A stretch of DNA of 64,000 nucleotides. Source: Neoroseomonas oryzicola (GTDB lineage Bacteria; Pseudomonadota; Alphaproteobacteria; Acetobacterales; Acetobacteraceae). This document shows positions 1-64,000 of this stretch, piece after piece (position 1 is the stretch's first letter; every line of letters begins with the position of its first letter). The notes below the pieces were generated by a model. The model was not told the DNA's origin and did not search any database. It saw only the letters and a list, made by a program, of their open reading frames with translations. The translations under genes were made by a program, and so were the position numbers. The stretch spans positions 620,001 to 684,000 of the forward strand of contig NZ_JAAVUP010000001.1 of NCBI RefSeq assembly GCF_012163135.1, given 5' to 3'.

Positions 1-1206
1 GTCCTCATCGTCGGTGGCGGCGTCGGCGGGCTGACGCTGGCGCTGTCCCTGCATGAGCGCGGCATTCCCTGCCGGGTCTTCGAGGCCGCGTCGGAGGTGA
101 AGCCGCTCGGGGTCGGCATCAACACCCTGCCCCATGCGATCCGCGAGCTCGCGGCGCTCGGCCTGCTGCCGGCACTGGATGCGGTGGCGGTGCGGACGCG
201 GGAGCTGCGCTACCTCAACCGCTTCGGCCAGGAGATCTGGGTCGAGCCGCGCGGCACCTGGGCCGGGCACGAGGTGCCGCAATTCTCCATCCATCGCGGC
301 CACCTGCACGCCGTGCTGTGGCAGGCGGCGCTGGAACGCCTCGGGCCCGAGGCGCTCGTCACCGGCGCGCGCCTGGCCGGCTTCGAGCAGGACGGGTCCG
401 GCGTGACGGCGCGCTTCGCCGATGGGCGCAGCGCGCGCGGCGAGGTGCTGGTCGGCGCCGACGGCATCCATTCCGTGCTGCGCGCGACGCTCCACCCCGA
501 GGATGGCGGCATCCGCTGGAACGGCATCCAGATGTGGCGCGGCGCGATCGACTGGCCGGAATTCGAAGGCGGCGACACCATGATCGTCGCCGGCGACATG
601 ACGGAGAAGCTGGTCCTCTACCCTATCGCCGCCGGGTCCACGCCCGGCACGCGGCTGACCAACTGGGTCGTCTGCGCGCAGATCGGCGATGCGACGAAGC
701 CGCCACCGCGGCGCGAGGACTGGTCCCGGCCCGGCCGGATCGAGGAAGTGCTGCCGCATGTCGCGCGCTTCCGCATTCCCTTCCTCGACGTCGAGGCGCT
801 GGTGCGCGCGACGCCCGAGTTCTGGGAATACCCGATGTGCGACCGCGACCCCCTGCCGTGGTGGACGCAGGGCCGCGTGACGCTGCTCGGCGACGCGGCG
901 CATCCGATGTATCCGGTAGGATCGAATGGCGCGTCCCAGGCGGTGCTGGATGCGCGCTGCCTCGCGGGGCTGCTGGCCGGGCCCGATCCGGTCGCCGCCC
1001 TGGCGGCGTATGAGGCCGACCGGCTGCCCAAGACCGCCGAGATCGTGCGCAGCAACCGCAAGGGCGGCCCCGAGCGCGTGGTCGATGTCGTGTCCGAACG
1101 TGCGCCGGACGGCTTCGCTCGGCTCGAGGACGTGATCGCGCGGGAGGAGCTCGCCGCCATCGCCGGCGGCTATGCGCGCATGGCGGGATTCGCCGCGCCT
1201 CGGTGA
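1..1206 (+). CDS. FAD-dependent monooxygenase (5' end outside window)
   Basis: Group A flavoprotein hydroxylase of the UbiH/PhzS type, expected to hydroxylate an aromatic or polyketide-like substrate with NAD(P)H and O2. The reading frame is open from base 1 and already shows the dinucleotide-binding motif (VGGGVGGLTLALSL) in the first 20 codons, so only a few N-terminal residues are missing. The second FAD motif GRVTLLGDAAHPM lies near codon 290 and is followed by GSNGASQAVLDA, as usual in this family. A DG motif (VGADGIHSVLR) sits in the middle. The ATG at 97 would remove the FAD loop and is not the real start. Substrate unknown. The next gene is a small DUF1127 protein 75 bases downstream. 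Confidence 0.85.
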   Translation, partial: VLIVGGGVGGLTLALSLHERGIPCRVFEAASEVKPLGVGINTLPHAIRELAALGLLPALDAVAVRTRELRYLNRFGQEIWVEPRGTWAGHEVPQFSIHRGHLHAVLWQAALERLGPEALVTGARLAGFEQDGSGVTARFADGRSARGEVLVGADGIHSVLRATLHPEDGGIRWNGIQMWRGAIDWPEFEGGDTMIVAGDMTEKLVLYPIAAGSTPGTRLTNWVVCAQIGDATKPPPRREDWSRPGRIEEVLPHVARFRIPFLDVEALVRATPEFWEYPMCDRDPLPWWTQGRVTLLGDAAHPMYPVGSNGASQAVLDARCLAGLLAGPDPVAALAAYEADRLPKTAEIVRSNRKGGPERVVDVVSERAPDGFARLEDVIAREELAAIAGGYARMAGFAAPR

Positions 1207-1281
1207 CGCCATGCTTCGGCCGCCTCCGCACCATGGGCGGAGGCGACCACGCCATCCTGACGCCGGCTGAAGGAGCGCAGG

Positions 1282-1491
1282 ATGACCACTCGGAGCGGAA
1301 GCTGGATCGCGATGCCGCCGCAACCGCTGGATGGCGTGCTGCCGCAACTGCTGGCGGTCATCGCCGCGGCGCTGGAACGGCGTCGGCAGCGCGAGCGTCT
1401 TGCCGCCCTCGACCCGCGCCTGCTGCGCGACATCGGTGTCTCGGTCGAGGAAGCCTGGCGGGAATCACGCCGACCCTTCTGGCAGCGATGA
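1282..1491 (+). CDS. DUF1127 domain small protein
   Basis: A 69-residue arginine-rich protein whose C-terminal half (LAALDPRLLRDIGVS, residues about 40-54) is the DUF1127 signature common in alphaproteobacteria. Family members have been linked to RNA turnover and to phosphate or stress physiology, but no role can be assigned here. The start is supported by AAGGAG six bases before the ATG. The N-terminal half (VLPQLLAVIAAALERRR) forms an amphipathic helix. Confidence 0.8.
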   Translation: MTTRSGSWIAMPPQPLDGVLPQLLAVIAAALERRRQRERLAALDPRLLRDIGVSVEEAWRESRRPFWQR

Positions 1492-1558
1492 TGCGACCCG
1501 CCCCCTTTCCGCGGCGCCGCGCTGCGCGCAGCATGCGCCGCCTGAAGGAGGAAGCGGA

Positions 1559-2332
1559 ATGGTAGGACGCATGGATGTGCGGCGCTCGCATGATGGGCGC
1601 GTCGCGCATGTGGCGGTGGATCACGACGCCAAGCTCAACACGCTGAACCCCGACCTGATGCGCGATTTCGCGGCGACCTTCGCCGCGCTCGGCCAGGACG
1701 AGGGGCTGCGCGCCGTGGTGCTGACCGGCGCCGGCCCGCGCGCCTTCATCGGCGGCGCCGACATCTCCGTCATGGCCGCGGTGGACAGCGAAGCGCAGGG
1801 CGAGGCCTTCATCCGCCTGGTCCATGGCTGCTGCCGCGCGGTGCGCGACTGCCCCGTGCCGGTGATCGCGCGGGTGAATGGCTGGTGCCTCGGAGCGGGG
1901 CTCGAGATCGCCGCCGCCTGCGACCTGCGCATCGCCGCCGACGTCGCGAAGTTCGGCATGCCGGAGGTGCGCGTCGGCATTCCCTCGGTCGTCGAAGCCG
2001 CGCTCCTGCCGGGATTGATCGGCTGGGGCCGCACGCGGCGCCTGCTGCTGCTCGCCGAGACGATCACCGCCGCCAGGGCGCTGGAATGGGGCCTCGTTGA
2101 ACGCGTGGCCCCGCCGGGATTGCTCGACGCCGCCGTCGAAGAGTGGATCGACATGCTGCTCGAAGCCGGCCCTCACGCCATCCGGTCGCAGAAGGCGCTC
2201 ATCCGTCGGTGGGAGGATCTCTCGATCACCGAAGGCATCGCCGCCGGGATCGAAGCCTTCGCGGCGTCGTGGAAGACCGAGGAACCGCGGCGGATGCTTG
2301 GCGGGTTCATGGAACGCAAGGCGAAGACGTAG
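1559..2332 (+). CDS. Enoyl-CoA hydratase/isomerase family protein
   Basis: A crotonase-fold protein of 257 residues, predicted to hydrate or isomerise an acyl-CoA thioester in the cytosol. The oxyanion-hole segment GGADIS (about residue 65) and [12 protein letters not shown] (about 105-120) are present. Both glutamates corresponding to the catalytic pair of classical hydratases are kept, one in GAGLEIA and one in [12 protein letters not shown]. The start is chosen because AGGAGG lies seven bases upstream. The frame is open further upstream, but that extension is only arginine/proline-rich shadow sequence. No fatty-acid operon surrounds it, so the substrate is unknown. Confidence 0.88.
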
Positions 2333-2337
2333 CGCAC

Positions 2338-2369
2338 AAAAAAACGGAGAGGGGCTTTGCCCCTCTCCG
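2338..2369 (-). terminator. Rho-independent terminator of recA
   Basis: An 11-bp perfect GC-rich stem (2345-2355 with 2359-2369, 3-base loop) is followed on the minus strand by seven T residues (2344-2338). It lies 44 bases beyond the recA stop codon, and also just downstream of the convergent enoyl-CoA hydratase gene, for which it has no T-tract. Confidence 0.88.
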
Positions 2370-2381
2370 CGCCTCTCCCCA

Positions 2382-2403
2382 CCAAAGGCCGAAAGGCCTT
2401 TGG
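2382..2403. repeat. Second hairpin between recA and the terminator
   Basis: A perfect 9-bp inverted repeat, CCAAAGGCC/GGCCTTTGG with a 4-base loop (GAAA on plus). It stands directly in front of the recA terminator on the minus strand, so the recA mRNA would end in two tandem hairpins. It may protect the 3' end or help convergent termination. Confidence 0.6.
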
Positions 2404-2412
2404 AAACCGGGA

Positions 2413-3495
2413 CTACTCGGCGGCCAGCGGCTCGTCGTCCTCGCCGGCTTCACCGACCAGCATCTGCTCCGCGAGCAGGCCGGCCTGGCCACGGATGCGC
2501 TGCTCGATGGAATTCGCCATCTCGGCGTGGTCACGCAGGAACTGCTTGGCGTTCTCGCGGCCCTGGCCGATGCGCTGGCTGTCGCAGGAGAACCAGGCGC
2601 CCGACTTCTCGACCACATTGGCCTTCACGCCGAGGTCAATGAGTTCGCCGACCTTGCTGATACCCTCGCCATACATGATGTCGAACTCGACCTCGCGGAA
2701 CGGCGGGGCCATCTTGTTCTTCACCACCTTCACGCGGGTGTGGTTGCCCGTCACCTCGTCGCGTTCCTTGATCGCGCCGATGCGACGGATCTCCATGCGG
2801 ACCGAGGCGTAGAACTTCAGCGCATTGCCGCCCGTCGTGGTCTCCGGGTTGCCGAACATCACGCCGATCTTCAACCGGATCTGGTTGAGGAAGATCATCA
2901 GCGTGTTCGACTTGGCGACCGAGCCCGTCAGCTTGCGCAGCGCCTGGGACATCAGGCGGGCATGTAGGCCGACATGGCTGTCGCCCATCTCGCCTTCGAG
3001 TTCCGCCCGCGGCACGAGCGCGGCCACGGAATCCACCACCAGCACGTCGATCGCCCCCGACCGCACCAGCGTGTCCGCGATCTCGAGCGCCTGCTCGCCG
3101 GCGTCCGGCTGGCTGATCAGCAGGTTGTCGACATCGACGCCGAGCTTCCTGGCATAGCCCGGGTCGAGCGCATGCTCGGCATCCACGAAGGCGCAGGTGC
3201 CGCCCTTCTTCTGCGCTTCCGCGATCACGTGCAGCGCCAGCGTCGTCTTGCCCGAGGATTCAGGCCCGTAGATCTCGACGATGCGGCCCTTGGGCAGGCC
3301 GCCGATGCCGAGCGCCAGGTCGAGGCCGAGCGAGCCGGTCGAGACGACCTCGATGTCGCCCTGCTGGGACTGCTTGGCGCCGAGGCGCATGATCGAGCCC
3401 TTGCCGAAGGCCCGCTCGATCTGGCTCAGCGCGGCGTCCAGCGCCTTTCCCTTGTCCATGCCCTTCCCCCGCTCCAGCGAAGATTTATCAACCAT
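2413..3495 (-). CDS. recA: Recombinase RecA
   Basis: RecA forms the filament on single-stranded DNA that drives homologous recombination and triggers LexA self-cleavage. The 360-residue length is normal. Walker [10 protein letters not shown] is at residues 77-85, Walker B-type [11 protein letters not shown] near 156, loop L1 ([13 protein letters not shown]) near 170 and the L2 segment [14 protein letters not shown] near 217. The C-terminus is acidic ([12 protein letters not shown]), as usual. Met1 has GGGGGA about nine bases upstream; Met13 ([11 protein letters not shown], start at 3459) matches the usual alphaproteobacterial N-terminus and is an alternative. The gene has its own SOS-box leader, separating it from the kinase gene upstream on the same strand. 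Confidence 0.97.
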
Positions 3496-3550
3496 AACGA
3501 GAATTCCCCCAGACGTCTATCGCCAACAGATAAAGGGCCTCGGGGAGTCG

Positions 3551-3588
3551 CCCGTCATGCCCGGACCGCCCCACCCGCGCATGACGGG
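3551..3588. repeat. Long inverted repeat in the recA leader
   Basis: A perfect 10-bp inverted repeat, CCCGTCATGC (3551-3560) and GCATGACGGG (3579-3588), with an 18-base loop. It lies between the SOS box and the recA start codon, so it would fold in the 5' untranslated RNA if transcription begins near the box. No T-tract follows on either strand, which argues against a simple terminator for the upstream kinase gene. Confidence 0.6.
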
Positions 3589-3635
3589 GCGATTCGGTGC
3601 AAGCGAAGGATGCGCCAAAGCCAGGGCGCCATCAA

Positions 3636-3650
3636 GAACATATTGAGAAC
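3636..3650 (-). promoter_or_regulatory. LexA (SOS) box of recA
   Basis: The sequence GAACATATTGAGAAC is a direct repeat GAAC-N7-GAAC, equal to GTTC-N7-GTTC on the recA strand. This is the established alphaproteobacterial LexA operator. It lies 141 bases upstream of the recA start and directly after the stop codon of the kinase gene. No confident -35/-10 pair could be assigned around it. Confidence 0.88.
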
Positions 3651-3651
3651 A

Positions 3652-5172
3652 TCACTCCGCGGCCGGGACGGCCTCGCCCACCGCCGCGACCAGATCCGCC
3701 ATGCGGAAGGGCTTTTCCAGGAAGCGGATGCCGAGGCCCGAAAGCCCCTCGCCGACCGTGCCCTCGGAATAGCCGGACACCAGGATCACCGGCAGGCCGG
3801 GACGTTCGTCCCGCAGCGCGCGGGCAAGCCCGATGCCGTCCATATCCCCCGGCATGGTCACGTCCGAGACCACCACGTCCGGCACGAAGCCCCCGGCAAT
3901 CGCATCCAGCGCGGCCTCCGCATCCTCGGCGACCTGCACCTCGTGCCCCGCGCCTTCCAGCGCGCGACGGGCGAGCAGGCGGATCGCCGGCTCGTCGTCC
4001 ACCAGCAGCACACGGTGCCGCGCCTCGGCGGCCGGCTTCGGTGCGGTGGCGACCTCGCGCGTTGCCGCCACCACGCCCTGCGCCGCGGGGAACCACAGCC
4101 GGAACACCGTCCCCTGCCCCGCACCAGGCGCCACCGACACATGCCCGGCCGACTGACGCATGATGCCGAGCACGGTCGACAGCCCGAGCCCCGTGCCGCC
4201 CTGCCCGCGCCGCGTCGTGAAGAAGGGTTCGAAGACGTGCGGCAGGATCTCGGGCGCGATGCCGCGCCCTTCGTCGGAGACCGAGAGCACCACCCATTCG
4301 CCAGGCGCGATCACGGATCCCTGCGCGACCTCCTCGGAGGGCAGCGCGTGCGTCGCGACGGCGATGCGGATGGTGCCGCCCTCGGCCATGGCCTCACGCG
4401 CATTCACCACCAGGTTCACCAGCACCTGGTCGAGCTGCGCGAGATCGAAGCGCACCAGCGGCCCCGGCCGCGGCAGGTCGAGTTCCAGCACCTGCCGCGC
4501 CCCGCGCAGCTGCATCAGCAGCGGTTCCATCGCCGCCACCGCATCGCCCAGCGCGATCACCTGCGGCGCCAGCGTCTGGCGGCTGGCGAAGGCGAGCAGC
4601 TGCTTCACCAGCCGTGCGCCGCGCGCCGCGGCGTCGAGGATGCCCCGCAGGTCCTCCGCCGTCTCGCCCCCGCTGCGCGCCAGCGCCGCCTCCGCCGCGC
4701 CGGTGATGGCGGCGAGAAGGTTGTTGAAGTCGTGCGCCACCCCACCGGCGAGCTGACCCACGGTCTGCAGCCGCGCCCCTTCCTCGAGCTGTCGCTGCAT
4801 CCGCCGCCGCGCGGTCACGTCGACGACACGCATCAGCGCGCCGGGCTCGCCTCGCAGCGGACGGCACTGGACCTCCACCGCCGCATCGGGCGGCAGCGTC
4901 GGATCGGCGAGGCGCGCGGGCACCGCGGGCGGTGCCGGCGGGCCGGCAATCGCCGCGGCAACGGCTCCGGCCACCGCCGCGCGCGTTTCCTCGGTGAAGA
5001 GCGCGACCGCCGCGCCGCCCGTCTCCGGCGCCGCTCCCCCGCCGCACAGCGCCCAGAGCGCCGGATTGGCGAGGCGGATGCGCCCCTCCGTGTCCAGCAC
5101 GGCGAGCCCCGCCTCCTCCTCCGCCTCGAAGAGCCGGCCGAAATCCGCCGGGATGCGATCCGCTTCGCTCAC
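3652..5172 (-). CDS. CckA-like hybrid sensor histidine kinase
   Basis: A 506-residue hybrid kinase. A single PAS-like domain (about 12-118) is followed by the H-box LAGGVAHDFNNLL with phospho-acceptor His147, and by an ATPase domain with N-box LVNLVVNARE (252-260), G1 box SDEGRGI (299) and G2 GGTGLGLS (325). A C-terminal receiver domain starts at RHRVLLVDDE (386) with phospho-acceptor Asp437 and ends in FLEKPF. H-box and receiver resemble CckA, the kinase that feeds ChpT-CtrA and flagellar transcription in alphaproteobacteria. Unlike typical CckA it has no transmembrane segments and one PAS domain instead of two, so it should be cytosolic. The start overlaps the flhB stop by 4 bases (ATGA), which places it at the end of the flgB-flhB unit. 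Confidence 0.85.
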   Translation of the reverse strand: MSEADRIPADFGRLFEAEEEAGLAVLDTEGRIRLANPALWALCGGGAAPETGGAAVALFTEETRAAVAGAVAAAIAGPPAPPAVPARLADPTLPPDAAVEVQCRPLRGEPGALMRVVDVTARRRMQRQLEEGARLQTVGQLAGGVAHDFNNLLAAITGAAEAALARSGGETAEDLRGILDAAARGARLVKQLLAFASRQTLAPQVIALGDAVAAMEPLLMQLRGARQVLELDLPRPGPLVRFDLAQLDQVLVNLVVNAREAMAEGGTIRIAVATHALPSEEVAQGSVIAPGEWVVLSVSDEGRGIAPEILPHVFEPFFTTRRGQGGTGLGLSTVLGIMRQSAGHVSVAPGAGQGTVFRLWFPAAQGVVAATREVATAPKPAAEARHRVLLVDDEPAIRLLARRALEGAGHEVQVAEDAEAALDAIAGGFVPDVVVSDVTMPGDMDGIGLARALRDERPGLPVILVSGYSEGTVGEGLSGLGIRFLEKPFRMADLVAAVGEAVPAAE

Positions 5173-6233
5173 CCTGATCCTTCCCGCGATCCGAGACGCC
5201 AGACATAGGCGATGATCTCAGCCACGAGTTGATAATGCTCGGGCGCGATCTCCGCATCCAGGTCCACGCGGAACAGGGCCCGGGCGAGCGGCGGGTTGGA
5301 CACGATGGGCACGCCCGATTCCTCCGCGAGCGCACGGATGCGCGCCGCGACGGCATCCGCGCCCTTGGCGACGACGCGCGGGGCGGCGCTGGATCCCTTG
5401 TCATAGGCAAGCGCCACGGCGAAATGCGTCGGGTTGGTGATGACGACCGCCGCCTTGGGCACGGCGGCCATCATGCGCCCGCGCGCACGCTGCTGGCGCA
5501 ATTGCCGCAGGCGGCCCTTCACCTGCGGATCGCCCTCGCTCTCGCGCATTTCCTCGCGCAGGTCCTGGCGCGACATGCGCAGGCGATGCAGGTGCCGCCA
5601 GCGCACCCAGACCCAGTCGAGCACCGCGATCGCCGCGAAGGCTCCGAACGCGGCGAGGGCGAGGTCCAACGCCGCCCGCCCGCCGGCGGAGAGCAGCGCG
5701 CCGGCCGGTTGGCTCATCAGCGCAACCGCCCGCCCGGGATCGCCCGCCGCCCACCACAGCGCTGCGCCCACCAGGCCGAGCTTGATCAGCGTTCGGACGA
5801 GTTCGATCGCCGCATCCGTCCCGATGAGCCGCTTCAGCCCCGATCGCGGGCTGATGCGACTGGCCTGGGGCGCGATGGCCTTGGCGCTGACGGCAAGGCG
5901 CGTCTGCGCCAGCGTCGCCGCCACCGCCCCCGCCGCCGCCAGCCCCGCCACCGGCAGCAAGGCGAGCAGGCCGAGGCGCCCCATCTCGGCCGCACCGGGC
6001 AGCGCCTCGACCTCGTGCGCGCGGGCCATCAGCGCGCGCAGGCCACGCAGCATCTCCATCCCGAGCGAGGGCAGCCCGATCATCAGCCCGAGCACGCCGC
6101 CCGCCAGCGCGCCGAAGCCGGCGACCTCGCGGGACAGCGCGACATCGCCGTCCTCCCGCGCCTTCTCGAGCCGTCTTGGCGTTGCGGCTTCCGTGCGGTC
6201 CTCGGCCTCGGTGGCGCCGCCGTCCTCGGCCAT
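5169..6233 (-). CDS. flhB: Flagellar export switch protein FlhB
   Basis: Inner-membrane component of the flagellar type III export gate that switches substrate class from rod/hook to filament proteins. It has 354 residues. The N-terminus EDRTEAATPRRLEKAREDG is characteristic. Four hydrophobic segments lie between residues 40 and 210. The autocleavage motif NPTH is at 267-270 and followed by FAVALAYD; the cytoplasmic domain ends normally. It lies 3 bases after fliR and overlaps the kinase gene by 4 bases, so it is translated as part of one operon. Confidence 0.96.
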   Translation of the reverse strand: MAEDGGATEAEDRTEAATPRRLEKAREDGDVALSREVAGFGALAGGVLGLMIGLPSLGMEMLRGLRALMARAHEVEALPGAAEMGRLGLLALLPVAGLAAAGAVAATLAQTRLAVSAKAIAPQASRISPRSGLKRLIGTDAAIELVRTLIKLGLVGAALWWAAGDPGRAVALMSQPAGALLSAGGRAALDLALAAFGAFAAIAVLDWVWVRWRHLHRLRMSRQDLREEMRESEGDPQVKGRLRQLRQQRARGRMMAAVPKAAVVITNPTHFAVALAYDKGSSAAPRVVAKGADAVAARIRALAEESGVPIVSNPPLARALFRVDLDAEIAPEHYQLVAEIIAYVWRLGSREGSG

Positions 6234-6236
6234 GGA

Positions 6237-7013
6237 TCAGCGCAGGCCGGGCAGGTCGAGGAAGGCTGCGCGCGCCGCCTCGGCGAAGGCACCGATCAGC
6301 GCCGGCATCACCGCCGCGAGCAGGGCGAGCCCCAGCAACACCTGCCCGGGCACCGCGACGAAATAGACCTGCACCTGCGGCGCGATGCGCGACAGCAGGC
6401 CGAGCGCGACATTCACCAGGATCGCCGCCAGCACGAAGGGCGCGGCGAGTCGCAGCGCCAGCGCGAGGCTGGCGGTCGCGGCTTCCGCGAAGGCCTCGGC
6501 CGCCGGCCCCGCCGGGAAGGGATCGCCGACGGGGAACACCGCATAGGACTCGACGATCGCCCGCAGCGGAATGGCGTAGAGCCCCGTCGCCAGCACCACG
6601 ACGGTCGCGGCGAGCGACAGCATCCGCCCCGTCGCCGTGCCCGCCCCGCCCAGCGCCGGATCCGGCACCAGCGCCTGAGCGAGGCCCAGCAGCAGCGCGA
6701 TCGCCTGCCCCGCCACCGCCATCGCCATGGCGACCAGCCGCGCCAGGCCGCCCAGCCAGAGCCCAATCGCGACCTCGATCCCAATGAGCCGCACCGTTTC
6801 CGTCGCCGCATCCGGTGCCTGCGGCAGCCCCGGTGAGAGGCCCGGCAGCATCAGCACGACCAGCCCGAGGCCGAGGCCGAGCCGCACCGGCGCCGGCACC
6901 TCCTCCTCCCCCAAGCCGGGCAGCACCATCGCGGCCGCGCCGAGCCGCGCGAAGACCAGCACCGCCTGGAAGGCCAGCACCGGCAGGGCGGCGAGGAGGT
7001 CCGCCTCGCTCAC
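6237..7013 (-). CDS. fliR: Flagellar export gate protein FliR
   Basis: A 258-residue polytopic membrane protein, the normal size for FliR, part of the FliP5-Q4-R1 export channel. Recognisable parts are the N-terminal segment LLAALPVLAFQAVLVFARLG, the mid region LLGLAQALVPDPALGG and the C-terminal segment LLSRIAPQVQVYFVAVPGQ, the best-conserved stretch of the family. The start overlaps the fliQ stop by 4 bases. Confidence 0.94.
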   Translation of the reverse strand: MSEADLLAALPVLAFQAVLVFARLGAAAMVLPGLGEEEVPAPVRLGLGLGLVVLMLPGLSPGLPQAPDAATETVRLIGIEVAIGLWLGGLARLVAMAMAVAGQAIALLLGLAQALVPDPALGGAGTATGRMLSLAATVVVLATGLYAIPLRAIVESYAVFPVGDPFPAGPAAEAFAEAATASLALALRLAAPFVLAAILVNVALGLLSRIAPQVQVYFVAVPGQVLLGLALLAAVMPALIGAFAEAARAAFLDLPGLR

Positions 7014-7279
7014 CCCTTGAGTCCGACCTGCACCACCGCGTCGAACAGGCTGGCGGCATAGCCGCGCAGCACGCCGGCCATGAAGGGCCCCAGCATCAGC
7101 ATCGCGGCCGCGAGCACGAGCAGCTTCGGCAGGAAGGCGAGCGTCGCCTCGTTGACCTGCGTCAGCGCCTGCAGCACGGCGATGACCAGGCCGACCACCA
7201 GCATCAGCACGAGGATCGGCCCGCCCACCTGCAGGCTGACCAGCAGCGCCTCCCGCGCGGCGAGCGCGACCTCGTTCAC
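7010..7279 (-). CDS. fliQ: Flagellar export gate protein FliQ
   Basis: An 89-residue protein with two transmembrane helices (about 16-38 and 52-74), as expected of FliQ. The segments AREALLVSLQVGGPILV and ALTQVNEATLAFLPKLL match the conserved parts of the family. It sits 7 bases after fliE and overlaps fliR by 4 bases. Confidence 0.94.
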   Translation of the reverse strand: MNEVALAAREALLVSLQVGGPILVLMLVVGLVIAVLQALTQVNEATLAFLPKLLVLAAAMLMLGPFMAGVLRGYAASLFDAVVQVGLKG

Positions 7280-7286
7280 CGCGCCC

Positions 7287-7586
7287 TCAGATCGGCATCC
7301 GCATCACGTCCTGGTAGGCGGCGACGACGCGGTCGCGCACCGCGACGGCGGTCTGCAGCGTCAGTTCCGCGCGCCCGACCGCGAGCACGACATCGGTCAC
7401 GCTGCCCTCCCCGGTCAGCGCGCGACTGGTCGCGGCATCGGCGTTGCGGCCGACCTCCACCGCCTGGTCGACGGCGCGGGCGAGCGCGGCCCCGAAACCG
7501 CCAGCCGGGGCGGACTGCGCCTGCGGCAACGCATCCGCCGCGCGATAGGCCGCGGCGACGCCGGCCGGGGCAAGCGCCAAGGTCAT
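7287..7586 (-). CDS. fliE: Flagellar hook-basal body protein FliE
   Basis: A 99-residue protein that joins the MS ring to the proximal rod. The C-terminal family signature is clear: VGRAELTLQTAVAVRDRVVAAYQDVMRMPI region, ending in the near-invariant YQDVMRMPI. The N-terminal third is alanine-rich. It overlaps flgC by 4 bases, the usual order flgB-flgC-fliE. Confidence 0.93.
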   Translation of the reverse strand: MTLALAPAGVAAAYRAADALPQAQSAPAGGFGAALARAVDQAVEVGRNADAATSRALTGEGSVTDVVLAVGRAELTLQTAVAVRDRVVAAYQDVMRMPI

Positions 7587-7993
7587 GCGCGCAGCGCCTC
7601 GATCGTGCGGGTCAGCATGCCGCGGGTCACCTCGAGCACCGAGAGATTCGCGGCGTAGGTCCGCTGCGCCTCCCGCATGTCCATCGTCTCGACCAGGCTG
7701 TCGACGTTGGGCACGCGGACATAGCCGCGCGCATCGGCCGCGGGGTGGGACGGATCGTGCCGTACCGGGAAATCCCCGGCCGCGGTGCCGACGCGCGCGA
7801 CGCGCAGCGTCGAGACGCCAAGTTCCCGGTCCATCTGATTGCGGAAGGTGACGGTCTTGCGCCGGTAGGGATCCGCACCCGGCGTCTCCCCAGTGCTGTC
7901 GCGATTTGCGAGGTTCTCGGCCACCACGCGCAGGCGGGTCGCCTGCGCCTGCATGCCGGCGGCGGAGATGCGGAGCGCGCGATCGAGGTCCAT
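7583..7993 (-). CDS. flgC: Proximal rod protein FlgC
   Basis: A 136-residue rod protein. It starts with the flagellar rod-type N-terminal helix (ISAAGMQAQATRLRVVAENLANRDS, residues about 9-33) and carries the FlgC-typical GYVRVPNVDSLVETMDMREAQR region at about 90-110. A C-terminal heptad-type helix follows. The N- and C-terminal helices pair in the assembled rod. It lies 12 bases after flgB. Confidence 0.95.
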   Translation of the reverse strand: MDLDRALRISAAGMQAQATRLRVVAENLANRDSTGETPGADPYRRKTVTFRNQMDRELGVSTLRVARVGTAAGDFPVRHDPSHPAADARGYVRVPNVDSLVETMDMREAQRTYAANLSVLEVTRGMLTRTIEALRA

Positions 7994-8005
7994 CGTCCTG
8001 CCCCC

Positions 8006-8398
8006 TTACGAATTGCGCCCGAGCGCGGTGCGGAACAGCCCGAGGTAGCGGCGGTGCAGCCCGATCGCGAGGGCGTGCGCCGTCTCGGTATCGGCGATGC
8101 GCAGCGCCTCCCGGTCCAGCGCGACACCGTTGCCGTCCATCGTCGTCTCGGGCAGGCGGCGTTCACGCTGCACGCGGGCATCGCCTTCGCCGGATGTCAG
8201 GTGGCGCGGATCGGTCCGCCGCAGCGCGCCGGCCGGCTGCGCGGCAACGAGGCTCTCGGCGAAGGGCCGGACGTCGGAGGGCCGGTAGCCCGGCGTATCG
8301 GCATTCGCGACGTTCTGCGCCAGGACGCGTTGCCGCGCGTCAAGCCAGCGCAGGCGCGCTTCCGCGAGGGCGACGGGTCCGGTGCGGGTCGGGTCCAT
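8006..8398 (-). CDS. flgB: Proximal rod protein FlgB
   Basis: A 130-residue rod protein at the head of the minus-strand operon. The motif LDARQRVLAQNVANADTPGYR near residues 19-38 is the rod-protein signature. I chose the ATG at 8398 because it gives the usual FlgB length. A longer frame begins at a TTG at 8449 (147 residues), but those extra residues run into the divergent promoter region. No strong ribosome-binding site is seen before either start. Confidence 0.92.
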   Translation of the reverse strand: MDPTRTGPVALAEARLRWLDARQRVLAQNVANADTPGYRPSDVRPFAESLVAAQPAGALRRTDPRHLTSGEGDARVQRERRLPETTMDGNGVALDREALRIADTETAHALAIGLHRRYLGLFRTALGRNS

Positions 8399-8430
8399 GG
8401 CCAAGGGCTCGCACGCCGGCGCCCAAGGAT

Positions 8431-8463
8431 CGGTTAACGCGGCCGACAACCGTGCGGTAACCG
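8431..8463. promoter_or_regulatory. Repeated TAACCG-type half-sites in the flgB/fliO divergent promoter
   Basis: CGGTTA (8431-8436) and TAACCG (8458-8463) form an inverted repeat with a 21-base spacer. A near copy, CAACCG (8447-8452), lies exactly 11 bases before the second half. The cluster is in the only gap between the flgB operon and the oppositely oriented fliO-fliP unit. No sigma-54 site is present here, so these repeats may bind a regulator controlling both directions. The binding protein is unknown. Confidence 0.4.
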
Positions 8464-8484
8464 GACCCGGCCTTCACTGCGCCG

Positions 8485-8751
8485 ATGACGCAGGCCGACC
8501 CGACCGCCGAGGCACGGCAGACCGCCGGCCTCCTCGCCGCGATCGAGGCGATGGAGGCGACGCTCGCCGTCGCCGGGGCGCTGGCGGGCGAACGGCGCCG
8601 CATCGACCTCGGTGGCCTCGATGCCGAGATGGGCCGGCTCTGCGCCGCGGCCCTCGCCGCCCCGCGCGCCGCCGTGCCGGAGGTGCGCGTCCGGCTCGAG
8701 GCGCTGGTGATGGCGCTCGACCGGCTGCGGGCGGGGCTGGCGCCGCCGTGA
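8485..8751 (+). CDS. Unknown 88-residue protein ahead of fliO-fliP
   Basis: A small, almost entirely helical protein (AGLLAAIEAMEATLAVAGALAGERR near residues 14-38, VRVRLEALVMALDRLRAGL at the end). It has no membrane segment or signal peptide. Position and helical nature suggest a flagellar export chaperone or accessory factor similar in shape to FliT/FlgN, but I see no sequence motif that proves this. It is first in the plus-strand unit with fliO and fliP and is separated from fliO by 31 bases. Confidence 0.6.
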   Translation: MTQADPTAEARQTAGLLAAIEAMEATLAVAGALAGERRRIDLGGLDAEMGRLCAAALAAPRAAVPEVRVRLEALVMALDRLRAGLAPP

Positions 8752-8782
8752 AACCCTGGACCCGCCGGCAGGAGGCCGCGGC

Positions 8783-9043
8783 ATGATCATCGACACGGGC
8801 ACATGGATGACGGCCGCGGGTGCCCTGGCCGTCGTCGTCGGCCTGGTGCTGCTGGCCGGGCGCCTGGCGCGCCGCGTGGGCTTCGCGCCCTCCGGCACCG
8901 GCCGGCTGCGGGTGGAGGAGGCGCTGGCGCTCGACGCGCGCCGGCGTCTTCTCATCGTGCGCTGCGACGGACGGGCGCTGCTGCTGCTGACCGGCGGGCC
9001 GCAGGACCAGGTCGTCGGCTGGCTGCCGGAGACCGGCGCGTGA
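8783..9043 (+). CDS. fliO: Flagellar biosynthetic protein FliO
   Basis: An 86-residue protein with one N-terminal membrane helix (about residues 8-28, AAGALAVVVGLVLLAGRLARR) and a small cytoplasmic domain (LRVEEALALDARRRLLIVRCDGRALLLLTGG), the arrangement of FliO. FliO assists assembly of the FliP ring. The position immediately before fliP and the TGATG stop-start overlap support the call. Confidence 0.88.
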   Translation: MIIDTGTWMTAAGALAVVVGLVLLAGRLARRVGFAPSGTGRLRVEEALALDARRRLLIVRCDGRALLLLTGGPQDQVVGWLPETGA

Positions 9044-9774
9044 TGCGCGCGGCCCTGTTCGCGGCGCTGCTGCTGGTCCCGGGCGTGGCGATCGCGCAAT
9101 CGGTCTCGATCGACCTCGGCCAGTCCGGCCAGGCGGGGGCGACGGCGCGGCTGGTGCAGCTCACAGCGCTCATCGGGATGCTGTCGCTGGCGCCGTCGCT
9201 GCTGGTGATGGCGACCGCCTTCGCGCGCATCGTCATCGTCCTGGCGCTGCTGCGCAGCGCGATCGGCGCCCAGGGCATCCCGCCCAACCCGGTGCTGGTG
9301 GGGCTCGCGCTTTTTCTCACGCTCTTCGTGATGCAGCCGGTGTTCGACGCCGCCTGGGTGCAGGGCCTGCAGCCCATGGCCGAGGGGCGGATCGGGGAGA
9401 TCGCCGGCCTCGAGGCCGCGGCCGAGCCCTTCCGCCGCTTCATGGCCGCGCAGGTGCGCGAGGACGACCTGCTTCAGTTCCTCGACCTCGCGAACCTTCC
9501 TGCCCCCGCCTCGCCGGAAGCAGCGCCCTGGCGCGCCCTGGTGCCGGCCTTCATGGTCAGCGAGCTGAAGCGCGCCTTCGAGATCGGCTTCCTGCTCTTC
9601 CTGCCCTTCCTCGTCATCGACATGGTCGTTGCCAGCGTCCTGATGTCGCTGGGCATGATGATGCTGCCGCCATCGGTCGTGGCGCTGCCGTTCAAGCTGA
9701 TCTTCTTCGTCCTGGTCGACGGCTGGCGGCTGGTCGCCGCGTCCCTGGTGCAGGGCTTCGTCCAGCCCCCCTGA
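9043..9774 (+). CDS. fliP: Flagellar export gate protein FliP
   Basis: A 243-residue membrane protein with a cleavable signal peptide (residues 1-19, ending VAIAQ) and four further hydrophobic segments. The family signatures MATAFARIVIVLALLRSAIG, GIPPNPVLVGLALFLT and VPAFMVSELKRAFEIGF are all present. It forms the core pentamer of the export channel. The ATG overlaps the fliO TGA by one base. A stretch of 139 bases without an evident gene follows before the convergent speE. Confidence 0.96.
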   Translation: MRAALFAALLLVPGVAIAQSVSIDLGQSGQAGATARLVQLTALIGMLSLAPSLLVMATAFARIVIVLALLRSAIGAQGIPPNPVLVGLALFLTLFVMQPVFDAAWVQGLQPMAEGRIGEIAGLEAAAEPFRRFMAAQVREDDLLQFLDLANLPAPASPEAAPWRALVPAFMVSELKRAFEIGFLLFLPFLVIDMVVASVLMSLGMMMLPPSVVALPFKLIFFVLVDGWRLVAASLVQGFVQPP

Positions 9775-9913
9775 GACGGAGGGGAAGCCGGCCGCCACGG
9801 GCATGCCACGCCAGCGGGATCAATCCCAGGCATCCGGCCCGGCGCGCCCCGCGAGGGGGCTGCCAGCGACCGGCGCCGCGAGCGTGGCCGCGCACGTGGC
9901 GGCCGGAACGAGG

Positions 9914-10783
9914 CTACGTCTGCGGCAGGTGTTCCGCGATGTATGGCGGCAGGTGGAAGGCGCCGACATGGATCTCAGGCGTCCAGTAGCGCGTGGTGCC
10001 GAGGATGCCCGCGGCCTCGGCCCGCTTGCGGATCGTCGCGACGGGCACGGCGCGGCAGGTCGCGTCCTTGCCCGCCCAGCCCAGCGTCATGAAGCCGCCG
10101 ACATAGGTCGGCACCGCCGCGACATAGGCCCAAATATCCGCGAATGCCTTGCCGCGGCGGATCGAGGTCTCGCGCAGTTCATCGGCCTGCATCTGCGGCA
10201 CGCCGCACTGGTTCACCACAAGGCCGCGCGACGTCAGCAGGCGGGCGCAATTCGCGTAGAACTCGTCGGTGAAGAGCACCTCGCCCACCCCGATCGGGTC
10301 GGTGCTGTCGACGATGACCACGTCGAAGGAGGCATCCGGCGCCTTGCGGACATAGTCGATGCCGTCGGCGACCAGCACCTGGGCACGCGGATCGTTCCAG
10401 GCATCGCCGGCGATGCCGGGCAGGAATTCCTTCGCCAGGCGGATGACCTCGCCGTCGATCTCGACCATCACGGCGCGCTCGACGCCCTTGTGCTGCAGCA
10501 CGCGGCGCAGCACGCCGCCATCCCCGGCGCCGATGATCAGCACGTTCTTCGCCGCGCCATGGGCCAGCAGCGGCACATGGGCGATCATCTCCTGGTAGGA
10601 GAACTCGTCCGCCTCGGTGATCTGCACCACGCCGTCGAGCATCATGACGCGGCCATGCGTCTCGCTCTCGAAGATCATGATGTCCTGGAAGTCGGACTGC
10701 ACGCGCGCGAGTTCCCGCTTCACGCGGAAGCGCTGGCCCCAGGCGTCGTAGAGCGTCTCGTTCACCCAGAGGTCGTAGGCCAT
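9914..10783 (-). CDS. speE: Spermidine synthase (polyamine aminopropyltransferase)
   Basis: Transfers the aminopropyl group of decarboxylated S-adenosylmethionine to putrescine, giving spermidine and methylthioadenosine. At 289 residues the length is normal. Recognisable parts are the N-terminal beta domain (MMLDGVVQITEADEFSYQEM), the nucleotide-binding loop IGAGDGGVLRRV (about 84-95), the acidic EID motif and the catalytic segment IVDSTDPIG (about 157). It is downstream of speD on the same strand, 77 bases away. Confidence 0.95.
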   Translation of the reverse strand: MAYDLWVNETLYDAWGQRFRVKRELARVQSDFQDIMIFESETHGRVMMLDGVVQITEADEFSYQEMIAHVPLLAHGAAKNVLIIGAGDGGVLRRVLQHKGVERAVMVEIDGEVIRLAKEFLPGIAGDAWNDPRAQVLVADGIDYVRKAPDASFDVVIVDSTDPIGVGEVLFTDEFYANCARLLTSRGLVVNQCGVPQMQADELRETSIRRGKAFADIWAYVAAVPTYVGGFMTLGWAGKDATCRAVPVATIRKRAEAAGILGTTRYWTPEIHVGAFHLPPYIAEHLPQT

Positions 10784-10808
10784 GGCGATGATCCCGTGAT
10801 GACGCGAA

Positions 10809-10834
10809 GGGGCCGGACGCTGCCGTCCGGCCCC
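10809..10834. repeat. Hairpin between speD and speE
   Basis: A perfect 11-bp stem, GGGGCCGGACG (10809-10819) and CGTCCGGCCCC (10824-10834), with a 4-base loop. It lies in the 77-base gap between speD and speE and has no T-tract. It may modulate the relative expression of the two genes by affecting mRNA stability. Confidence 0.5.
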
Positions 10835-10860
10835 CGTTCAGGTCGGCGCTGGAAGGCGCC

Positions 10861-11319
10861 TCAGCCGATCAGGCCGCGCTTGTGCTCGGCGAGCTGCACC
10901 CGCTCCGGCAGGAAGCCGCGCTTGAGCGCCGGCAGCGCCTTGTAGGGATCGCACTCGCCGCAGACGAAGATGTCGAGCGCCGCGTAGTCCCGCTCGGGCC
11001 AGGAATGGATGGAGACGTGGCTCTCGGCCAGCACCAGCACGCCCGATACGCCGCCGTTCGGCGAGAAGTGGTGGAAATGCCCGTGCAGGATCGTCGCACC
11101 GGTCGCCAGCGCGGCCTCGCGCAGCACCGCATCGATGTGATCCGGGTCGTCGAGATTCGTCGCGCCCCAGAGGTCGATGATCAGATGCGTGCCGGCGTAA
11201 CGAACGCCGTTGCGCGCGATGAAGTAATCCTTCTCGGGTTGCGCCGAGCGGTCTTCGTCAATGTTCCGGGTGTCGCTCGGCAAATCCGAGACCATCCCCG
11301 GTTGGACGAGAGCTTCCAT
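10861..11319 (-). CDS. speD: S-adenosylmethionine decarboxylase proenzyme
   Basis: Makes the aminopropyl donor for spermidine. The proenzyme cleaves itself to form a pyruvoyl group. The cleavage site is Glu99-Ser100 in LAESHVSIHSWPE; Ser100 becomes the pyruvoyl residue and His105 and Cys120 (DIFVCGECDP) match the processing and proton-donor residues of the short bacterial class. At 152 residues it is about 25 residues longer at the N-terminus than the shortest members. Two possible inner starts exist (Met9 and others), but Met1 has a clear AAGGAG upstream (GGAAGGAGCCCTGAC). Confidence 0.93.
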   Translation of the reverse strand: MEALVQPGMVSDLPSDTRNIDEDRSAQPEKDYFIARNGVRYAGTHLIIDLWGATNLDDPDHIDAVLREAALATGATILHGHFHHFSPNGGVSGVLVLAESHVSIHSWPERDYAALDIFVCGECDPYKALPALKRGFLPERVQLAEHKRGLIG

Positions 11320-11354
11320 GTCAGGGCTCCTTCCAGCCAGCAGATGACCAGGGC

Positions 11355-11372
11355 GATCGGGAAAGTCCGATC
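11355..11372. promoter_or_regulatory. Palindrome in the speD upstream region
   Basis: GATCGG-N6-CCGATC lies 36 bases upstream of the speD start. On the speD strand a TTGACC (11383-11378) stands 17 bases before it, so the palindrome would overlap a -10 position. The -10 itself is poor, so both promoter and operator reading are tentative. Confidence 0.35.
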
Positions 11373-11445
11373 ATTTGGGTCAACGGCCGCGCGATATGGG
11401 GCAAGGGGTCGGGGGGCGCAAGTGAAATTCTCCCCCGGGGACCGG

Positions 11446-11473
11446 AAAAATTGCAGATCCCCCACCCGGGGGA
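11446..11473 (-). terminator. Possible terminator of the fliL-TPR operon
   Basis: On the minus strand a TCCCCC-GGGT-GGGGGA hairpin (11473-11458) is followed after seven bases by five T residues (11450-11446). It lies just beyond the stop codon of the TPR-protein gene. The gap between stem and T-run is longer than ideal. Confidence 0.45.
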
Positions 11474-11481
11474 CGCGCATC

Positions 11482-14271
11482 TCAGCGCGCGACCTGCACG
11501 CCTCCCCGCAAGGCCTCCAGCCGGGCCGGCAGCACGCGCAGCATTCCGATCTCCCGCTGCAGGCGCGACAGGTCGGCGATGCCGCGCAGCGGATCGGATG
11601 TCATCAGCGCGAAGGCCTCGGCGAGCGGGCCGCCGTCCATGCGCGCGCCCTGCGATTCGCGCAGCCCGGCGAGCAACGCCTCGTCGCCCGCGAGCGCTGC
11701 ATAGGCGGCCGCGCGCACCAGCGCGATGCGCTCCGCCTGGCCGAGCGGCGCCGGCGGCGCGGGGATGGCGGCCGCGAGGTGTTCCATCTGCGCCGCCGCC
11801 GCGCCGGCCCAGTCCTGCGCCTCGGCACGCAGTTCCGCGCGCGGTTCCGCCCCGGCGGGGCCGAGTTCCGCGAGCATCTGGTCGGCCGCGATCCGTTCCC
11901 CGCGCCGCGCCATGGCGCGCGCGCGGAGCAGCACGCGCTGGCGCGCGAGCGGTTCCGCCAGCCCCGCTGCTTCGGTGCGATCCAGCGCTGCGAGCGCCGC
12001 GCCCGATTCGCCATCCTGCAGGCGCAGCGCCGCGAGCCGGGCGCCGATCGCGGCGCGCGCCTCGGGTGTCGCGCGCGCCGCCGCCTGGTCGAGCAGCGCC
12101 GCCGCGCGGGCCGAGAGGTCGAGCGCGGCGAGACGGTCGGCCAGCAGCAGCACCGCCGCCTCCCCGGCTGCGCCCTCGGGCAGCAGGTCGGGATGGGCGT
12201 CGAACATCATGGTGGCGGCGGCCGGCGGCGCGGTCTGCAGGGCAGCCGCGAAGGCCGCGCGCAGGTCAGGGCGCAGCGCGTCGGCGTCCTCGGGGAAGTA
12301 GCGCGTCGCTTCCTCGACCATCGCGAAGGCCGCTTGGCCCTGCCCGGCCGCGATGCGCAGGGCGGCGATGCGACGGCGCAGCGCGACTTCCTGCGCGCCG
12401 CCGCGCCAGGCGAACAGCGATTGTTCCAGCGCCCGTGCCGCGCCCGCCGCGTCGATCTCCCCGCGCGCCAGGCGCAGTTCTGCTGCGCGGCGCAGCGCGA
12501 TGCCGCGTTGGCGCCGGTCCGCCCCACGGCCGATGGCGTCGAAGGCGGCGAGCGCCTCGGCGTCGCGGCCCTCGGCCTCCGCGACCAGCGCACGGGCGAG
12601 GTCGAGCCCGGGCACGCCCACCGCTTCGGTGACGAGGCGCGCCGCGCTCGCGGCTTCGCCGCCCGTCGCCATGGCCTCGAGCGCAACCGGCAGCAGGCGG
12701 TCGCGCAACGCCTCCGGATAGGCGAGCAGGAGCGGTGCCCCCGCGACCAGGGCGGCGGCGGCCGGTTCCCCTTGGGCCGCCGACAACAGGGCGCGCCAGA
12801 GATCGACCTCGTCGCCGGGCGGCAGGCGTGGATCGGCGATGCCGCGCGCCTCCGCCGGCCGGCCGGCGAGCAGCGCCGCCGCGCCCTGCGCCAGGATCAG
12901 CCGCGCATCGTCCCGCGCCCGCGGGTCCTCCCGCAGCGCGAGGCCCGCCATGGCCTGGGCTTCCTGGGGCATGCCGAGGGCGAGCAGCGTCTCGGCCGCG
13001 TCGCGCCGCAGGGCGCCGCGCGAGAGCGGCGGCGCCTCGTTCACCGCGAGCAGCTGCACCCGCAGCCGCTCCAGCAGCCCGGGCACCGGCGCGACGGGAA
13101 GGTCGAGCAGGCGCGTCAGCGCCGCCGATCGCGGCGGCGGCTCCTGCCCCGCCGCGGCACCGAGCGCCAGCGCGCCGCCCGCTGCCTCGACCACGATGCG
13201 GTCCGGCAGGGCGCGCAGCGCCACGCGGTCGGACCGCGCGAGCACCGCCGCGCCCATCATGGTCGGCAGCAGGTCGATTTCCGGCAGGCGCCGGCCGGTC
13301 GCCACGCCGGGCCCCGGTGCCCGCAATGTGGCGACGATGATCGGCTCGCCGGTCTCGGGATCGGCAATGGCGACGATGCCGCCAGGATCGGCCGCCCCCT
13401 GCAGGGCAAGGCGCGGCGGCGGGCCGGGGTCAGGCACGGCGCGCAGGCCGGGCGCCTCGGCGGGCGGGTCGCGTGTCGCCTCGATGGCCCAGCCCGTCCC
13501 CTCCCGACGGGCCTGGAAGCGCGCCGGTGCGGCGGCCGGCAGCCGCAGGATGGTCGCGTCCGGCGTGACCGTCGCCTCCATCCCGCCGAAGACCGGATGG
13601 CCGCGTAGCATCCCCAGGTCGAAGCCCAGGGCGCGGTCGAGTACGGCGATCAGGCTCTCCCCGCGGCGCAGCAGGGCGAGGCCGCTGCCCTCTCCGGCCG
13701 GGACCATGATCGCCACGCGGTCTCGCGCGGGACGGATGGACAGCGGTCCGGGAACGGCCGACGCGACCGGCGCGGGACGCGGCTCGGGGCGGGCCTCGGC
13801 GGCAGGTGGCGCCGGTGGCGCCGGTTCGGGTGGCGGCGGCGCCTCGGCCGTCGCGCCGCGCGGCCGGGGCGGTGCGGGGGGCGCGGGCGGCGGGCGCGGC
13901 GGTGCCGGCGGCGTGGCAGCCGCCGCATCCATCAGGTCCACCACGACACGATTGCCGAGACGGAAATGCCGGATGCGGGCGCCCGGCACGGCGCGGATCA
14001 GGATCGCGCCGTTCTCCTCCGCCACGGCGACGAGATTGCGCGTGGGCCGGCGCGCTGCGCCGAGGTCGATCTCCGCCGGCGCCTCGAAACGCAGGCGGAG
14101 GCCGTCCGGTTCCTCGGCCACGGAGTAGCCGACGCGGCGCGGCCAGTCGAAGACCAGGCGCCCGTGATCGGCATGGGTGCCGACACGCAGCGGCACGCGC
14201 GGCGCCTCCTGCGCCCCGGCCGGCGCGGCCAGGGCGAGCAGCAGCGCCATCCCGGCCGCCGCGCCGCGCAT
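11482..14271 (-). CDS. Large exported TPR-like protein of the flagellar operon
   Basis: A 929-residue protein with a signal peptide (residues 1-20, ending PAGAQ). Residues about 25-115 form a beta-rich domain (LVFDWPRRVGYSV, LRLRFEAP, IRHFRLGNRVVVDLMD) resembling the AMIN-type domains of periplasmic proteins. A proline-rich linker of some 50 residues (PPAPPRPPPAPPAPPRPRG) follows, then another beta-rich section, and from about 420 to the end alpha-helical TPR-like repeats rich in alanine and arginine. It should be periplasmic. Its start overlaps the cheZ stop (TGATG), so it is the last gene of the fliL operon and probably helps assemble or anchor the motor in the envelope. No named family is certain. 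Confidence 0.72.
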   Translation of the reverse strand: MRGAAAGMALLLALAAPAGAQEAPRVPLRVGTHADHGRLVFDWPRRVGYSVAEEPDGLRLRFEAPAEIDLGAARRPTRNLVAVAEENGAILIRAVPGARIRHFRLGNRVVVDLMDAAAATPPAPPRPPPAPPAPPRPRGATAEAPPPPEPAPPAPPAAEARPEPRPAPVASAVPGPLSIRPARDRVAIMVPAGEGSGLALLRRGESLIAVLDRALGFDLGMLRGHPVFGGMEATVTPDATILRLPAAAPARFQARREGTGWAIEATRDPPAEAPGLRAVPDPGPPPRLALQGAADPGGIVAIADPETGEPIIVATLRAPGPGVATGRRLPEIDLLPTMMGAAVLARSDRVALRALPDRIVVEAAGGALALGAAAGQEPPPRSAALTRLLDLPVAPVPGLLERLRVQLLAVNEAPPLSRGALRRDAAETLLALGMPQEAQAMAGLALREDPRARDDARLILAQGAAALLAGRPAEARGIADPRLPPGDEVDLWRALLSAAQGEPAAAALVAGAPLLLAYPEALRDRLLPVALEAMATGGEAASAARLVTEAVGVPGLDLARALVAEAEGRDAEALAAFDAIGRGADRRQRGIALRRAAELRLARGEIDAAGAARALEQSLFAWRGGAQEVALRRRIAALRIAAGQGQAAFAMVEEATRYFPEDADALRPDLRAAFAAALQTAPPAAATMMFDAHPDLLPEGAAGEAAVLLLADRLAALDLSARAAALLDQAAARATPEARAAIGARLAALRLQDGESGAALAALDRTEAAGLAEPLARQRVLLRARAMARRGERIAADQMLAELGPAGAEPRAELRAEAQDWAGAAAAQMEHLAAAIPAPPAPLGQAERIALVRAAAYAALAGDEALLAGLRESQGARMDGGPLAEAFALMTSDPLRGIADLSRLQREIGMLRVLPARLEALRGGVQVAR

Positions 14272-14861
14272 CAGTCGAAGCTCGCCAGCAGCCGGTCGAT
14301 CTCCGCCTGGGAGGACGCGCTCGCCGGCAATGGCGGGCCGTTGGCGAGTTCCTCGCCCTCGGTGCGCGGGCGCGCATCCGGTTCGGCCGACGCCGCACGG
14401 CCGCTCGCACTGGCGACGGCCGCGGCGACGCGGCTTTCGATCGCCTTCAGCGCCGCGACCACCTTGCCGATGCGCTGGCCGGTGATGTCCTGGAAGGAAC
14501 AGGCCTCGTAGATGCGCGTCACCGCGCCTTGCAGCGTCGCGGCGGCGGCCGCGGGCACCTCGGCTTCAAGGCGTTCCAGCGTCTCGCAGCAGTCGAGGAT
14601 CTCGTTGGTCGCCTGCGCCGTGTGGTCGACGATGGCGTCGAGCTCGTCCGTCGCCGAGGGAATGTGCGCCCCGGTGATGTCCTCGACCGCGAGCTGCGCG
14701 ATCTCCGCCTTGGCGCGGGCGATGGTACGGCCCAGCGCCTCGAACTCGGCGAGCAGGGCCGCCTCCTTGGCCGTCAGGTCGCCGGCCATGCTCATGAGCA
14801 CGGCGCGGACCGCGGCCTCGATCCGGTCCTCCTCCGGCCCGGTGGGAGTGCCGTCAGGCAT
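14271..14861 (-). CDS. cheZ: CheY-P phosphatase CheZ
   Basis: A 196-residue helical protein. The catalytic segment EACSFQDITGQRIGKVV carries Gln129 in the DxxxQ arrangement (Asp125, Gln129) used by CheZ to position the attacking water. The last 13 residues (SQAEIDRLLASFD) match the CheY-binding C-terminal helix. It is joined to cheY by an 8-base overlap and should dephosphorylate that CheY. An earlier DITGAHI (61-67) resembles the catalytic segment but lacks the Gln. Confidence 0.88.
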   Translation of the reverse strand: MPDGTPTGPEEDRIEAAVRAVLMSMAGDLTAKEAALLAEFEALGRTIARAKAEIAQLAVEDITGAHIPSATDELDAIVDHTAQATNEILDCCETLERLEAEVPAAAAATLQGAVTRIYEACSFQDITGQRIGKVVAALKAIESRVAAAVASASGRAASAEPDARPRTEGEELANGPPLPASASSQAEIDRLLASFD

Positions 14862-15234
14862 GGACCATCACCTTCTCGATCTTCTCGCGCAGCGTCTCGG
14901 CGTTGAAGGGCTTCACGATGTAGTTGGAAACACCGGCCTGCTTGGCCGCGATGACGTTCTCGGTCTTGCTCTCGGCCGTGATCATGATGAAGGGGATGTG
15001 CTTCAGCCGCGCATCCGCCCGCACCTCCTTCAGCAGGTCGAGGCCCGTCATCGGCGTCATGTTCCAGTCGCTGATGACCAGGCCGAAATTGCCGGCGCGC
15101 AGCTTGGACAGGGCCTCCTGCCCGTCCGTCGCCTCGTCGACATTGTTGAAGTCCAACTGCTTCAACAGGTTGCGGATGATGCGGAGCATCGTCCGGTAGT
15201 CGTCCACGATCAGGACGTTGATGTTGCGATCCAT
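14854..15234 (-). CDS. cheY: Chemotaxis response regulator CheY
   Basis: A single-domain receiver of 126 residues. Acidic pocket Asp11-Asp12, phospho-acceptor Asp56 (VISDWNMTPMTG), Thr86 and Lys108 (IVKPF) are all in place; the WNMP-like stretch after the Asp is the CheY form. Phospho-CheY binds the FliM N-terminus, and fliM lies three genes upstream. Located between the motE-like gene (18 bases) and cheZ (8-base overlap). Confidence 0.93.
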   Translation of the reverse strand: MDRNINVLIVDDYRTMLRIIRNLLKQLDFNNVDEATDGQEALSKLRAGNFGLVISDWNMTPMTGLDLLKEVRADARLKHIPFIMITAESKTENVIAAKQAGVSNYIVKPFNAETLREKIEKVMVHA

Positions 15235-15252
15235 GGGCGGCTGTCCCTTCCG

Positions 15253-15882
15253 TCAATCCATCGCGGTGCGGCGGGCGCGCTGGCGCGCCAATTCGGCCGT
15301 CACCTCCCGCGCCTTGTCGGGACGCATGGCCCCGATCACCGGCGCGGCCTTGCGCTCGCCCATGCGGTCGAGGATCTCGACCAGCACCGGCATCTCGAGC
15401 TCGTTGAAGATCGTCGCCGCGTCGCGCGGGCGCATCGCCTCATAGGTGCGGACCAGGCCGCGCCAGCCGGCTTCCTCGCGGTCGACCCGGACCCGTTCCA
15501 GCGCCTCCAGCCGCTGCTGCAGCGCGGTCAGTTCCTCGACCCGCCGGGCGATGCGCCGCTCGGCGGCCTGCAACACGACCTCCTGCGCGGCGACGGCCTG
15601 CTCGCGCGCATCGATCTCGGTGCGCCGGGCGCGGAGTTGTTCCAGCAGCGCGCGCTCGGCCTGGTCGGCGGGGGTGGGCGGCGGGACGGCGGGCTGCTGC
15701 GCCGGCGGGGGCGGCGGCGGGCGCTCGGCACGCACCGGCGGTGGCGGCGGATCGGCCGCGCGGGCCGGCGCGACCGGCGCCGCGCGGCCGAGCAGCGCGC
15801 CGAGCAGGGCTTCCGCCTTGACCAGGAACAGCGCCGCCATGGCGAGGATCGCGAGCGGCAGCAGGCGCGGGCGCGGCATCAT
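15253..15882 (-). CDS. MotE-like protein (MgtE N-terminal-type domain)
   Basis: A 209-residue membrane-anchored protein. One N-terminal hydrophobic segment (LLPLAILAMAALFLVKAEALLG, 7-28) is followed by a proline-rich stretch (45-72), a long coiled coil (about 75-140) and a C-terminal helical domain (AMRPRDAATIFNELEMPVLVEILDRM) like that of the MgtE cytosolic domain and rhizobial MotE, a periplasmic chaperone for MotC. It is expected to act in the periplasm at the motor. The start at 15882 gives an ATGA overlap with the upstream gene; the open frame extending upstream overlaps that gene and is not coding. Confidence 0.75.
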   Translation of the reverse strand: MMPRPRLLPLAILAMAALFLVKAEALLGALLGRAAPVAPARAADPPPPPVRAERPPPPPPAQQPAVPPPTPADQAERALLEQLRARRTEIDAREQAVAAQEVVLQAAERRIARRVEELTALQQRLEALERVRVDREEAGWRGLVRTYEAMRPRDAATIFNELEMPVLVEILDRMGERKAAPVIGAMRPDKAREVTAELARQRARRTAMD

Positions 15883-16310
15883 CGCGCGGCCTTCGGCACG
15901 CCGGCGGCCAGGGCGCGGATCAGATCGCGCTCGGCCTGGCTCTGCAGCGGGGCCTCGGCCGGGCGCGGCGCCTCGGCGGCGAGCGGACGGCCGCTGCGGA
16001 CCAGGCCTTCGAGCCGGTCTGCCAGCGCCTCGGCGCGTTCGACCAGGTAGCGCAGGTCGTCGCGCAGCGGTTCGGCCGCGGCGGTGCGTTCGGCCACCTG
16101 GCGGCCCGACAGTTCGGCCGAGGCGCGCAGCCGGACCATCGCCGCCTCGGCCATGCGGGCGGCCTCGTTGAGGCCCTGGGCGCTCCCGTCCATCGCGGCG
16201 CGGTCGCGGCGGATCTCCCGCAGCGCGCGTTCCAGGCGCAAGGCGAAGGGGATCGCCGCGCCGAGCAGGCCCAGCAGCACCAGTTGCAGGATCCATTCGA
16301 GTGGGGACAT
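15879..16310 (-). CDS. DUF6468 flagellar protein
   Basis: A 143-residue protein with one N-terminal membrane helix (WILQLVLLGLLGAAIPFALRLE, 6-27) and a cytoplasmic coiled coil (LERALREIRRDRAAMDG, LNEAARMAEAAMVRLRASAEL). This pattern matches DUF6468, a family restricted to alphaproteobacterial flagellar loci next to fliM/motE, some members being annotated as flagellar positioning protein PflI. The function here is inferred from family and position: it lies 3 bases after fliM and overlaps the motE-like gene. Confidence 0.75.
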   Translation of the reverse strand: MSPLEWILQLVLLGLLGAAIPFALRLERALREIRRDRAAMDGSAQGLNEAARMAEAAMVRLRASAELSGRQVAERTAAAEPLRDDLRYLVERAEALADRLEGLVRSGRPLAAEAPRPAEAPLQSQAERDLIRALAAGVPKAAR

Positions 16311-16313
16311 GGC

Positions 16314-17369
16314 TCAGGCCTCTGCCCGGCGGCCGCGGGCGAATTCGCGGGCGATGCGCACGGCGAGCCGCTGCTCCTGCCGGCCGAGCTCGGCCTCGAA
16401 CAGCGGCACCTCCCCGCAGCGCAGCCGCACCGGCGCGCCGGGGGCAACGCCGAGGGCGATCCGATCGCCCACCTTCAGCGAGATCACCGACGACAGCGGC
16501 AGCACCTGTTCGTCCAGCACGACGTCGAGCGCGATCTCCGTGCTCAGCAATTCGTCGGCGAGATGGGTTTCCCAGATGCTGTCGCGGCCGAACTTCTCGC
16601 CCATGAACTGCTGCAGCAGCAGCTCGCGCACCGGTTCCAGCGTGGCGTAGGGCAGCAGCAGCTCCAGCTTCCCGCCGCGGTCCTCCATGTCGACGCGCAG
16701 CCGCACCAGCACGCAGGCATTGGACGGGCGGGAGATGGCGGCGAAGCGCGGGTTCACTTCCAGCCGGTCGAACTTGAACTCGACCGGGCAGAGGGGTTCG
16801 AAGGCGGAGGTCAGGTCATCCAGCACCACGCCGATCAGGCGCTCGACCAGGGTGCGCTCGATGGTTGTGTAGGGCCGGCCCTCGATGCGCATGGCCGCGG
16901 TGCCCCGCCGCCCGCCCAGCAGCACGTCCACCACCGAGTAGATCAGCGCGGAATCCACCACCACCAGGCCGTAATTGTCCCACTGTTCGGCCCGCGCGAC
17001 GCCCAGCATCGCCGGCAGCGGTATGGAATTCAGGTAGTCCGCGAAGCGCAGCGAGACGATGCCGTCGATCGAGACCTCGACATTGTCGGAGGTGAAGTTG
17101 CGCAGCGTCGTCGACATCAGCCGCACCAGCCGGTCGAAGACGATCTCGAGCATCGGCAGGCGCTCGTAGGAGACGAGGCCCGAGGAGATGATCTTCTGGA
17201 TGCCGCTCTCGTCGGCATTGCCCGCGGGGCCGCTCTCGAAGCCGAGCAGGCTGTCGATCTCGGCCTGGTTCAGAACGCGCGTCGCATCCGGCGCCGGTGC
17301 GGCGCCTTCGTCCTCGAGCGCCGCGCCCCAGGCGGCGGCGAGATCGTCCTCCTCCTGGCTGCCGCTCAC
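16314..17369 (-). CDS. fliM: Flagellar motor switch protein FliM
   Basis: C-ring switch protein of 351 residues. The N-terminal CheY-binding peptide LNQAEIDSLLGF is at about 33-44, then the CheC-like middle domain (RLMSTTLRNFTSDNVEV, LLGGRRG) and the C-terminal SpoA domain (VVLDEQVLPLSSVISLKVGD, FEAELG). The start is a GTG at 17369 overlapping the fliL TGA (GTGA); the open frame continues upstream but lies inside fliL. Confidence 0.95.
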   Translation of the reverse strand: MSGSQEEDDLAAAWGAALEDEGAAPAPDATRVLNQAEIDSLLGFESGPAGNADESGIQKIISSGLVSYERLPMLEIVFDRLVRLMSTTLRNFTSDNVEVSIDGIVSLRFADYLNSIPLPAMLGVARAEQWDNYGLVVVDSALIYSVVDVLLGGRRGTAAMRIEGRPYTTIERTLVERLIGVVLDDLTSAFEPLCPVEFKFDRLEVNPRFAAISRPSNACVLVRLRVDMEDRGGKLELLLPYATLEPVRELLLQQFMGEKFGRDSIWETHLADELLSTEIALDVVLDEQVLPLSSVISLKVGDRIALGVAPGAPVRLRCGEVPLFEAELGRQEQRLAVRIAREFARGRRAEA

Positions 17370-17902
17370 TGGATCAGGATCTCCGTGAACAGGACGTCGG
17401 TGATGCGCGGTGCGGGCTGGGTGCTGCCGGCGGGCGGGGCGACGGCGATGTTGGCGCGCGCGACCAGTTCCTCCCGCAGCCGGTGGGTGCCGGCGGATCC
17501 GCGCAACTCCTCCGGCCGCGTCTCCCGCAGGTAGGTCTGGAACAGGTCGAGCAGCCGCGGCATCGCCTGCTGGATGGCGGCGGCATCCTCGGCGCGCGTG
17601 ATCTCGAGCTTGCTGCGCAGCTTCACGAAGACCGGCCGCCGGCCCGGCGCGTTCAGGTTGGTGACGATCTCCGGCATGTCGAAGAAGGCCGGCGGGCGCG
17701 GGCCTTCGGGGCGCGCCTCGGCATGGCCGTCGGCCGCCGGGTGGTGGCCCATGCCGAGCAGCGAGGGTAGGATGCCGCTGAACCACAGCCCGGCCCCGGC
17801 GCCGGCCAGGACGAGCGGAAGCGCGAGCAGCAGGATCTTCTTCTTCCCGCCACCCTTGGCCTTGCCGTCCTCGCCATGTTCCGCCTGGGCCGCCGCCGAC
17901 AT
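17366..17902 (-). CDS. fliL: Flagellar basal body protein FliL
   Basis: A 178-residue single-pass membrane protein that surrounds the stator and increases motor torque. A lysine-rich cytoplasmic start (KGGGKKK) precedes the membrane helix ILLLALPLVLAGAGAGLWF (about 24-42), and the periplasmic domain holds FFDMPEIVTNLN and LRSKLEI, typical of FliL. The ATG at 17902 has AGGTG seven bases upstream. First gene of the fliL-fliM-DUF6468-motE-cheY-cheZ-TPR unit. Confidence 0.9.
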   Translation of the reverse strand: MSAAAQAEHGEDGKAKGGGKKKILLLALPLVLAGAGAGLWFSGILPSLLGMGHHPAADGHAEARPEGPRPPAFFDMPEIVTNLNAPGRRPVFVKLRSKLEITRAEDAAAIQQAMPRLLDLFQTYLRETRPEELRGSAGTHRLREELVARANIAVAPPAGSTQPAPRITDVLFTEILIQ

Positions 17903-18031
17903 CCCGCACCTCTGTCCGGGGCCAGCATCGGCGGGCGCCGTTAAGGAAGGCTTGCGCCGCGCCTTTGCCGGGCACGCAGCACCTCCTGCCGCCCCTCGGC
18001 AGGTCCTGCCGCCCGGACCCGCCGCCGGGGC

Positions 18032-18046
18032 TGGCACGCGCATTGC
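18032..18046 (+). promoter_or_regulatory. Sigma-54 promoter of flgF-flgG-flgA-flgH
   Basis: TGGCACG-N4-TTGC, preceded by C, fits the -24/-12 consensus at every conserved position. The first ATG of flgF lies 36 bases after the TTGC, so transcription would start about 24 bases before the gene. This predicts control by RpoN and an enhancer-binding protein such as FlbD. Confidence 0.85.
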
Positions 18047-18081
18047 CCTTCCCGTCCCGGCCACCACCGGAGACGCGCCGC

Positions 18082-18825
18082 ATGGACAGCCCGGGCTACA
18101 TCATCCTCTCCCGCCTCACGCTCCAGTCGCGGGCGACGCAGGTGCTGGCGAACAACGTCGCCAATGCCGACACGCCCGGCTTCAGGGCGCATCGGGAGGT
18201 GTTCGGTGCCTTCGTCGCGCGGCAATCCGCCGCCGGCCAGGCGCCGGGCATGCGCGAAACCGCCTTCGTCCAGGACCGCGCCACCTGGCGGGAGATGCAG
18301 TCGGGCAGCATGCAGTCGACCGGCAATCCGCTCGACCTGGCGCTGACCGGCGAGGGCTTCTTCGCCGTCGAGACGCCGCAAGGGGAACGCTTCACCCGCG
18401 CCGGGCGCTTCACCATCGGCGATGGCGGGCGGATCGTGGACATGGAAGGGGCGGCGCTGCTGAACACCGCCGGCGCGCCCATCGCCGTCGCACCCAACGA
18501 CACCCGCATCGAGGTCACGGGCGACGGCACCATCCGCAGCGAGAACGGCGTGCTCGGCCGCATCCGCGTGGTGCGCTTCGACAACCCGCAGGCGCTGCGC
18601 GCCGAGGGCGACCGCCACTTCGACCCGGCCGGCGCGCAGCCCGAGGCGCTCGACCGCCCCGGCATCCGCCAGGGCGTGCTTGAGGGCAGCAACGTCCAGC
18701 CGATCCAGGAGATGACACGCCTGACCGCCGAGCTCCGCGAATTCCAGTTCGCCGCCCAGTTCGCCGAGCGCGAGGGCGAGCGCCTGTCCACCGCCGTCGA
18801 GCGCATCCTGCGCCGTCGCTCGTAA
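18082..18825 (+). CDS. flgF: Proximal rod protein FlgF
   Basis: A 247-residue rod protein. N-terminal motif LQSRATQVLANNVANADTPGFRA is at about 11-33 and the C-terminal segment NVQPIQEMTRLTAELREFQFA near 204-224 packs against it. GGAG lies 9 bases before the ATG at 18082. FlgF forms part of the proximal rod between FlgC and FlgG. It is the first gene behind the sigma-54 promoter; flgG follows after 13 bases. Confidence 0.94.
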   Translation: MDSPGYIILSRLTLQSRATQVLANNVANADTPGFRAHREVFGAFVARQSAAGQAPGMRETAFVQDRATWREMQSGSMQSTGNPLDLALTGEGFFAVETPQGERFTRAGRFTIGDGGRIVDMEGAALLNTAGAPIAVAPNDTRIEVTGDGTIRSENGVLGRIRVVRFDNPQALRAEGDRHFDPAGAQPEALDRPGIRQGVLEGSNVQPIQEMTRLTAELREFQFAAQFAEREGERLSTAVERILRRRS

Positions 18826-18838
18826 GGGTCAGACCGAG

Positions 18839-19624
18839 ATGCGATCCCTCCACGTCGCCGCCACCGGCATGATGGCCCAGCAGACCAATGTCGAGGTCAT
18901 CTCCAACAACATCGCCAACATCTCGACCACCGGCTTCAAGCGCCGCCGGGCCGAGTTCCAGGACCTGATCTACCAGAACCTCCGCCGCACCGGATCTCAA
19001 TCCGCCGACACCGGCACGGTGCTGCCCTCGGGCGCTCAGGTCGGCCTCGGCGTGCGCACGGCGGCCGTCTATCGGATCAGCGAGCAGGGCAACCTGCAGC
19101 AGACGGAGAACCGCTTCGACCTCGCCATCCGCGGCAACGGCTATTTCCAGATCCAGCTCCCCTCGGGCGAGACCGCCTATACCCGCGACGGCACCTTCGG
19201 CCTGTCGGCGGAAGGCACCATCGTCACCGCGGAAGGTTTTGTCGTGCAGCCGGGCATCACCATCCCGGCCAATGCGCGCGACGTGACGATCAACGCGACC
19301 GGCGAAGTGCTGGCCAAGATCGACGGACAGACCAACCCGCAGAATGTTGGCCAGATCCAGCTCGCGATCTTTGCCAACGAAGGCGGGCTCGAGGCGATCG
19401 GCGACAACCTGTTCCTCGCGACCCCGGCCTCGGGCGAGGCGCAGCAGGGCGCGCCCGGCGCGGTCGGCTACGGCCAGACCATGCAGGGCTTCATCGAGAC
19501 CTCCAACGTCAACGTGGTGCAGGAGATCACGGCGCTGATCACCGCCCAGCGCGCCTATGAGATGAATTCCCGCGTCATCACGGCCTCCGACGAGATGCTC
19601 TCGACGCTGACGAGGCTGCGCTGA
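18839..19624 (+). CDS. flgG: Distal rod protein FlgG
   Basis: A 261-residue distal rod protein. It starts with the diagnostic MRSLHVAATGMMAQQTNVEV, followed by ISNNIANISTTGFKRRR and the FlgG-specific stretch FQDLIYQNLRRTGSQSADTG (about 40-60). The C-terminus (SNVNVVQEITALITAQRAYE) is the canonical rod/hook end. Its stop overlaps the flgA start by one base. Confidence 0.97.
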   Translation: MRSLHVAATGMMAQQTNVEVISNNIANISTTGFKRRRAEFQDLIYQNLRRTGSQSADTGTVLPSGAQVGLGVRTAAVYRISEQGNLQQTENRFDLAIRGNGYFQIQLPSGETAYTRDGTFGLSAEGTIVTAEGFVVQPGITIPANARDVTINATGEVLAKIDGQTNPQNVGQIQLAIFANEGGLEAIGDNLFLATPASGEAQQGAPGAVGYGQTMQGFIETSNVNVVQEITALITAQRAYEMNSRVITASDEMLSTLTRLR

Positions 19625-20577
19625 TGCGCCGGCGGTCGATCCTCGCCCTGGCGGGCCTCGCGCTGCCGGCGCGCGCGCAGGGGCTGCCGCCCGCGCCGCG
19701 TCCGGTGGTCATGGCCGAGGAAGCGACGCTGCGCCTCGGCGACATCTTCGAGAATGCCGGGCGGCTCGAGGGACTGGCCATCGGCGCCGCGCCGCCGCCC
19801 GGGCGGCGGATGGTGCTGGACGCCTCGAACCTCGCCGCGATCGCGCGGCGGCACGGGCTCGCCTGGCGACCGCTCTCGGGCGAGGAGCGCAGCATCGTCG
19901 AACGCCCCGGCCGCCCGGTGCCGCGCGAGGAGGTCGAGGCGCTGCTGCGGGCCGAGATCGCACGCCTCGGCGCCGATGCCGAGGCGGAGCTGGAACTGCC
20001 GGGCTTCGCCCCGCCGGTCGTCCCGGTCGCCGCGCTGCCCGAGATCGCGATCGAGACGCCGTCCTTCGACGGCGCGACGCGCCGCTTCGCCGCGACGCTG
20101 GCGGTCGCGGCCGAGGGCATGGCGACGCAGCGCACGCGCATCACCGGCCGCGCCGTGCCGACGGTGCCGGTGGTGCTCGCCGTGCGGCGCATCGCGGTCG
20201 GCGAGGTGGTGCGCCCCGGCGATGTCGAGGAACGCCGCCTGCGCGCCGAGCGCGTGCGCCCCGGCGCGGCCCAGCGCGCCGAGGAGGTGATCGGCAAGCA
20301 GGTGCGCCGGCCGATCGGCGCCGACCTGCCCTTCATGCTGGTCGACCTGGTCGCCGCGACGGTGGTCGCGAAGAACCAGCCGGTGGTGATGGTGCTGGAG
20401 GCGCCGGGCATCGCGCTCACCGCGCAGGGCCGCGCCCTGGACGCGGCGGCACTCGGCGAGAGGCTGCCGGTGATGAACCTGATGTCGCGCTCGGTGGTCG
20501 AGGCGATCGCGATCGGGCCGGGCCGGGTGCGCGTCACGCCCGGCGTGATGCCGATGGCCACGGCACGGAGGGGCTGA
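19624..20577 (+). CDS. flgA: P-ring assembly chaperone FlgA
   Basis: A 317-residue periplasmic protein with a short signal peptide (MRRRSILALAGLALPARAQG). The C-terminal SAF-type domain is clear: VVLAVRRIAVGEVVRPGDVEERRL (about 180-205), PGAAQRAEEVIGKQVRRPI and LVDLVAATVVAKNQPVVMV. FlgA holds FlgI subunits while the P ring assembles in the periplasm. Located between flgG (1-base overlap) and flgH. Confidence 0.9.
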   Translation: MRRRSILALAGLALPARAQGLPPAPRPVVMAEEATLRLGDIFENAGRLEGLAIGAAPPPGRRMVLDASNLAAIARRHGLAWRPLSGEERSIVERPGRPVPREEVEALLRAEIARLGADAEAELELPGFAPPVVPVAALPEIAIETPSFDGATRRFAATLAVAAEGMATQRTRITGRAVPTVPVVLAVRRIAVGEVVRPGDVEERRLRAERVRPGAAQRAEEVIGKQVRRPIGADLPFMLVDLVAATVVAKNQPVVMVLEAPGIALTAQGRALDAAALGERLPVMNLMSRSVVEAIAIGPGRVRVTPGVMPMATARRG

Positions 20578-20578
20578 G

Positions 20579-21313
20579 ATGCGCCGCGCCCTGTTGCTGA
20601 TGCTGCCGCTGATCGCGGCGGCCTGTTCGGGGGCCGAGCGGCTGTCGCGCCTCGGCGACGCGCCGGAGATGGCCGGGGTGGTGAACCCGACCGCCGATCC
20701 GCGCTGGCGACCGGTGTCGATGCCGATGCCGAACCCGCAGGATCCGCCGCTCGCGAACAATTCGCTGTGGCGGCCGGGCAGCCGGACCTTCCTGCGGGAC
20801 CAGCGCGCGGCGGCGGTGGGCGACCTCGTCACCGTGCTGGTCGCGATCGCCGACGAGGCGGAACTGCAGAACCGCACCGTGCGGTCGCGCGACAACAGCG
20901 AGGGGATGGGCATCCCGCAGATGCTCGGCCTGCAGTCGTCCTATGCGCGGCTGTTTCCGACCGGGATCGATCCCTCGCGGCTGGTGGAGGCGAATTCGAC
21001 CAGCGGGGTGAACGGCACAGGGTCGATCCGCCGCAACGAGAGCGTGACGCTGCGCGTCGCGGCGACGGTGACCCAGGTGTTGCCGAACGGGAACCTGGTG
21101 CTGACGGGCCGGCAGCAGGTGCGGGTGAACAGCGAGCTGCGCGACCTGACCGTGGGCGGGGTGATCCGCCCGCAGGACATCGCGAGCGACAACACCGTCC
21201 GGCACGACCGGCTGGCCGAGGCGCGCATCGCCTATGGCGGGCGGGGGACGATCAGCGACGTGCAGCGGCCGCGCACCGGGCAGGAACTGCTCGACATCAT
21301 CCTCCCATTCTGA
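20579..21313 (+). CDS. flgH: L-ring lipoprotein FlgH
   Basis: Outer-membrane L-ring lipoprotein, 244 residues. The lipobox IAAAC places the lipidated cysteine at residue 16. Conserved family parts include SLWRPGSRTFLRDQRAAAVGD, LVTVLVAIADEAEL and the C-terminal VNSELRDLTVGGVIRPQDI. GGAGG precedes the ATG at a good distance. Last gene of the flgF unit; a hairpin terminator follows directly. Confidence 0.95.
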   Translation: MRRALLLMLPLIAAACSGAERLSRLGDAPEMAGVVNPTADPRWRPVSMPMPNPQDPPLANNSLWRPGSRTFLRDQRAAAVGDLVTVLVAIADEAELQNRTVRSRDNSEGMGIPQMLGLQSSYARLFPTGIDPSRLVEANSTSGVNGTGSIRRNESVTLRVAATVTQVLPNGNLVLTGRQQVRVNSELRDLTVGGVIRPQDIASDNTVRHDRLAEARIAYGGRGTISDVQRPRTGQELLDIILPF

Positions 21314-21323
21314 AGGGGGGTCC

Positions 21324-21345
21324 AAGGGGGGCCCTGCCCCCCTTT
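21324..21345 (+). terminator. Terminator after flgH
   Basis: AAGGGGGGC (21324-21332) pairs with GCCCCCCTT (21336-21344) around a 3-base loop, followed by a short TTT. It begins 10 bases beyond the flgH stop and would end the flgF-flgH transcript. Confidence 0.65.
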
Positions 21346-21398
21346 CCGCCTTGCGCGTAGGGTTGGCGTGGCGGCTACCTCTCCGGCGGACAAACATC

Positions 21399-22124
21399 AT
21401 GTGCGGCAGGTATTTCCAGGCGCGGTCCTCGGGCGACATCGCGCGCTACTTCGGCACCACGAATGCGACGCCGAACCTGCTGCCGTCCTTCAACAAGGCG
21501 CCGACGCAGGACGGGCTGGTGGTGCGGCGGCACCCCGAGAGCGGGCAGCGGCACCTCGACGTGCTGCGCTGGGGGCTGGTGCCGCGCTGGGCGAAGGACG
21601 TCTCGGGCGCGGCGCGGATGATGAATGCGCGCGGCGAATCGGTCGCCGAGAAGCCGGCCTTCCGCGACGCCTTCCACAAGCGCCGCTGCCTCGTGCCGAT
21701 GGACGGCTTCTATGAATGGCGGGGCGAGGGCAAGGCCAAGCAGCCCTTCGCCTGCGCGCTGCGGTCCGGGGAGCCGATGGCCTGCGCGGGGCTGTGGGAA
21801 GGATGGAAGCAGCCGGATGGGGAGTGGTTGCGGACCTACAGCATCGTCACCTGCGCCGCGGCGGGGCGTCAGACGCTGCTGCACGAAAGGATGCCGGTGA
21901 TCCTGCCGCCGGAGGCCTGGGACACTTGGCTGGCCGGAGACAACGAGGCGACCCTGACCGGCTTGCTGCGCCCGGCCGAGGATGCGCTGCTGGCCTTCTG
22001 GCCGGTCGCCGCGCGGGTGGGGCGCGTTGCGGAGAATGACGAGGGACTGATTGTCCGCGACAAGCTGGCCGTGGCGCCCCCGGAACTGGACGATCCGCCG
22101 CCGGACCTTCTGCGGCGGACCTAG
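21399..22124 (+). CDS. SRAP domain protein (HMCES/YedK family)
   Basis: Shields abasic sites in single-stranded DNA by forming a thiazolidine crosslink through Cys2. The start at 21399 places Cys at position 2 (MCGRYFQ), essential in this family. Also present are Asn32 in FNKAPTQ, MNARGESV (75-82), the catalytic-type Glu106 in MDGFYEWRG and His162 in LLHERMPVIL. The 241-residue length is normal. It lies between flgH and dksA and is unrelated to flagella; it converges on dksA with 2 bases between the stops. Confidence 0.93.
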   Translation: MCGRYFQARSSGDIARYFGTTNATPNLLPSFNKAPTQDGLVVRRHPESGQRHLDVLRWGLVPRWAKDVSGAARMMNARGESVAEKPAFRDAFHKRRCLVPMDGFYEWRGEGKAKQPFACALRSGEPMACAGLWEGWKQPDGEWLRTYSIVTCAAAGRQTLLHERMPVILPPEAWDTWLAGDNEATLTGLLRPAEDALLAFWPVAARVGRVAENDEGLIVRDKLAVAPPELDDPPPDLLRRT

Positions 22125-22126
22125 AC

Positions 22127-22543
22127 TCAGTCGTCCCGGTGCACGCGTTCCATGCGCTCGTGGCGCTCCTGCGCCTCGATGCTCATGGTGGCGATGGGGC
22201 GGGCCTCGAGGCGGCGCAGGCCGATCGGCTCGCCGCTTTCCTCGCAATATCCGTAGGTGCCGTTTTCGATGCGGTCGATCGCCTGGTCGATCTTGCTGAT
22301 CAGCTTGCGGGCCCGGTCGCGGGTGCGGAGCTCGAGGGCCCGGTCCGTCTCGACACTGGCCCGGTCGGTGAGGTCCGGTTCGGCGATGCCGCCTTCGGAG
22401 AGGGAGGAGAGGGTCTCGCCGGCTTCCCGCAGCAGGTCCTGGCGCCAGCGGAGCAGCTTCTGGCGGAAATACTCAAGCTGCAGGGGGTTCATGAACTCCT
22501 CGGCGTCCGAGGGTCGGTAGTCGGGCGGTAGAGTCACAAGCAT
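22127..22543 (-). CDS. dksA: RNA polymerase-binding transcription factor DksA
   Basis: Binds in the secondary channel of RNA polymerase and works with ppGpp in the stringent response. It has 138 residues. The coiled-coil tip residues used by DksA are kept (Asp57, Asp60 and Ala62 in EPDLTDRAS). Only one of the four zinc-finger cysteines remains (Cys100 in YGYCEESGEP), the form common in alphaproteobacteria. GGGGGAAGGA precedes the ATG. Neighbouring fliX is on the same strand upstream. Confidence 0.92.
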   Translation of the reverse strand: MLVTLPPDYRPSDAEEFMNPLQLEYFRQKLLRWRQDLLREAGETLSSLSEGGIAEPDLTDRASVETDRALELRTRDRARKLISKIDQAIDRIENGTYGYCEESGEPIGLRRLEARPIATMSIEAQERHERMERVHRDD

Positions 22544-22707
22544 ATTCAGTCCTTCCCCCGGCGCGTCGTCTGCCCGCCTGCTCCCTGGGCGGTGCGACAC
22601 CCCCTCCTGAAAGCGGGCGGAACATAGACGCGGGCCCCAGGAAAAGCCAAGGGGGGCTTTGACGGCAAATCCCTGATACGTCGTGGTTTTCAGTCTCGTG
22701 ACAAAAG

Positions 22708-23109
22708 TCACTCGTAACCGTGGCGTGCGAGTTCCACGCGGGCCCGCAGCGCGATCGACGCCAGTGCGGCAGCAAGGGCCGGGTCCGCGGGGGCCTCGCC
22801 CTCGGCAAGTGCCGCGATGGCGCCGAGTCGCGCCGGATCGAGGCGCCCCGCCAGCAGGTCGGCCTGCAGCCCCGCGAGTTCGCGCAGCAGCGCCTGGCCG
22901 CGCCTCGCGGCCCGGGCATCGCGTTCGGCCGCCGGCGCCCCTTCCTGCAGGGCGAGCAGCCCGATCGCCGCCGGCGCGGCCGCCGCCGAGGCCGCGCCCG
23001 CCCCATGCGCCTCCCCCGCCCCGCCGAGGGCGAAGCCGCCCGCGCCGCCGCGGCCGCCGCGGCCGGGCCGGACGGGGGCCCCACCGCCGACTCCGCGGAT
23101 CACCACCAT
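22708..23109 (-). CDS. fliX: Flagellar assembly regulator FliX
   Basis: A 133-residue alphaproteobacterial protein. The helical C-terminus (IGLLALQEGA, ARRGQALLRELAGLQADLLAGRLDP, LASIALRARVELARHGYE) is the FliX pattern, preceded by a glycine-rich linker. In Caulobacter FliX couples early basal-body assembly to FlbD and so to sigma-54-dependent flagellar genes. Here it is divergent from flgI, which carries a sigma-54 promoter, the same arrangement as in that organism. The reading frame is open further upstream, but that part lies opposite flgI. Confidence 0.85.
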   Translation of the reverse strand: MVVIRGVGGGAPVRPGRGGRGGAGGFALGGAGEAHGAGAASAAAAPAAIGLLALQEGAPAAERDARAARRGQALLRELAGLQADLLAGRLDPARLGAIAALAEGEAPADPALAAALASIALRARVELARHGYE

Positions 23110-23186
23110 GCATCCTCCTCTGCCGGTCGCCCGGCATGTAGCGCCGCCCGGCGGCACTTCCTGCCGGACCGCCCCGCCGCCCGCCC

Positions 23187-23201
23187 TGGCACGCCCCTTG
23201 C
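23187..23201 (+). promoter_or_regulatory. Sigma-54 promoter of flgI-flgJ-flgN-like
   Basis: TGGCACG-N4-TTGC with a leading C matches the -24/-12 consensus fully. Transcription would begin near 23212, 75-110 bases before the possible flgI starts. It is in the divergent region shared with fliX. FlbD-type enhancer sites could not be identified by eye. Confidence 0.87.
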
Positions 23202-23322
23202 GACAGGAACCCCGCCGGCCGGCCGGGCCGCGCCGGCATCGGACCCTGGGAAGGGCGCGCCGGGTGGCGCGCGCGGGAGAGGCATCTTGGCCGCCAAGGA
23301 TTACGCGACCGCGAAGAGGCTG

Positions 23323-24411
23323 ATGGGAGCGCTGGCGCTGCTGCTCGCCCTCGTCCTGCCCGCCGCGGCGCAGGAGGTCCGGATCAAGGACATCGCGGAT
23401 GTCGAGGGCGTCCGCGACAACCAGCTGGTCGGCTACGGGCTGGTGGTGGGGCTGAACGGCACGGGGGACCGGCTCCGCGCCTCGGTTTTCACGCGGCAGT
23501 CGCTGGTTGGCATGCTCGAGCGGCTGGGCGTGAACACGCGGGACAACGAACGGCAGCTCGACACCCGCAACGTCGCCGCCGTGATGGTCACGGCGAACCT
23601 GCCGCCCTTCGCCCGGCCGGGCAGCCGGATCGACATCGCGGTCTCCGCGCTGGGGGATGCCACCAACCTCACGGGCGGGACGCTGCTGGTCACCCCGCTG
23701 CTGGGCGCGGATGGGGAGGTCTACGCCGTGGCGCAGGGCGCGATCGCGACGGGGGCGATCAGCGCGCGCGGCGCCGGTGCCTCGGTCACCCGCGGCGTGC
23801 CGACCGCGGGGCGCATCGCCAATGGCGCCATCGTGGAACGCGAGGTCCCCTTCCGCCTCGCCAGCCGCGACGCGGTGCGGCTGTCCCTGCGGAACCCCGA
23901 CCTGACCACCGCCCGGCGCATCGCCGCGGCGATCAACCGCGCCATGCGCGGGGAGGTCGCGACGGCGAGCGATTCGCGCACCGTCACCGTGGCCCTCGGC
24001 GGCCGCAGCCCGGTCGCCTTCCTCAGCCAGGTCGAGCAGCTGCGCGTCGAGCCCGACCAGGTCGCCCGCGTCGTGATCGACGAGGCCTCGGGCACCATCG
24101 TCATGGGTGCCAATGTCCGCGTGTCGACCGTCGCGATCGCCCAGGGCAACCTGACCATCCGCGTCACCGAGACACCGCAGGTCAGCCAGCCCAACGCCTT
24201 CTCGGGCGGGGAGACCGTGGTGGTGCCGCGCACCCAGGTGCAGGTGGACGACCAGAGCGACCGGCGCATGGGCATCCTGCCGCGCTCCGTCACGCTCGAG
24301 GAACTGGTGCGCGGGCTGAACAGCCTCGGCGTCGGCCCCCGCGACCTCATCAGCATCCTGCAGGCGATCAAGGCCGCGGGCGCCCTGCAGGCCGAGGTGG
24401 AGGTCCGCTGA
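23323..24411 (+). CDS. flgI: P-ring protein FlgI
   Basis: Periplasmic ring protein of 362 residues with an N-terminal signal peptide ending PAAAQ. Conserved parts include VRIKDIADVEGVRDNQLVGY, GLVVGLNGTGD, RNVAAVMVTANLPPFARPG and the C-terminal GPRDLISILQAIKAAGALQAE. A TTG at 23287, preceded by GGGAGAGG, would add 12 residues with three positive charges (AAKDYATAKRL) that the signal peptide otherwise lacks, so the true start may be there. Stop overlaps flgJ by one base. Confidence 0.95.
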   Translation: MGALALLLALVLPAAAQEVRIKDIADVEGVRDNQLVGYGLVVGLNGTGDRLRASVFTRQSLVGMLERLGVNTRDNERQLDTRNVAAVMVTANLPPFARPGSRIDIAVSALGDATNLTGGTLLVTPLLGADGEVYAVAQGAIATGAISARGAGASVTRGVPTAGRIANGAIVEREVPFRLASRDAVRLSLRNPDLTTARRIAAAINRAMRGEVATASDSRTVTVALGGRSPVAFLSQVEQLRVEPDQVARVVIDEASGTIVMGANVRVSTVAIAQGNLTIRVTETPQVSQPNAFSGGETVVVPRTQVQVDDQSDRRMGILPRSVTLEELVRGLNSLGVGPRDLISILQAIKAAGALQAEVEVR

Positions 24412-24743
24412 TGGACGCCCCTGCCCTGCCGCCTCCCGCCCCGCGCCCGCTGCGCGCCCCGGCCGCGACCGGCGACGAGGCCGCGATGCGTCGCGCCGCC
24501 CGCGACTTCGAGGCCCAGGCCTTCGCGACCCTGCTGCAGCCGGTCTTCTCGACCGCCGACCTTTCCCGCTCCCGCTTCGGCGGCGGCGCGGCGGAGGCGC
24601 AATGGCAGCCCTTCCTGGTCGAGGCCTATGCCGCGGCCGCGGTGCGCGCGGGCGCGGGCCTCGGCCTTTCGGACACCGTGCTGCGGGAGATGAACCGTCT
24701 CCGCGCCGCCGCCACCCCCAACACGGGAGAGACCGCACCATGA
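24411..24743 (+). CDS. flgJ: Rod-binding protein (FlgJ N-terminal domain)
   Basis: A 110-residue protein equal to the rod-capping half of FlgJ: AMRRAARDFEAQAFATLLQPVF (about 25-46), FGGGAAEAQWQPFLVEAYA and GLGLSDTVLREM. The C-terminal peptidoglycan hydrolase domain of enterobacterial FlgJ is absent, as usual in alphaproteobacteria, so a separate muramidase must open the cell wall. Start and stop overlap flgI and the next gene. Confidence 0.88.
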   Translation: MDAPALPPPAPRPLRAPAATGDEAAMRRAARDFEAQAFATLLQPVFSTADLSRSRFGGGAAEAQWQPFLVEAYAAAAVRAGAGLGLSDTVLREMNRLRAAATPNTGETAP

Positions 24744-25138
24744 TGGACACGCTGATCCTGGCCGGGCAGCGACTGGCCGAGGCGCTGCGCGCGGAGAACG
24801 AGGCGCTCGCCGCGCTCGACCTGTCGCGCGCGGCGAACCTCGCCAACGGCAAGATTGCCGCCTCGGATGCCTTCGCCGCCGCCTATGCCGCCCAGGCGAA
24901 GCACGGCGCCGCGCCGGACGGGCCGGTGCGGGAGGCGGCGGCGATTCTCGCCCGGCGGCTCGAGGAACTGGGGCGGGAGAACCGCCGGCTGCTCGAGAAG
25001 GCGGTCGCGCTGCAATCGCGCGTCATCGAGACGATCGCGGGCGCCGCGCTGCCCAAGGCGAACGTCCAGGGCTATGCCCCGGCCGGGCGGATGCCCCCGG
25101 CGCGGCCCCCTGCCCTTGCACTTTCGGCGCGGGCCTGA
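24740..25138 (+). CDS. FlgN-like flagellar chaperone
   Basis: A 132-residue, mostly helical protein (LILAGQRLAEALRAENEALAAL at the start; AAAILARRLEELGRENRRLLEKAV at about 72-95) with a disordered end. Shape and position suit FlgN, the chaperone of hook-filament junction proteins, and the segment VIETIAGAAL is FlgN-like. Sequence similarity to a named family is modest, so the call rests partly on the ATGA overlap with flgJ. Confidence 0.65.
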   Translation: MMDTLILAGQRLAEALRAENEALAALDLSRAANLANGKIAASDAFAAAYAAQAKHGAAPDGPVREAAAILARRLEELGRENRRLLEKAVALQSRVIETIAGAALPKANVQGYAPAGRMPPARPPALALSARA

Positions 25139-25141
25139 CCG

Positions 25142-26443
25142 TCAGGGCGCGCGCGCCGCGGCGAGGATCTCGTCGATCGGGTCCAGGGCTGCGACGCGCA
25201 GGATCTGCCGGGCGAAGACCTCCCGGTTGTGCCGCGCGGCGAGGCGCAGCCGCGTCATCTCCGCCGGCGTGAAACCCGGCGCACGGCCGAGGAAGCGCGC
25301 CACCGACGCCAGCGCCGCGGCGAAGCGGCGGTCCGGCGCGGGCTCAGCGTCGTAGCCGTGGTCGACCAGGTCGGGCAGCGTGTCGAAGCCGAGCTCGGCG
25401 AGGCCCGCGACCGTGCCGTGATTGCCGAAGACGATGAAGGGCAGGCCGCTGGCGAGTGCCTTCAGCGTCTTCTCGGTCCAGCGGTGCAGGTTGGGCCAGA
25501 CCATCTCCGTCTCGGTGACGATGAAGAGCTCCGAGGCGGCGACCTCCTCCATCGGCAGCGAATGGACGCGCCAGTGGCTGTGCGCGAAGGCCTTGGTGTC
25601 GCCGGTGCGGTCCATGCCGGAGGCAAGCAGCGCCTCGACCCGCGGATAGAGCCCCGGCTCGACGCGGGCGAGCCAGGTCGCGTCGCGCGCGAAGCGGCTC
25701 CGGGCCGCCTCGTCCTCCTCGATGCGCTTCACCGAGAAGGTCAGGTGGCCGGGTTCCTCGCGCGCCAGCAGCCAGGCGGCGAGCACGGCGCGATGTGCGC
25801 GCACTACGTAGTTCAGGCAGATCCAGCGATTGCGGCGCGGCCCGTCCGAGGCCAGCGCGAAGCCGAAGGGCCAGCGCGGCGGAGGCTCGCCGGGCAGCGG
25901 CTTGATCTCGGGTGCGAAGAGCCGGTGCCACAGGCCGAGCGCATAGCCGTCGCCGGTCACGATGCGCACCGGTTCGATCCCGCGCGCCGCGCACCAGGCG
26001 CGATACTCGGTGCCGAGTGCGCGGTTCTGCTGCACCCAGGCGGTGCGCCCGGCGGGAATGCCGGAGGCCTCGAGCGCGCCATGCAGGATCGCGGCTTCCT
26101 CGCCGCGGAAGGCGCGGCCCTCGCTCGCTCCATCGAGTACCAAAAGACCCTGCCCGGCGCTTATGCGGTCCAGGGCCTCCGGCGGTGCGGGCGCAAGCAT
26201 GGCGAGCGCCTCGGCCGGGTCGAGCAGCCGCGACAGATGCGCGAAGGGCGAGAGGATCAGCGGCCCGTCGCGCGGTCCCGGGGCGACGTTCCGGTCGATC
26301 ATGTGCCGCAGCTGGCCGATCAGCGGGCCGTGGCGGATGCCCTCCGGCGCGACGATCTCGCAGCGGGCCAGCGCCTCCAGCCGCGCGAGCAGCGGCCGGC
26401 CGGGATGGTCCGTCGGCAGGTCGGGCGGGCGCGGGGGCTGCAT
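25142..26443 (-). CDS. Uncharacterised protein with glycosyltransferase-like C-terminus
   Basis: A 433-residue cytosolic protein without a signal peptide. The region ELFIVTETEMVWPNLHRWTEKTLKAL (about 335-360), LPFIVFGNHG and LGFDTLPDLVDHGYD resembles a motif seen in bacterial exostosin/fucosyltransferase-like enzymes (a glutamate-rich entry, TEKT, a GxPF step and a late aspartate). The first 250 residues are not recognised. It converges on the flagellar flgN-like gene, so a role in flagellin glycosylation is possible but unproven. The ATG at 26443 is chosen because upstream codons give only basic low-complexity sequence. Confidence 0.6.
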   Translation of the reverse strand: MQPPRPPDLPTDHPGRPLLARLEALARCEIVAPEGIRHGPLIGQLRHMIDRNVAPGPRDGPLILSPFAHLSRLLDPAEALAMLAPAPPEALDRISAGQGLLVLDGASEGRAFRGEEAAILHGALEASGIPAGRTAWVQQNRALGTEYRAWCAARGIEPVRIVTGDGYALGLWHRLFAPEIKPLPGEPPPRWPFGFALASDGPRRNRWICLNYVVRAHRAVLAAWLLAREEPGHLTFSVKRIEEDEAARSRFARDATWLARVEPGLYPRVEALLASGMDRTGDTKAFAHSHWRVHSLPMEEVAASELFIVTETEMVWPNLHRWTEKTLKALASGLPFIVFGNHGTVAGLAELGFDTLPDLVDHGYDAEPAPDRRFAAALASVARFLGRAPGFTPAEMTRLRLAARHNREVFARQILRVAALDPIDEILAAARAP

Positions 26444-26522
26444 CCGCCATGCATGCCGCGCGACGCTGGTCCCGTCCACAGGCCACCTTGCCCGCTTCGC
26501 TGCGGCGCAGCAGGGTGCGGCC

Positions 26523-27050
26523 GTGACAAGCTTCCTCCGCCGCCATGCCAGCCTGCTGGTGATCGGCGCCATCGCCTCGCTGGGGGCCGCCGCGCTGTGG
26601 CAGCGCGACGGCGGGCCGGCGGTGGGGCGGGCGCTCTACCACGCCTGGGAACTCTTCCTGTTCATCGCGCCCTCGCTGCTGGCCGGGATGCTGCTCGCAG
26701 CAGCGTTGCGGCAATTGATGTCGCCCGGCGCGCTGGCGCGCTGGATGGGGGCCGAGAGCGGCTGGTTCGGCCTGGCGGTCGCGACGCTCGCGGGGATGCT
26801 GACGCCAGGCGGGCCGATGGCCGCCTTTCCGCTGGTGCTGGTGCTGGCCGGCGCGGGCGCCGATCGCGGAGCGCTGGTGGCCTACATCACCTCCTGGACG
26901 CTGAACGGGTTCCAGCGCGTGCTGGTCTATGAGGCGCCGCTGCTCGGGCCGGGCTTCGCCATCCTGCGGGTGGTCATCACCCTTCCCATGCCATTGCTGG
27001 CGGGGTGGATCGCGCGCCGCCTGCCGATCGCCTGGGAACCGCCGAAGTGA
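26523..27050 (+). CDS. Permease, first half (ArsP/DUF318-like)
   Basis: A 175-residue membrane protein with about four to five helices and the signature MLTPGGPMAAFPLVLVLAGAGAD (about 97-119). It corresponds to one half of the ArsP_1 permease family, whose usual members are twice as long. The GTG start at 26523 gives a basic N-terminus before the first helix. It is joined by a GTGA overlap to its partner. Substrate unknown. Confidence 0.72.
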   Translation: MTSFLRRHASLLVIGAIASLGAAALWQRDGGPAVGRALYHAWELFLFIAPSLLAGMLLAAALRQLMSPGALARWMGAESGWFGLAVATLAGMLTPGGPMAAFPLVLVLAGAGADRGALVAYITSWTLNGFQRVLVYEAPLLGPGFAILRVVITLPMPLLAGWIARRLPIAWEPPK

Positions 27051-27562
27051 CGCCGGGGCAGATCTTCCTGTGGGTGCTCGCCGTCATCGCGCTCGGTTTC
27101 TGCCTGCGGCGCGGGCCGGCGGCCGTCCACAAGGCCGGGGTCGAGACCGGCAAGAACCTCATCAAGATCCTGCCGATGTTCGCGGTCGCGCTGCCCATGG
27201 CGGCCTTCCTCGCGGAGCTGATCCCGGCCGATGCGGCGGTCGCCTGGATCGGGCCCGATTCGGGCTTCGCCGGGGTGCTGCTGGGCTCGGTCGCGGGCGG
27301 GCTGATGCCGGGCGGGCCCTTCGTGACCTTCCCGCTGGTGCTGGCCTTCGCCAAGGCGGGCGCGGGCGTGCCGCAGATGGTCGCGCTGGTCAGCGGATGG
27401 TGCGTCTTCGCGGTGCACCGGATCATCACCTGGGAATACCCCGTGCTGGGCTGGCGCTTCGTGGCGCTGCGGCTGCTCTCGAGCATGCTGCTGCCGGTCT
27501 CGGCCGGGCTGATCGCGGAACTGGTCGTCGAGGTCCTGCCGATCGCGCTGGGATCGCGGTAG
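27047..27562 (+). CDS. Permease, second half (ArsP/DUF318-like)
   Basis: A 171-residue membrane protein related to the preceding one: its signature GGLMPGGPFVTFPLVLAFAKAGAG (about 84-107) repeats that of the first protein. The two products probably form one transporter as a heterodimer. GTG start overlapping the upstream stop means translational coupling. Ends 69 bases before the RibD-type gene, to which it may or may not be functionally linked. Confidence 0.72.
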   Translation: MTPGQIFLWVLAVIALGFCLRRGPAAVHKAGVETGKNLIKILPMFAVALPMAAFLAELIPADAAVAWIGPDSGFAGVLLGSVAGGLMPGGPFVTFPLVLAFAKAGAGVPQMVALVSGWCVFAVHRIITWEYPVLGWRFVALRLLSSMLLPVSAGLIAELVVEVLPIALGSR

Positions 27563-27631
27563 GCCGGGCGCCGGTCTTGCCGCGGGTTGGCACTAGCCGC
27601 CACCGCCCCGCATCGGGCATGACGCCCCGCG

Positions 27632-28408
27632 ATGGATCACCCTGTTCCCGACCCGGACTGGACGGCCCTGCTGGCGGCGCGCGACGGCGCCGCGCCGGCG
27701 GGCACCTTGGCGCCGCTCTTTGCGCCGATCCTGGCGGCGCCCGCCGCGGCGGATGGCTGCCGCGTCGTCGGACGCCTGGCGCAGACGCTGGACGGGCGCA
27801 TCGCCACCGCCTCCGGATCCAGCCAGTGGATCGGCGGGCATGGCGACATCCTGCACACCCACCGGCTGCGCGCGCTGTGCCACGCCGTCGTGGTCGGCGC
27901 GGGCACGGTGCGGCATGACGATCCGCGCCTGACGACGCGGGAAGTGCCCGGGCCCGACCCGGTGCGCGTCGTGATCGACACCGAACGACGCCTGTCCACG
28001 GAGTACCGCGTGTTCCGCGAAGGGCCGCCGACGCTGCTCGCCTGCGCGGAGGATGCCGCGGGCAGCGCCCGACACGGCACGGCCGAGGTGCTGCGGCTGC
28101 CGCGCGACCCGGCGGGGGGCATCGCGCCGGCCGCGCTGCTCCGCGCGCTGGCCGCCCGCGGCCTGACGCGGATCTTCGTCGAGGGCGGCGGGCTGACCGT
28201 CTCCCGCTTCCTCGCGGCGGGATGCCTCGACCGGCTGCACGTGACGGTCGCGCCGGTGCTGCTGGGCTCCGGCATCCCGGCCTTCACCCTGCCCGAGGTG
28301 GCGCGCATCGCCGACGGGCTGCGCTTCACCTGGCGGGTGCACGAGATCCCGCCGGACATCCTGCTCGACATCCCGCTCGACCGCGTGCGGCCGGGATGCG
28401 CGGCATGA
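27632..28408 (+). CDS. RibD C-terminal-type (pyrimidine/pterin) reductase
   Basis: A 258-residue protein built on the RibD C-terminal/dihydrofolate-reductase-like fold. Signatures are VVGRLAQTLDGRIATASGSSQWIGG (about 44-68), HRLRALCHAVVVGAGTVRHDDPRLTTR, and the NADPH-binding GLTRIFVEGGGLTVSRFL near 187. It has no deaminase domain, so it is not the bifunctional riboflavin enzyme. It likely reduces a ribosyl-aminopyrimidine or pterin-type substrate. Overlaps the dehydrogenase gene by 4 bases; first gene of the presumed five-gene set. Confidence 0.85.
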   Translation: MDHPVPDPDWTALLAARDGAAPAGTLAPLFAPILAAPAAADGCRVVGRLAQTLDGRIATASGSSQWIGGHGDILHTHRLRALCHAVVVGAGTVRHDDPRLTTREVPGPDPVRVVIDTERRLSTEYRVFREGPPTLLACAEDAAGSARHGTAEVLRLPRDPAGGIAPAALLRALAARGLTRIFVEGGGLTVSRFLAAGCLDRLHVTVAPVLLGSGIPAFTLPEVARIADGLRFTWRVHEIPPDILLDIPLDRVRPGCAA

Positions 28409-29385
28409 GCGAAGCCCGCGCCCTCTGGACCGTCGCCCCCGGCAGTTGCGAGATCCGCGCCGAGGCCCTGCCGCCGCGCGCCGCAGACCAGACGCTGGTC
28501 CGCACACTCGCGACCGGCATTTCGCGGGGCACGGAACGCCTGGTCCTCGCGGGACGCGTGCCGGAGAACCAGCGCGCGGCGATGCGCTGCCCGCTCCAGG
28601 CGGGCGATTTCCCCTTCCCGGTGAAATACGGCTACGCCGCGGTCGGCGTCGTGGAGGACGGGCCCGAGGCGTTGCTCGGGCGGCGCGTCTTCGTCCTGCA
28701 TCCGCACCAGGACCGCTTCCTCGCTCCCGCGGCCATGTGCATCCCGGTGCCAAATGGCGTGCCGGACGCGCGCGCCGTCCTCGCCGCCAACATGGAGACC
28801 GCGGTCAACGTGACCTGGGATGCGCGGCCGCTGGCCGGGGAACGCGCGCTCGTCATCGGCGCCGGGGTGGTCGGGCTGCTGGTTGCCGCGCTGCTCGCGC
28901 GGATGCCGGGGATGGAAGTCGTGGTCTGCGACGTCGATCCGCGCCGCCGCGCGATCGCCGAGGCACTCGGCGCCCGCTTCGCCCAGCCGGAGGACGCACC
29001 CGGCGAGCGCGACCTGATCGTCCATGCCAGCGCGGACCCCGCCGGACTGCGCCGCGCCCTCGACCTCGCCGGCTTCGAGGGTCGCATCGTCGAGGCATCC
29101 TGGTTCGGCACGCGGGAGGCGACCCTGCCGCTCGGCGAGGCCTTCCACGCGAAGCGGCTGCAGATCGTCTCGACCCAGGTCGGCGCCGTCGCACCGGCGA
29201 TGCGCGGGCGGCGGACGCATGGCGAACGGATGGCGCTCGCCCTGTCCCTGCTCGCGGATGCGCGGCTCGATGCCCTGGTCGGGCCGGCGACGCGCTTCGA
29301 CGATCTGCCCGAGGCCATGCCGCGGCTGCTGAACCCGCCGCCGGGCGAGATCCCGCCCCTCTGCCCCCTCGTCACCTACGGCTGA
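28405..29385 (+). CDS. Zinc-type alcohol dehydrogenase (BchC-like)
   Basis: A 326-residue medium-chain dehydrogenase. The start (TLATGISRGTERLVLAGRVP), the segment GDFPFPVKYGYAAVGVV and the nucleotide loop VIGAGVVGLLVAALLA (about 152-167) resemble the BchC subgroup. The catalytic zinc ligands (GHE) and structural cysteines of classical enzymes are not seen, so its chemistry may differ. No bacteriochlorophyll genes are nearby. ATGA coupling to the RibD-type gene suggests a joint pathway. Confidence 0.8.
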   Translation: MSEARALWTVAPGSCEIRAEALPPRAADQTLVRTLATGISRGTERLVLAGRVPENQRAAMRCPLQAGDFPFPVKYGYAAVGVVEDGPEALLGRRVFVLHPHQDRFLAPAAMCIPVPNGVPDARAVLAANMETAVNVTWDARPLAGERALVIGAGVVGLLVAALLARMPGMEVVVCDVDPRRRAIAEALGARFAQPEDAPGERDLIVHASADPAGLRRALDLAGFEGRIVEASWFGTREATLPLGEAFHAKRLQIVSTQVGAVAPAMRGRRTHGERMALALSLLADARLDALVGPATRFDDLPEAMPRLLNPPPGEIPPLCPLVTYG

Positions 29386-29503
29386 GGCTTGCGGGCGGGC
29401 GACGCCCGTCCCACCTGACCTGACGGCGGTGCCCATCCGGCTGCCCGCCCGGCGGCGCCGCCCTCCCCGTGCCCTTCGGCGCGGTTGCGGGCAGGAGGGC
29501 GTC

Positions 29504-29647
29504 ATGGCTGCAACCCATCACGGGTCCGCGGGCCCGATCACGACGGCCGTCCGGCAGGGCGTTACGCTGGGCGTCATGCGCTGGGTGCTGGCCGCCTCGC
29601 TTCTGGCGGCGGTCATCGGCCTGGTCGTGGCGCGGCTGCTGGCCTAA
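29504..29647 (+). CDS. Small single-pass membrane protein (47 residues)
   Basis: Starts at an ATG with AGGAGGG six bases upstream, the strongest ribosome-binding site in this stretch. The protein has a polar start (AATHHGSAGPITTAVRQG) and one membrane helix (WVLAASLLAAVIGLVVARLL, residues 27-46) that ends the chain. It fills most of the 323-base gap between the dehydrogenase and PTPS-type genes. No family recognised; it could be an unrelated small membrane protein inserted in the set. Confidence 0.6.
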   Translation: MAATHHGSAGPITTAVRQGVTLGVMRWVLAASLLAAVIGLVVARLLA

Positions 29648-29708
29648 CCACGGCTAAGCGCGGCGACCCGCGGATGACGGGCGCGCATGCCGCCGCTACA
29701 AGGACGGC

Positions 29709-30113
29709 ATGTTCAGCCTGACCGTCGTCGACCACGTCATGATCGCCCATTCCTTCCGCGGGGAGGAATTCGGGCCGGCGCAACGCCTGCACGGCGCCAC
29801 CTTCGTGGTGGAAGCCGAGTTCCGCGCGCCGAAACTCGACCACCTGAACCTGCTGGTGGACATCGCCGCAGCGAAGGTGGAACTGCGGAAGATCCTCGAC
29901 GGCTTCGACTACCGGAACCTCGATGCGGAACCGCAATTCGCCGGGCAGAACACGACCACCGAATACCTCTGCGCCCATATCCACAAGCTGCTGTCGGCCG
30001 CGCTGGCCGAGGGGCGGCTCGGCGATGGCGGGCGCGCCGTGACCGGGCTGAAGGTGCTGCTGCGCGAAAGCCATGTCGCCTGGGCGGCCTATGAGGGAGC
30101 GCCCGCGGCTTGA
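29709..30113 (+). CDS. 6-pyruvoyl-tetrahydropterin synthase homologue, catalytic residues replaced
   Basis: A 134-residue T-fold protein. His14 and His28 (RLHGATF) match two zinc ligands of PTPS/QueD, but the third (HGH) is Ala30, the catalytic cysteine position is Ala24, and the LDH histidine is Tyr68 (GFDYRNLD). Glu120 (LLRESHVAW), used for pterin anchoring, remains, and FAGQNTTTEYLCAHIHKLL is typical. It should bind a pterin- or pyrimidine-like ring but cannot work as a normal synthase. Coupled by overlap with the glycosyltransferase gene. Confidence 0.82.
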   Translation: MFSLTVVDHVMIAHSFRGEEFGPAQRLHGATFVVEAEFRAPKLDHLNLLVDIAAAKVELRKILDGFDYRNLDAEPQFAGQNTTTEYLCAHIHKLLSAALAEGRLGDGGRAVTGLKVLLRESHVAWAAYEGAPAA

Positions 30114-31156
30114 GCATCCATCTCCTCGTCCCCGGCCCCTTCGACGCCATCTCGGGCGGCTACATCTACGACCGGCGCATGGTCGAAGGGCTCCGCGCCC
30201 TCGGCGAGACGGTCGAGGTCGTCGAACTGCCCGGCCACCACCCCGCCCCCGACGAGGCCGCGACCGAAGGCGCGCGGGCCGCGCTGCACGCCCTGCCGGC
30301 CGATGCGCGGGTGGTCATCGACGGGCTCGGCCTGCCGGCCTTCCTGCCGCTGGCGCAGGAACTCGCCGCCCGGCGCGTCACCGCGCTGATCCATCACCCG
30401 ACCGCGCTCGAACACGGCACGGCGGAATCCACCCGGACGGTGCTGAAGGCGAAGGAACGCGCGCTGTTCGCCGCCTGTGCGCGGATCGTCTGCACCTCGC
30501 CGCTGACGGCGCGGCGGCTGCCGGAGGAATTCGGCGCGGATGCCGCGCAGATCGGCGTGGTCGAGCCCGGCACCGATCCGGCGTTGCGCGCGAAAGGCTC
30601 GGGCGGGCCGGGCTGCGCCATCCTCTCGGTCGGCACGCTGGTGCCGCGGAAGGGACATGACGTGCTGCTCAAGGCGCTGGCGCGGCTCACGGACCTCGAA
30701 TGGACGCTGACCATCGCGGGGGACGAACGGCGCGATCCCGCCCATGCCCATGGGCTGCGCGCGCTGGCCGAGGAACTCGGCATCGCTTCCCGCGTCACCT
30801 TCGCGGGCGAGGTCACGGGCGAGGAGCTCGAAGCGCTCTACGCCGGGGCCGACCTGTTTGCGCTGGCGACGCGCTGGGAGGGCTACGGCATGGCCGCGGC
30901 CGAAGCGATGGCCCGCGGCCTGCCGCTCGCCATCACCGCCGGCGGCGCGATCGCCGAGGTGGTGGCCGAGGGATCGGCCATCGTCTCCCCCGTCGATGAC
31001 GTGATGTCGCTGTCCAAGGGCATGCGGCGGCCGATCTTCGACGCGGACCTCCGCGCCGAGATGGCCGAGGCGTCCTGGCAGGGCGGGCAGCGCCTGCCGC
31101 GCTGGACCGATCGTGCGGAGGCCTTCCGCGCCGAGCTTGCCAAGGCGGTCGCCTGA
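30110..31156 (+). CDS. Glycosyltransferase family 4
   Basis: A 348-residue GT-B enzyme. N-terminal LVPGPFDAISGGYIYDRRMVEGL, the hinge ILSVGTLVPRKGHDVLLKAL (about 167-186) and the donor site RWEGYGMAAAEAMARGLP (E-x7-E, about 258-275) are clear. The start is a TTG at 30110 that shares bases with the upstream TGA; the next in-frame ATG would remove the N-terminal strand. It likely transfers a sugar to a small molecule made by the neighbouring pterin-type enzymes. Its stop overlaps the methyltransferase ATG. Confidence 0.88.
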   Translation: MSIHLLVPGPFDAISGGYIYDRRMVEGLRALGETVEVVELPGHHPAPDEAATEGARAALHALPADARVVIDGLGLPAFLPLAQELAARRVTALIHHPTALEHGTAESTRTVLKAKERALFAACARIVCTSPLTARRLPEEFGADAAQIGVVEPGTDPALRAKGSGGPGCAILSVGTLVPRKGHDVLLKALARLTDLEWTLTIAGDERRDPAHAHGLRALAEELGIASRVTFAGEVTGEELEALYAGADLFALATRWEGYGMAAAEAMARGLPLAITAGGAIAEVVAEGSAIVSPVDDVMSLSKGMRRPIFDADLRAEMAEASWQGGQRLPRWTDRAEAFRAELAKAVA

Positions 31157-32031
31157 TGACGGAGGCCTTCGACGGCGACTGGCTCGACCTGCGGGAGCCC
31201 TATGACGCGGCCTCGCGGGATTTCGGCCTGGCGGTGCGGCTGGCGGCGGCGCTGCCGGCGCGGCCGCGCATCCTCGACCTCGGCGCCGGGACGGGCAGCC
31301 TGCTGCGCTGGCTCGGCCATTTCATCGGGCGCGCCCAGGCCTGGACGCTGGTCGATGCCGACCCCGAGCTCGCCGAGCGCGCCTTCGAGACCATCGCCGA
31401 CCGCGCCGAGGCCGTGGGCTGGGCGGCCACCTGGCCGGGCAAGAAGACCCTGCTGGTGCACTCGCCCGAAGGCGCCTGGCGAATCGAGGGGCTGATCGCG
31501 GACCTCGCCGAGGCGCCCGGCAACCTGCCGCTCGACAAGGTGGATGCGGTGGTCTGCTCGGCGCTGTGCGACCTCGTCTCGCGCGGCTGGATCGAGCGCA
31601 TCGCCGCCGCCTGCGCCGCCCGCCGCCTGCCCTTCTATGCCGCGCTGAACGTGACGGGGAACGAGCGCTTCGCGCCGCCGCGCCGCGGCGATGCGGTCGT
31701 GATGCGCGGCTTCCGGCGCGACCAGCGGCGCGACAAGGGCTTCGGCGGCATCGCCCTCGGCCCCGCGGCGCCGGACGCGATCGCCGAGGCCTTCGCCGCG
31801 CAGGGCTACACGGTGCATCGCGCGCCGTCCGACTGGGTGATCGACCGCCGCGCCGGCGCGATCACCGAAGCCATCGCGGTCGGCCATGCCACCGCCGCGC
31901 TCGCCTGGGAACGGCGATCGGGCGCGGCGATCGAGGATTGGCTCGCGGCGCGCCGCTCACAGGCGGTGAACAGGGCTCTCTCGATCCGCATCGGCCACCA
32001 GGACATCCTCGCCCTTCCCCCCGAACGGTAA
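31156..32031 (+). CDS. Class I SAM-dependent methyltransferase
   Basis: A 291-residue enzyme with motif I ILDLGAGTGSLLRWL (about 39-53), the acidic residue LVDADPEL at the end of strand 2 and a motif IV-like VDAVVCSALCDL (about 129). Substrate unknown; its coupling to the GT4 gene suggests methylation of the same product. Last of the RibD-to-methyltransferase set; a cupin gene follows after 10 bases. Confidence 0.85.
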   Translation: MTEAFDGDWLDLREPYDAASRDFGLAVRLAAALPARPRILDLGAGTGSLLRWLGHFIGRAQAWTLVDADPELAERAFETIADRAEAVGWAATWPGKKTLLVHSPEGAWRIEGLIADLAEAPGNLPLDKVDAVVCSALCDLVSRGWIERIAAACAARRLPFYAALNVTGNERFAPPRRGDAVVMRGFRRDQRRDKGFGGIALGPAAPDAIAEAFAAQGYTVHRAPSDWVIDRRAGAITEAIAVGHATAALAWERRSGAAIEDWLAARRSQAVNRALSIRIGHQDILALPPER

Positions 32032-32041
32032 GGAGACCGCC

Positions 32042-32527
32042 ATGTCCGACGCCAAGCCCCCGATCGCCGTCGTCGCCGCCGAGGTGCCGCCGCGCGCGAA
32101 GCTCTCGGGCTATCCGAAGGACCTGGTCGAGAAGATCGGCAACCGCCAGAAGACCGTCCTCGGCGACCTGTTCGGTCTGAGGAATTTCGGCGTGAACATC
32201 ACGCGCCTGCCGGCCGGTTCGGCCTCCGCATTGCGCCACGCGCACGAGAAGCAGGACGAGTTCGTCTACATCCTCGAAGGCGAATGCATCCTGGTGACGA
32301 ATGCCGGCGAGACGCCGATGAAGGCCGGGATGTGCGCCGGCTTCCGCGCCGGCACCGGCGACGCGCATCACCTGGTCAATCGGGGCGGCGCGGATTGCGT
32401 CTATCTCGAGATCGGCGACCGCACGCTGTTCGAGAGCGTCGACTACCCCGATGACGACCTGATGGTTCGCCCCGGACCGGACGGGAAGTCGGTCTATTTC
32501 CGCAAGGACGGAACGCGCGTCTTCTGA
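32042..32527 (+). CDS. Cupin domain protein
   Basis: A 161-residue single-cupin protein. Metal-site motif 1 reads ALRHAHEKQDEFVYILEGE (about 61-79) and motif 2 GTGDAHHLVNRG, with the His/Glu ligands in place. The mature core lies at residues 45-130. It may be a sugar- or acid-binding isomerase; its position 13 bases before otnK suggests a role in tetronate metabolism, or it may belong to the preceding set. AAGGAG precedes the ATG. Confidence 0.8.
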   Translation: MSDAKPPIAVVAAEVPPRAKLSGYPKDLVEKIGNRQKTVLGDLFGLRNFGVNITRLPAGSASALRHAHEKQDEFVYILEGECILVTNAGETPMKAGMCAGFRAGTGDAHHLVNRGGADCVYLEIGDRTLFESVDYPDDDLMVRPGPDGKSVYFRKDGTRVF

Positions 32528-32540
32528 AGGAGGGCCACGA

Positions 32541-33800
32541 ATGCCCCTGCTGCTTGGCTGCATCGCCGACGATTTCACCGGCGCCACGGATCTCGCCAAC
32601 ACCCTGGTCAAGGCCGGGATGTCCGCCGTCCAGGTGATCGGCGTGCCGGCGGGCCCGCTGCCCGAGGCGGACGCGGTGATCATCGCGCTCAAGATCCGCA
32701 CCGCGCCGGTCGCCGAGGCGGTCGGGCAGTCGCTCGCGGCCTGCGATGCGCTCACGAAGGCCGGGGCGAAGCAGCTCTTCTGGAAGTACTGCTCGACCTT
32801 CGACAGCACGGACCAGGGCAATATCGGCCCGGTGGGCGATGCGCTGCTCAAGCGGCTCGGCTCGGGCTTCGCCATCGCCTGCCCGGCCTTCCCGACCAAT
32901 GGGCGGACGATCTACCTCGGCCACCTGTTCGTTGGCGGGGCGCTGCTGAACGAGAGCGGGATGGAGAACCATCCGCTCACCCCCATGACCGACCCGAACC
33001 TGGTGCGCGTGATGGCGCGGCAGACGGATGGCAGCGTCGGCCTCGTCTCCTTCCCCGTCGTCGAGCAGGGCGCGGCGGCCATCCGTCGTGCCATGACCGG
33101 GTTGATGGACCGCGGCACGCGCTGGGCGATCGTCGATGCGGTCTCCGACGCGCATCTGATGGCGATCGGCGAGGCCGTGGCACCGCAGGCGCTGGTGACT
33201 GGCGGCTCGGGCGTGGCAATGGGCCTGCCGGCGAATTTCCGCCGCGCCGGGCTGCTGCCGGATCGCAGCGACGCCGGCGCCCTGCCGCCGATGACGGGCG
33301 CTGCCGCCGTCGTCGCCGGGTCCTGCTCGCGCGCGACGCTCGGGCAGATCGGCCTCGCGCGCGACCACGTGCCGGTGCTGGAACTCGATGCGCTGGCGAC
33401 GCCCGATGCGAAGGCCATGACGGCGCAGGCGCTGGCCTGGGTCGACGGCAAGCTCGAGGACGGGCGTCCCGTCGTCATCGCCGCCAGCGCGACGCCGGAG
33501 AAGGTCGCCGCCCTGCAGGCGAAGCTCGGGCGCGATGCGGCCGGCGCGCTGGTCGAGGACGCCGTCGCCTCCATCGCCGAGGGCCTGGTTGCGCGCGGAG
33601 TCGGTCGCCTGGTGGTGGCGGGCGGTGAGACCTCGGGCGCGGTGGTGACGCGCCTGGGCGTCACGTCGCTGCGCATCGGCCCGGAGATCGACCCCGGCGT
33701 GCCCTGGACCTTCGCCGAGCCGAAGGGGATCCACCTCGCGCTCAAATCCGGCAATTTCGGCGCGCGCGACTTCTTCCTGAAGGCCTTCGACCATGGATGA
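32541..33800 (+). CDS. otnK: 3-oxo-tetronate kinase OtnK
   Basis: Phosphorylates 3-oxo-tetronate at the 4-position in the use of four-carbon acid sugars. The 419-residue length is normal for the four-carbon acid sugar kinase family. Seen are GCIADDFTGATDLANTL (6-22), FWKYCSTFDSTDQGNIGP (near 85) and ALVTGGSGVAMGLP, plus the C-terminal nucleotide domain VVAGGETSGAVVTRLG. It overlaps otnC by 8 bases. Confidence 0.9.
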   Translation: MPLLLGCIADDFTGATDLANTLVKAGMSAVQVIGVPAGPLPEADAVIIALKIRTAPVAEAVGQSLAACDALTKAGAKQLFWKYCSTFDSTDQGNIGPVGDALLKRLGSGFAIACPAFPTNGRTIYLGHLFVGGALLNESGMENHPLTPMTDPNLVRVMARQTDGSVGLVSFPVVEQGAAAIRRAMTGLMDRGTRWAIVDAVSDAHLMAIGEAVAPQALVTGGSGVAMGLPANFRRAGLLPDRSDAGALPPMTGAAAVVAGSCSRATLGQIGLARDHVPVLELDALATPDAKAMTAQALAWVDGKLEDGRPVVIAASATPEKVAALQAKLGRDAAGALVEDAVASIAEGLVARGVGRLVVAGGETSGAVVTRLGVTSLRIGPEIDPGVPWTFAEPKGIHLALKSGNFGARDFFLKAFDHG

Positions 33801-34425
33801 GGCGGCGCTGCGCGAGCAGCTCGCGATGCTCGGCGCCTCGCTGTTCCAGCGGGGCTATTCGGTGGGCACGGCGGGCAACATCTCGGTGCGGCTGCCCGAC
33901 GGCTACCTGATGACGCCGACCAATTCCTGCCTCGGGCGGCTGGATCCGGCGCGGATCAGCAAGCTGGCGCCGGACTGGTCGCATGTCGGTGGCGACAAGC
34001 CGTCCAAGGAAGTCTTCATGCACCGCGCGGTGCTGACGGCGCGTCCGGATGCCGGCGCCGTGGTGCACCTGCATTCCACTTACGCGACCGCGATCGGGTG
34101 CCTTGCCGAACCCGGCGAGACGGCGCCCATCCCGCCGCTGACGCCCTATTTCGTCATGCGCGTCGGCCGCACCCTGCCGGTGATCCGCTACTACCGGCCC
34201 GGCGATGCGGCGATGGAGGCGGACATCCACGCGGCGGCGAAGGATGCGAAGGCCGTGCTGCTCGCGAACCACGGGCCGGTGGTGTCCGGCAAGACGCTGG
34301 CCGATGCCGTGCATGCCGCCGAGGAGCTCGAGGAATCCGCCCGCCTCGCGCTGCTGCTGCGCGGCGCGCCCGCCCGCACACTGACGCCGGCACAGGTGGA
34401 CGACCTGCTGAGCACCTTCGGCTGA
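33793..34425 (+). CDS. otnC: 3-oxo-tetronate 4-phosphate decarboxylase OtnC
   Basis: A class II aldolase-fold enzyme of 210 residues that decarboxylates 3-oxo-tetronate 4-phosphate to dihydroxyacetone phosphate. Signatures are GYSVGTAGNISVRLPDG (23-39), TPTNSCLGRLDP, the catalytic-type Glu in SKEVFMHRAV and the zinc-binding VVHLHSTYATA (about 95-105). It forms a kinase-decarboxylase pair with otnK; no OtnI isomerase or tetronate dehydrogenase was found nearby. Confidence 0.9.
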   Translation: MDEAALREQLAMLGASLFQRGYSVGTAGNISVRLPDGYLMTPTNSCLGRLDPARISKLAPDWSHVGGDKPSKEVFMHRAVLTARPDAGAVVHLHSTYATAIGCLAEPGETAPIPPLTPYFVMRVGRTLPVIRYYRPGDAAMEADIHAAAKDAKAVLLANHGPVVSGKTLADAVHAAEELEESARLALLLRGAPARTLTPAQVDDLLSTFG

Positions 34426-34802
34426 TGTGGATCATGGTCGCCGGCCCCTACACCTCGGGCGGGGCCGATGCGGCCACGCGCGCGGCGCGGCTGGCGGAAC
34501 TGAACCGCGCGGCGCTCGCGGTGTTCCGCCTGGGGCATGTGCCCGTCATCGGCGTGAACATGGCCCTGCCGGTCATTGCCGCGGCCGAGGGTGACGCCTT
34601 CGAGGACGTGATGATGCCGCTGTCGCTGGCGCTGGCCGAACGCTGCGACGCGATACTGCGGATCGGCGGGGCGAGTGCGGGCGCCGATGCCGAACTCGCG
34701 CGCTTCGCCGCGGCCGGCAAGCCGGTGTTCCGCAGCCTGACGGAGGTGCCGCCGGCGGCTATTCCTCCTGCGGCTCCTGCTCCTCCCAGCCCACGCGGGT
34801 GA
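34425..34802 (+). CDS. DUF4406-like small protein
   Basis: A 125-residue Rossmann-like protein. The start MWIMVAGPYTSGG, a central RCDAILRIGGASAGADAELARFAAAG and the conserved G-P-Y turn recall the DUF4406/nucleoside 2-deoxyribosyltransferase-like fold. The last 20 residues are a proline-rich tail that overlaps the 3' end of the convergent mgtC gene by 44 bases. TGATG coupling to otnC. Function unknown. Confidence 0.65.
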   Translation: MWIMVAGPYTSGGADAATRAARLAELNRAALAVFRLGHVPVIGVNMALPVIAAAEGDAFEDVMMPLSLALAERCDAILRIGGASAGADAELARFAAAGKPVFRSLTEVPPAAIPPAAPAPPSPRG

Positions 34803-35469
34803 TCGTGGGCTCGAGGCTGAGCCGCCCGACGATCGCCTCGAGCGCCTCCGTCGCATCGCCCTGGGCGGAGAGATAGGCGGTCAGCACCACGCGCGGCGCG
34901 CTGCCGTCGATGCCCGGCAGGTCCTCGCTTTCCAGGCGCTGGAGACGGGCGCCGCCCGCCGCGATCTGCTTCAGCAGCAGCAGTCGCAGGGCGGCCTCGC
35001 CTTCCGCCGCGCCGGTCGCGGTGATGCGGAAGCGGTGGGGGACCTCGGACCCCGCGCGCGGGGTCCGGTCGATCAGGCTGGTCAGGGGGCGGATCACGAT
35101 GTTGACCACCACGATCAGCCCGGCGGCGAGCATCGCATGGGCCACCAGCCCGGCCCCGCAGGCCACCCCCACCGCGGCCGAGCACCACAGCGTCGCCGCG
35201 GTGTTCAGCCCCTTCACGTTCAGCCCCTCCCGCATGATCGCGCCGGCGCCGAGGAAGCCGATGCCCGAGACGACCTGCGCGGCCATGCGCGACGGGCTCG
35301 CCTCCCCGGGCATGGTGAAGCCGATCGCGGCGAAGGCCGCGGCGCCGAGGGCGACCAGCGCATTGGTGCGCAGCCCGGCGGAACGCTGGCGGTACTGGCG
35401 CTCGGCCCCGATGGCCGCGCCCAGCAGCAGCGCGATGACCAGGTGCAGCGCGGTGTCGTCGAAGGGCAT
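34759..35469 (-). CDS. MgtC/SapB family membrane protein
   Basis: A 236-residue inner-membrane protein with four to five N-terminal helices (LVIALLLGAAIGAERQYRQR, GIGFLGAGAIMREG, LNTAATLWCSAAVGVACG) and a C-terminal ACT-like soluble domain (PHRFRITATG..LRLLLLKQI). MgtC proteins affect Mg2+ and phosphate homeostasis and inhibit the F1Fo ATP synthase in some species. The ATG at 35469 gives the typical N-terminus; the longer open frame is non-coding. Confidence 0.9.
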   Translation of the reverse strand: MPFDDTALHLVIALLLGAAIGAERQYRQRSAGLRTNALVALGAAAFAAIGFTMPGEASPSRMAAQVVSGIGFLGAGAIMREGLNVKGLNTAATLWCSAAVGVACGAGLVAHAMLAAGLIVVVNIVIRPLTSLIDRTPRAGSEVPHRFRITATGAAEGEAALRLLLLKQIAAGGARLQRLESEDLPGIDGSAPRVVLTAYLSAQGDATEALEAIVGRLSLEPTITRVGWEEQEPQEE

Positions 35470-35602
35470 GCCGGGGCCTTTTCCCTGCCGTCCCTTGCGG
35501 TGTGCACCGGCGGCGATGTGGCGGGCAAGCGCCCCCGCTTGACCGCGCGCGGCCGCCGGGCCAGTGCTGCCGGTGGAGATCACGTCCACGGGAGAACGCC
35601 CG

Positions 35603-36574
35603 ATGCCGAGCCGCCGCGCGGTGCTCGCCGCCGCTTCGCTTGCCGCGCTGCCCGCCCGCGCCCAGGCGCCCTGGGCGCCGGACGGGCCGGTGCGCCTGAT
35701 CCAGGGTTTCGCGCCGGGCGGGACCACGGACATCGTCGCACGGCTGCTCGCCCCGTCGCTCGCCGCCGCCCTCGGCCAGCCCGTGGTGGTGGAGAACCGC
35801 CCCGGCGCCGGCGGGACGCTCGCCGCCGAGGCGCTGGCCCGTGCCCGCCCCGACGGGCGCACCATGATGATGCTGAATAATGCCTTCGCGGTGACCGCCG
35901 CGACCTTCCGGCGCCTGCCCTACGACCCGCTGGCCGAGGTCGTGCCCGTCAGCCAGGTCGCGACCATGCCGCTGGTCTTCCTCACGCCGCCGACCGGCCC
36001 GCTGACCTCCGTCGCCGCGCTGGTCGAGGCGGCGAAGGCGCGCCCGGGGGCGTTGAACCTCGGCACGGTCGGCGTCGGCTCGACCCAGCATTTCGTCGCC
36101 GAGGCCTTCCAGGCCATGGCAGGCGTGAAGCTGACGCACGTGCCCTATCGCGGCACGCCGGCGGCGGTGCTGGCGCTGCGCCAGGGCGAGGTGCAGCTGG
36201 TGGTCGAGACCGTCGCCGCCGTGCTCGGCCAGATCCGCGCCGGCGAGGCGCGCGCCATCGCGCTGTCCACGGCGCAGCGCTTCCCCGGCCTGCCGGAGGT
36301 GCCGACCATGCGGGAGGCCGGGCTCGCCGAGTTCGACCTCGCGACCTGGTTCACCCTCGCCTTCCCCGCCGGCATCCCGCCCGCCGCGGTCGCGCGCGTG
36401 CAGGCCGAGACGGCGCGCGCCCTCGCCGATCCCGACCTCGCGGCGCGAATGCGCGAGATGGGGCTGACGCCGGTCGGCAGCGACGCCGCCACCGCATCCT
36501 CCGTCATCCGCCGCGACATCCAGCGCTGGCGCGACCTGGTGGTCGCCGCCGGCATTCCCCAGCAGGAGCAGTAG
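35603..36574 (+). CDS. Bug family tripartite tricarboxylate transporter substrate-binding protein
   Basis: Periplasmic receptor of 323 residues with a twin-arginine-like signal peptide (MPSRRAVLAAASLAALPARAQ). Family motifs: PVRLIQGFAPGGTTDIVARLLAP (30-52), VVENRPGAGGTLAAEALA, LNLGTVGVGSTQHFVAEAF and the VPYRGTPAAVLAL loop. The membrane components of a TTT system are not adjacent, as usual for this expanded family. GGAG eight bases upstream supports the start. Ligand unknown. Confidence 0.92.
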   Translation: MPSRRAVLAAASLAALPARAQAPWAPDGPVRLIQGFAPGGTTDIVARLLAPSLAAALGQPVVVENRPGAGGTLAAEALARARPDGRTMMMLNNAFAVTAATFRRLPYDPLAEVVPVSQVATMPLVFLTPPTGPLTSVAALVEAAKARPGALNLGTVGVGSTQHFVAEAFQAMAGVKLTHVPYRGTPAAVLALRQGEVQLVVETVAAVLGQIRAGEARAIALSTAQRFPGLPEVPTMREAGLAEFDLATWFTLAFPAGIPPAAVARVQAETARALADPDLAARMREMGLTPVGSDAATASSVIRRDIQRWRDLVVAAGIPQQEQ

Positions 36575-36581
36575 ACCGACC

Positions 36582-37187
36582 ATGACCGACCGCACCGCGC
36601 CCGCCGCGCACCCCATCGCGGCACCGCTCGCCGCGCGCTGGAGCCCGCGTTCCTACGAGGAGCGCGCCGTGCCCGACGCGGCCCTCGCCCAGGTGCTCGA
36701 GGCCGCGCGCTGGGCCGCCTCCTGCGTCAACGACCAGCCGTGGAACTACATCGTCGCGCGCAAGGAGAAGGAAGCCGAGGGCTACGCGAAGATCTTCTCC
36801 TGCCTCTCGGCGAACAACCAGGGCTGGGCGGGCCGCGCGCCGGTGCTGATCATCGGCGTGGCGCGGCAGAACTTCGCGCATAACGGCAATCCGAACCGCC
36901 ACGCGGCCTATGACCTCGGCCAGGCGACGGCGAACCTGGCCGCCGAGGCCGCAACCCTCGGCCTGCAGGCGCACCAGATGGCTGGCTTCGACGCCGCGAA
37001 GGCGCGCGAGGCCTTCGCCATCCCCGCCGGCTTCGATCCGCTGGTCGCGATCACCCTCGGCTACCCCGGCCCGGCCTCGGCGCTGCCCGAGGCGCTGGCC
37101 GCGCGCGAGACGGCGCCGCGCGCGCGCCGCCCGATCGCCGAGTTCACCCATCTCGGCGCCTGGGGCGCGGCGGGAAGCCCGGCATGA
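36582..37187 (+). CDS. Nitroreductase family protein
   Basis: An FMN-dependent oxidoreductase of 201 residues. RWSPRSYEERAVPDAALAQVL (20-40), AARWAASCVNDQPWNYIVA (phosphate and FMN contacts) and the C-terminal LVAITLGYPGP near 151-161 match the family. NAD(P)H-dependent reduction of quinones or nitro compounds is typical; the substrate is unknown. Overlaps the next gene by 4 bases. Confidence 0.88.
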   Translation: MTDRTAPAAHPIAAPLAARWSPRSYEERAVPDAALAQVLEAARWAASCVNDQPWNYIVARKEKEAEGYAKIFSCLSANNQGWAGRAPVLIIGVARQNFAHNGNPNRHAAYDLGQATANLAAEAATLGLQAHQMAGFDAAKAREAFAIPAGFDPLVAITLGYPGPASALPEALAARETAPRARRPIAEFTHLGAWGAAGSPA

Positions 37188-37792
37188 CGCAGGAGGAGCT
37201 GCTCGACGACCTCGCCCTGCGCCGCCTGGTGCAGGACTGGGCGGTGTGGCGCGACGCCGGCGACTGGGAGCGCTTCGCCGGCTGCTGGCATGACGGCGCG
37301 CGGATGATGGCGACCTGGTTCCAAGGGCCGGCGACCGACTTCATCGAGGTCTCGAAGGCCGGCTTCGCGAAGGGGGTGCGGATCCTGCACTTCCTCGGCG
37401 GGATCAGCGTCGACCTCGCCGGGCCGCGCGCGATCGTGCAGACCAAGATGACGATCTCCCAGCGCGCCGAGGTCGAGGGCGTGCTGGTGGACGTGGTCTG
37501 CACCGGCCGCTTCTACGATTTCTGCGAAAAGCGCGACGGCCGCTGGGGCGTGGTGCTGCGCCAGCCGATCTACGAGAAGGACCGGCTTGATCCCGTGGAC
37601 CCGACGACGGCGCCGCGGCTCGATCCGGCGCTGCTCGCGCAGTTCCCGGAGGGCTACCGGCACCTCGCCTATCTGCAGACGCGGATCGGCTACCAGGTAA
37701 AGCGCGACATGCCGGGGCTGACGGGGCCGGAGGTCGCGGCGCTCTATGCCTCGGGCGCGACGTGGCTGGCCGGCGAGGCGCTCGACCGCTGA
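37184..37792 (+). CDS. NTF2/SnoaL-like protein
   Basis: A 202-residue protein with the cone-shaped NTF2-like fold: LALRRLVQDWAVWRDAGDWERFAGCWHDGARMM (11-43) is the typical start, with a C-terminal extension beyond residue 130. Such folds serve as isomerases, dehydratases or ligand-binding partners. It is translationally coupled to the nitroreductase, suggesting a joint reaction. Catalytic residues cannot be assigned. Confidence 0.78.
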   Translation: MTQEELLDDLALRRLVQDWAVWRDAGDWERFAGCWHDGARMMATWFQGPATDFIEVSKAGFAKGVRILHFLGGISVDLAGPRAIVQTKMTISQRAEVEGVLVDVVCTGRFYDFCEKRDGRWGVVLRQPIYEKDRLDPVDPTTAPRLDPALLAQFPEGYRHLAYLQTRIGYQVKRDMPGLTGPEVAALYASGATWLAGEALDR

Positions 37793-37799
37793 CGCTCCG

Positions 37800-38480
37800 T
37801 CACGTCTCCACCCACTGCCGCAGCAGGTTGGCGTGGGACTTCGCGAGCAGGTCGAAGGTCTCCCCCTTGCCCTGCTCGGCAAAGACGCGGCGCTTCGCCG
37901 TCTCGAGGTCGAACAGGATCTCGCGCTTCGCCGGGTCGCGCACGAGGCTCTGCACCCAGGTCACGGCGACGATGCGCTCGCCGGCCGTGACCGCCTCGAC
38001 GCGGTGCAGGGTCGTCGCCGGATAGGCGATCGCATCCCCGGCACCGAGGCGGAAGTCCTGCTCGCCGGCAGGGTCCTCGATCACCAGTGCGCCGCCCTCG
38101 TAGGTTGCAGGATCGGCGAGGAAGACCGTGACCGCGACATCCGTGCGCAGCGGGCCCTCGGGTTCGCCCAGGCCCATCACCGCGTCGTCGACATGGGTGC
38201 CGTAGGTCTCCCCCACCCCATAACGGGCGAGCAGCGGCGGGCGCATGCGCAGCGGGCGGACGGCGCTGCGGAAGACCTCGTTGGCCATCAGCGCGGCGGT
38301 GACGATCTCGGCGGCCTCGCGCGTCGCGGGATCGCGCCGCGCGGCCTGGCGGTTCTCCTTCACCAGGCGCGCATGCCAGCCGGCCGTCGTGCGACCGTCC
38401 TCGAAACGGGCGGCGTCGAGCAACGCCCGGACCTTGCCGAGCGCGGCCGCATCGAGCACATTGGCAATGCAAATGATCAT
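37800..38480 (-). CDS. Fe2+-dependent 2-oxoglutarate dioxygenase, PiuC/YbiX type
   Basis: A PKHD-type hydroxylase of 226 residues, the usual length. The iron ligands lie in YGTHVDDAVMG (H-x-D) and TTLHRVEAVT (distal His), with the 2-oxoglutarate Arg in GERIVAVTWVQSL. The C-terminal alpha-helical extension typical of PiuC is present. Family members often neighbour TonB siderophore receptors; none is seen here. Start chosen at 38480 (MIICIANVL). Divergent to a secreted protein gene with only 29 bases between. Confidence 0.9.
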   Translation of the reverse strand: MIICIANVLDAAALGKVRALLDAARFEDGRTTAGWHARLVKENRQAARRDPATREAAEIVTAALMANEVFRSAVRPLRMRPPLLARYGVGETYGTHVDDAVMGLGEPEGPLRTDVAVTVFLADPATYEGGALVIEDPAGEQDFRLGAGDAIAYPATTLHRVEAVTAGERIVAVTWVQSLVRDPAKREILFDLETAKRRVFAEQGKGETFDLLAKSHANLLRQWVET

Positions 38481-38509
38481 CGTTCGCAACTTACCGCAGG
38501 ACAGGCACC

Positions 38510-39331
38510 ATGGATAGCGGACGGCGGCGGCTGAAACTCTGGCTCGGCCTCGGGACGGCGGCGCTGATGACCACCCAGGCGGGCCTTGCGGCCGCGCAGG
38601 GCGCGGCGAGCCCACCGCCCACCACCCTGCCCCCGGCGATGCAGGGCGGCGAAGGCGGGGAAGGCGGCGAGGGTGGCGAAGGCGGGGTCGATGCCGACCG
38701 TGCCCTGACCGATCCGCTGGCCTTCACCGTCGCACTGGATGTCATGGCGGCCCACATCGTCGCCGGGCGGGACGTCTATCGCGTCGCGCCCGACTCAGCG
38801 GCGGAGATGTTCGCCCACGCCATCGCCGAGGTCTACGCGGTGATGGAGGAAGTCCTGACGCAACGGGGCGTCGCACCCTTCCAGGACCGGATGGACCGCG
38901 CGACGACCCTGGCGCAGGACCGTGCGCCGGCCGAGGCGGTGACGCAGGCCGCGGCCGCGGTCCTCGCCGCGCTGCGGGAGGCGGAGACGCACGCTCCCTC
39001 CCCCGGAGCGACGCCGCTCGTGCAACTGCGCGCGGCGGCGGAGATGGCCGACCGCGCTGCCCTTCAGTACGGGGTGGCGCTCCGCGACAAGGACAAGGAC
39101 GAGCCCTATCTCGACGGCTATGGCCTGGCGCGCGTCGCGGCGCTGCGCGGGGCAGCGCTGGTGCCCGCGCTGCGCAACAGCGGCCAGGCGGAAGCCGCCG
39201 CGCGGCTCGAGGAAGTGCTGGGCCTGCTCGGCGCGGCCTACCCGACCTCGACGCGGCCGGACCATACGCCGGCGGTCGATCCGGCGGCACTGCTGGCCGC
39301 CAGCTCGCGGCTGCGCCTCGCCGTCGACTAA
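38510..39331 (+). CDS. Secreted protein with Gly/Glu repeat, unknown function
   Basis: A 273-residue exported protein. A signal peptide with a basic RRRLKLWLG n-region (possibly Tat) ends at about residue 29 (GLAAAQG). A low-complexity linker of GGE repeats (residues 46-59) follows, then a helical domain with ALDVMAAHIVAGRDVYRV and EMFAHAIAEVYAVMEEVL. No family recognised. The helices resemble those of imelysin/EfeO-type iron proteins in general character only. Position next to the PiuC-like enzyme hints at iron physiology. Confidence 0.65.
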   Translation: MDSGRRRLKLWLGLGTAALMTTQAGLAAAQGAASPPPTTLPPAMQGGEGGEGGEGGEGGVDADRALTDPLAFTVALDVMAAHIVAGRDVYRVAPDSAAEMFAHAIAEVYAVMEEVLTQRGVAPFQDRMDRATTLAQDRAPAEAVTQAAAAVLAALREAETHAPSPGATPLVQLRAAAEMADRAALQYGVALRDKDKDEPYLDGYGLARVAALRGAALVPALRNSGQAEAAARLEEVLGLLGAAYPTSTRPDHTPAVDPAALLAASSRLRLAVD

Positions 39332-40734
39332 GGCAGCACCTTGCCGGGGTTCATCGCCCCGGCCGGGTCGATCGCCGCCTTCACCGCACGCATCAGGTCG
39401 AGCGCGACCGGGTCCTTGTGCGTCGCCATGGCGTGGCGCTTGGACTGGCCGATGCCGTGTTCAGCCGAGAAGGAGCCGCCGAGGTCCACTGCGATCGCGT
39501 TGACGATCGGCTCGGCCTCCCGCGCGCGGGCGACCCAGTCCTCGCGCGAGGTGCCGTTGGGCGCCATCAGGCTGACATGGATGTTGCCGTCCCCGGCATG
39601 GCCGATCGCGATCAGCCGGCCCTCGGGCCAGCGCGAGGACAGCGCCGCCTCGACCTCGGCGAGGAAGCGCGGCACGGCGGAAACCGGCACCGAGGTGTCG
39701 GTATTCACCACCGGCGCCTCGCGCCGCGCGCAATCAGGCCAGTCCTCCCGGATGCGCCACAAATTGGCGCGCTGCTGCTCGTTCTCGACCAGCACGGCGT
39801 CGGTCACCTCGCCGGCCTCGGCGGCGGTCGCGAGGGTGTCCTCGAGCATCTCGCGCAGCGGCACCGAGGGATGCGCGGCGGCGAGCTCGACCATCACGTA
39901 CCAGGGGCTGCCGAGCGGCAGCGGCACGCGCAGGCCGATGCCGTTCTTCTGCACGATGTCCATGCAGCGGCCGATGAGGAGTTCGAAGGCGATGACCTCC
40001 GCGCCGCTTTCCATGACGCGGGAGAAGAGCGTCAGCGCGGCATCCGGCGAGGGCACCGCGACCATGGCGGTCTCGACGCGCTTGAGCGCGGGCACCAGGC
40101 GCAGGGCCGCCGCGGTGATGACGCCGAGCGTGCCCTCCCCGCCCAGGAACAGGTGGCGCAGCGCATAGCCGGAATTGTCCTTCCGCACGCGGCGCAAATC
40201 GTTGAGCACGCGCCCGTCCGGCAGCACCACCTCGAGGCCGAGGACCAGGTCGCGCGCATTGCCCCAGCGCAGCGTGCGGATGCCGCCGGCATTGGTGGAC
40301 AGCGCGCCCCCCACCATGGCCGAGCCCTGCGCACCCCAGGACAGCGGAAAGAGCCGGTCCACCGCCGCCGCCGCCTGCTGGACGTTCTGGATGATGCAGC
40401 CGGCCTCGGCGACGAGGGAGAAGTCGCGCGCATCGACGTCGCGGATGCGGTTGAGGCGCTCGAGGCTCATCACCACCGAGGGCGGGCCGTTCGCCGGCAC
40501 CACCGCGCCGCCGCAAAGGCCGGTGCGGCCCCCGGCGGGGACGATGGACAGGCCCTCGGCGACGCAGGCGCGGACCGCGGCCTGCACCTCCTCGACGCTG
40601 CCGGGCCGGAGCACCGCACGCGGCATGCCCGTCCACACGCCGCGCCAGTCGACGGCGTAGGGGGCCAGGTCATCGGGCGCGGTGAGGCAGTTCCGGGGGC
40701 CGAGCGTTGCGGCCAGAGTCTCGAGCGTTTCCAT
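39328..40734 (-). CDS. FAD-linked oxidase, GlcD/D-2-hydroxyacid dehydrogenase type
   Basis: A 468-residue flavoprotein. PCMH-type FAD domain with VPAGGRTGLCGGAV (about 59-72), FSLVAEAGCIIQNVQ and GALSTNAGGIRTLRWG; C-terminal FAD-oxidase domain with VFTLGHAGDGNIHVSLM-type segment IAIGHAGDGNIHVSL (about 375-390) and FSAEHGIGQSKR near 430. It should oxidise a D-2-hydroxyacid such as D-lactate or glycolate. The ATG at 40734 fits the usual N-terminus. It converges on the secreted protein gene with a 4-base overlap of stops. Confidence 0.9.
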   Translation of the reverse strand: METLETLAATLGPRNCLTAPDDLAPYAVDWRGVWTGMPRAVLRPGSVEEVQAAVRACVAEGLSIVPAGGRTGLCGGAVVPANGPPSVVMSLERLNRIRDVDARDFSLVAEAGCIIQNVQQAAAAVDRLFPLSWGAQGSAMVGGALSTNAGGIRTLRWGNARDLVLGLEVVLPDGRVLNDLRRVRKDNSGYALRHLFLGGEGTLGVITAAALRLVPALKRVETAMVAVPSPDAALTLFSRVMESGAEVIAFELLIGRCMDIVQKNGIGLRVPLPLGSPWYVMVELAAAHPSVPLREMLEDTLATAAEAGEVTDAVLVENEQQRANLWRIREDWPDCARREAPVVNTDTSVPVSAVPRFLAEVEAALSSRWPEGRLIAIGHAGDGNIHVSLMAPNGTSREDWVARAREAEPIVNAIAVDLGGSFSAEHGIGQSKRHAMATHKDPVALDLMRAVKAAIDPAGAMNPGKVLP

Positions 40735-40785
40735 GCGCGCGATCCTGGCCGCCGGCCCGGATGAAATCAAACCGGCCCCGCGGCG

Positions 40786-41691
40786 TCAGGCGACGCGCTG
40801 GAGCCACGCCGAGAAGGCTTCGATGTCCCGGGTCCGCCGCGTGCCGCGCGCATGGGCCAGGTGGTAGGCATAGCCCGGCAGGCAGAGGTCGAACGCCTTC
40901 ACCAACGTCCCGGAGGCGAGTTCACGCGCCGCCAGAACGTCGCTGCAGATGGCGATGCCCTGCCCGGCGACGATCGCCTCGATCCCGTGAAGTTCCTCCC
41001 GGAAGCGAAGCGCACCGGGAGCATCGGGATCCTGCCAGGCGCGATGCGACACGCCGGCGGCAGCGAACCAGCGCGCCCAGGTCGGCGCATGATCCTCCCA
41101 GCCGTTCCACTCGAGATGCACGAGGGTATGGCGCGCGAGGTCGACGGGATTGCGGATCGGCGAGCCTGTGGCGAGGAGCGCCGGGCTGCAGATCGGCCAG
41201 AACCGATCGCGCATCAGCACTGAGGAGACCAGGCCGGCCGGCGGATCGCCCATGTAGCGGATCGCGAGGTCGGCTTCCCCCTTCGCAACCTCGACCACAG
41301 CGTCCGTCCCGATGATCTCGAGCGGCAGCGCCGGCTGTTCCGCGCGCCACAGGGCAAGGCGCGGCACCAGCCAGCGATGGGCGAAGGCGTTCGTCGTCGT
41401 GACGCGCAGCGGCCGCGGCGTGCCGGTCCGTGCAACGGCATCCACCGCCGCGCCCAGCGCGCCGAAGGCCTCGTGCACCGCCGGGTAAAGGTCCTGCCCG
41501 GCCGCCGTAAGGCCGATCGGGCGCGGGCGGCGTCGGAACAGCGGCTGGCCGCAGAGGTCCTCGAGCGCACGGATCTGATGGCTCACCGCCGTCGGCGTCA
41601 CGCCGAGCTCGGCGGCGGCCTTGCCAAAGCTGAGGAGCCGCGCGGCCGCCTCGAAGGCTCGCAGCGCGGACAGCGGGGGCAGCCTGCGCAT
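40786..41691 (-). CDS. LysR family transcriptional regulator (GcvA-like)
   Basis: A 301-residue regulator. Winged helix-turn-helix at residues about 5-63 (LSALRAFEAAARLLSFGKAAAELGVTPTAVSHQIRALE, split here over two helices) and a periplasmic-binding-type effector domain. Wording such as LSALRAFEAAAR and VSHQIRALEDL is the GcvA-like subgroup. It is divergent from the berberine-type oxidase gene and probably regulates it and the exporter; a LysR box lies in between. Confidence 0.93.
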   Translation of the reverse strand: MRRLPPLSALRAFEAAARLLSFGKAAAELGVTPTAVSHQIRALEDLCGQPLFRRRPRPIGLTAAGQDLYPAVHEAFGALGAAVDAVARTGTPRPLRVTTTNAFAHRWLVPRLALWRAEQPALPLEIIGTDAVVEVAKGEADLAIRYMGDPPAGLVSSVLMRDRFWPICSPALLATGSPIRNPVDLARHTLVHLEWNGWEDHAPTWARWFAAAGVSHRAWQDPDAPGALRFREELHGIEAIVAGQGIAICSDVLAARELASGTLVKAFDLCLPGYAYHLAHARGTRRTRDIEAFSAWLQRVA

Positions 41692-41703
41692 GGCGGCAGC
41701 ATA

Positions 41704-41720
41704 GATGAAAGGAACTCATC
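41704..41720. promoter_or_regulatory. LysR-type box between regulator and oxidase genes
   Basis: GATGA-N7-TCATC is a perfect interrupted palindrome containing T-N11-A (41706-41718), the core of LysR-type operators. It starts 13 bases upstream of the regulator's start codon and 86 bases before the oxidase start, a typical place for autorepression and activation of the divergent gene. Confidence 0.6.
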
Positions 41721-41805
41721 CTCGGAACGAGAATTTCGCAGTTGCGTGAGGTCGCCCCCCGGCCACGAAATCCGGCCGCGTTCCGCGTTCGGGAGGATGA
41801 AGGCG

Positions 41806-43182
41806 ATGACCACCATCCAGGGCCTGCAGCCGGACGTCGACCGGCTGGCCGGTGTCTTCGCGGGATCGCTGCTTCGCCCCGGCGATCCTGGCTATGACGG
41901 CGCGCGGCGGGTCCATAACGGGCTGATCGACAAGCATCCGCGGCTGATCGCGCGCTGCGCGGGCGTGGCGGATGTCGCGGATGCCGTGCGGTTCGCGCGC
42001 ACCCATGGGCTCGAGATCGCGATCAAGGGCGGCGGCCACAACGTCGCGGGCCGCGCGACGGTCGAGGGCGGGCTGATGATCGACCTCTCGCCCATGAAGG
42101 GCCTGCATGTGGACCCGCGGGCGCGCATCGCGCGTGCGCAGGGCGGACTGACCTGGGCCGGGTTCAACCGGGAAACGCAGGTGCATGGCCTGGCGACCAC
42201 AGGCGGCGTCGTCTCCTCGACCGGAATCGCGGGCCTGACGCTCGGCGGCGGCATCGGCTGGCTGATGGGCCGGCACGGCCTCGCACTCGACAACCTGGTT
42301 TCGGCCGAGGTGGTGCTGGCGGATGGTCGCGTCGTCACCGCGAGCGATGCGGAGCATCCCGACCTGTTCTGGGCGCTGCGCGGCGGCGGGGGGAATTTCG
42401 GCGTCGTCACCTCCTTCACGTTCCGCCTGCATCCCGTCGGTCCGATGGTCACCGGCGGGCTGATCGCCCATCCCTTCACGGCGGCCTGGGACGTGCTGCG
42501 GCACTTCCGCGACATGACCGCCTCGCTGCCCGACGACCTCATGGTCTTCGCCGGCCTGGTGCATGCGCCCGACGGCTCGGGGGAGAAGCTCTGCGCCCTT
42601 GTCGTGTGCCACTGCGGAACGCCCGCCGAGGGCGCGGCGGCGGTCGCGCCGCTGAAGGCCTTCGGCGCGCCGGCGGTCGATACGGTGGCGCCGATCCCCT
42701 ATTGCGCGGTCAACGCGATGCTCGACGGGGCCTATCCGGCGGGCGCGCTGAACTACTGGAAGTCGAGCTTCCTCGCCACGCTCGGCGACGAGGCGATCCG
42801 CGCCATGATCGACGGCTTCGCACGCTGCCCGACGCCGATGGGACAGATCCTGATGGAGCACTTCCACGGCGCCGTGACGCGCGTGGCGCCGACCGCGACG
42901 GCCTTCCCGCACAGGGCACCTGGCTACAACATGCTGGTGCTCTCGGAATGGATGGATCCCGCGGCGAGCCCGGCCTGCATCGCCTGGGCGCGCGAGACCT
43001 ACGACACCCTCGCCACCTTCGCCGGACCATCCCGCTACATGAACTACCTCGGCGACGACGAGGACGGCACGGCGATGGATGCGGCCTTCGGGCCGAACCT
43101 GCGGCGCCTGCAGCAGGTCAAGGCGGCCTACGATCCCGAGAACGTCTTCCACCTGAACCAGAACATCCGGCCCGCCGCCTAG
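41806..43182 (+). CDS. Berberine-bridge-type FAD oxidoreductase
   Basis: A 458-residue oxidase. IAIKGGGHNVAGRATVEGG holds His78, the usual covalent FAD attachment residue; the second, cysteinyl attachment seen in bicovalent members is absent (GWLMGRHGLALD). The C-terminal BBE segment YMNYLGDDED and YDPENVFHLNQNI is intact. The second ATG (41806) is preferred because GGGAGG lies directly against the first ATG (41797) but about ten bases before the second. Substrate unknown; exporter gene follows after one base. Confidence 0.9.
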   Translation: MTTIQGLQPDVDRLAGVFAGSLLRPGDPGYDGARRVHNGLIDKHPRLIARCAGVADVADAVRFARTHGLEIAIKGGGHNVAGRATVEGGLMIDLSPMKGLHVDPRARIARAQGGLTWAGFNRETQVHGLATTGGVVSSTGIAGLTLGGGIGWLMGRHGLALDNLVSAEVVLADGRVVTASDAEHPDLFWALRGGGGNFGVVTSFTFRLHPVGPMVTGGLIAHPFTAAWDVLRHFRDMTASLPDDLMVFAGLVHAPDGSGEKLCALVVCHCGTPAEGAAAVAPLKAFGAPAVDTVAPIPYCAVNAMLDGAYPAGALNYWKSSFLATLGDEAIRAMIDGFARCPTPMGQILMEHFHGAVTRVAPTATAFPHRAPGYNMLVLSEWMDPAASPACIAWARETYDTLATFAGPSRYMNYLGDDEDGTAMDAAFGPNLRRLQQVKAAYDPENVFHLNQNIRPAA

Positions 43183-43183
43183 C

Positions 43184-44383
43184 GTGGCCCCGCTGCCCGC
43201 CCTGCCGCCGCACTGGTCCGCGCTCGCGGTGCTGACCGCGGCGCGGGCAAGCCTCGGCTTCCAGTTCCAGTCGGTGCCCTCCGCCTCACCGGCGCTGATG
43301 GAGGGCTTCGGTATCGACTTTGCAGCCCTCGGCATGCTGATCGGCCTCTACTTCCTGCCCGGCATCGTCCTGGCCTTGCCGGGGGGCATGCTCGGGCGGC
43401 GCTTCGGGGACCGGCGCCTCGTCGCGTCGGGGATGGTGCTGATGACGCTGGGCGGGACCCTGATGGCGGTGGCCGGGAATGCAGACGTCCTGTCGGCCGG
43501 ACGGCTGATCTCCGGTGCCGGTGCCGTCCTGCTCAACGTGACCATGGCGAAGATGGTCTCGGATTGGTTTGCGGGGCGCGAGGAGATCGTCCTCGCCATG
43601 GCGATCTTCGTGAATTCCTTCCCGATCGGATCGGGGCTGGCGCTTCTGCTGCTGGGTCCGCTCTCCGCCGCGGCCGGGGCATCGGCAGCCATGCTGGCCA
43701 GCGCGGCGGCGGCGCTGCTCGCGCTTCTCCTGCTGCTGCTCGCCTACCGCCGGCACCCGAATGACGGTTTCGGCGCGGCCGTCGCGACGCAGGGCGCCAG
43801 AATCACTGCGGGCGAATGCGTACTGGTCTGCGTCGCAGGGGCCATCTGGGGCATCTACAACGGCGTCTTCGGCATCATCTTCGGCTTCGCGCCAACGCTG
43901 CTCGCCGACGCCGGGATCGGGAGCGCGACCGCGGGGCTCGTGCTCGGGTCCACGATCTGGCTGATGGTCGGCTCGATCCAGGTCGGCGGGGTGCTCGCGC
44001 AGCGCAGTATCAGCCAGGTGCGGCTGCTTGGGTGGAGCATGGCGGTGGCCGCAACCTTCATGATCCTGCTGGCCTGGCTGCCGCCAGTGCCGTTGCTGAT
44101 CGCGATCGGGCTGGTCCTGGGCCTGCCGGTCGGGGTGATCATGTCCCTGCCCGCCACCGTCTTGCGGCCAGAGGCGCGCAGCCTCGGCATGGGCGTGTTC
44201 TATACCGGTCTCTATGTCGGCCATGCGGGACTCCCGCCGATCGCGGGCTGGCTGCGCGATGCGAGCGGCGATGCCGGCGCGCCGTTGCTCTTCGCGGGGG
44301 TCATGACCCTGGTGATGCCGGGGCTTCACGCGATGTTCCGCGCCCTGCAGCGGCGAGCCGCGCCGCAGACCGCGGTGGCCTAG
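43184..44383 (+). CDS. MFS transporter
   Basis: A 399-residue membrane protein with twelve predicted helices; the loop between helices 2 and 3 is GGMLGRRFGDRRLVASGM, the MFS signature form. GTG start at 43184 directly follows the oxidase stop; no other start would keep the first helix (LAVLTAARASLGFQFQSVP). Resembles cyanate/nitrate-type or drug exporters; its coupling to the oxidase suggests export or import of that enzyme's substrate. Confidence 0.88.
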   Translation: MAPLPALPPHWSALAVLTAARASLGFQFQSVPSASPALMEGFGIDFAALGMLIGLYFLPGIVLALPGGMLGRRFGDRRLVASGMVLMTLGGTLMAVAGNADVLSAGRLISGAGAVLLNVTMAKMVSDWFAGREEIVLAMAIFVNSFPIGSGLALLLLGPLSAAAGASAAMLASAAAALLALLLLLLAYRRHPNDGFGAAVATQGARITAGECVLVCVAGAIWGIYNGVFGIIFGFAPTLLADAGIGSATAGLVLGSTIWLMVGSIQVGGVLAQRSISQVRLLGWSMAVAATFMILLAWLPPVPLLIAIGLVLGLPVGVIMSLPATVLRPEARSLGMGVFYTGLYVGHAGLPPIAGWLRDASGDAGAPLLFAGVMTLVMPGLHAMFRALQRRAAPQTAVA

Positions 44384-44388
44384 CCTGC

Positions 44389-45083
44389 TCAGTCCGGCAG
44401 GTAGCCGATCAGGTCCTCCGCCCGCATCACCTCGCAATAGATGCGGTTGATGATCTCGAGCTCGCGCAGATGCAGCTCCATCGTCCCGGCGGCGCAGCCA
44501 TCCTCGACGACGATCACGTCGAAGGATTCGTCGGCGAGGCTGCGCACGGTCGAGGAGACGCACTGGTCGGTGAAGATGCCGGTGCAGACGACATGGGTGA
44601 TGCCCATGTTACCCAGCAGCAGCCGGAGGTTCGTGCCGGTCAGCGCGGAATCGGTGGTCTTGGTGACGACCACCTCGCCGGGCCGCGGGGCAAGCTGCGG
44701 GACGACCTGCGACGCCTCGGAGCCATGCGGCAGGAAGAGGTCGTTCCAGCCCGGCTTCTTCTGGCTGAGCGAGCGGTCGGCGCCGTCGGGCGTCAGGCTC
44801 GCGATGCGGGCGAAGACCACCCGGTTGCCGGTGGCGCGGAAGCGTTCGATCAGCCGCGCGATGGTCGGGATGACGGTGCCGTGCATCCGTTCATGGAAGC
44901 CGTCCCAGGCGGCCTCCCGCGCGCGTTCGGCCGGCGAGAGCGTGTCGGGGTCGGGGCGCGCCAGGTAGGTGTTCTGCACGTCGATGACGAGCAGCGCGAC
45001 CTTGCCCTTCACCAGCACCGGGTCGGGCGCCTCGGGGGCGCCGTCGTAGTAGAAGGATCGCCAGGCCGTCTTCCAGCCGGCCA

Positions 45084-45084
<1 letters not shown>
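44389..45084 (-). CDS. Cysteine hydrolase (isochorismatase family)
   Basis: A 231-residue hydrolase. The catalytic Asp is in ALLVIDVQNTYL (about 31-42), the Lys in VVVTKTTDSALTGTNL and the nucleophilic Cys in VVCTGIFTDQCVSSTVR, with the cis-peptide-type turn before it. Family members cleave amides or N-carbamoyl compounds as well as isochorismate. Its start overlaps the mtnA stop. The substrate cannot be deduced, though the neighbouring hydantoin genes make an amide plausible. Confidence 0.88.
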
Positions 45085-46172
<1,088 letters not shown>

Positions 46173-46184
46173 GGCGGGGAACTC

Positions 46185-46655
46185 TCAGATGCGCTGGTGC
46201 AGCGCGCAGACCAGGGTGAACAGCCGCCGCGCGGTCTCGAAGTCGACGTCGATGCGGCCCTTGAGTCGCTGCTGGAGCAGCTCGGCGCCTTCGTTGTGCA
46301 GGCCGCGGCGGCCCATGTCGATCGCCTGGACGCGGCTTTCCGGGCCACTTTCGGCGACCGCGCGCTCATGCGCCTCGACCACCATGTGGTAGTCCTTGAT
46401 CAGCCGGCGGAACGGCCCCAGCGCCAGCGCCAGGACATGCAGCGTCCGGTTGTCCACGTCCCGGATGTCGAGGACCAGCCGGCCCTCGCGCACCGAGACG
46501 GCGAGCGCATAGGGACCGGGGGCCAGGCCCGGCGGGTCGAAGCGGTTGCCGGCGATGAGGTCGGCGATCGCCTGGCGGCGGTCGGCCTCGGCGAAGGCGG
46601 AGGGCGCGGGCGGCTCCTCGGGCAGTTCGACGCGGATCAGGCGCTGTTCAGGCAT
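46185..46655 (-). CDS. UPF0262 family protein
   Basis: A 156-residue protein matching UPF0262, an alphaproteobacterial family of unknown function. Recognised by RQAIADLIAGNRFDP (27-41), LDIRDVDNRTLHVLALALGPFRRLIKDYHM and IDMGRRGLHNEGAELLQQRL. It lies 12 bases before mtnA and overlaps the DUF983 gene by 8 bases. Confidence 0.88.
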   Translation of the reverse strand: MPEQRLIRVELPEEPPAPSAFAEADRRQAIADLIAGNRFDPPGLAPGPYALAVSVREGRLVLDIRDVDNRTLHVLALALGPFRRLIKDYHMVVEAHERAVAESGPESRVQAIDMGRRGLHNEGAELLQQRLKGRIDVDFETARRLFTLVCALHQRI

Positions 46656-47094
46656 CCCCGCGCCCTCGGCGCACCGGGACCGCGACCGGCGCGCCCTGCT
46701 CGTCCCCGGTCAGGCCAAGGCGCAGCATCCACGCCACCACCGCGCCCTTCACCGGGCGCAGCATCAGCATGCAGACGATGGTGAAGAGCGGCAGCCAGAT
46801 CGCCATGTGCACCCACATCGGCGGGTGCCAGGCCTTCTCGACCAGGAAGACGAAGGGCAGCAGGACATGGCCCGCGATCAGGATGGTGAAGTAGGGCGGC
46901 GCGTCGTCGGCGCGGATGCGCCCCAGCGGCGCGTGGCAGACGCTGCATTCGCGGACGAGCTTCAGGTAGCCGTCGAACAGATGTCCCTGGCCACAGACGG
47001 GGCAACGCCCACGGGCACCGCGCAGGAGCGCCGCGCCGATCGGCGGTTGGGCTTGGGCTTCGGCGGGTTCGGCCCGCTGAGTCTCCCAGGGCAT
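46648..47094 (-). CDS. DUF983 membrane protein
   Basis: A 148-residue protein. Two CxxC pairs form a likely zinc ribbon (RGRCPVCGQGHLF at about 26-38 and RECSVCHAPLG at about 49-59), followed by two membrane helices (YFTILIAGHVLLPFVFLVE and AIWLPLFTIVCMLMLRPV). This is the DUF983 layout. AAAGGA eight bases before the ATG supports the start at 47094. Function unknown. Confidence 0.88.
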   Translation of the reverse strand: MPWETQRAEPAEAQAQPPIGAALLRGARGRCPVCGQGHLFDGYLKLVRECSVCHAPLGRIRADDAPPYFTILIAGHVLLPFVFLVEKAWHPPMWVHMAIWLPLFTIVCMLMLRPVKGAVVAWMLRLGLTGDEQGAPVAVPVRRGRGDA

Positions 47095-47228
47095 CGGCGT
47101 TCCTTTCGGTGGGCACTCTCCGGCGCCCATTGTGCAGCGCAACATAAACCACGTCGGGGCCGGCCGGTTCAAGCCTTTCCGCACAGGCGAGGCTTGCACG
47201 GCCCGGATGGCCGGCGCGAGGATGGGTC

Positions 47229-47906
47229 ATGGCCGAACGCATCCTGGTGATCAACCCGAACTCGAGCCTGTCCTGCACGGACGGGATCGCCGCCGCCATC
47301 GCGCCCTTCGCGGCGCCGGGCCTGCCGCGGCTGGACGTGACGCGCCTGCCCGACAGTCCGAACGCCATCGTGACCTGGCGCGACTGGTACGGCGTGGCCG
47401 AACCGCTCTGCCGGATGGTCGAGAGCGAGGCCGCCGACGCCTACGTCATCGCCTGCGTGTCCGATCCGGGGCTCGAGGCGGTGCGGACGGCGACCGACAG
47501 GCCGGTCTTCGGCCCGCTGCGCTGCGCCGTCGCCGCGGCGATGATGCGCGGCGAGCGCTTCGGCATCATCGCTTTCACGGACAAGTCCAAGCCCCGCCAA
47601 CGCCGCGCGCTGCAGGCCATGGGCGTGGAGGCGCGGCTCGCCGGCACCATACCGCTCAACCTCGACATGGAGGTCCTAACCGACCCGGTCGCACCGCGCG
47701 CGCGGCTCGCCGAGGCGGCGAAGGAACTCGTCGCCATGGGGGCGGAATCGGTCATCCTCGGCTGCGCCGGCATGGCCGGGCACCGCGCCTTCGCCGAGGA
47801 GGCCTGCGGCGTGCCCGCCATTGAACCCTGCCAGGCGGCGGTTTCCCAGGCGCTGCTCGCGGTCGTCGCGGCGCGCGGCGGGCGGATGCGCCTCGCGGCG
47901 GAATGA
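47229..47906 (+). CDS. Asp/Glu/hydantoin racemase
   Basis: A 225-residue two-cysteine racemase. NPNSSLSCTDGIAAAI (9-24) is the hydantoin-racemase start; the two catalytic cysteines are in IACVSDPGLEAV (about 76) and ILGCAGMAGH (about 178). In a hydantoin pathway it would interconvert the enantiomers of a 5-substituted hydantoin before ring opening. The amidohydrolase and carbamoylase genes are on the opposite strand 1.2 kb downstream. Coupled to a small TPR protein gene. Confidence 0.87.
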   Translation: MAERILVINPNSSLSCTDGIAAAIAPFAAPGLPRLDVTRLPDSPNAIVTWRDWYGVAEPLCRMVESEAADAYVIACVSDPGLEAVRTATDRPVFGPLRCAVAAAMMRGERFGIIAFTDKSKPRQRRALQAMGVEARLAGTIPLNLDMEVLTDPVAPRARLAEAAKELVAMGAESVILGCAGMAGHRAFAEEACGVPAIEPCQAAVSQALLAVVAARGGRMRLAAE

Positions 47907-48331
47907 TGCGGCTGGCAGTCCTCGCCGGGCTGCTGGCCGCCGGGACGGCGATCGCCGCCCCGCCGCTGACGCCGCCGGAGGACCCGCAGGCGCGGGAGGC
48001 GGCGCGGCTGACCCAGGACGGCCGCTACGACCTCTCGGTGCCTCTGCTCGAGACCGTGCTGGCGCGGCGGCCGGATGATCCGGACCTGCTGACCTACCTC
48101 GCGCTCGCGCTGCGGCGTACCGGCCGGCCGGCGGAAGCCGAGGCGCGCTACGCCCAGGCGCTGGCGCGCGACCCGGAGCACCTGCCCGCCATCGCCTATC
48201 AGGGCGTGCTCTACCTCGAGACCGGGCGGCGCGGGATGGCGGAGGCGAATCTCCGGCGGCTGGAGGCGCTCTGCCCCTTCTCCTGCCCTGAACGCGAGGA
48301 TCTGGCGCGGGAGATCGCGCTGCGCCGTTGA
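47903..48331 (+). CDS. Small exported TPR protein
   Basis: A 142-residue protein with a signal peptide (residues 1-19, ending AIAAP) and about two and a half TPR motifs (LTQDGRYDLSVPLLETVLARRPDDPDLL, LALRRTGRPAEAEARYAQALARDPEH). Cysteines in CPFSCPE near the end could form a disulfide. It should act as a periplasmic scaffold; partner unknown. ATGA-type overlap with the racemase. Confidence 0.75.
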   Translation: MMRLAVLAGLLAAGTAIAAPPLTPPEDPQAREAARLTQDGRYDLSVPLLETVLARRPDDPDLLTYLALALRRTGRPAEAEARYAQALARDPEHLPAIAYQGVLYLETGRRGMAEANLRRLEALCPFSCPEREDLAREIALRR

Positions 48332-48332
48332 A

Positions 48333-48713
48333 TCAGCGCCGCGGCGCGCCCTCGGTCAGGCGGAGCGGCGCGAGCGGACGGCCCGCCGCGTCAAGCGGGA
48401 CCTCCCGCCAGGGGCCGGGTTCGGAAAGGCGCACGCGCAGCAGGCCGGGCGCGAGATCCGCATCTGTCGCATCGGGGTAGCGGTGGGATTCGAGCGCCAG
48501 ACGCTCCCGCCCGTCCTGGCCGCGCACCATGACGCGCCAGGTCTCGCCGACTGTCGCGCCGCAGCCGATTTCCTCGATGCGCCAGGCGCCGTCGGGCGCG
48601 CGGCGCGTCTCGGTCGCCGCGCAGCCGGCGCCGCCCACCATGACCATGGCCGCGATGCCGCCGGCCGCGGCGATCGTCGCGCCGAACGCCGCGACCGCGA
48701 TCGCGCGCCGCAT
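48333..48713 (-). CDS. Exported or membrane-anchored protein of unknown function
   Basis: A 126-residue protein with an N-terminal hydrophobic segment (AIAVAAFGATIAAAGGIAAMVMVGGAGC), possibly a signal peptide ending at a lipobox-like GGAGC. The mature part is a small beta-rich domain (WRIEEIGCGATVGETWRVMVRGQDGRERLALESH). Cys55-type residue may pair. The ATG at 48713 begins the hydrophobic segment; upstream codons are opposite-strand shadow. Confidence 0.6.
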   Translation of the reverse strand: MRRAIAVAAFGATIAAAGGIAAMVMVGGAGCAATETRRAPDGAWRIEEIGCGATVGETWRVMVRGQDGRERLALESHRYPDATDADLAPGLLRVRLSEPGPWREVPLDAAGRPLAPLRLTEGAPRR

Positions 48714-48720
48714 GGCCTCG

Positions 48721-49053
48721 CTAGAAGCCGCTGCGGAAGGCCGGGGAGACCTGATTCGGCATGTCCGGCATCTGGCCCATCGCGCCTTCGTCGTAGGGGG
48801 CGTAGTCGGGCTCCCCGGTCCGGCGCGGCGTGAGGCCATCCGCCGCGTTCATGCGCTGGTCTCGGCTATCCTGGTTCAGGGCGCGCTGGATGCGCTGCGC
48901 TTCTTGCTGCGCCGGCGTGCCGGATGCGGCGGGCGTGGGCCGGGCGGCCGGGGGATTCGCGGGCGGCGGCACGGTGTAGCCGGCCGGCAGCGGCGCCTGC
49001 TGCTCGGCGCAGGCCACGACCAGGGCGGCCGTGAAGAAGAGCTGAAGCCTCAT
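48721..49053 (-). CDS. Small lipoprotein
   Basis: A 110-residue protein with a lipobox (AALVVAC, Cys at residue 15) and a proline/alanine-rich, disordered mature part ending DEGAMGQMPDMPNQVSPAFRSGF. It is probably an outer-membrane or periplasm-facing lipoprotein of unknown function. It stands just upstream of the preceding gene on the same strand. Confidence 0.6.
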   Translation of the reverse strand: MRLQLFFTAALVVACAEQQAPLPAGYTVPPPANPPAARPTPAASGTPAQQEAQRIQRALNQDSRDQRMNAADGLTPRRTGEPDYAPYDEGAMGQMPDMPNQVSPAFRSGF

Positions 49054-49120
49054 GGATGGTCCTTTGCGGGCCTGGGAGCGAAACATTAGCCGAGCCGCCG
49101 ACGGGCCGACAGGCCACCCT

Positions 49121-50086
49121 TCAGCCGCGCGACGGGGTCCAGGCGGCGGGCGGCTCGCTGCCCACCTGCGCGGTGATGCGGCCATAGGCCTCCGGCCGGC
49201 GGTGCTTCGCGAAGTTGAAGATCGTGGTGCGGCCGAGCTCGCACATGCCGAGGTCGGCCTCGGCGACGATCAGTTCGTCGCCCCAGGACGTCGCCTGGGC
49301 CATGATCTCCCCCTGCGGGTTCACGATGATCGAATGGCCGAACAGCTCGTGCCCATCCTCGGTGCCCGCCTTGGCGGTGGCGACCGCGAAGCAGGCGTTC
49401 TGGTAGCAGCCCGCGCGGATCGAGAGATGGCTGTGCTCGACGCGCAGGTGGTGCGCCTCGAAGCCGCGGTTGTCCATGTTCAGCGAGGGCGTGTTGTAGC
49501 CGAGCATGACGAGTTCGACCTGCTGCAGCCCCATCACGCGCCAGGCTTCCGGCCAGCGCCGGTCGTTGCAGATCATCATGCCGACATTGACGTCATGGCC
49601 CGCGACGGGTGCGCGGACGACGGGGAAGCCGAGGTCGCCGACCTCGAAGTACCGCTTCTCGAGGTGCTGCACCTTGCGGATCGGGTCGTAGTCCTTGTGA
49701 CCCGGCAGGTGGACCTTGCGGTACTTCAGCATGACCTCGCCGTTCGGGCTGACGAAGACGGCGGTGTTGAAGCGGTGCCCGTCGGGGGTCTTCTCGGCAT
49801 AGCCGAGGTGGAAGGCGATGCCGTACTTCCGCGCGGCCTCGAACAACGGCGCGGTCTCGTTGGAAGGCAGCGCGGTTTCGTACCAATGGTCGGCGGCGGA
49901 GACGTCTTCCTCGTACCAGCGCGGGAAGAAGGTGGTGAGCGCGAGTTCGGGGAAGACCACGACCTCGGCGCCGCGCTGATGGGCCTTTTCCATCAGGCGC
50001 ACCATGCGGCCCACGGCGACGTCGCGGCCTTCCGCCTTCTGGATGGGGCCGAGCTGGGCGGCGGCGAGGACGAGGCTGCGGGTCAT
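49121..50086 (-). CDS. N-carbamoyl-D-amino acid hydrolase homologue 1
   Basis: A nitrilase-superfamily enzyme of 321 residues expected to release a D-amino acid, CO2 and ammonia from its N-carbamoyl derivative. The catalytic Glu-Lys-Cys set is Glu47 (VVVFPELALTTFFPR), Lys124 (KYRKVHLPG) and Cys173 (GMMICNDRRWPE). The stretch DCase-typical HLEKRYFEVGDLGFPV is present. Start at 50086 places Glu47 where D-carbamoylases have it. Closely related to the second copy at 52200-53144. Confidence 0.93.
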   Translation of the reverse strand: MTRSLVLAAAQLGPIQKAEGRDVAVGRMVRLMEKAHQRGAEVVVFPELALTTFFPRWYEEDVSAADHWYETALPSNETAPLFEAARKYGIAFHLGYAEKTPDGHRFNTAVFVSPNGEVMLKYRKVHLPGHKDYDPIRKVQHLEKRYFEVGDLGFPVVRAPVAGHDVNVGMMICNDRRWPEAWRVMGLQQVELVMLGYNTPSLNMDNRGFEAHHLRVEHSHLSIRAGCYQNACFAVATAKAGTEDGHELFGHSIIVNPQGEIMAQATSWGDELIVAEADLGMCELGRTTIFNFAKHRRPEAYGRITAQVGSEPPAAWTPSRG

Positions 50087-50142
50087 GGGCGGTCTCCGGA
50101 CAATCGCGCGGACCCTATCGCGGATTGCTGCGCCGCGGGAGG

Positions 50143-50343
50143 TCAACGCGGCTCGATGATCGCCGCGCCTCGCCGCATCCACGCCCGCGCCACCGCGGCG
50201 GCCGGCGCTTCCTCCCAGGCCCCGGCCAGCAGGTCCACAAGGTCGTTCGCGGCCGGCCGCGTCCTGGTGATGGCGAGCGTCTCGCCATCACGCGTCACGA
50301 GGCGGAAATGGCCGGTCTGCGGGTCCTCGACGACCTGGATCAC
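50143..50343 (-). CDS. Small protein coupled to the flavin monooxygenase
   Basis: A 66-residue protein starting at a GTG that overlaps the monooxygenase stop (GTGA). It contains VIQVVEDPQTGHFRLVTRDG, a short beta hairpin, and AANDLVDLLAGAWEEAP, a helix. No family recognised. The open frame extends further upstream inside the monooxygenase gene, which I consider non-coding. Coupling suggests a partner or subunit role. Confidence 0.5.
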   Translation of the reverse strand: MIQVVEDPQTGHFRLVTRDGETLAITRTRPAANDLVDLLAGAWEEAPAAAVARAWMRRGAAIIEPR

Positions 50344-52097
50344 GTCGGCAGGCCGAGTTCCCGCGCCTTGATCTGCAGCGCCAGCACCTTCGAGAAGATG
50401 CGGCACTGCGCGAGGCCGCCGGCATGGAACCACAGGCCCGGCTGGCCGGTCGGGCGCCACATGCCGTGCAGCTCGCCTTCCTCGTCCCAGCCCCAGACCT
50501 TGCCGACGCGGTCGGCAACCGCATCGCCGAAAAGGCGGCGCGCGGCCGCGGCCTGGCCCTCATAGCCGGTGGCGAGCACGATCAGGTCCGCGGGCTTCGT
50601 CGTGCCGTCCTTCATGATCGCGCCCTCGGGGCCGAAGCGGTCGATGTCGTCGAACTGGATCAGGCCGACCTTGCCGTCGATGATCATCTGCGAGCAGCCG
50701 GCGTCGAAGTAGTAACCGCCGCCGCGCTGCTGATACATGATCTGCCAGCCGGTCCCGTCCGGGCCCGAGGTCAGGCGGAACCCCTTCTCCTTCAAGCCGT
50801 CGAGCAGTGCCTTGTCGGCATGCTCGTTCATCCTGGTCATGCGCTGGTGGGCGCGCTTGTAGATCGGGAAGGGGAAGGAAGTGGCGAGGAGGTCCTTGTC
50901 CTCGAAGGGGATGTCCTCGTCGTAGAGCGCATAGGGCGCCTGCGCTTCCTTCAGGCTCACCACCAGCGTCGGGCGACGCTGGATCAGCGTCACCTCCGCC
51001 GCGCCCGAGACCGCCAGGTCCTGCGCGACGTCGTGCCCCGAGGTGCCGGTGCCGAGTACCAGCGCGCGCTTGCCCGCCCAGTCGAGGCCGCTGCCGACGG
51101 CGCCCGAATGCCGCACCACGCCCTTGAAGTCCTTCAGCCCGGGAAGGTCCGGCATGATCGGGATGCTGCTGACGCCGTTGGCCATGACGATGTGGCGCGG
51201 GCGCATGCGGCGCTCGGAGCCGTCGGCGCGCTTCAGCGTCACGTCCCAGCACTGCGCCGCCTCGTCCCAGCTGCCACCGGTGAGTTCCGTGCCGGTCCAG
51301 GTATTGATCTCCATCGCCTCGGCGTAGAGCTCGAACCAATTGGCCAGCATGTCCTTCGGGATGAAGACCGGCCAGGAGCGGGGGAACGGCATGTACGGGA
51401 GGTGATTGACCCGCGTTTCGTTGTGCAGGGTCAGGGCGTGGTAGCGCTTGCGCCAGGAATCCCCGATGCGGGCGTCCTTGTCGATCACCAGCGTGTCGAC
51501 GCCGAGCAGCGACAGCCGCGCCGCGATGGTCATGCCGGATTGGGACGCGCCGACGACGAGGACAGCCGGGTCGCGGTCGGCATAGGCGACGGCCTTCTTC
51601 CGCCGGTCGAGCCAGTTCTCGCCGCCGAAATTCCGCTTCCAGTCGACATTCTGCCAGCGCGTGCCGTTGGCCGGGTCCTCATGGCCGCGGATCTCGTCGA
51701 GCGCGGTCATTAGCGTCCAGGCGCGGGTCTCGCCGTTCTCGCTGACCAGGCGGACGACGCCGTTGCAGGGGCCGACGACGGTCTCGAAGGTGAAGATGAC
51801 CTCGATCGCCTCGGTGCCCGCACGGGTGACGCGGCGCGGCGGGGTGCGGCGGGCGGCGAGCGCAACGCCGCGCGGCCGCGCGGCCGCGAGGCGCCCGGCG
51901 AGGCGTTCGGCGATCGCATCCGCGCCGGAGGCGGTGCGCAGGTTCCAGGTGAAGGCGAGGATGTCGCGCCAATGGCTTTCGGTGGCGAAAAGGGCCGCGA
52001 TGGCGGCCTCGTCCCGCGCGTCCATCGCCGCCTGGAAGCGGCCGAGCCATGCCTCCGCGGCCGCTTCCACCGTCGTGCCGGTCAGGATGCCGTCCAT
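50340..52097 (-). CDS. Flavin-containing monooxygenase with N-terminal NTF2-like domain
   Basis: A 585-residue protein. Residues about 10-140 form an NTF2-like domain (WLGRFQAAMDARDEAAIAALFATESHWRDIL). The FAD-binding domain follows, with VLVVGASQSGMTIAARLSLLG (GxSxSG-type, about 177), then the NADPH loop VLGTGTSGHDVAQDLA (about 345) and the late FAD motif LIVLATGYEG near 520, as in bacterial FMO/YUCCA-like enzymes. The second ATG (52097) is preferred because GGAGGAG lies 9 bases before it; the first ATG (52115) would add six residues. Likely oxygenates a nitrogen or carbon atom of a substrate of the hydantoin set. Confidence 0.88.
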   Translation of the reverse strand: MDGILTGTTVEAAAEAWLGRFQAAMDARDEAAIAALFATESHWRDILAFTWNLRTASGADAIAERLAGRLAAARPRGVALAARRTPPRRVTRAGTEAIEVIFTFETVVGPCNGVVRLVSENGETRAWTLMTALDEIRGHEDPANGTRWQNVDWKRNFGGENWLDRRKKAVAYADRDPAVLVVGASQSGMTIAARLSLLGVDTLVIDKDARIGDSWRKRYHALTLHNETRVNHLPYMPFPRSWPVFIPKDMLANWFELYAEAMEINTWTGTELTGGSWDEAAQCWDVTLKRADGSERRMRPRHIVMANGVSSIPIMPDLPGLKDFKGVVRHSGAVGSGLDWAGKRALVLGTGTSGHDVAQDLAVSGAAEVTLIQRRPTLVVSLKEAQAPYALYDEDIPFEDKDLLATSFPFPIYKRAHQRMTRMNEHADKALLDGLKEKGFRLTSGPDGTGWQIMYQQRGGGYYFDAGCSQMIIDGKVGLIQFDDIDRFGPEGAIMKDGTTKPADLIVLATGYEGQAAAARRLFGDAVADRVGKVWGWDEEGELHGMWRPTGQPGLWFHAGGLAQCRIFSKVLALQIKARELGLPT

Positions 52098-52199
52098 GGC
52101 GCCGTTCTCCTCCATCTTCTTAAGTTAAGACGGAGTTTGAGCGCCGGTCGTCGACGGGGCAAGCGCGGGGCGGCCCGCCGGCCCCGCGCGCCATGCAAA

Positions 52200-53144
52200 T
52201 CAGGGCGGCGGGACGGCGCCGACCTGGTCGATGATCGCCCGGTACCATTGCGGCCGGCGATGGGCGGCGAAGTTGAACATCTTCTCCTTGCCCTGGCGGC
52301 AGGCGTCGAAGTCGGCATCGGCGACGATGACCTCGTCGCCCAGCGTCTTCGCCTCCGCCTGCACCACGCCGTTCGGGTCGACGATGACCGAGCCGCCGAT
52401 CAGGCCGGAGCCATCCTCGTTGCCGGCCTTGGCGACGGAGACAGCCCAGGTCGCGTTCATGTAGGCGTTCGACTGAACCGCCAGGGTCGAATGGAAGGTG
52501 CGCAGCTCGGCGCTCTCGGTCGTGCCGCCCATCGGGTCGTAGGCGGCGGAGTTGTAGCCGATGAGCATCAGCTCGATGCCCTGCAGCCCGTAGCAGCGCC
52601 ACCCTTCCGGCCAGCGGCGGTCGTTGCAGATCAGCATGCCGAGGACAGGCCGGCCCCAGGCATCGGGCCCGCGGAAGGCGGGGAAGCCCAAGTCGCCGTA
52701 TTCGAAGTAGCGCTTCTCGAGCTGCTGGAAGCGGTCGCCGACGCGCGGCTCGACCGTGCCAGGCAGGTGGATCTTGCGATACTTGCCGAGGATGCTGCCA
52801 TCCGGCCCCGTGGTGACGGCCGTGTTGTACCGGCGGCCCTGCGGCGTGAGTTCCGCATAGCCGACATACATCCCGACCCCAAGCGCCTTCGCGCGGTCGA
52901 ACAGCGCCTGGGTGTTGGGCCCGGGCAGTTCCGTCTCGAAGTAGGAATCGAGCTCGGCCTGGTCGGTGAACAGCCAGCGGGGGAAGAAGGTGGTGAAGGG
53001 CAGTTCCGGGAAGACGACGAGCTTCGCCCCCTTCCCCGCCGCGTCCTCGAGCAGCGCGATCATGCGGTCTAGGATCTGCTTGCGGCTGTCGGCCTTCTGG
53101 TTCGCGCCCATCTGGGCGCCGGCGATGCGCAGGATGCGGGTCAT
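52200..53144 (-). CDS. N-carbamoyl-D-amino acid hydrolase homologue 2
   Basis: A 314-residue paralogue of the gene at 49121. The catalytic set is again complete: Glu47 (VVFPELPFTTFFPR), Lys124 (KYRKIHLPG) and Cys173 (LICNDRRWPE). It differs in the loop after residue 129 (TVEPRVGDRFQQLEKRYFEYG) and in the substrate-pocket region (NSAAYDPMGGTTES), so it probably accepts another N-carbamoyl compound. Its stop-to-start context overlaps the Bug gene by 4 bases. Confidence 0.93.
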   Translation of the reverse strand: MTRILRIAGAQMGANQKADSRKQILDRMIALLEDAAGKGAKLVVFPELPFTTFFPRWLFTDQAELDSYFETELPGPNTQALFDRAKALGVGMYVGYAELTPQGRRYNTAVTTGPDGSILGKYRKIHLPGTVEPRVGDRFQQLEKRYFEYGDLGFPAFRGPDAWGRPVLGMLICNDRRWPEGWRCYGLQGIELMLIGYNSAAYDPMGGTTESAELRTFHSTLAVQSNAYMNATWAVSVAKAGNEDGSGLIGGSVIVDPNGVVQAEAKTLGDEVIVADADFDACRQGKEKMFNFAAHRRPQWYRAIIDQVGAVPPP

Positions 53145-54133
53145 GAATCGAGTTCCGGTCGGATGGCCTCGACGATCGGGCGGTAACGCTCGGTCTCGGC
53201 GGCGATGAAGGCGGCGGCGGAGGCCGGCGTGCCGGGCTCTGAGGCGACGATGCCCGCGCCGTCGAGCGCGGCGCGGAAGGCGGGATCGGCGAGCATCGTG
53301 TTGGTTGCCTGGGACAGGCGCGCGACGATCGCCGGCGGGGTGCCTGGCGGCACGAAGACGGCATGCCACAGCACGGCCTGGAAGCCGGGCAGGTTCAACG
53401 CCTCGGCGACCGTGGGAATGTCCGGCGCGCGCGGATGGCGCTGCGGCGTCGCGACGCCGAGCATCCGCGCCCGCCCGCCTTGGTGCAGCGGCAGCGCCGC
53501 GCCGAAGGTGTTCACCCCGAGCGCGATGGTGCCGCCGACTACGTCGTTCATCGCCGGCGCCGCGCCGCGATACGGGACGTGGGTGAGCGGCACGCCGCCG
53601 GCGCGCTGCTTCATCAGTTCCGTCGCCAGGTGCATCAGCGTGCCGGTGCCCGGCGAGCCGTAGGACAGATGCGGCTGCGCGGACCGCGCCGCCGCCATGA
53701 AGGCGGCGAGCGTCGCCGGCTGGGACGGGTTCGCGACCCAGGCGAGCGGGCCGCCGCCGATCTCGGCCACCGCGATGAAGTCCTTCGCGACGTCGAATTG
53801 CGGCTGACGCGTCACCAGCGGATAGAGCGCGTGGGTCGAGGCGGTGCCGAACAGCAGGGTCAGCCCATCGGGTCGCGCACGCGCGACCTCGAGCGAGCCG
53901 ATCGCGCCCCCTGCCCCGCCACGGTTCTCGGTGACCACGGGCTGGCCGAGCTCGCGCGACAGGCGTTCCGAATAGAAGCGCGCATAGACGTCGGTCGGCC
54001 CGCCCGCGGGGAACGGGATCACCAGCCGCAGCGGGCGGGAGGGGTAAGCGTCCTGACCGATGGCTGGCGCCGCCAGCAATGTTCCGCCCGCGGCCAGCAG
54101 GCCGCGGCGGGAGAGCACGTCACAACCCGGCAT
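53141..54133 (-). CDS. Bug family substrate-binding protein of the hydantoin set
   Basis: A 330-residue periplasmic binding protein with a twin-arginine-like signal peptide (LSRRGLLAAGGTLLAAPAIGQ). Motifs: LRLVIPFPAGGPTDVYARF, VVTENRGGAGGAIGS, LSYGSPGTGTLMHLATELM and VPYRGAAPAMNDVVGG. It overlaps the second carbamoylase by 4 bases, which suggests it captures the substrate of that pathway. Confidence 0.92.
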   Translation of the reverse strand: MPGCDVLSRRGLLAAGGTLLAAPAIGQDAYPSRPLRLVIPFPAGGPTDVYARFYSERLSRELGQPVVTENRGGAGGAIGSLEVARARPDGLTLLFGTASTHALYPLVTRQPQFDVAKDFIAVAEIGGGPLAWVANPSQPATLAAFMAAARSAQPHLSYGSPGTGTLMHLATELMKQRAGGVPLTHVPYRGAAPAMNDVVGGTIALGVNTFGAALPLHQGGRARMLGVATPQRHPRAPDIPTVAEALNLPGFQAVLWHAVFVPPGTPPAIVARLSQATNTMLADPAFRAALDGAGIVASEPGTPASAAAFIAAETERYRPIVEAIRPELDS

Positions 54134-54617
54134 CGCGCCATGTCTCCGATGGGTTCTCGGGGTGCGGGATGAATCCCGCCGCGCGCACCCCTTCGATCGC
54201 GGCATATTCGTCCTTGTCCGAGGCGTCGCCCGAGACGCCCACGGCACCGATGGCGGCCCCGTCGGGGCGGCAGATCAGCACGCCGCCCGGGACGGGGATG
54301 AAGCGACCGTCCGAGGCCGCGGCGATGGCGGACTGGAAGGCGGGCCGTTCCTTCAGCCGGTCGCGGATGACACGGCTGCCAATGCCCATGCCGAGTGCGC
54401 CATAGGCCTTGCCGGTCGCGATCTCGGCGCGAAGGATGCCCGAGCCGTCCTCCCGCTTCAGTACCACCGCGTGGCCGCCGGCATCGAGCACCACGACGGT
54501 CAGCGGCAGAAGTCCCACCGCGCGGCCGGCGGCGAGCGTCGCATCGGCGATGCGCTCGGCGGCGGCGAGCGGCAGGTCCACCGCCAGGTGCTTCACGTAG
54601 TAGTCGGCGTGGGTCAT
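54120..54617 (-). CDS. GlcG/HbpS family protein
   Basis: A 165-residue protein of the GlcG/HbpS fold. VDLPLAAAERIADATLAAGRAVGLLPLTVVVLDAGG is the family start (14-48), GKAYGALGMGIGS and VPGGVLICRPDGAAIGAVGVSGDASDKDEYAA the rest. Members bind haem or small ligands, and are often encoded beside oxidative catabolic genes. The start overlaps the stop of the small membrane-protein gene by 4 bases. Confidence 0.85.
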   Translation of the reverse strand: MTHADYYVKHLAVDLPLAAAERIADATLAAGRAVGLLPLTVVVLDAGGHAVVLKREDGSGILRAEIATGKAYGALGMGIGSRVIRDRLKERPAFQSAIAAASDGRFIPVPGGVLICRPDGAAIGAVGVSGDASDKDEYAAIEGVRAAGFIPHPENPSETWRDAGL

Positions 54618-54904
54618 CGGAACAGGTCCCTGAAATCCTGGAGGGTGCCGCCGAAGGCCCGCCAGACGATCACCGTGCCGAGGCAGATGCCGCCGCCGAG
54701 CATCAGCCCCGGCACCCCTTCCCGCAGTCCACCCTGGAAAGCGAGACTCGCGCCGAGCAGGCCGAGCACGAGGCCTGCGGCGACCGCCATCGCCGCCTGG
54801 GCGAAGCCGGGCTTCTCGCGCGGCGGCGGCGCGTCGCCGGCACGCGAGGGGCGCGGCGGGCGCTTGATCCAGTGGCCCTTGGGCCGCTCATTCCTCCCCG
54901 ACAT
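54614..54904 (-). CDS. Small two-helix membrane protein
   Basis: A 96-residue protein with a basic, proline-rich cytoplasmic start (ERPKGHWIKRPPRPSRAG) and two membrane helices (AAMAVAAGLVLGLLGASLAF and GVPGLMLGGGICLGTVIVW). Unknown function. It is coupled by overlap to the amidohydrolase gene upstream and to the GlcG gene downstream, which speaks for a role in the set, perhaps with the binding protein in uptake. Confidence 0.65.
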   Translation of the reverse strand: MSGRNERPKGHWIKRPPRPSRAGDAPPPREKPGFAQAAMAVAAGLVLGLLGASLAFQGGLREGVPGLMLGGGICLGTVIVWRAFGGTLQDFRDLFR

Positions 54905-56279
54905 AGGTCCCGTTGTGCTGGCGGGGCACGAAGCGGCCGGTGCCGGGCTTCGCCAGCACCTCCTTGCCGTTCCAGATGCAGGCGCCGCGCAGGTAGGTCG
55001 CGGCGACGCGCGCGGCCATGCGACGGCCATCATAGGGGGACCACTTCGCGTCCGGCTCGTCCTGGATCTCGGCGGCATCGAAGGTGAACTCGCCCGTCTC
55101 GAGCACCAGGAAGTCGGCGTCCGCGCCGACGCGGATCGCGCCCTTGCGGGGGAAGAGGCCGTGGAACTTGGCCGGGCGCTCGGCGCAATACTTCGCCATC
55201 AGGGTGACGGGCAGCGAGCGTTCCGACAGCAGCGTGTACATCAGCGGCGCGAAGGACTGCAGGCCAGTGAGGCCCGCGCCGACGGCGAAGATGTCCCCGT
55301 TGTAGGTCTTGCGGTCCTTCGGCCAGGGCGCGTGGTCGGTCGAGACATAGGCGATCTTGCCCGCCGCGAAGGCCTCCCACATCCGCGCCACTTCCTCGTG
55401 GGTGCGGAAGGGCGGGTTGCACTTCCCGAAGCCCTCGAGGCGGACGATGTCCTCCTCGGTCATGCAGAGGTACTGGATGCAGGCCTCGCCTGAGGCCTTG
55501 CCGCCCATACGGCGAAAGACCTCGGCGATCTCGAAACCGCGCGCCAGGGACGAGTGGGCGATGTGGACATGCGCCCCGGTCTCGAGCCCGATCTCGAAGA
55601 TCTCGAGATCGGCCATGGTCTCGCAGAGCGGCGGGCGGGTGCGGCAGTGCCAGATCGGGCTGGTGTTGCCGGCGGCCTTCGCTTCTTCCGTGAGACGGAC
55701 GACGATCTCCTGGTCCTCGTTGTGGATCGCGACCATCAGGCCGGTCTTCGCGATCTCCCGGAAGGCGGCGACCATGGTGGGGTGGTCGATGCGCGGGAAG
55801 CGCACCGGGTCATACTCATAGGTGGAGAGCTTGAAGGAGCAGACGCCGGCCTCGGCGAGGCCCGCGATGGCGTCCACGCCGCCCGACTTCTTGATGGTGC
55901 CATACAGCGCCATGTCGACATGGGAGGTGGCGTTCACCACCTCGACCTTCTCGGCGAGGATCGAGGCATCGGTGACCGGGCGCGGCACGTCGTAGGGCAT
56001 GTCGACGCAGGTGGTGACACCGCCGGCCGCGGCCGACATGGACGCCCCCTTGATGCCGGGCCAGCCGCGGGAGGAGGAGGTGTGCATGTGCCCGTCCACC
56101 AGGCCGGGCAGCACGTAGCGGCCGGAATGGTCGATCACCTCCTGGGCCGGCGGGCTCGCGCCCTCCCCAATGGCGGCGATGGTCTCGCCGCGGATGGCGA
56201 CGTAGCCGTCGCGCAGGATGCGGTCGGGCAGGACCAGGTCGCCGCGGATCACGCGGTCGAAGGGGGTGGCGTCGGACAT
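54888..56279 (-). CDS. Cyclic amidohydrolase (hydantoinase/allantoinase type)
   Basis: A 463-residue TIM-barrel amidohydrolase. The binuclear metal site is complete: His64 and His66 (VDGHMHTSS), carboxylated Lys150 (GVCSFKLST), His186 (AIHNEDQE), His242 (HIAHSSLA) and Asp315 (STDHAPW). The sequence around FKLST and STDHAPWP is closer to allantoinase/dihydropyrimidinase than to dihydroorotase. It should open a cyclic ureide to an N-carbamoyl acid, the substrate of the carbamoylases in this unit. First gene of the minus-strand set. Confidence 0.92.
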   Translation of the reverse strand: MSDATPFDRVIRGDLVLPDRILRDGYVAIRGETIAAIGEGASPPAQEVIDHSGRYVLPGLVDGHMHTSSSRGWPGIKGASMSAAAGGVTTCVDMPYDVPRPVTDASILAEKVEVVNATSHVDMALYGTIKKSGGVDAIAGLAEAGVCSFKLSTYEYDPVRFPRIDHPTMVAAFREIAKTGLMVAIHNEDQEIVVRLTEEAKAAGNTSPIWHCRTRPPLCETMADLEIFEIGLETGAHVHIAHSSLARGFEIAEVFRRMGGKASGEACIQYLCMTEEDIVRLEGFGKCNPPFRTHEEVARMWEAFAAGKIAYVSTDHAPWPKDRKTYNGDIFAVGAGLTGLQSFAPLMYTLLSERSLPVTLMAKYCAERPAKFHGLFPRKGAIRVGADADFLVLETGEFTFDAAEIQDEPDAKWSPYDGRRMAARVAATYLRGACIWNGKEVLAKPGTGRFVPRQHNGTYVGEE

Positions 56280-56388
56280 GGGCGGAAGACTCCCCGGAAG
56301 AGATCGCGGCGGAGGCTAACGCCACTGCCCCGCCCTGCCCACCCCGCCCCGGCTTGATGGCGCGCCCGCGTCGGGGGACCATCGCGGC

Positions 56389-57255
56389 ATGGAAACGCCC
56401 GCTGTGCGCCTGCGCGCTCGCCTCACCCCCGATCGTCCCGCCATCGCGATGTCGGCGCACAACCCTCTCTCGGCGAAACTGGCTGCCGAGGCCGGGTTCG
56501 ACGCCATCTGGGGCAGCGGCTTCGAGCTCTCGGCCGCCCATGCGGTGCCCGATGCCTCGATCCTGTCGTGGGAGACGCATCTCGCCGCCATGCGGGAGAT
56601 GGTGGAGGTGCAGTCCGCGCCGGTCGTCGCCGACATCGACACCGGCAGCGGCAATGCGGTGAACGTCGCCTACCTGGCGCCGCGCTACGCCGCGGCCGGG
56701 GTCGCTGCGATGGTCATGGAGGACAAGACCTTCCCCAAGGATTCCTCGCTCCGCGTCGGCGGGCGGCAGGAGCTCGTCCCGGTCGAGGAATTCCAGGGGA
56801 AGATCGAGGCGGCGCGGGTCGCGGACGGCCCTCTGGTCATCGCGCGGACCGAGGCGCTGATCGCCGGCCTCGGCCAGGATGAGGCGCTGAAGCGCGGCGA
56901 GGCCTATGCCGAGGCTGGCGCGGATGCGGTGCTGATCCATTCCAAGCAGAAGACGCCGGACGAGATCCTCGCCTTCTGCCGGGCCTGGCCGGGCCGGGTG
57001 CCGCTGGTGCTGGTGCCGACCTCCTACCCGCAGCTTTCGTTCAAGGAGGTCGCGGCGCTGGAGAAGGTCGGGCTGATCATCTGCGGCAACCACGCGATCC
57101 GCGCGGCGGTGGCGGCGATGCGGGAGACCTTCGCGCGGATCCTCGCCGAGGGCGGGATCGCGGGGGTGGAAGGACGCATCGCCTCGGTCGCGGAGATCTT
57201 CGCGCTGCAGGGCGATGGCGCGATGCGGGAGATCGAGAAGCGGTTCCTGCGCTGA
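56389..57255 (+). CDS. PEP mutase/isocitrate lyase superfamily enzyme (phosphonopyruvate hydrolase-like)
   Basis: A 288-residue barrel enzyme. Mg2+-binding Asp82 and Asp84 ([10 protein letters not shown]), Glu111 and the gating loop [10 protein letters not shown] (111-120) are those of the PEP mutase subgroup, and WGSGFELSA (41-49) is its typical start. The residue deciding mutase (Asn) or phosphonopyruvate hydrolase (Thr) is Ser119 here. The KRCGH motif of methylisocitrate and isocitrate lyases is absent. It precedes prpD and a citrate synthase homologue, so a lyase role in a methylcitrate-like route is possible. Confidence 0.82.
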
Positions 57256-57367
57256 GGGTGCGGACCAGACAGAGGGAGCGATGCCACGGCCGTCCGGCAT
57301 GGACGGCGCCGCCCCGCCGGGCGCACAAGACGCGCCTCCCGCTCATCCGCTCCGGAGGCCAACGGCC

Positions 57368-58894
57368 ATGAAGCTCCATCCCGTGAAGGTCCACCCGTCC
57401 AGGGCGCTGCTGAAGCGCGAGGAGCAACTCGCCTGGAAGATGGCCGCGGTCGCCACCGACAAGGTGGCGCTCGAGAAGGATGTCCAGGCGATGATCATCA
57501 ACCGGATCATCGACAACGCCGCCGTCGCCATCGCCGCCATCAACCGCCGCCCGGTTGTCTCCGCGCGCGACATGGCGCTGGGGCACCCCAGGAAGGCGGG
57601 CGGGGCGCAGGTGCTGGGCGTGAAGGCGGGCACCACGGTCTCCCCCGAATGGGCGGCCTGGGCGAACGGGACGGCGGTGCGCGAGCTCGACATGCACGAC
57701 ACCTTCCTCGCCGCCGACTATTCCCATCCCGGGGACAACATCCCGCCCATCCTCGCCGTCGCGCAGGCGATGGAGCGATCGGGACGCGACCTGATCCGCG
57801 GCATCGCCACCGGCTACGAGATCCAGATCGACCTGGTCCGCTCGGTCTGCCTGCACGAGCACAAGGTCGACCACATCGCCCATCTGGGGCCCTCGGCGGC
57901 GGCGGGGATCGGCACGCTTCTCGGGCTGAAGCAGGAGGTCGTCTACCAGGCGATCCAGCAGGCGCTGCACACCACCGTCACCTTCCGCCAGTCGCGCAAG
58001 GGGGAGATCTCCTCCTGGAAGGCCTATGCGCCCGCCCATGCCGGCAAGCTCGCGGTCGAGGCGGTGGACCGCTGCATGCGCGGCGAGGGCGCGCCCTCAC
58101 CTATATATGAGGGCGAGGACAGCCTGGTCGCATGGGTGCTGTCGGGGCGGTCGAACCGCCAGGACGTCTTCGGGCCGGTCTACTACCAGGTGCCGCTGCC
58201 CGAGCCGGGCGAGCCCAAGCGCGCCATCCTTGCCTCCTACACCAAGGAGCACTCGGCCGAGTACCAGTCCCAGGCGCTGATCGACCTCGCCTTCCGGATG
58301 CGGGAGCGGATCGCGGATGTCGAGGCGATCGAGCGGATCGTCATCCACACCTCCCACCACACCCACAACGTGATCGGGACGGGGGCAAAGGATCCACAGA
58401 AGATGGACCCGAAGGCGTCGCGGGAGACGCTGGACCATTCCATCATGTTCGCCTTCGCCGTCGCCCTGCAGGACGGGCGCTGGCACCACGCCGACAGCTA
58501 CGCGCCGAAGCGGGTCGCCCGGCCCGACACCGTCCGCCTGTGGCACAAGATCGAGACGCGCGAGGATCCGGAATGGACCCGCCGGTACCACGCGAAGGAT
58601 CCGGACGAGCTCGCCTTTGGCGGGCGGGTCGAGATCCTCTTCAAGGACGGATCGCGCCTGGTCGATGAGCTGGTAGTCGCGAACGCGCATCCGAACGGTG
58701 CGCGCCCCTTCGCCCGGCCGGACTACGTCGCGAAGTTCCGCACCCTGACCGAGGGCATCATCACGGCGCGGGAGGCGAACCGCTTCCTCGAGACCGTGCA
58801 GGACCTGCCGCGGCTCAAGCCCGGGATGCTGGGCGCGCTGAACGTCGCGCTGCCGGCGGGCGCGCTGCGGCAGGGCAAGCCGGGCATCTTCTGA
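57368..58894 (+). CDS. prpD: MmgE/PrpD family dehydratase
   Basis: A 508-residue protein, a normal length for 2-methylcitrate dehydratase. Typical segments are [18 protein letters not shown] (about 43-60), [22 protein letters not shown] (about 109-130), [12 protein letters not shown] and [15 protein letters not shown]. It dehydrates 2-methylcitrate to 2-methylaconitate in propionate catabolism. GGAGG precedes the ATG. Located between the PEP-mutase-like gene and the synthase. Confidence 0.88.
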
Positions 58895-58939
58895 TGGCGG
58901 CCCGGCCAGAGGCGCCGCCGCCGGGGCCCATGCCTTTCC

Positions 58940-59080
58940 TTGTTCTGCATCAAGCGCAACACTGCGGCCCGAGCCTTCTATGAACGCCATGGCTTGCGCG
59001 TCGCCGCCACCAGGGACGGCGCGGGGACCGAGGAAGGGGGGACCGGCATCCTGCACGCACGGGATGACGGCCCCGCCGAG
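58940..59080 (+). pseudogene. C-terminal remnant of a GNAT acetyltransferase
   Basis: In the frame of the following synthase gene, the stretch NTAARAFYERHGLRVAATRDGAGTEEGG has the pattern of the last two strands of a GNAT acetyltransferase (N-x-x-A-R-x-F-Y-E-R-H-G-F and a D-G-A-G-N-E-E tail). Nothing upstream continues the domain: the sequence before it is the 3' end of prpD. It is read here as a decayed gene end left in the 213-base gap. Confidence 0.6.
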
Positions 59081-59107
59081 ACAGAGACGACAAAGTGGGA
59101 GTCACCA

Positions 59108-60241
59108 ATGAGCGAAACGCCTGACATCAAGAAGGGCCTGGTTGGCGTCTATGCCGACGAGTCCTCGATCTCCAAGGTCATGCCGGAGACCAACTCCCTG
59201 ACCTACCGCGGCTATGCGGTGCAGGACCTCTGCGAGAACGCCTCCTTCGACGAGACGGCCTACCTGCTGTGGAACGGGGAGCTGCCGAGCCAGGCGCAAC
59301 TCGCGGCCTTCCAGGCGGAGGAGAAGGCGAATCGCGCGCTGAGCCCGGCGCTGCTGCGCGTCCTGCGCGAATTCCCCCGGGACGCGCATCCGATGGACGC
59401 GATCCGCACCGCGGTCTCCTTCATGGGGATGGAGGATCCCGAGACCGCCGACATCTCGGATGCCGCCCAGCGGCGCAAGGCGATGCGGCTGCTGGCGAAG
59501 ATCCCGGCCGCGGTCGCCGCGTCGAACCGGCTGTCGAAGGGGCTCGAGCCGATCGCGCCGGATGCCTCGCTCTCCTTCGGCGCCAACTTCTTCCACATGG
59601 TGTTCGGGAAGGTGCCGCAGCCAGAGGTGCTGAAGGCCTTCGACGTCTCGATGATCCTCTACGCCGAGCACACCTTCAACGCCTCGACCTTCACCGCCCG
59701 GACCATCTGCTCGACCATGGCGGACATGCACGGCGCGATCACCGGGGCGATCGCCGCGCTGAAGGGCCCGCTGCACGGCGGCGCCAATGAGGCGGTGATG
59801 CACATGCTGAAGGAGATCCCCTCCCCCGACGTCGCGGAGGCCTGGCTGCGGGAACGCTTCGACCACAAGGCGCTGGTGATGGGCTTCGGCCACCGGGTCT
59901 ACAAGACCGGCGACAGCCGCGTGCCGACCATGAAGAAGTATGCCGAGATCATGGCCGAGGTGGTGGGCGACAAGCGCTGGATGAACACTTCCGCCGTGCT
60001 GGCGCGGGTGATGCTGGCCGAGAAGAAGATCCACCCGAACCTCGATTTCCCGGCGGGGCCCGCCTACTACCTGATGGGCTTCGACATCCCGCTCTTCACG
60101 CCGATCTTCGTCTGCTCCCGCATCACAGGCTGGGCGGCGCATGTGCTCGAGCAGGCGGCCGACAACCGGCTGATCCGCCCGCTGTCCTTCTACACCGGCC
60201 TCGAGCAGCGGCCCGTCGTGCCGCTCGCGCAGCGCGGCTGA
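59108..60241 (+). CDS. prpC: 2-methylcitrate synthase/citrate synthase
   Basis: Condenses propionyl-CoA or acetyl-CoA with oxaloacetate. It has 377 residues, the short type II length of PrpC. Catalytic parts: PLHGGANEAVMHML (about 220), the second histidine in MGFGHRVYKTGDSRVP and the Asp in NLDFPAGPAYYLMG. The N-terminus KKGLVGVYADESSISKV is PrpC-like. GGGAG stands before the ATG at 59108; the open frame extends upstream into a GNAT remnant. A strong hairpin follows the stop. Confidence 0.93.
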   Translation: MSETPDIKKGLVGVYADESSISKVMPETNSLTYRGYAVQDLCENASFDETAYLLWNGELPSQAQLAAFQAEEKANRALSPALLRVLREFPRDAHPMDAIRTAVSFMGMEDPETADISDAAQRRKAMRLLAKIPAAVAASNRLSKGLEPIAPDASLSFGANFFHMVFGKVPQPEVLKAFDVSMILYAEHTFNASTFTARTICSTMADMHGAITGAIAALKGPLHGGANEAVMHMLKEIPSPDVAEAWLRERFDHKALVMGFGHRVYKTGDSRVPTMKKYAEIMAEVVGDKRWMNTSAVLARVMLAEKKIHPNLDFPAGPAYYLMGFDIPLFTPIFVCSRITGWAAHVLEQAADNRLIRPLSFYTGLEQRPVVPLAQRG

Positions 60242-60249
60242 GGCTGGAC

Positions 60250-60280
60250 GCTCCCGCCGCTCGTCGCGAGCGGCGGGAGC
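60250..60280 (+). terminator. Hairpin after prpC
   Basis: A perfect 14-bp stem, GCTCCCGCCGCTCG (60250-60263) with its complement (60267-60280), and a 3-base loop, 9 bases after the prpC stop. No T-tract follows, so it may act as a factor-dependent terminator or mRNA-protecting structure. Confidence 0.65.
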
Positions 60281-60870
60281 ATGCTTCGCACGGCGCGCGA
60301 CGCGCGCGCCGGATGCGCAAATCGCGACACGCACGACACATGCATCGCACCACGACGACGCCGACGCGCATTTTGCGCGCGTGCATGTGCGGATTCTGTT
60401 GACACGCAATATGCGCGTGCAGATAGCGTGACGTTGCGCGAATCATCTTGCGCGATTCGTCGGACACGCTCTCTCGCACGACGCTCCGCACGACAGAGTC
60501 GGAGCACCGCGCATCAGGACGATACCGGCGCATCGGCAGCGGTGGATCGCTGCAGCAGGGAAGGACGGTCCATGGACCGCAGGCTCACGGGAAGGACGGC
60601 GACTGACGCAGTTCTTCCGGCACCGCCCGACAGCGCGCACCACGCGCTGACCTTCGGCGGGAGAGAAGTCGGAGGTGGCGTGCGGCGGGGAAACACCGCG
60701 CTCTTCGCCCATTCCGGCACCTGCACCATGGAAGCCGCGACCAGGCCGGCATGGCGCGCGACGGGATCCGCGCGCCGACGGTCCGCCCGATCCCAACTGC
60801 TGTCCCCCCGGGTGCGGCGCCGCTGCGCACCGCCTCCGAATCACCGGAACGCACGGAGACACCACTCACC
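60281..60870. other. Gene-free stretch before the histone-like gene
   Basis: No convincing gene in about 590 bases. The first 250 bases are rich in alternating purine-pyrimidine steps (CGCGCG, TGCGCGCGTGCATGTGCG) and differ from the coding style of the neighbours. A TTGACA at 60399-60404 is the best -35 in the region, but its -10 partner (GATAGC 17 bases later) is weak. Short open frames here lack ribosome-binding sites and family resemblance. Confidence 0.5.
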
Positions 60871-61401
60871 ATGACCGACACGATCGAGACCGAAGAGGGC
60901 CTGCGCGCCCAGCCGATGGCGATGGCCGCGGCGAAGAAGAAGGCCCCGGCGAAGAAGAAGCCGGCTGCCAAGAAGCCCGCCGCGAAGAAGGCCGCCGCGA
61001 AGAAGCCGGCTGCCAAGAAGGCGGCTGCGAAGAAGAAGCCGGCCGCGAAGAAGGCCGCTCCGAAGAAGGCCGCCGCCAAGAAGGCTGCGCCGAAGAAGGC
61101 CGCCGCCAAGAAGGCCGCTCCGAAGAAGGCCGCTGCCAAGAAGGCCGCTCCGAAGAAGGCTGCCGCCAAGAAGCCGGCCGCGAAGAAGGCCGCTCCGAAG
61201 AAGGCCGCTGCCAAGAAGGCCGCTCCGAAGAAGGCTGCCGCCAAGAAGCCGGCTGCGAAGAAGGCCGCTCCGAAGAAGGCCGTCGTGAAGTCCGCCGCCC
61301 GCGTCGAGGCGGCGAAGAAGGCCGCCGCCACCCGCGCCGCGAAGCGCGCCGCCGCTGCTGCCGCGGCCGCCGCGCCCGCGCCGGAAACCCCGGCGAGCTG
61401 A
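60871..61401 (+). CDS. Lysine/alanine-rich histone H1-like protein
   Basis: A 176-residue protein. After a short acidic start ([19 protein letters not shown]) about 120 residues consist of [12 protein letters not shown]-type repeats, followed by an alanine/arginine-rich end ([15 protein letters not shown]). This is the composition of bacterial H1-like proteins (AlgP/HctB type), which bind DNA through lysines without a fixed fold. It could compact the nucleoid or act as a global regulator. GGAG lies 13 bases before the ATG, further than usual. Repeat number may vary between strains. Confidence 0.85.
60935..61290. repeat. Tandem repeat inside the histone-like gene
   Basis: Imperfect tandem units of 15-30 bases, mostly variants of AAGAAGGCCGCTCCG and AAGAAGGCCGCCGCC, coding for [10 protein letters not shown] pentads. 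At least 20 pentad units are visible. Such repeats slip during replication, so copy number may vary. All six frames stay open through it. Confidence 0.85.
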
Positions 61402-61425
61402 TCCCAGCGCCGATCCCGGCGTTCG

Positions 61426-61460
61426 GGGGCGCCGTCCGCTCAGGCGGGCGGCGCCCCTTT
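61426..61460 (+). terminator. Terminator after the histone-like gene
   Basis: A 14-bp stem (61426-61439 with 61444-61457, one G-T wobble, 4-base loop) followed by TTT. It lies 24 bases after the histone-like stop and 18 bases before the GNAT start. Confidence 0.65.
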
Positions 61461-61477
61461 CGCTTCCAGGGCCTTCG

Positions 61478-61945
61478 ATGACCATCGCCATCGCGCCGCT
61501 GCCGCCCGAACGGCGGCACCTCCTCGCGCAGCTGATCGAGGCCTATGCCGCCGAGATGCGCGAGACGCTCGCCGGATCCCAGCCCGCGAGCGGGGCCGAG
61601 GCGGCCGCGATGCTCGCCGCCGATGCGCGCACCGAGGTGCTCGCTGCCAGCGACGCGGACGGCATCGTCGCCTTCGCCATCTTCTTCGACCTGCCCGAAG
61701 CGGTCTTCGCGCGGCGCTGCGGGGCGCTCGACGACCTTTTCGTCCGCCCGGACCGCCGCGGGCGGGGAATCGCGCGGCGGATGATCGACGCGCTGCTCGA
61801 GACCGGGCGCGCGCGCGGCTGGTCGCATCTGCGCTGGATCGTGCCCGAGGGCGACCGCGGGGCGATCGCGCTGTACGAACGCATCGCCGAGCGCGCGGAC
61901 TGGCGGTCCTACGTCATTCGCCTCGATCGGACGGCATCGCTCTGA
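61478..61945 (+). CDS. GNAT family N-acetyltransferase
   Basis: A 155-residue acetyltransferase. Motif A is LDDLFVRPDRRGRGIARRMIDAL (about 85-107), with the RGRGIA pyrophosphate loop for acetyl-CoA; IALYERIAERADW near 128-140 corresponds to the late NxxAxxfYe-type helix. Substrate unknown. It is separated from the histone-like gene by a terminator, so acetylation of that protein is only a loose possibility. Confidence 0.85.
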   Translation: MTIAIAPLPPERRHLLAQLIEAYAAEMRETLAGSQPASGAEAAAMLAADARTEVLAASDADGIVAFAIFFDLPEAVFARRCGALDDLFVRPDRRGRGIARRMIDALLETGRARGWSHLRWIVPEGDRGAIALYERIAERADWRSYVIRLDRTASL

Positions 61946-62027
61946 GAGGCGGCGTCGACGCGAGGGCAGGACACGGCCCGCGGATGCGTCCGGGCTGCGA
62001 GAGGGCGAAGGCCTGCCGCGCGCGGTG

Positions 62028-62906
62028 TCAGCGTGCTTCCCAATGGTCCCCGTCGCGCGCCGCGGCGCCCTCGGCGCCCAGCTTGATGAGGTGGGCGAGC
62101 AGGCTGCGCGCCGCCGCCGGCACCAGGCGCGGATCGAGCGCGGGGCCGTAGACCGGCGGGACGAGGTCCGTGGCCGTCGCACGCCCCGCAGCCCGCAGCG
62201 CGTCGAGCACCTTCGCCTCCCGCTCCAGCCGATGCGCCGCGAGCGCCGCGACGAAGGGCGCCGGTTCGGGCAGCGGCGCGCCGTGGCCCGGCAGGTAGAG
62301 CCGGTCGTCCCGCGCGGCGAGCCGCCCGAGCGAGCGCATGTAGGCCGCCATGTCGCCATCCGGCGGGCTGACCACGCTGGTCGACCAGGACATGACATGG
62401 TCGGCGCTGAACAGCACGCCCGTGCCCTCGAGCGCGAAGCACAGGTGGTTCGCGCAATGGCCCGGCGTGTGGATCGCGGTCAGGCGCCAGTCGTCGCCCT
62501 CGACGCCGGCGCCGTCCGCGAGCGTCACGTCGGGGTGGAAGGAATGGTCGCCGCCTTCCCCGCCCTGGTCCGGCGGTGTCATGTGCGGGCCGAAGCCGTA
62601 GGAACGCGCGCCGGTTGCGGCCTGCAGCGCCGCGACGCCGGGCGAGTGGTCGCGATGAGTGTGGGAGACGAGGATATGGGTGATCCGCTCGCCTTCCGTG
62701 GCGCGCAGGATCGCCGCGAGGTGGTCGGCATCCTCGGGTCCCGGGTCGAGCACGGCGACCGAACCGCCGGCACCGATGATCCAGGTGTTGGTGCCGCGCC
62801 AGGTGAAGGGGCCGGGATTGCCGCAGAGGAGGCGGCGGACGCCGGGCGCGACCTCGGCCGCGATGCCGACGGGCAGCGGGTCGTCCTTGAGGAAGGGGAT
62901 GCTCAC
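62028..62906 (-). CDS. MBL-fold metallo-hydrolase
   Basis: A 292-residue hydrolase of the LACTB2/glyoxalase II-like type. The metal motif is SHTHRDHSPG (HxHxDH), with further ligands in AIHTPGHCANHLCF and FSADHVMSWST, and YLPGHGAPLPEP near the end. A C-terminal winged helix follows. GTG start at 62906 overlaps the transporter stop (GTGA). Substrate unknown, perhaps a thioester or phosphodiester. Confidence 0.88.
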   Translation of the reverse strand: MSIPFLKDDPLPVGIAAEVAPGVRRLLCGNPGPFTWRGTNTWIIGAGGSVAVLDPGPEDADHLAAILRATEGERITHILVSHTHRDHSPGVAALQAATGARSYGFGPHMTPPDQGGEGGDHSFHPDVTLADGAGVEGDDWRLTAIHTPGHCANHLCFALEGTGVLFSADHVMSWSTSVVSPPDGDMAAYMRSLGRLAARDDRLYLPGHGAPLPEPAPFVAALAAHRLEREAKVLDALRAAGRATATDLVPPVYGPALDPRLVPAAARSLLAHLIKLGAEGAAARDGDHWEAR

Positions 62907-63811
62907 TGGTTCCTCCGCTGCCGCGACCGCACCAGTTCCCGGTGCAGGATGTACAACCCCGACACGACGATGAGGGCCGCGCCGGTGAGCGTGCTCCAGC
63001 CCGGCGCATCCGAGAAGACCACCCAGCCGATCGCGACCGACCACAGGATCGAGGTGTAGGAATAGGGCCCGAGCGCCGAGACCTGCGCCGAGGCATAGGC
63101 CTCGGTCAGCATCACCTGCGCCACGCCGCCGATCAGGCCCACCAGGACCAGCAGGCAGAACTGCCACAGGCTCGGCGTGGTCCAGATGAAGGGCAGCGCG
63201 ACCAGGCTGAAGGCGGTCATCAGCAAGGACTGCCACAGCACGATCGTCGCCGATGACTCCGTGGCCGACAGGCTGCGGACCAGCAGCGTCGTCATCGCCG
63301 ACCAGACCCCCTGCACGACCGCGACCACCATGCCGATCGCCATGGTCCGGTCGGGCATGGCGCCGGCCTGGAAGGCGCCCTCCCCCAGCGCGATCACCAG
63401 GATGCCGCCGAAGCCGACCAGCACGGCCGACCAGCGATGGATGCCGACCTTCTCCCCCAGGAAGGGGATCGACAGCAGGGTGACAAAAAGGGGCGTGGTG
63501 TAGGTCAGCGCCGTCTGCTCGGCGAGCGGCAGCACCGTCAGGGCATAGAAGGAACAGCCCTGGGCCATGGTGCCGGTGAAGGCGCGGACGACGTGCTGGG
63601 GGAAGCGCTTCGTCCGCAGCAGCCCCCAGTCCCGCCCCCGCGCCGCGATCACCACCATCACCGGCAGGGCGAAGGCGGAGCGGAAGAACATCGTCTCGAT
63701 GAAATGGATCTCGGGGGAGACCCCCTTGATGATCGCCGACATCACGGTGAACAGCGCCGTGGCGCCAAGCATCAGCAGGGCGCCGCGGCGGATGTCGTGT
63801 CGGAGCGGCAC
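62903..63811 (-). CDS. EamA/DMT family transporter
   Basis: A 302-residue protein with ten helices in two repeats (EamA domains, about 12-142 and 158-290). Segments FFRSAFALPVMVV and GLIGGVAQVMLTEAYASAQVSALGPYSYTSILW match the family. Export of amino acids or metabolites is usual. The GTG start shares one base with the stop of a second such gene upstream. Confidence 0.88.
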   Translation of the reverse strand: MPLRHDIRRGALLMLGATALFTVMSAIIKGVSPEIHFIETMFFRSAFALPVMVVIAARGRDWGLLRTKRFPQHVVRAFTGTMAQGCSFYALTVLPLAEQTALTYTTPLFVTLLSIPFLGEKVGIHRWSAVLVGFGGILVIALGEGAFQAGAMPDRTMAIGMVVAVVQGVWSAMTTLLVRSLSATESSATIVLWQSLLMTAFSLVALPFIWTTPSLWQFCLLVLVGLIGGVAQVMLTEAYASAQVSALGPYSYTSILWSVAIGWVVFSDAPGWSTLTGAALIVVSGLYILHRELVRSRQRRNQ

Positions 63812-64000
63812 TAGCCTGTTCCCGTCTCGCGGCGTTCCTGGGCGCGGCGCACCCTTTCGCGGTGCAGATTGTAGAGCCCCGCGGCGATCACGACGAGGGC
63901 GCCGGCAACGGTGGTCCAGGCGGGAAGCTCGCTCCAGATCAGGAAGCCCGCGACGCCGCCGATCAGCAGCGGGGAATACTCGTAGGGTGCGAGCGCCGAG
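63811..64000 (-). CDS. Second EamA/DMT transporter (partial, 5' part outside window)
   Basis: The C-terminal 62 codons of a transporter homologous to the preceding one. The end SALAPYEYSPLLIGGVAGFLIWSEL.. and VIAAGLYNLHRERVRRAQERR runs parallel to the end of the neighbouring protein (SALGPYSYTSILWSV and VVSGLYILHRELVRSRQRR). Stop codon TAG at 63813-63811. The pair arose by tandem duplication. Confidence 0.82.
   Translation of the reverse strand, partial: SALAPYEYSPLLIGGVAGFLIWSELPAWTTVAGALVVIAAGLYNLHRERVRRAQERRETGTG

Follow-up and report, generated by a model that had tools for sequence, protein, structure and literature searches.

A set of five genes on the plus strand, at 27632-32031, was analysed within a 64,000-nucleotide stretch of Neoroseomonas oryzicola DNA (the window). 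Domain searches bore out the five genes, their families and their coordinates as given in a preliminary description. The first gene (27632-28408) encodes a RibD_C-type reductase (PF01872, 1.7e-41) and overlaps by ATGA with the gene for a BchC-like dehydrogenase of the MDR family (28405-29385). Downstream, a PTPS-IV subfamily T-fold protein (29709-30113; PF01242, 1.8e-21) overlaps by TTGA with a GT4 retaining glycosyltransferase that starts at TTG (30110-31156; PF00534, 2.6e-30), which in turn overlaps by TGATG with a class I SAM-dependent methyltransferase characteristic of the cluster (31156-32031; Methyltransf_25, 6.6e-6). All three overlaps were read from the sequence. Four tight junctions had been claimed; these three stood, and the dehydrogenase-PTPS junction, a gap of 323 bp, did not. 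The gap contains a 47-aa ORF with a predicted single membrane span (29504-29647, plus strand), which was conserved (55-68% identity) only in the four closest relatives (L076-L079) and whose membership in the gene set is uncertain. A cupin gene begins 10 bp after the methyltransferase and belongs to a different gene group, of the four-carbon-acid-sugar type.

The dehydrogenase was matched best by BchC among NCBIfam models (4e-14), well below the equivalog cut-off (52.4 against 291.25 bits). When aligned to 4ilk, it lacks the zinc-binding Cys of the GxCGT(D/E) region and reads SRGTE instead; these residues (S40-R41-G42-T43-E44) were invariant in 16 diverse sequences. The enzyme is probably zinc-less.

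AlphaFold models of the last two proteins (pLDDT 95.6 for GT4, 96.4 for the methyltransferase) were compared with known folds. The closest folds to GT4 were MshA (Z 35.5) and sucrose-phosphate synthase (Z 35.4), both of which use phosphorylated polyol or sugar acceptors, and the modelled likeness is thus suggestive of a ribityl-phosphate acceptor. Tetrahydrobiopterin glucosyltransferase (BGluT) was matched in sequence at E 9e-5 and in structure at Z 30.1, no closer than many others. The methyltransferase has a class I fold (best Z 19.6), and its fold search returned general class I methyltransferases only, with no hint of a substrate. A role in anti-phage defence was considered and rejected: the GT4-conflict Pfam match of GT4 and a weak mad2 match of the methyltransferase look like shared folds, and the gene set holds no further defence genes.

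Recurrence of the gene set

The five families were found in identical order in 49 of 64 loci from Acetobacteraceae and relatives. Some loci entered twice via different collections (e.g., L146 and L197), and the locus counts given here are therefore partly non-independent. Other Pseudomonadota loci with this PTPS type also carried the dehydrogenase (26/26), GT4 (25/26), the methyltransferase (24/26) and RibD_C (22/26). The set was further found in Actinomycetota, Chromatiaceae, one acidobacterium and on Rhizobiaceae plasmids, and was rearranged in the Actinomycetota and the acidobacterium. Several Streptomyces and Amycolatopsis loci had no RibD_C near the cluster, and PTPS-IV stands alone on some Streptomyces plasmids. 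In 32 loci outside the Acetobacteraceae, protein distances co-varied, with r 0.82 for GT4 and the methyltransferase and 0.74 for the dehydrogenase and PTPS. Co-occurrence of the families in other genomes, the check set by the preliminary description, was thus found in many genomes. Because the set recurs across phyla with reshuffled gene order, the association is far beyond chance.

Additional cluster genes in other lineages

Clusters elsewhere add a GTP cyclohydrolase II (RibA), a creatininase-type enzyme, a CDP-alcohol phosphatidyltransferase and a flippase-like protein. Eleven of the 26 other Pseudomonadota loci have RibA within the cluster or next to it; the window has the adjacent RibD_C but contains no RibA, and a stand-alone RibA is encoded on contig C2. 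No linked RibA, creatininase or CDP-alcohol phosphatidyltransferase was found in the Acetobacteraceae neighbourhoods.

The cluster RibA proteins differ at the residue equivalent to E. coli Tyr105. It is Met or His in nine actinobacterial clusters, each of which has a creatininase gene (9/9), and where it is Tyr a creatininase gene was present in 5 of 13 clusters read. Met at this position in SCO6655 reportedly gives a formylated product, so that deformylation would be needed. Strict exclusivity between switch residue and creatininase was rejected, as gammaproteobacterial clusters combine Tyr with a divergent creatininase; the link is one-way, and it is confounded with phylogeny because Met and His were seen in actinobacteria only.

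The membrane-associated genes could point to a different product, a lipid or glycan for which the GTP-type enzymes would supply only the head group, while the phosphatidyltransferase, the flippase-like protein and GT4 would assemble a ring-bearing membrane glycolipid. The phosphatidyltransferase (12/26 other Pseudomonadota loci, with a full catalytic motif) and the flippase-like LPG_synthase_TM protein (11/26) are both common in actinobacterial clusters as well. Eight loci without the phosphatidyltransferase have an OpgH/MdoH-type membrane glycosyltransferase in its place. However, no phosphatidyltransferase orthologue was found in the genome of the window, where the best match (E 5e-6) is at the level of the general family. 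Since the lipid-type genes are also missing near the Acetobacteraceae clusters, lipid linkage is not part of the core, and we regard a lipid or glycan product as unlikely, if worth keeping in mind.

RibD_C and riboflavin synthesis

RibD_C scored 142.6 bits against PF01872 (cut-off 24.1), and the C-terminal domain of RibD is therefore present. No N-terminal deaminase domain was found and the RibD equivalog was below cut-off, unlike bifunctional RibD. The best solved relatives were 6p8c, a 2,5-diamino-6-ribosylamino-4(3H)-pyrimidinone 5'-phosphate reductase, and 2azn, which is related to it; the protein is predicted to reduce a ribosylamino-pyrimidinone with NAD(P)H. A separate ribD-ribE-ribBA locus lies on contig C12 of the same genome. 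The reductase is thus a paralogue outside the riboflavin locus, and an origin in riboflavin synthesis, raised as a way in which the pathway reading could fail, does not apply. A paralogue left free in this way, with RibD_C and RibA chemistry both of the riboflavin type, could still feed a side branch to a flavin or lumazine analogue. This is improbable: the deaminase required for a flavin pyrimidine is absent, and no lumazine synthase, riboflavin synthase or flavin kinase was annotated in the neighbourhoods read.

PTPS-IV, F420 and queuosine

The PTPS of the window carries FGPAQ (F21-G22-P23-A24-Q25), given as the signature of PTPS-IV, a subfamily of COG0720, in the passage of PMC5445326 on that subfamily. 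The five residues were invariant in 15 sequences, and FGPAQxxHGA was present in 116 of 119 loci. The CxxxHGH motif of QueD and PTPS-I is not kept; the window reads AQRLHGA, in which the catalytic Cys and the second His, a zinc ligand, are both replaced by Ala. Over its whole length the protein matches the S. coelicolor SCO6650 structure (PDB 3d7j, E 2e-44).

A role of this subfamily in archaeal-type F420 synthesis was put forward as unpublished in a review (PMC5041015), and a ribityl-diaminopyrimidine stage would be common to F420 synthesis and the route proposed below. Against it, no F420 synthase gene was annotated in the neighbourhoods read. Acetobacteraceae, which are among the carriers, are to our knowledge not known for F420, and we consider this role very improbable. 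That PTPS-IV is a queuosine or 7-deazapurine enzyme with incidental neighbours deserves hardly any credence, since its family membership, its database annotation as 6-carboxytetrahydropterin synthase and a QueC gene in the genome are set against the lost CxxxHGH motif, recurrent neighbours that are not queuosine genes, the distance of QueC from the gene set (~75 kb) and a TIGR03365 search that found no QueE in the genome at E 0.001 (positive control matched in 10 of 14 genomes). The protein is not QueD, which answers the other point on which the pathway reading was to fail, and the residues contradict the common database label of these proteins, which would need correction.

Proposed pathway

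We consider it probable, with room for doubt, that the five genes represent, in compact form, the Acetobacteraceae version of an orphan pathway that is widespread and leads from GTP to a glycosylated, methylated pteridine-type compound. The preliminary reading was largely right in this respect, given the co-occurring families and the exclusion of riboflavin and queuosine origins; its deazapurine-like alternative was left without support, as enzymes making 7-deazapurines are not associated with the set.

We infer the reactions of the route, their order and the product as follows. GTP cyclohydrolase II would open GTP to 2,5-diamino-6-ribosylamino-4(3H)-pyrimidinone 5'-phosphate, here by the stand-alone RibA on another contig and in other lineages by the cluster RibA, assisted in actinobacteria by the creatininase-type deformylase. 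The RibD_C-type enzyme would reduce the ribosyl to a ribityl group and, having no deaminase domain, would leave the 2-amino group in place. PTPS-IV, which has lost the zinc and cysteine chemistry and kept the pterin-binding glutamate, may handle the 2-amino-4-oxo ring, perhaps closing or trimming a second ring. Next to this step, the probably zinc-less MDR enzyme would oxidise or reduce a side-chain alcohol or ketone. GT4 would then add a sugar and the methyltransferase a methyl group. Reduction to ribityl would block the Amadori route of pterin closure by FolE, so the ring-closing step is unaccounted for; the pteridine nature of the ring and its modification by GT4 and the methyltransferase are likewise our inference. 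Overall, a GTP breakdown product is probably converted to a ring compound that bears a sugar and a methyl group and that, in some lineages, may be linked to a lipid.

Conservation across alpha- and gammaproteobacteria, actinobacteria and one acidobacterium makes a trivial metabolite unlikely. A bolder and decidedly speculative reading is that the set makes a new family of cofactors or pigments across phyla, with GTP-derived rings that are glycosylated and methylated. In lineages that have cytochrome b561 besides the CDP-alcohol phosphatidyltransferase and the flippase-like protein, the ring would be built into a membrane lipid as a lipid-anchored pteridine redox carrier, and the form in Acetobacteraceae would be soluble and stripped-down. 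One cluster member already has a solved structure. The comparison supplies a concrete candidate precursor, ribityl-diaminopyrimidinone, and predicts which RibA paralogues require a partner deformylase; the five-gene short version is suited to reconstitution.

Comparison with known systems

The nearest counterpart is the orphan cluster SCO6650-SCO6655 of S. coelicolor, whose PTPS-IV is matched over its whole length as described above, and which includes SCO6655, a GTP cyclohydrolase II homologue. The Streptomyces clusters read here have dehydrogenase, PTPS-IV, GT4 and methyltransferase in the same order as the window. They differ in adding RibA with the Met switch residue, creatininase, CDP-alcohol phosphatidyltransferase and flippase-like protein, none of which is near the window set, whereas the window has the adjacent RibD_C.

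The preliminary description knew of no described pathway with this set. Literature searches found no published description of the whole pathway, but the Streptomyces members SCO6650 (PDB 3d7j) and SCO6655 have reportedly been studied one by one. PTPS-IV beside RibA (PF00925) and RibD_C was also reported in 2017 (PMC5445326), in a passage that shares the FGPAQ signature and RibD_C neighbour with our set and that does not itself describe the dehydrogenase, GT4, methyltransferase, membrane genes or cross-phylum pattern.

In the cyanobacterial BGluT pathway to pterin glycosides, a GT4-fold enzyme transfers a sugar to a pterin, as is proposed here. That pathway relies on sepiapterin reductase and on a PTPS-II whose catalytic residues are intact. 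The window PTPS, in contrast, is without the catalytic residues, and MshA and sucrose-phosphate synthase resemble the window GT4 more closely than BGluT does. The early steps of archaeal riboflavin and F420 synthesis (ArfB, a creatininase-type deformylase; ArfC, a RibD_C-type reductase) share the predicted intermediate and the enzyme families. Archaea use GTP cyclohydrolase III, whereas the proposed route would use a RibA-type cyclohydrolase and would continue into the dehydrogenase, PTPS-IV, GT4 and methyltransferase.

Organization of the gene set

Five genes lie on the forward strand at window 27632-32031. The first encodes a RibD C-terminal (RibD_C) reductase, the second a BchC-like MDR dehydrogenase, the third a PTPS homologue, the fourth a GT4 glycosyltransferase and the fifth a SAM methyltransferase. 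Of the four tight junctions in the preliminary description, three were retained as overlaps (RibD_C/dehydrogenase, PTPS/GT4 and GT4/methyltransferase), and the dehydrogenase and PTPS genes were found to be separated by 323 bp. This gap held a 47-aa predicted single-span membrane ORF (window 29504-29647) with a conserved RQGxTLGxMRWVL-like stretch, confined to the four closest relatives. PTPS identity to the closest named matches was 93-97%, and the genome is that of a Neoroseomonas-like acetobacterium. Downstream (window 32042-34425) lay genes for a cupin, an OtnK-like kinase and an OtnC-like aldolase; the OtnK-like gene was present in 64/84 Acetobacteraceae-group loci, and the synteny is therefore old, and it was not found among the annotated neighbours of the cluster in other groups.

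PTPS identity and the riboflavin and queuosine readings

The window PTPS carried FGPAQ, given in a passage of PMC5445326 as the signature of the PTPS-IV subfamily, which a passage of PMC5041015 classes as F420-related on unpublished grounds. It matched SCO6650 of S. coelicolor (PDB 3d7j). Relative to QueD, the catalytic Cys and one zinc His were replaced by Ala and the LDH histidine by Tyr, and the C-terminal pterin-binding Glu was retained (residue roles as known for the family). SCO6650 reportedly has no zinc, catalytic triad or PTPS activity and keeps its pterin-binding residues, in line with the residues lost and kept here.

The preliminary pathway reading depended on the reductase and PTPS not belonging to riboflavin or queuosine synthesis, and neither assignment was supported. 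Queuosine synthesis was rejected because the QueD residues were replaced and a genome-wide search found neither QueE nor a canonical QueD; riboflavin synthesis was rejected because ribD, ribE and ribBA form a separate locus on contig C12. QueC was kept beside QueG and a YhhQ-like transporter (L006 1486-2190; contig C1:575218-575889), an odd remnant or salvage arrangement. The C12 RibBA had a degenerate, RibBX-like cyclohydrolase II half lacking the cysteines of other RibA proteins, whereas the stand-alone RibA on contig C2 kept the cysteines and the Tyr switch residue (L072 9485-10621 and L065 9992-11389). The genome's sole functional cyclohydrolase II is therefore probably the C2 RibA.

Co-occurrence of the five families

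PTPS of some kind was present in 283/299 genomes of the Acetobacteraceae order, either of an Acetobacter-like kind (CxxxHGH, without the five-gene-set neighbours) or of the window's type. Acetobacter-like genomes (L053, L048, L054, L058, L060, L064) had a different PTPS with CxxPHGHN and an insertion. Window-type PTPS was found in 14/20 sampled regions, 13 of which held all five genes; the other lacked GT4 and methyltransferase. The five genes were in order at 49/64 named Acetobacteraceae and related loci, the remainder including truncated contigs and loci retaining the reductase-dehydrogenase-PTPS core. Flagellar and Otn-type flanking genes were likewise common to Acetobacteraceae loci, so this co-occurrence alone could reflect family synteny.

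Distant genomes are the stronger test. PTPS-IV was found in 27 of 398 sampled Pseudomonadota genomes; at the 26 loci besides the window's own, dehydrogenase (26), GT4 (25), methyltransferase (24) and RibD_C (22) accompanied it with altered strand and gene order. The set, at times minus one member, was also found in Lentzea, Amycolatopsis, Streptomyces, Actinomadura, Microbacterium, Lamprocystis, Thiodictyon, Methylosinus, Rhizobium, Agrobacterium and an acidobacterium, and pairwise distances were correlated among the five protein families. The co-occurrence on which the preliminary reading also depended was found in many other genomes. Exceptions were solitary PTPS-IV genes on Streptomyces plasmids (L156, L159, L223), where the other cluster members were lacking and nearby genes encoded cupin, sigma factor and BTAD regulator proteins.

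Wider neighbours at the 26 loci were CDP-alcohol phosphatidyltransferase with full motif (12), OpgH/MdoH-type glycosyltransferase (12), RibA (11), a flippase-like LPG_synthase_TM protein (11), FkbM methyltransferase (8), cytochrome b561 (7) and creatininase (6). Eight of the 12 OpgH/MdoH-type genes lay directly upstream of the dehydrogenase, the place taken by the phosphatidyltransferase elsewhere; at the loci compared, the two were not found together there. Divergent OpgH/MdoH-type membrane glycosyltransferase genes stood upstream of the dehydrogenase at L158, L204, L210, L215, L217 and L219-L222.

Proposed precursor and later enzymes

Nine actinobacterial RibA proteins had Met or His at the E. 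coli Tyr105 position, and creatininase was present in 9/9 such clusters versus 5/13 clusters read with Tyr (p about 0.004, calculated by hand and uncorrected for phylogeny). SCO6655 (Met) is said to yield a formylated pyrimidine, a Met-to-Tyr change bringing back the usual product, and archaeal ArfB deformylases are creatininase-type; together these tie the pathway to diamino-ribosylamino-pyrimidinone. RibD_C was closest to enzymes reducing exactly this compound and had no deaminase domain.

The "zinc-binding" label of the dehydrogenase annotations is doubtful, because SRGTE stands where zinc enzymes have Cys. The predicted GT4 model was most like MshA and sucrose-phosphate synthase, whose acceptors are phosphorylated polyols or sugars, compounds that a ribityl phosphate would resemble. 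The methyltransferase was a class I enzyme, and fold comparison gave no substrate hint. The order of the reactions and the product of the pathway are inferred.

Comparison with known systems

SCO6650, SCO6655 and the PTPS-IV/RibA/RibD_C neighbourhood were known beforehand. In the literature searched, no description was found of the whole gene set and its spread, of the lipid-type and OpgH-type variants, or of the RibA-creatininase link. The window carries a compact five-gene version of this orphan pathway. Acetobacter-like genomes differ in that their CxxxHGH PTPS stands without these neighbours, whereas that of the window's genome is of the FGPAQ type.
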